A DNA stretch of 7,307 bases, from the NCBI GenBank assembly GCA_016932965.1, contig JAFGBW010000027.1, positions 1 through 7,307 of the forward strand, in the 5' to 3' direction. Origin of the DNA: Candidatus Auribacterota bacterium. Lineage in GTDB: Bacteria > Auribacterota > JAFGBW01. Positions 1 to 7,307 of the stretch are shown piece after piece (the first letter of the stretch is position 1; every line of letters starts with the position of its first letter). The position numbers were made by a program, and so were the translations under genes. Below the pieces are notes generated by a model. That model was given only the letters and a program-made list of their open reading frames with translations. It was not told the DNA's origin and searched no databases.

Positions 1-252
1 GGCGGTATCATCAGGGATAACATTTCCGGTTCCGCCGTTAGAATCAACAGGCTCAGTATCGTCAGGGATAACGGGTTCAGTTCCGCCACTAGAATCATCA
101 GGGATAACAGGTCCAGTTTCGCCATCGTCGGTTTGTTCTGTTCCGGCGGTATCATCAGGGATAACAGGCCCGGTTCCGCCATCGTCGGTTGGTCCGGTTC
201 CGGCAGAATCAGTGGGCCCAGTCCCGGCCGTGTCGGTTGGCCCTGTTCCTGC
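1..252 (-). repeat. In-frame Gly/Thr/Pro/Asp repeat array inside the minus-strand gene
   Basis: From residue 155 on, the protein first runs through three 8-residue units of the form AGTGPTD[T/S/D]. It then switches to longer units built around G[T/E]xPVIPDD. The VIPDD-encoding 15-mer occurs four times on the plus strand in reverse complement, at 7-21, 58-72, 94-108 and 151-165. The copies differ by only a few bases, which points to recent expansion by slippage or recombination. The array continues past the window edge, so its full length is unknown. Confidence 0.85.
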
Positions 253-714
253 CGTAGTTTCAGTGCTGGAACCATCATCGTCATCATCAGAAGGGGAACG
301 GCCTCCCTGACCTCCTGTTTCCCCGGCATCATCCTTGTTATTAGAGGTATCATCATTACTGCAACCGGCTGGTAAAGCCAGTAATGCGAGTAATCCAAAT
401 CTGGCTACCATTTTTTTTGTACGGCTTGCCCTTGAGCTTACTGCAGTGGAGTTCATGAAGCTTGGCCTGCTGTTTACATAGGTTGAATTCGTGAAGCTTT
501 TCTGTCCGCCTGATGGTGCTGAATGATTGCTTTGCCCTGAGGAATCCGATATCATGATTTCTACTGCCGTTGTATCTTCGTGTTCGGCCTGGACCCTGCC
601 TCTTTTAATTTTTGTTCTGGGAGCAAGATGGCTGGAAAAGATATCCGCATGCAGATAGAACAGGCATGAGAGAATCGTCAGTAAAAGGATAAATATTTCG
701 GGTATTTTTTTCAT
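1..714 (-). CDS. Repeat-rich exported or membrane-anchored surface protein, 3' end outside window
   Basis: The frame is open without a stop for 238 codons from ATG at 714-712 and runs off the window. An in-frame TGA at 720-718 sits just upstream, so this is the first possible ATG. I do not recognise the family. Residues 1-23 (MKKIPEIFILLLTILSCLFY, then LHA) look like a signal peptide or N-terminal membrane anchor. Residues 64-100 are Ser/Asn-rich and hold a 12-residue tandem duplication. Residues 102-118 (MVARFGLLALLALPAGC) form a second hydrophobic segment ending in a lipobox-like LPAGC, then SNDD. An Asp run (about residues 142-146) leads into Gly/Thr/Pro/Asp repeats from residue 155 onward (GTGPTD and VIPDD units), which suggests an extended stalk or linker. 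The internal ATG at 411-409 would give a short lipoprotein signal with Cys at position 17, so a lipoprotein starting there is the main alternative. No clear Shine-Dalgarno precedes either start. That it is coding and exported is fairly sure; its function is unknown. Confidence 0.7.
   Translation of the reverse strand, partial: MKKIPEIFILLLTILSCLFYLHADIFSSHLAPRTKIKRGRVQAEHEDTTAVEIMISDSSGQSNHSAPSGGQKSFTNSTYVNSRPSFMNSTAVSSRASRTKKMVARFGLLALLALPAGCSNDDTSNNKDDAGETGGQGGRSPSDDDDDGSSTETTAGTGPTDTAGTGPTDSAGTGPTDDGGTGPVIPDDTAGTEQTDDGETGPVIPDDSSGGTEPVIPDDTEPVDSNGGTGNVIPDDTA
427..498 (-). repeat. 36-bp in-frame tandem duplication (12-residue units)
   Basis: Two adjacent 36-bp units (498-463 and 462-427 on the minus strand) encode SFTNSTYVNSRP and SFMNSTAVSSRA. 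The two peptides share 8 of 12 positions. They sit in the Ser/Asn-rich segment just before the second hydrophobic stretch of the protein. Confidence 0.75.
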
Positions 715-732
715 GTTTCAAATCAGGATAAT

Positions 733-762
733 ATTATTTACTCTATTATGTGGAATTGTCAA
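733..762 (-). promoter_or_regulatory. Candidate sigma70-type promoter for the minus-strand gene
   Basis: On the minus strand a perfect TTGACA (762-757) is followed after 18 bases by AATAAT (738-733), which matches TATAAT at 5 of 6 positions. Transcription would start near 726, leaving a leader of only about 12 bases before ATG at 714. That fits the lack of a visible Shine-Dalgarno. The region is AT-rich, so chance matches are possible. Confidence 0.45.
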
Positions 763-841
763 TGTGCCGGGATACATCTTTTTTTTTCGTAAAAGATATC
801 AATCACCCCCTCTTTGGCGAAGGAAGAAGGAAATATAATAG

Positions 842-859
842 ACAGGATTAACAGGATAG
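842..859. repeat. Tandem pair of ACAGGATTA-type 9-bp units
   Basis: ACAGGATTA (842-850) is followed directly by ACAGGATAG (851-859). Both lie in non-coding sequence, next to other short-period repeat remnants. Confidence 0.6.
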
Positions 860-1062
860 TTGTTGGTTGATAGTGAATGGTGAATAGGGATAGGAGGATA
901 AAAAACGTCTCTGTATTCTCCGCGCCTTTGCGGGAGTTGTATTGATTTCCAATTCTCTTGCCCCCTACTCCGTCGCAGTGTCGTGATGAAATATGATAAA
1001 AAAATGAGCATAACATCATCCATTTTGAGATGATCACATTTTCAGGTTCTGGTATAGCGATT

Positions 1063-2100
1063 ATGAAAAAAATATTGATCAGAGGAGTGAACTGGCTGGG
1101 TGACGCTGTGATGAGTCTTCCGGCAATCAAAATTTTGCGGCAGGCTTTTCCTGATGCGCAATTGGATGTGCTGACCCCGGAGAAAATAGGGGGCCTGTAT
1201 GAATTTGTTCCTGAAATCAGCCGTATTCATACTTTCAGCAAGGAACCCTTCTGGAAAGGGATGAAGGATCGTTTTAAGCTGGCCCGGAACCTTAAAAAGG
1301 AAAAGTACGAATCCTGTTTTATTTTTCCGAATTCCTTTGATTCCGCCCTGGTCCCCTCTCTCGCCGGGATTCCGGAAAGGATCGGTTTCAATACCCAGGG
1401 AAGAGGATGGCTCTTAACCATAAAAGTGAGACCGCCTGAGGATTATTTTAAAGAGCATCATTCTCTTCATTATTTCAGCATCATCCAGTCTGTTTTAAAG
1501 GAAAGGATGAATCCGGAGTCGGTTTTTTCTTTTTCTCCATTGCTGATACTGGATGAAAACCGGAAAAAGCAGAGCATGGCAAAATTAAAGACAGAAGTGC
1601 CTGATGCAGAACACCGTCATTTTATCGGGATGGCGCCGGGGGCTGAATACGGCCCTGCAAAGAAATGGCCGCTTGAGAAGTACCGGGAGTTATGTCTTCG
1701 CGTGCTGGAAGAGAATCCTGCTTTGAGTATTTTGGTTTTTGGGACCAAACAGGATGATGAGGCGGGAAAAATACTTGAAACAACCCATGCCTCTGTTTTT
1801 GATCTGACCGGGAAAACCAATCTGGCGGAATTCATCGGCATGTTGTCTTTATGCAGAGGCGTCGTCACAAACGATTCCGGTGCCATGCATATGTCCGGTG
1901 CATTAGGGATTCCGGTGATAGCTATTTTCGGCTCCACGAATCCGGAAGCGACCAGGGGATTGGGTCCGGTGGAGGCGGTCTGTCATTTTTTACCCTGTTC
2001 GCCCTGTTTTGACAGGATCTGCAAAAAGGGAGATACGGCTTGTTTGAACGGGATCACGGTGGAGGAGGTTTGGAAAAAGATGAATAAATGGATTCATTAA
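1063..2100 (+). CDS. waaF: LPS heptosyltransferase II (glycosyltransferase family 9)
   Basis: This enzyme transfers L-glycero-D-manno-heptose from ADP-heptose onto the growing LPS inner core at the cytoplasmic face of the inner membrane. It is 345 residues long, normal for WaaF. The N-terminus MKKILIRGVNWLGDAVMSLP carries the family's Asp (D14) in NWLGD. Residues 190-203 (MAPGAEYGPAKKWP) match the WaaF PGAEyGPAKrWP signature with Lys200. TNDSGAMH (269-276) supplies the ADP-heptose-binding Asp271 region. The C-terminal cysteines C312, C315, C320 and C327 in CxxCF-R-C-C spacing are typical of WaaF. The frame opens 33 bases earlier at ATG 1030. I chose 1063 because family members begin with MKILxR at this point; neither start has a clear ribosome-binding site. 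A WaaG-like gene follows, which supports LPS core synthesis. WaaC or another GT9 heptosyltransferase is less likely because of the PGAEYGPAK and Cys signatures. Confidence 0.9.
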   Translation: MKKILIRGVNWLGDAVMSLPAIKILRQAFPDAQLDVLTPEKIGGLYEFVPEISRIHTFSKEPFWKGMKDRFKLARNLKKEKYESCFIFPNSFDSALVPSLAGIPERIGFNTQGRGWLLTIKVRPPEDYFKEHHSLHYFSIIQSVLKERMNPESVFSFSPLLILDENRKKQSMAKLKTEVPDAEHRHFIGMAPGAEYGPAKKWPLEKYRELCLRVLEENPALSILVFGTKQDDEAGKILETTHASVFDLTGKTNLAEFIGMLSLCRGVVTNDSGAMHMSGALGIPVIAIFGSTNPEATRGLGPVEAVCHFLPCSPCFDRICKKGDTACLNGITVEEVWKKMNKWIH

Positions 2101-2229
2101 TCTTTGGGGCAACTCATTTCAATTCCATATAATTCATTTAATAAAATGGTAAAAAAATGATCCTGTTTGACACATTTTATATTACTATGATTCGTTTTAA
2201 CCGGTTCATATTTCACTGAGATATAAAGA

Positions 2230-3357
2230 ATGAATAAAAAAATCGCCTTGGTTATCAAAGATTTTGATCCGAAAAAAGGGGGAGGGGAGCGTTACAGCGT
2301 CAATCTGGCCCGGGAATTAAAGAAAAAAAATCTGGCCTTTGATGTGATTGCGCGCAGTGTTTCTCCTGAGCTGGAAAAAGAATTCTCTGTGCGGCTGATT
2401 CATCCCAAAAGGTCCTGGTTTTCCAAAAGTCTGGCTTTTAATGAGGCTTTTCAGAATGAAATCAGTTCTTCCGAATACAACTGTGTAGTGGGTTTGACCC
2501 AGATCACACCCTGTCGGATTTACCGCGCCGGAGGGGGCCTGCTCTCTGAATGGGAAAAAATCCATTTCAGGGGGATTTTGGGAAATATCCGCAAGTGGTT
2601 TTCCCTGAATCACAAGTATTCATTAAAGCTGGAGCAGGAGATCCTCATGAATCCGGGGCTTAAACATATCGTGGTCAATTCCGAACTGGTACGGCTTCAG
2701 TTCATGAAAGCCTATCCGCATCTTACGGATCGTCTGGTTTATATCGGGAACGGCATTGACCGGGCCCTTTTTTATCCCAGGAACTGGAACCGGGAGATCA
2801 AGCAGTCTTTTTTCAGGAAAAAAGGGATCAAAGGAGGTGAAATCGTTCTTCTTTTTGTTGCCAATAATTTCAGGAGAAAAGGCATTTTTCATCTCATTGA
2901 AGCGTTGTCCCTTTTTAAGAACAGGGAGCGTTTCCGGCTGATAGTGGCTGGAAACGGCCGGATAAGGCAGGTCCGGGCTTTTGCCTGGAGGAAAAACGTT
3001 TTAGATCTCCTGCATTTCACCGGTCCGGTGTATTCTGAATTAAACGAGTGGTACAACGCCTCAGATGTTTTCATGCTGCCGACTCTTTATGATCCTTGCT
3101 CCAATTCCTGTCTGGAGGCCATGGCTTGCGGCACTCCGGTCGTGACAACGGATTTAAACGGCGCCTCCATGTATCTGGAAAAAGGGGGAGGCATGATTGT
3201 GAATTCCGGGAGCATCACTTCCGGGATCCTGGAAGCCTTTCACTGGATTGATTCTTTCTGGCATGAATGGGACGAAGTGCGCCAAAAGGCCGTGCAGGCA
3301 GTCGCTCCGCTGACCATTTCAAAAAACGCCGAGCAGATGCTGTCTCTGATTCATTAA
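2230..3357 (+). CDS. WaaG-like LPS core glycosyltransferase (family 4, GT-B fold)
   Basis: It probably transfers a hexose from a nucleotide sugar to the heptose region of the LPS core, in the cytoplasm or at the inner membrane. It has 375 residues, almost the length of E. coli WaaG. The N-terminal acceptor domain has the glycine loop GGGERYS (17-23). The hinge region contains VNSE and NGID (174-177). The donor domain has FVANNFRRKG (209-218), with basic residues that in this family contact the donor phosphates. The motif DPCSNSCLE (288-296) is the EX7E element with Asp replacing the first Glu, followed by AMACGTPVV. The 129-bp gap to the waaF-type gene is AT-rich with no clear terminator, so co-transcription is possible. 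The ATG at 2230 is preceded only by a weak GAGATATAAAG. The exact sugar cannot be read from sequence, so no gene symbol is given. Confidence 0.85.
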   Translation: MNKKIALVIKDFDPKKGGGERYSVNLARELKKKNLAFDVIARSVSPELEKEFSVRLIHPKRSWFSKSLAFNEAFQNEISSSEYNCVVGLTQITPCRIYRAGGGLLSEWEKIHFRGILGNIRKWFSLNHKYSLKLEQEILMNPGLKHIVVNSELVRLQFMKAYPHLTDRLVYIGNGIDRALFYPRNWNREIKQSFFRKKGIKGGEIVLLFVANNFRRKGIFHLIEALSLFKNRERFRLIVAGNGRIRQVRAFAWRKNVLDLLHFTGPVYSELNEWYNASDVFMLPTLYDPCSNSCLEAMACGTPVVTTDLNGASMYLEKGGGMIVNSGSITSGILEAFHWIDSFWHEWDEVRQKAVQAVAPLTISKNAEQMLSLIH

Positions 3358-3362
3358 ATAAG

Positions 3363-3393
3363 TACAAAGGCACAGAGGAGCAAAGGTACAAAG
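3363..3393. repeat. Short degenerate repeat of the TACAAAG/CACAGAG type
   Basis: TACAAAG occurs at 3363-3369 and 3387-3393, flanking GCACAGAGGAGCAAAGG. It begins six bases after the stop codon of the WaaG-like gene. Its composition resembles the repeat remnants in the other gaps of this window. Confidence 0.55.
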
Positions 3394-3437
3394 TAGTGGA
3401 TAAGGTAGTAAGTCTGGAAATCATGAAAATCCGCCTC

Positions 3438-3467
3438 TTCAAGAGATGAGAGCGAAAAGCTCTTGAA
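3438..3467. promoter_or_regulatory. Hairpin upstream of the small peptide gene, function unknown
   Basis: TTCAAGAG (3438-3445) and CTCTTGAA (3460-3467) are a perfect 8-bp inverted repeat around a 14-base loop. An alternative fold pairs TTCAAG with CTTGAA, then AGC with GCT around a GAAAA loop, and leaves a seven-base bulge. It is followed by AAA and a G run rather than T, so it is not a standard intrinsic terminator on the plus strand. It lies about 80 bases before ATG 3548. A role in mRNA processing or control is only a guess. Confidence 0.4.
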
Positions 3468-3547
3468 AAAGGGGGGTAGTTAAAACGGGGAAATTCCAAG
3501 ACTCTATTTCATTGCCAAAGGCTGTTCTTCTGGTTTATTATTTTTTT

Positions 3548-3868
3548 ATGGGAAAGAAGAAATACGTTAAACCATTATTGCGTCTCATCAGCAGTGAGGC
3601 CCAGGCAGCTCAATGTGTTTCCGGATGGGCTCCGTCTTTGACCCCGGGCTCATGCACATCCGGGCCGGCCGCTAATCTTCTGTGCAATGCAGGTAATTGG
3701 GCAGATACCCAGTGTTACGCCGGATTCAATGCCATCGGCCCTGCTGAACCCACTTGTTCCACGGGGAATGCCGCGGGCACTTCCTGCAATTCAGGCACCT
3801 CTGCCGGTTCCCAGGCTCCGCCCGCTACAGCCACCTGTACCGTAGGTTTCAGTCCCACCACAGTTTGA
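3548..3868 (+). CDS. Putative RiPP precursor with seven CxxGxx[A/P] repeats
   Basis: This 106-residue protein has no family I can name with certainty. Residues 1-22 (MGKKKYVKPLLRLISSEAQA, then AQ) form a basic leader-like segment containing Y6-x-x-P9-x-L11. YxxPxL is the motif by which lasso-peptide leaders bind their PqqD-like recognition proteins. Residues 23-106 contain seven Cys (23, 36, 46, 56, 70, 80, 97). Each begins CxxG and has Ala or Pro at +6; the basic unit is ten residues, with insertions in three of the gaps. After Arg12 there is no Lys or Arg, and the core is rich in Gly, Ala, Ser and Thr. There is no signal peptide. An in-frame TTG at 3512 would add 12 residues, but the ATG gives the cleaner leader. 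No Shine-Dalgarno is visible. No maturase is in the window, so modification (for example thioether bridges by a radical SAM enzyme) is inference. A Cys-rich structural peptide is the alternative. Confidence 0.7.
   Translation: MGKKKYVKPLLRLISSEAQAAQCVSGWAPSLTPGSCTSGPAANLLCNAGNWADTQCYAGFNAIGPAEPTCSTGNAAGTSCNSGTSAGSQAPPATATCTVGFSPTTV
3614..3865 (+). repeat. Seven CxxGxx[A/P] units in the core of the small peptide
   Basis: The units start CVSGWAP, CTSGPAA, CNAGNWA, CYAGFNA, CSTGNAA, CNSGTSA and CTVGFSP. Distances between the Cys residues are 13, 10, 10, 14, 10 and 17 residues. All seven keep Cys, Gly at +3 and a small residue at +2; the +6 position is Ala five times and Pro twice. The DNA copies have diverged strongly while these positions are kept, which points to selection on the protein pattern. 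Confidence 0.85.
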
Positions 3869-3959
3869 AAAGTGTGAAATGATAGTTTTTTTCTTGCTTT
3901 TTTATATACACCTTAACCGGATTGGGATAACATGGCATCCAATTAAAGTAAGGTTCTGA

Positions 3960-5609
3960 ATGGGTTCAAAAAAACTGGTTACCTGTATTGATATCGGAAC
4001 GGATTCCATCAAATTTCTCTCCGGAGGCTGGTCGTCCGAACAGGTGGAACTCCATCAGATGGCTGTTTTTCCCTACCAGCCCGGATCGTTTCAAAAGTAC
4101 GGACTGGATGTTCAGTTAGATACGCTGAAAGAGGTCCTCCTGAAACAGAAAATCAAGGATCCTGTGGTCGTATCATTGAGCGATCCCTCGACCGCACTGC
4201 AGCAGATTTCTTTTCCGAACATGCCTGACAATGAGCTGCGTTCGGCAATCCAGTGGGAACTCACACAGAAAAAGAAACTGGATCCGAATAAAACAGCCTA
4301 TGATTTTATCCAGGTCACTCCCGCCTATGAGGATGCTTCCAATAAGATCGTTCTCATCACAACCAAGAATAAGAATGATATTTCGAAATTACTCGCTCTG
4401 TTTGCCGCACAGAAAATCAAGGTCCTGGCGGTGGAAACCCCGGTATTCGCGCTCATACAGGGCATTAAGAATCAGCAGAAATTTCCATCCTCCCGGGCCT
4501 ATCTCATCCTGAACCTGGGGGCCTCCACCTGCATTAATATTGCCCATAACGGCCAGCTGGTTTTTGAGCGCAAATTAAACACAGGCGGAGAATCACTGAC
4601 CAAGGCCATTGTGGAATACTGTAAACTGGATTGGGAAAGCGCTGAAAAGATCAAGACAGAGCACGGTATTTCCTCCTCCGTATTGAGCGACAAGATCATT
4701 GAAGCGCGGCATATTCTGACCTCATCGCTGGAAAAACTGGTTTCGGAAATCCAGTATACCATCAAGTATTTTTTCTATCAGGTGACGAAATCCAAAATCA
4801 CGGCTTTTGAAAAGCTCATCCTGACCGGCGGGGGAGCTTATCTTCCGGGTTTATTGGATTTCATGAAGGAGAGGCTGGGCATGGACTGTGTCCTGGCTGA
4901 TTTTTCGGAAAGAACGGTCCTGCCCAAAGGCATCGTTTTTCCGGAAGACAAGTCTTTTTCTCCTCTTTTCGCCACGGCCCTGGGACTGGGCTACTGGAAT
5001 GAGGAGAATTTGACCGCAGGCTGTTCTTCTTTCATAGAAAGGCATGAAAAAGAGAAGCCTAAATCTGCGGTTCAGAAAATCATTGCCGGCTTTTTTTCAG
5101 CGGTTGTCGTCATCACCTTCATCATCGGAGTGGCTTTTTTTCTGACCGTGTATATGAAAAAACTGGACTCCATGGTGATCGGGCCTTTGGAAAAACACAA
5201 CAGGGAAAGCACGGAGGTGATTTCCAATCTGGAGAAGCAGGAGGCGCTTTCTAAAACCAGGATCGTGGAGATTGAATCGTTGAAGAAAGAGAAGGAATCG
5301 CTGCTCAAGGACTTGAGAAGGAAAATGGACTCCATCCGGTCTTATCATCCCCTGGAAGAGTCTCTCGGGGATCAATTCCGGATCATTTCAGAAGAGGTGC
5401 CGGCCGGACTTTTCGCCTTCCAGATTGAAGTGAATGAGCCCGATCTTGTCATGAGCGGCATCGCTCCCTCGAACGAGGTGATCGCGGAATTCATGAAAAA
5501 TCTGAACGGTTCCGGAAAGTTCAGGAACTGCAATTTTCTTTACACGCGGAAGACCGAAGAGAACAAGGATTTAAAAGGGACTGAATTCGAATTGCGGGCG
5601 GAGGCGTAA
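3960..5609 (+). CDS. PilM-PilN fusion, type IV pilus alignment-complex protein
   Basis: It joins the cytoplasmic actin-like ATPase PilM to the inner-membrane protein PilN in one chain of 549 residues. PilM is usually about 350 residues and PilN about 190. Residues 1 to about 350 are PilM: phosphate-1 motif CIDIGTDSIKFL (9-20), phosphate-2 LILNLGAST (182-190), adenosine motif ILTGGGAYLPGL (287 on), ending in FATALGLGYW. Residues 376-398 form one transmembrane segment. Beyond it come a charged coiled coil (about 400-455) and a small periplasmic domain, as in PilN. The INLLP motif with which free PilN docks into PilM is not seen at the junction (ERHEKEKPKSAVQKII). The layout resembles GspL of type II secretion, but the well-kept nucleotide motifs favour PilM. 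ATG 3960 has a weak AAGG six bases upstream. PilO-PilP and secretin genes follow. Confidence 0.88.
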   Translation: MGSKKLVTCIDIGTDSIKFLSGGWSSEQVELHQMAVFPYQPGSFQKYGLDVQLDTLKEVLLKQKIKDPVVVSLSDPSTALQQISFPNMPDNELRSAIQWELTQKKKLDPNKTAYDFIQVTPAYEDASNKIVLITTKNKNDISKLLALFAAQKIKVLAVETPVFALIQGIKNQQKFPSSRAYLILNLGASTCINIAHNGQLVFERKLNTGGESLTKAIVEYCKLDWESAEKIKTEHGISSSVLSDKIIEARHILTSSLEKLVSEIQYTIKYFFYQVTKSKITAFEKLILTGGGAYLPGLLDFMKERLGMDCVLADFSERTVLPKGIVFPEDKSFSPLFATALGLGYWNEENLTAGCSSFIERHEKEKPKSAVQKIIAGFFSAVVVITFIIGVAFFLTVYMKKLDSMVIGPLEKHNRESTEVISNLEKQEALSKTRIVEIESLKKEKESLLKDLRRKMDSIRSYHPLEESLGDQFRIISEEVPAGLFAFQIEVNEPDLVMSGIAPSNEVIAEFMKNLNGSGKFRNCNFLYTRKTEENKDLKGTEFELRAEA

Positions 5610-5653
5610 AAAGGAAATTAATAAAAGAAGTTTTCACCACGGAGGGGGTGGAA

Positions 5654-5678
5654 ATTGAGAATTAAGAATTGAGAATGG
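5654..5678. repeat. ATTGAGAA repeat, 14-bp period
   Basis: ATTGAGAA at 5654-5661 recurs at 5668-5675, with the related ATTAAGA between them. The pattern is typical of short-period non-coding repeats and lies inside the pilus gene cluster. Confidence 0.6.
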
Positions 5679-5711
5679 AAAGGGAAAACAGGCGGAGGTC
5701 TGCAATATGAG

Positions 5712-5732
5712 ATTTGAAATTTGTCATTTGAG
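5712..5732. repeat. Three 7-bp ATTTG units
   Basis: ATTTGAA (5712-5718), ATTTGTC (5719-5725) and ATTTGAG (5726-5732) lie in exact tandem. The array ends one base before the 10-bp inverted repeat at 5734. Confidence 0.65.
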
Positions 5733-5733
5733 A

Positions 5734-5759
5734 TTCATCATGCTTAAAGGCATGATGAA
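5734..5759. repeat. Perfect 10-bp inverted repeat (hairpin) upstream of the PilO-PilP gene
   Basis: TTCATCATGC (5734-5743) and GCATGATGAA (5750-5759) are exact reverse complements around the loop TTAAAG. No T-run follows on the plus strand, so it is not a standard intrinsic terminator. It could be an mRNA stability or processing element, or part of a palindromic interspersed repeat. Confidence 0.7.
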
Positions 5760-5788
5760 ATTCGTAGTTTAAAAAATAGAAAAAAAAC

Positions 5789-6700
5789 ATGGCTGCAAAA
5801 CTGCAAAAACGGGAAATAGTCTGGCTGCTGATCCTTTCACTGGTCGTGGGAGGCTCGTGGTTCAATAAAAACCAGTATGCCCCGCGCAAGAAGAAAATCC
5901 GGGCGCTCCGGGCCACCCGGGAGTTGCTTAACAGTAAGATTTCGAAGCTGGAACAGGAAAATGTGGTACTTTCGAAGAAGGAGGATGAGCTTAAAGCTTA
6001 TGATACGGAGATAACCCGGCAAAGAGACGAGCTCCAGAACCTGGAAGCCTCCATTCCCAAAAGACAGGAGCTGGACCGCCTCCTGTATTATCTGACGCAC
6101 GGCCGTAAAGGCATTGAGTTCGAATCCATCAAACCTCTTGAAAACAGGGAGAAGAAGACCCCCGGGGAAAATGAAACCCCTTCCGTGGGTTACAGGGCGC
6201 AGAATTATGAAATCATTTGTTCAGGCACTTATTCGGACATCGTTTGCTATTTATCCTATCTCGATAAGATTTCCCCCTTTGCCAAGGTCAGCATGGCCAG
6301 GGTCTTCCAGAACAGGGAAAAGAAGGAAAATCGTCTAATGGCAAACGTGAAGCTGTCCATTCTGATTTCGGACGAGCCAGGAGGAAAAGGATCGTCATTC
6401 CAGGTGGACAACGTTCCAAAATACCGGGAATTGAAAAACCCCTTTTATGAATGGAAGGCCGGCACAAATGAGGAGCAAGAGGAGGAGGAAATCAAGAACG
6501 AGCCACCGAAACTGGACATCAAAGGGATATTGAAGGTGGGCAGTGAATTTCGCGTGATCATTGAGGAAAAAATTTATAAGATAGGCGACCGGGTTGAGGA
6601 GTGCACCATCAAGTCGATTGCCGAGGACAAGCTTGTTGTTGAAAAAGCAGGAATTGTTTATGAAATTCCGATGAAGGAAAAGAAAGACAACAAGAATTAG
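5789..6700 (+). CDS. PilO-PilP fusion, type IV pilus alignment-complex protein
   Basis: It combines inner-membrane PilO with periplasmic PilP in one protein of 303 residues. PilO alone is about 200 residues and PilP about 170, so the PilP part is reduced. A short cytoplasmic tail precedes one transmembrane helix (about residues 10-25, IVWLLILSLVVGGSWF). A coiled coil follows (about 38-95), then the PilO ferredoxin-like region with GTYSDIVCYLSYLDKISPF. After LKNPFYEWK comes an acidic linker (EEQEEEEIKNE, about 228-238). The C-terminal PilP-like beta domain has the pattern KGILKVGSEFRVIIEEKIYK, then IGDRVEECTIKSIAEDKLVV. Free PilP is a lipoprotein; here the lipid anchor is missing and the PilO helix replaces it. 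It follows the PilM-PilN gene and precedes the secretin gene. ATG 5789 has no Shine-Dalgarno. The PilO call is firm; the PilP call is likely. GspM/GspC homology is a possible alternative reading. Confidence 0.82.
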   Translation: MAAKLQKREIVWLLILSLVVGGSWFNKNQYAPRKKKIRALRATRELLNSKISKLEQENVVLSKKEDELKAYDTEITRQRDELQNLEASIPKRQELDRLLYYLTHGRKGIEFESIKPLENREKKTPGENETPSVGYRAQNYEIICSGTYSDIVCYLSYLDKISPFAKVSMARVFQNREKKENRLMANVKLSILISDEPGGKGSSFQVDNVPKYRELKNPFYEWKAGTNEEQEEEEIKNEPPKLDIKGILKVGSEFRVIIEEKIYKIGDRVEECTIKSIAEDKLVVEKAGIVYEIPMKEKKDNKN

Positions 6701-6716
6701 ATAGTAAAAGATTTAC

Positions 6717-6743
6717 CACGAAGGACACGAAGAGCACGAAGGA
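6717..6743. repeat. Three tandem CACGAAGGA units with an inverted copy downstream
   Basis: CACGAAGGA (6717-6725), CACGAAGAG (6726-6734) and CACGAAGGA (6735-6743) are exact 9-bp tandem units. About 50 bases on, CTTGATGGTCTTCATGGT (6790-6807) is a degenerate reverse-complement copy, matching 13 of 18 positions of ACCACGAAGGACACGAAG. Confidence 0.75.
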
Positions 6744-6870
6744 ATTTTAAAAAATCACAGAGATGAGGAAAATTTTTAATCTTCTTTTTCTTGATGGTCT
6801 TCATGGTGAAAAAATATATTTAGCTGCGGCTGTGCCGTAATAACTCATTTGTGGTTAAAAGATGATTAAT

Positions 6871-6876
6871 GAGGAG
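6871..6876 (+). promoter_or_regulatory. Shine-Dalgarno of the secretin gene
   Basis: GAGGAG lies six bases before ATG 6883 and is the strongest ribosome-binding site in the window. It decides the start against the in-frame ATG at 6862, which would add MINEEKT before a normal signal peptide and overlap this site. Confidence 0.8.
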
Positions 6877-6882
6877 AAAACG

Positions 6883-7307
6883 ATGAGGTTTTCTAAGATT
6901 GTGTATTTGATCTGTTGTCTGGCTGTGTTGATGATATTTTCCAGCGCTCGGATTGCATCCGGAGAGGAATCTGCGGTTCAGTCATCCCGGGAAGAAGAAA
7001 GCAACGCGAAAGTCCTGGATAATCCTGTTCCCATCACCGTGGAATTCAGGGACACGGACATCAAAGATGTTTTGCGTTCCATCGCGGAAATCTGCCAAGT
7101 CAACATTGTCTCAGCGGACAACGTGAAGGGGAAAATCACCATTTCCTTGAAAGAGGTGAAACTGAAAGACGCGTTGGAGGCGATCCTTTCCGTCAACAAA
7201 TATGCCTGGAGACCCCAGGGTGAGAAGATCATCATTGTGGAAGCCCTGCCCGCCCTGACCACGAAATTCATCCAGTTAAAATACGCGGAAGCCGCCAAGA
7301 TGAAAGA
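6883..7307 (+). CDS. Outer-membrane secretin (PilQ/GspD type), 5' part only
   Basis: Secretins form the outer-membrane ring through which type IV pili or type II secretion substrates pass. The first 141 codons are in the window and the frame runs off the edge. Residues 1-27 (MRFSKIVYLICCLAVLMIFS, then SARIASG) are a signal peptide, probably cut before E28. After a short Ser/Glu-rich linker, residues 51-120 form an N0/STN domain: ITVEFRDTDIKDVLRSIAEI, then VNIVSADNVKGKITI, LKDALEAIL and KIIIVE. From about residue 127, TKFIQLKYAEAAKMK is the start of the first N1-type repeat. There is no room for the AMIN domain that many PilQ proteins carry before N0. Gene order after PilM-N and PilO-P favours PilQ. 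The pore-forming domain lies outside the window. Confidence 0.88.
   Translation, partial: MRFSKIVYLICCLAVLMIFSSARIASGEESAVQSSREEESNAKVLDNPVPITVEFRDTDIKDVLRSIAEICQVNIVSADNVKGKITISLKEVKLKDALEAILSVNKYAWRPQGEKIIIVEALPALTTKFIQLKYAEAAKMK

What the first reader, a model, noticed from the sequence alone, without database searches (positions are those of the whole stretch)
3548..3868. Possible new RiPP precursor family: seven CxxGxx[A/P] repeats
The sequence shows a small gene with a short basic leader and a core of seven units. Each unit keeps Cys, Gly at +3 and Ala/Pro at +6, while the rest varies. Known RiPPs with repeated Cys cores (for example ranthipeptides and other radical-SAM-modified peptides) show this kind of regular Cys spacing. 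The strict CxxG register suggests one enzyme acting repeatedly, perhaps forming a thioether link from each Cys. The exact pattern is not one I can assign to a described class.
Basis: partly seen in the sequence, partly recalled or inferred. Interest (0 to 1): 0.85.

Follow-up and report, generated by a model that had tools for sequence, protein, structure and literature searches.

The report
Orphan SynChlorMet-type CxxG-repeat RiPP precursor
A small gene encodes a peptide with seven Cys-x-x-Gly units that belongs to a widespread but chemically unexplored group of peptides made by paired radical-SAM enzymes; here the peptide gene sits alone, and its likely enzymes lie elsewhere in the same genome.

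Summary
ORF 3548-3868 (+) has seven Cys, all in CxxGxx[A/P]; no composition shuffle of the core (0 of 200,000) has more than four. The gene has no close relative in its phylum, but a genome-wide pattern scan found about 25 small peptides with the same anatomy (YxxPx[LIV] leader, then CxxG units, mostly 10 residues apart) in at least nine phyla including Methanothrix archaea. In 16 of 21 such loci, versus 0 of 95 control loci, ScmE/ScmF radical-SAM/SPASM genes lie within the fetched stretch. This is the in-silico SynChlorMet (SCM) cassette, with precursor ScmA (TIGR04252). A profile built without the window peptide finds it at E about 1e-12; its leader alone beats 20,000 shuffles.

The window itself carries no maturase. 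The same genome encodes, on other contigs, a true ScmF-clade SPASM enzyme, a ScmE-like PqqD-radical-SAM fusion, a ScmD-like PqqD and a HprK-like kinase. So this is an orphan member of a known kind with scattered maturation genes, not a new class. The product is unknown. The best guess is an unnested Cys-to-Gly (i,i+3) sactionine ring at each unit, as in streptosactin's Cys31-Gly34. That chemistry is inference; family membership is well supported.

The parts
3548..3868 (+). Orphan ScmA-like precursor peptide gene (106 aa plus stop)
   Evidence: profile of relatives without it hits it at 47.7-49.7 bits, E about 1e-12; hhalign probability 96.7, E 3e-10; E 1.5e-8 in its genome
3548..3613 (+). Leader MGKKKYVKPLLRLISSEAQAAQ with YxxPx[L] motif (Y6 V7 K8 P9 L10 L11), inferred to bind a PqqD-type RRE
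   Evidence: Leader-only profile: 17.3 bits, best of 20,000 shuffles 14.0; [Y/W]xxPx[L/V/I/F/A] is the RRE-binding motif of lasso and LPP leaders (PMC13381572)
3614..3865 (+). Core with seven CxxGxx[A/P] units: CVSGWAP, CTSGPAA, CNAGNWA, CYAGFNA, CSTGNAA, CNSGTSA, CTVGFSP

Best explanation
The gene encodes the precursor of a ribosomal peptide of the SynChlorMet (ScmA) kind. Shown here: it belongs by sequence to a family of YxxP-leader, CxxG-repeat peptides that are encoded beside ScmD (PqqD-like), ScmE and ScmF (radical SAM/SPASM), ScmC (HprK-like) and an ABC exporter; and its genome encodes a ScmF-clade enzyme, a ScmE-like PqqD-radical-SAM fusion, a ScmD-like PqqD and a HprK-like kinase on other contigs. 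Inferred: the YxxPxL leader docks on the PqqD-type recognition element; the SPASM enzyme(s) act in trans along the core, abstract a hydrogen from the Gly alpha-carbon at +3 and join it to the Cys sulfur, giving up to seven unnested four-residue sactionine rings (about -2 Da each, -14 Da in all); the leader is then removed and the product exported.
For: Family anatomy and profile matches. Co-localisation: 16 of 21 family loci have ScmE/F of at least 140 bits, 0 of 95 control loci from the same scan, Fisher p about 1e-15; NCBIfam names the neighbours ScmC to ScmF. Same-phylum genome G006 carries a CxxG peptide with ScmD, ScmE, ScmF, a HprK-like protein and an ABC transporter. Own genome: ScmF-like at C239:4588-5634, 313 bits, SPASM domain, inside the ScmF clade with 99/99 support and with CxxxCxxC plus CX11GX4C...CX2CX5CX3C...C intact; ScmE-like PqqD fusion on C232; ScmD as best NCBIfam hit for a PqqD on C62; HprK-like protein on C282. 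Of 44 phylum genomes, only G000 and G006 have ScmF above 300 bits, and both encode such a peptide. Gly is the most fixed residue after Cys (161 of 173). Closest solved sequence to the own ScmF is SkfB, a sactipeptide maturase. Streptosactin has Cys31-Gly34 and Cys25-Ser28 unnested links made by a SPASM enzyme (PMC8172795).
Against: The peptide gene is an orphan, next to a glycosyltransferase and pilM, with no maturase on its contig; trans action is assumed. The own maturases score below the NCBIfam cut-offs (ScmF 313 of 400, ScmE 147 of 400, ScmD 40 of 100). No close orthologue exists to show selection on this very gene. No chemistry is known for any SCM product in the literature held. The pattern used to collect relatives favoured [A/P] at +6 and 10-residue spacing.
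Confidence: 0.62

Rival explanations
1. Same kind of RiPP precursor, but the SPASM enzymes do other chemistry: a thioether from Cys to another residue (for example the +6 Ala/Pro or a Ser/Thr/Asn, ranthipeptide-like), epimerisation, or, with the HprK-like kinase, phosphorylation of Ser as in linear polyphosphorylated peptides. The CxxG unit would then be a recognition or turn motif.
For: SCM cassettes share RRE, HprK-like kinase, archaeal-type signal peptidase and ABC exporter with the LPP system, where LppK phosphorylates a core Ser (PMC13381572). The cassette has two rSAM enzymes, so more than one reaction is likely. The core has many Ser/Thr.
Against: Cys and +3 Gly are the fixed pair in the family (93%), more than any Ser/Thr position; Gly has no beta-carbon, so a Cys-Gly link must be a sactionine.
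Confidence: 0.25
2. A relict: the precursor was stranded when its cassette was lost or broken up, and is no longer modified.
For: No maturase on the contig; the Scm-like proteins are scattered and divergent; no relative detected in 42 of the 44 genomes of the phylum searched.
Against: All seven units and the leader are intact, with diverged DNA between units; the ScmF is intact with all cluster-binding Cys.
Confidence: 0.1
3. An ordinary small Cys-rich protein that binds metal or forms disulfides, unrelated to RiPP maturation; the likeness to ScmA peptides is convergence of a low-complexity A/G/S/T/C sequence.
For: Biased composition; no hit to any NCBIfam, Pfam, PHROGs or PDB entry.
Against: Leader alone matches the family beyond all 20,000 shuffles, and core shuffles reach only 25 bits against 48; no obvious signal peptide; ScmF present in the same genome.
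Confidence: 0.03

Closest known systems
SynChlorMet (SCM) cassette, precursor ScmA (NCBIfam TIGR04252), with ScmC, ScmD, ScmE, ScmF (TIGR04249, 04248, 04250, 04251)
   Same: YxxP leader plus CxxG repeats; relatives of the window peptide sit inside such cassettes; the genome has ScmF-, ScmE- and ScmD-like proteins
   Different: The window peptide does not hit TIGR04252 even at E 10; it is not in a cassette; its genome's Scm-like proteins are below the equivalog cut-offs and dispersed
Streptosactin (GggA/GggB, Streptococcus)
   Same: Works alike if the guess is right: unnested i,i+3 Cys-x-x-Gly and Cys-x-x-Ser sactionines made by a SPASM radical SAM enzyme
   Different: 14-residue product with two rings in an unrelated leader context, GggB alone; here seven units, separate PqqD and probably two rSAM enzymes; no rings shown
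Linear polyphosphorylated peptides (LPP) of Bacillota
   Same: YxxPx[V] leader, discrete RRE, HprK-like kinase, archaeal-type signal peptidase, ABC exporter
   Different: No radical SAM enzymes reported in that system and no CxxG repeats; phosphorylation is the known modification
Ranthipeptides with repeated motifs (freyrasin/PapA, CX3D)
   Same: Repeated Cys motif worked on by one SPASM enzyme (general knowledge; PapB in PMC9413430)
   Different: Acceptor is Asp/Glu at a non-alpha carbon, motif CX3D not CX2G

Membership tests
SynChlorMet ScmA (TIGR04252) | Match to the curated ScmA model above 35 bits | tested here: not met
   No hit at E up to 10 (none at E 1); cassette-borne relatives also score at most 9-20 bits
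SynChlorMet ScmA-like peptides (broad family built here) | YxxPx[LIV] leader followed after about 17-24 residues by CxxG units | tested here: met
   Leave-out profiles E about 1e-12, leader-only test 0 of 20,000 shuffles, hhalign E 3e-10
SynChlorMet cassette | Precursor gene clustered with ScmC, ScmD, ScmE and ScmF | tested here: not met
   Whole 7307-base contig read; only heptosyltransferase, GT4, PilM, PilO and PilQ genes and a repeat protein
SynChlorMet cassette | ScmE/ScmF-type radical SAM/SPASM enzymes present in the genome, above the curated cut-off of 400 bits | tested here: inconclusive
   ScmF 313 bits, clade support 99/99; ScmE-like 147 bits, tree place unsure. Both below cut-off, but the cassette-borne ScmF of G006 and L149 also are (319 and 304 bits)
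Sactipeptide | Cys sulfur to alpha-carbon thioether | not testable with these tools
   Needs MS/NMR of the product
Ranthipeptide | Cys sulfur to a non-alpha carbon thioether | not testable with these tools
   Needs MS/NMR; a Gly acceptor would exclude it
Lasso peptide | Asn-synthetase-like cyclase (C) and transglutaminase-like B2 protease beside the precursor | tested here: not met
   None among the genes of the contig

The most novel reading that the evidence does not exclude
A phylum-spanning class of poly-sactionine peptides (about 5 to 14 unnested Cys-to-Gly i,i+3 rings per chain), made by the ScmD/E/F system in bacteria and methanogens, with this genome using scattered maturases in trans on an orphan precursor.
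Probability: 0.35. Interest if true: 0.72.

Novelty: new member of a known kind. Interest (0 to 1): 0.5.

Why it matters
SynChlorMet cassettes have carried model names in NCBIfam without a product or published chemistry that could be found in the held literature. Placing an orphan CxxG peptide in that family, listing about 25 diverse relatives in at least nine phyla including archaea, and pointing to a Cys-x-x-Gly ring with a precedent gives a directly testable substrate-enzyme pair. If the rings form, one enzyme would build a long chain of identical small thioether rings with very tolerant sequence, which is useful for peptide engineering.

Tried and rejected
Direct homology searches with the peptide gave nothing real: genome contigs and viral contigs by back-translated words, plasmids and phages by tblastn, PDB, Pfam, NCBIfam and PHROGs. 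Weak whole-protein and leader hits in phylum genomes were low-complexity or shadow frames, many with stops. A first CxxG pattern had a spacing error and failed on the window itself; it was corrected. Viral pattern hits were tandem-repeat frames and served as background. Other KYxKP sites in the genome are not peptides of this kind. No Rfam element in the window; promoter- and terminator-like sites are no more than chance. Considered and dropped: lasso precursor (no cyclase or protease) and secreted Cys-rich protein (no obvious signal peptide). The leave-out profile found no further member in the phylum below E 1e-3, but it also missed the G006 peptide, so absence elsewhere is not proven.

Full report
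OBSERVATION. The window is a whole contig (C10, 7307 bases) of a 3.14-Mb, 300-contig draft genome. ORF 3548-3868 (+) encodes 106 residues: leader MGKKKYVKPLLRLISSEAQAAQ and a core with seven Cys, each in CxxGxx[A/P]. Shuffling the core 200,000 times never gave more than four such motifs. The units are not a DNA tandem repeat. Third-position GC matches the neighbours.

SURROUNDINGS. Upstream are a heptosyltransferase II-like gene (1030-2100) and a GT4 glycosyltransferase (2230-3357); downstream are PilM with a PilN domain (3960-5609), a PilO-like gene (5789-6700) and the start of PilQ (6862-). No maturase, RRE or transporter is on the contig. So the peptide gene is an orphan.

FINDING RELATIVES. 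Direct sequence searches failed, as expected for a short biased peptide. Most are tandem-repeat frames, but 21 loci hold small ORFs with a YxxP leader and at least three CxxG: Methanothrix (L202, L219), Aminicenantes (L160, L213), Omnitrophota (L149, L222, L229, L244), Desulfobacterota and other deltaproteobacterial lineages (L148, L151, L152, L170, L223, L227, L234, L255), Verrucomicrobia (L200), Lentisphaerae (L211), Chloroflexi (L231), Fermentibacteria (L253) and Zymogenaceae (L239). Because the scan stopped at its limit, the family is larger. Across these peptides Gly follows at +3 for 161 of 173 Cys and A/P at +6 together with it for about 71%; the Cys-to-Cys distance is 10 in most cases. 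The scan pattern itself favours these values.

MEMBERSHIP OF THE WINDOW PEPTIDE. Profiles built without it find it at 47.7-49.7 bits (E about 1e-12 against some 19,000 sequences), while whole shuffles reach at most 10.8 bits and core shuffles with the leader kept at most 25.1 bits. The leader alone scores 17.3 bits; none of 20,000 shuffles reaches it (best 14.0). hhalign gives probability 96.7 and E 3e-10. In its own phylum (44 genomes) it is the only match below E 1e-3.

WHAT THE FAMILY IS. In 16 of 21 loci ScmE/ScmF homologues of at least 140 bits lie within the fetched stretch, against 0 of 95 other loci of the same scan (Fisher p about 1e-15). Three of the five exceptions (L148, L152, L239) show no Scm gene in the stretch fetched; L151 has a cut ScmF and a ScmC at a contig edge, and L244 a ScmD on a short contig. 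NCBIfam names the neighbours SynChlorMet ScmD, ScmE, ScmF and ScmC, several above cut-off, and several relatives hit the ScmA model TIGR04252 weakly. The Syntrophaceae (L170) and Methanothrix (L202) loci also encode an ABC transporter, and L170 an archaeal-type signal peptidase domain. In the same phylum, genome G006 has such a cassette with peptide MEKIYESPQIKVLGGTNEQASGFTGVNNCENGNNATVLCSNG....

THE GENOME'S OWN MATURASES. ScmF-like on C239:4588-5634, 313 bits, with SPASM domain, inside the ScmF clade with 99/99 support; CxxxCxxC at 18-25 and the SPASM pattern C250-X11-G-X4-C267 ... C311-X2-C314-X5-C320-X3-C324 ... C342 are intact. A PqqD-radical SAM-SPASM fusion on C232 is closest to ScmE, but its place in the tree is unsure (long branch). 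A PqqD on C62 has ScmD as its best NCBIfam family (39.7 bits, like G006's cassette-borne ScmD at 38.4). C282 carries a HprK-like kinase and an NTP_transf_5 protein. All single-protein scores are below the NCBIfam equivalog cut-offs. Only G000 and G006 of 44 phylum genomes have ScmF above 300 bits, and both have such a peptide.

HOW IT MOST LIKELY WORKS. Shown: family membership, co-localisation of the family with a two-rSAM/RRE system, presence of homologous enzymes in this genome. Inferred from established families: the [Y/W]xxPx[LVIFA] leader motif is what discrete RREs bind in lasso and LPP pathways (PMC13381572), so the PqqD-type protein should present this leader. SPASM radical SAM enzymes of sactipeptides abstract an alpha-hydrogen and form S-C-alpha bonds (PMC8188230). 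The fixed pair Cys and +3 Gly has an exact precedent in streptosactin (Cys31-Gly34, and Cys25-Ser28, unnested; PMC8172795). Since Gly has only an alpha carbon, a Cys-Gly link would be a sactionine. The closest solved sequence to the own ScmF is the sactipeptide maturase SkfB. The HprK-like protein may add phosphate, as in LPP. Chemistry and trans action are not shown.

NOVELTY. Neither 'SynChlorMet' nor ScmE with ScmF was found in the held papers, so the product class seems chemically uncharacterised, but the kind was already recognised by NCBIfam models. The window adds a divergent orphan member that the ScmA model misses, with dispersed maturase candidates. I file it as a new member of a known kind and rate interest at 0.5.

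Noticed in passing
G000 contig C282 (L276:1-6910): HprK-like kinase, two radical SAM proteins, a GT9-like protein and an NTP_transf_5 protein in a row: parts shared with LPP/lasso tailoring loci, perhaps a second RiPP-type locus of this genome.
   Followed up: partly
G000 contig C277 (L275:1773-3246): A PqqD-type protein (closest to lasso PqqD) followed by a radical SAM gene near the end of a short contig; no precursor seen.
   Followed up: no
L266:3459-3656 (-) and nearby: In same-phylum genome G006 a second, apparently broken CxxG peptide reading frame lies beside the intact one, as if precursor copies turn over fast.
   Followed up: no
L160: The Aminicenantes locus holds two different CxxG peptides, two ScmF and two ScmD genes with one ScmE: a duplicated cassette.
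   Followed up: partly
L227:1208-2162: Two adjacent long peptides with many CxxG units, among the longest cores seen in the family.
   Followed up: no
window 3-714 (-): Gene cut by the contig end, with a lipoprotein-like internal stretch (PAGCSN) and a low-complexity tail of TGPVIPDD-like repeats; no family match.
   Followed up: no
window 3358-3400, 5625-5650, 6703-6745: Intergenic stretches rich in CACGAAGG / CACAGAGG-like short repeats, also seen in the gap just upstream of the peptide gene.
   Followed up: no
window 3960-5609: PilM and PilN domains are fused in one 549-aa protein.
   Followed up: no
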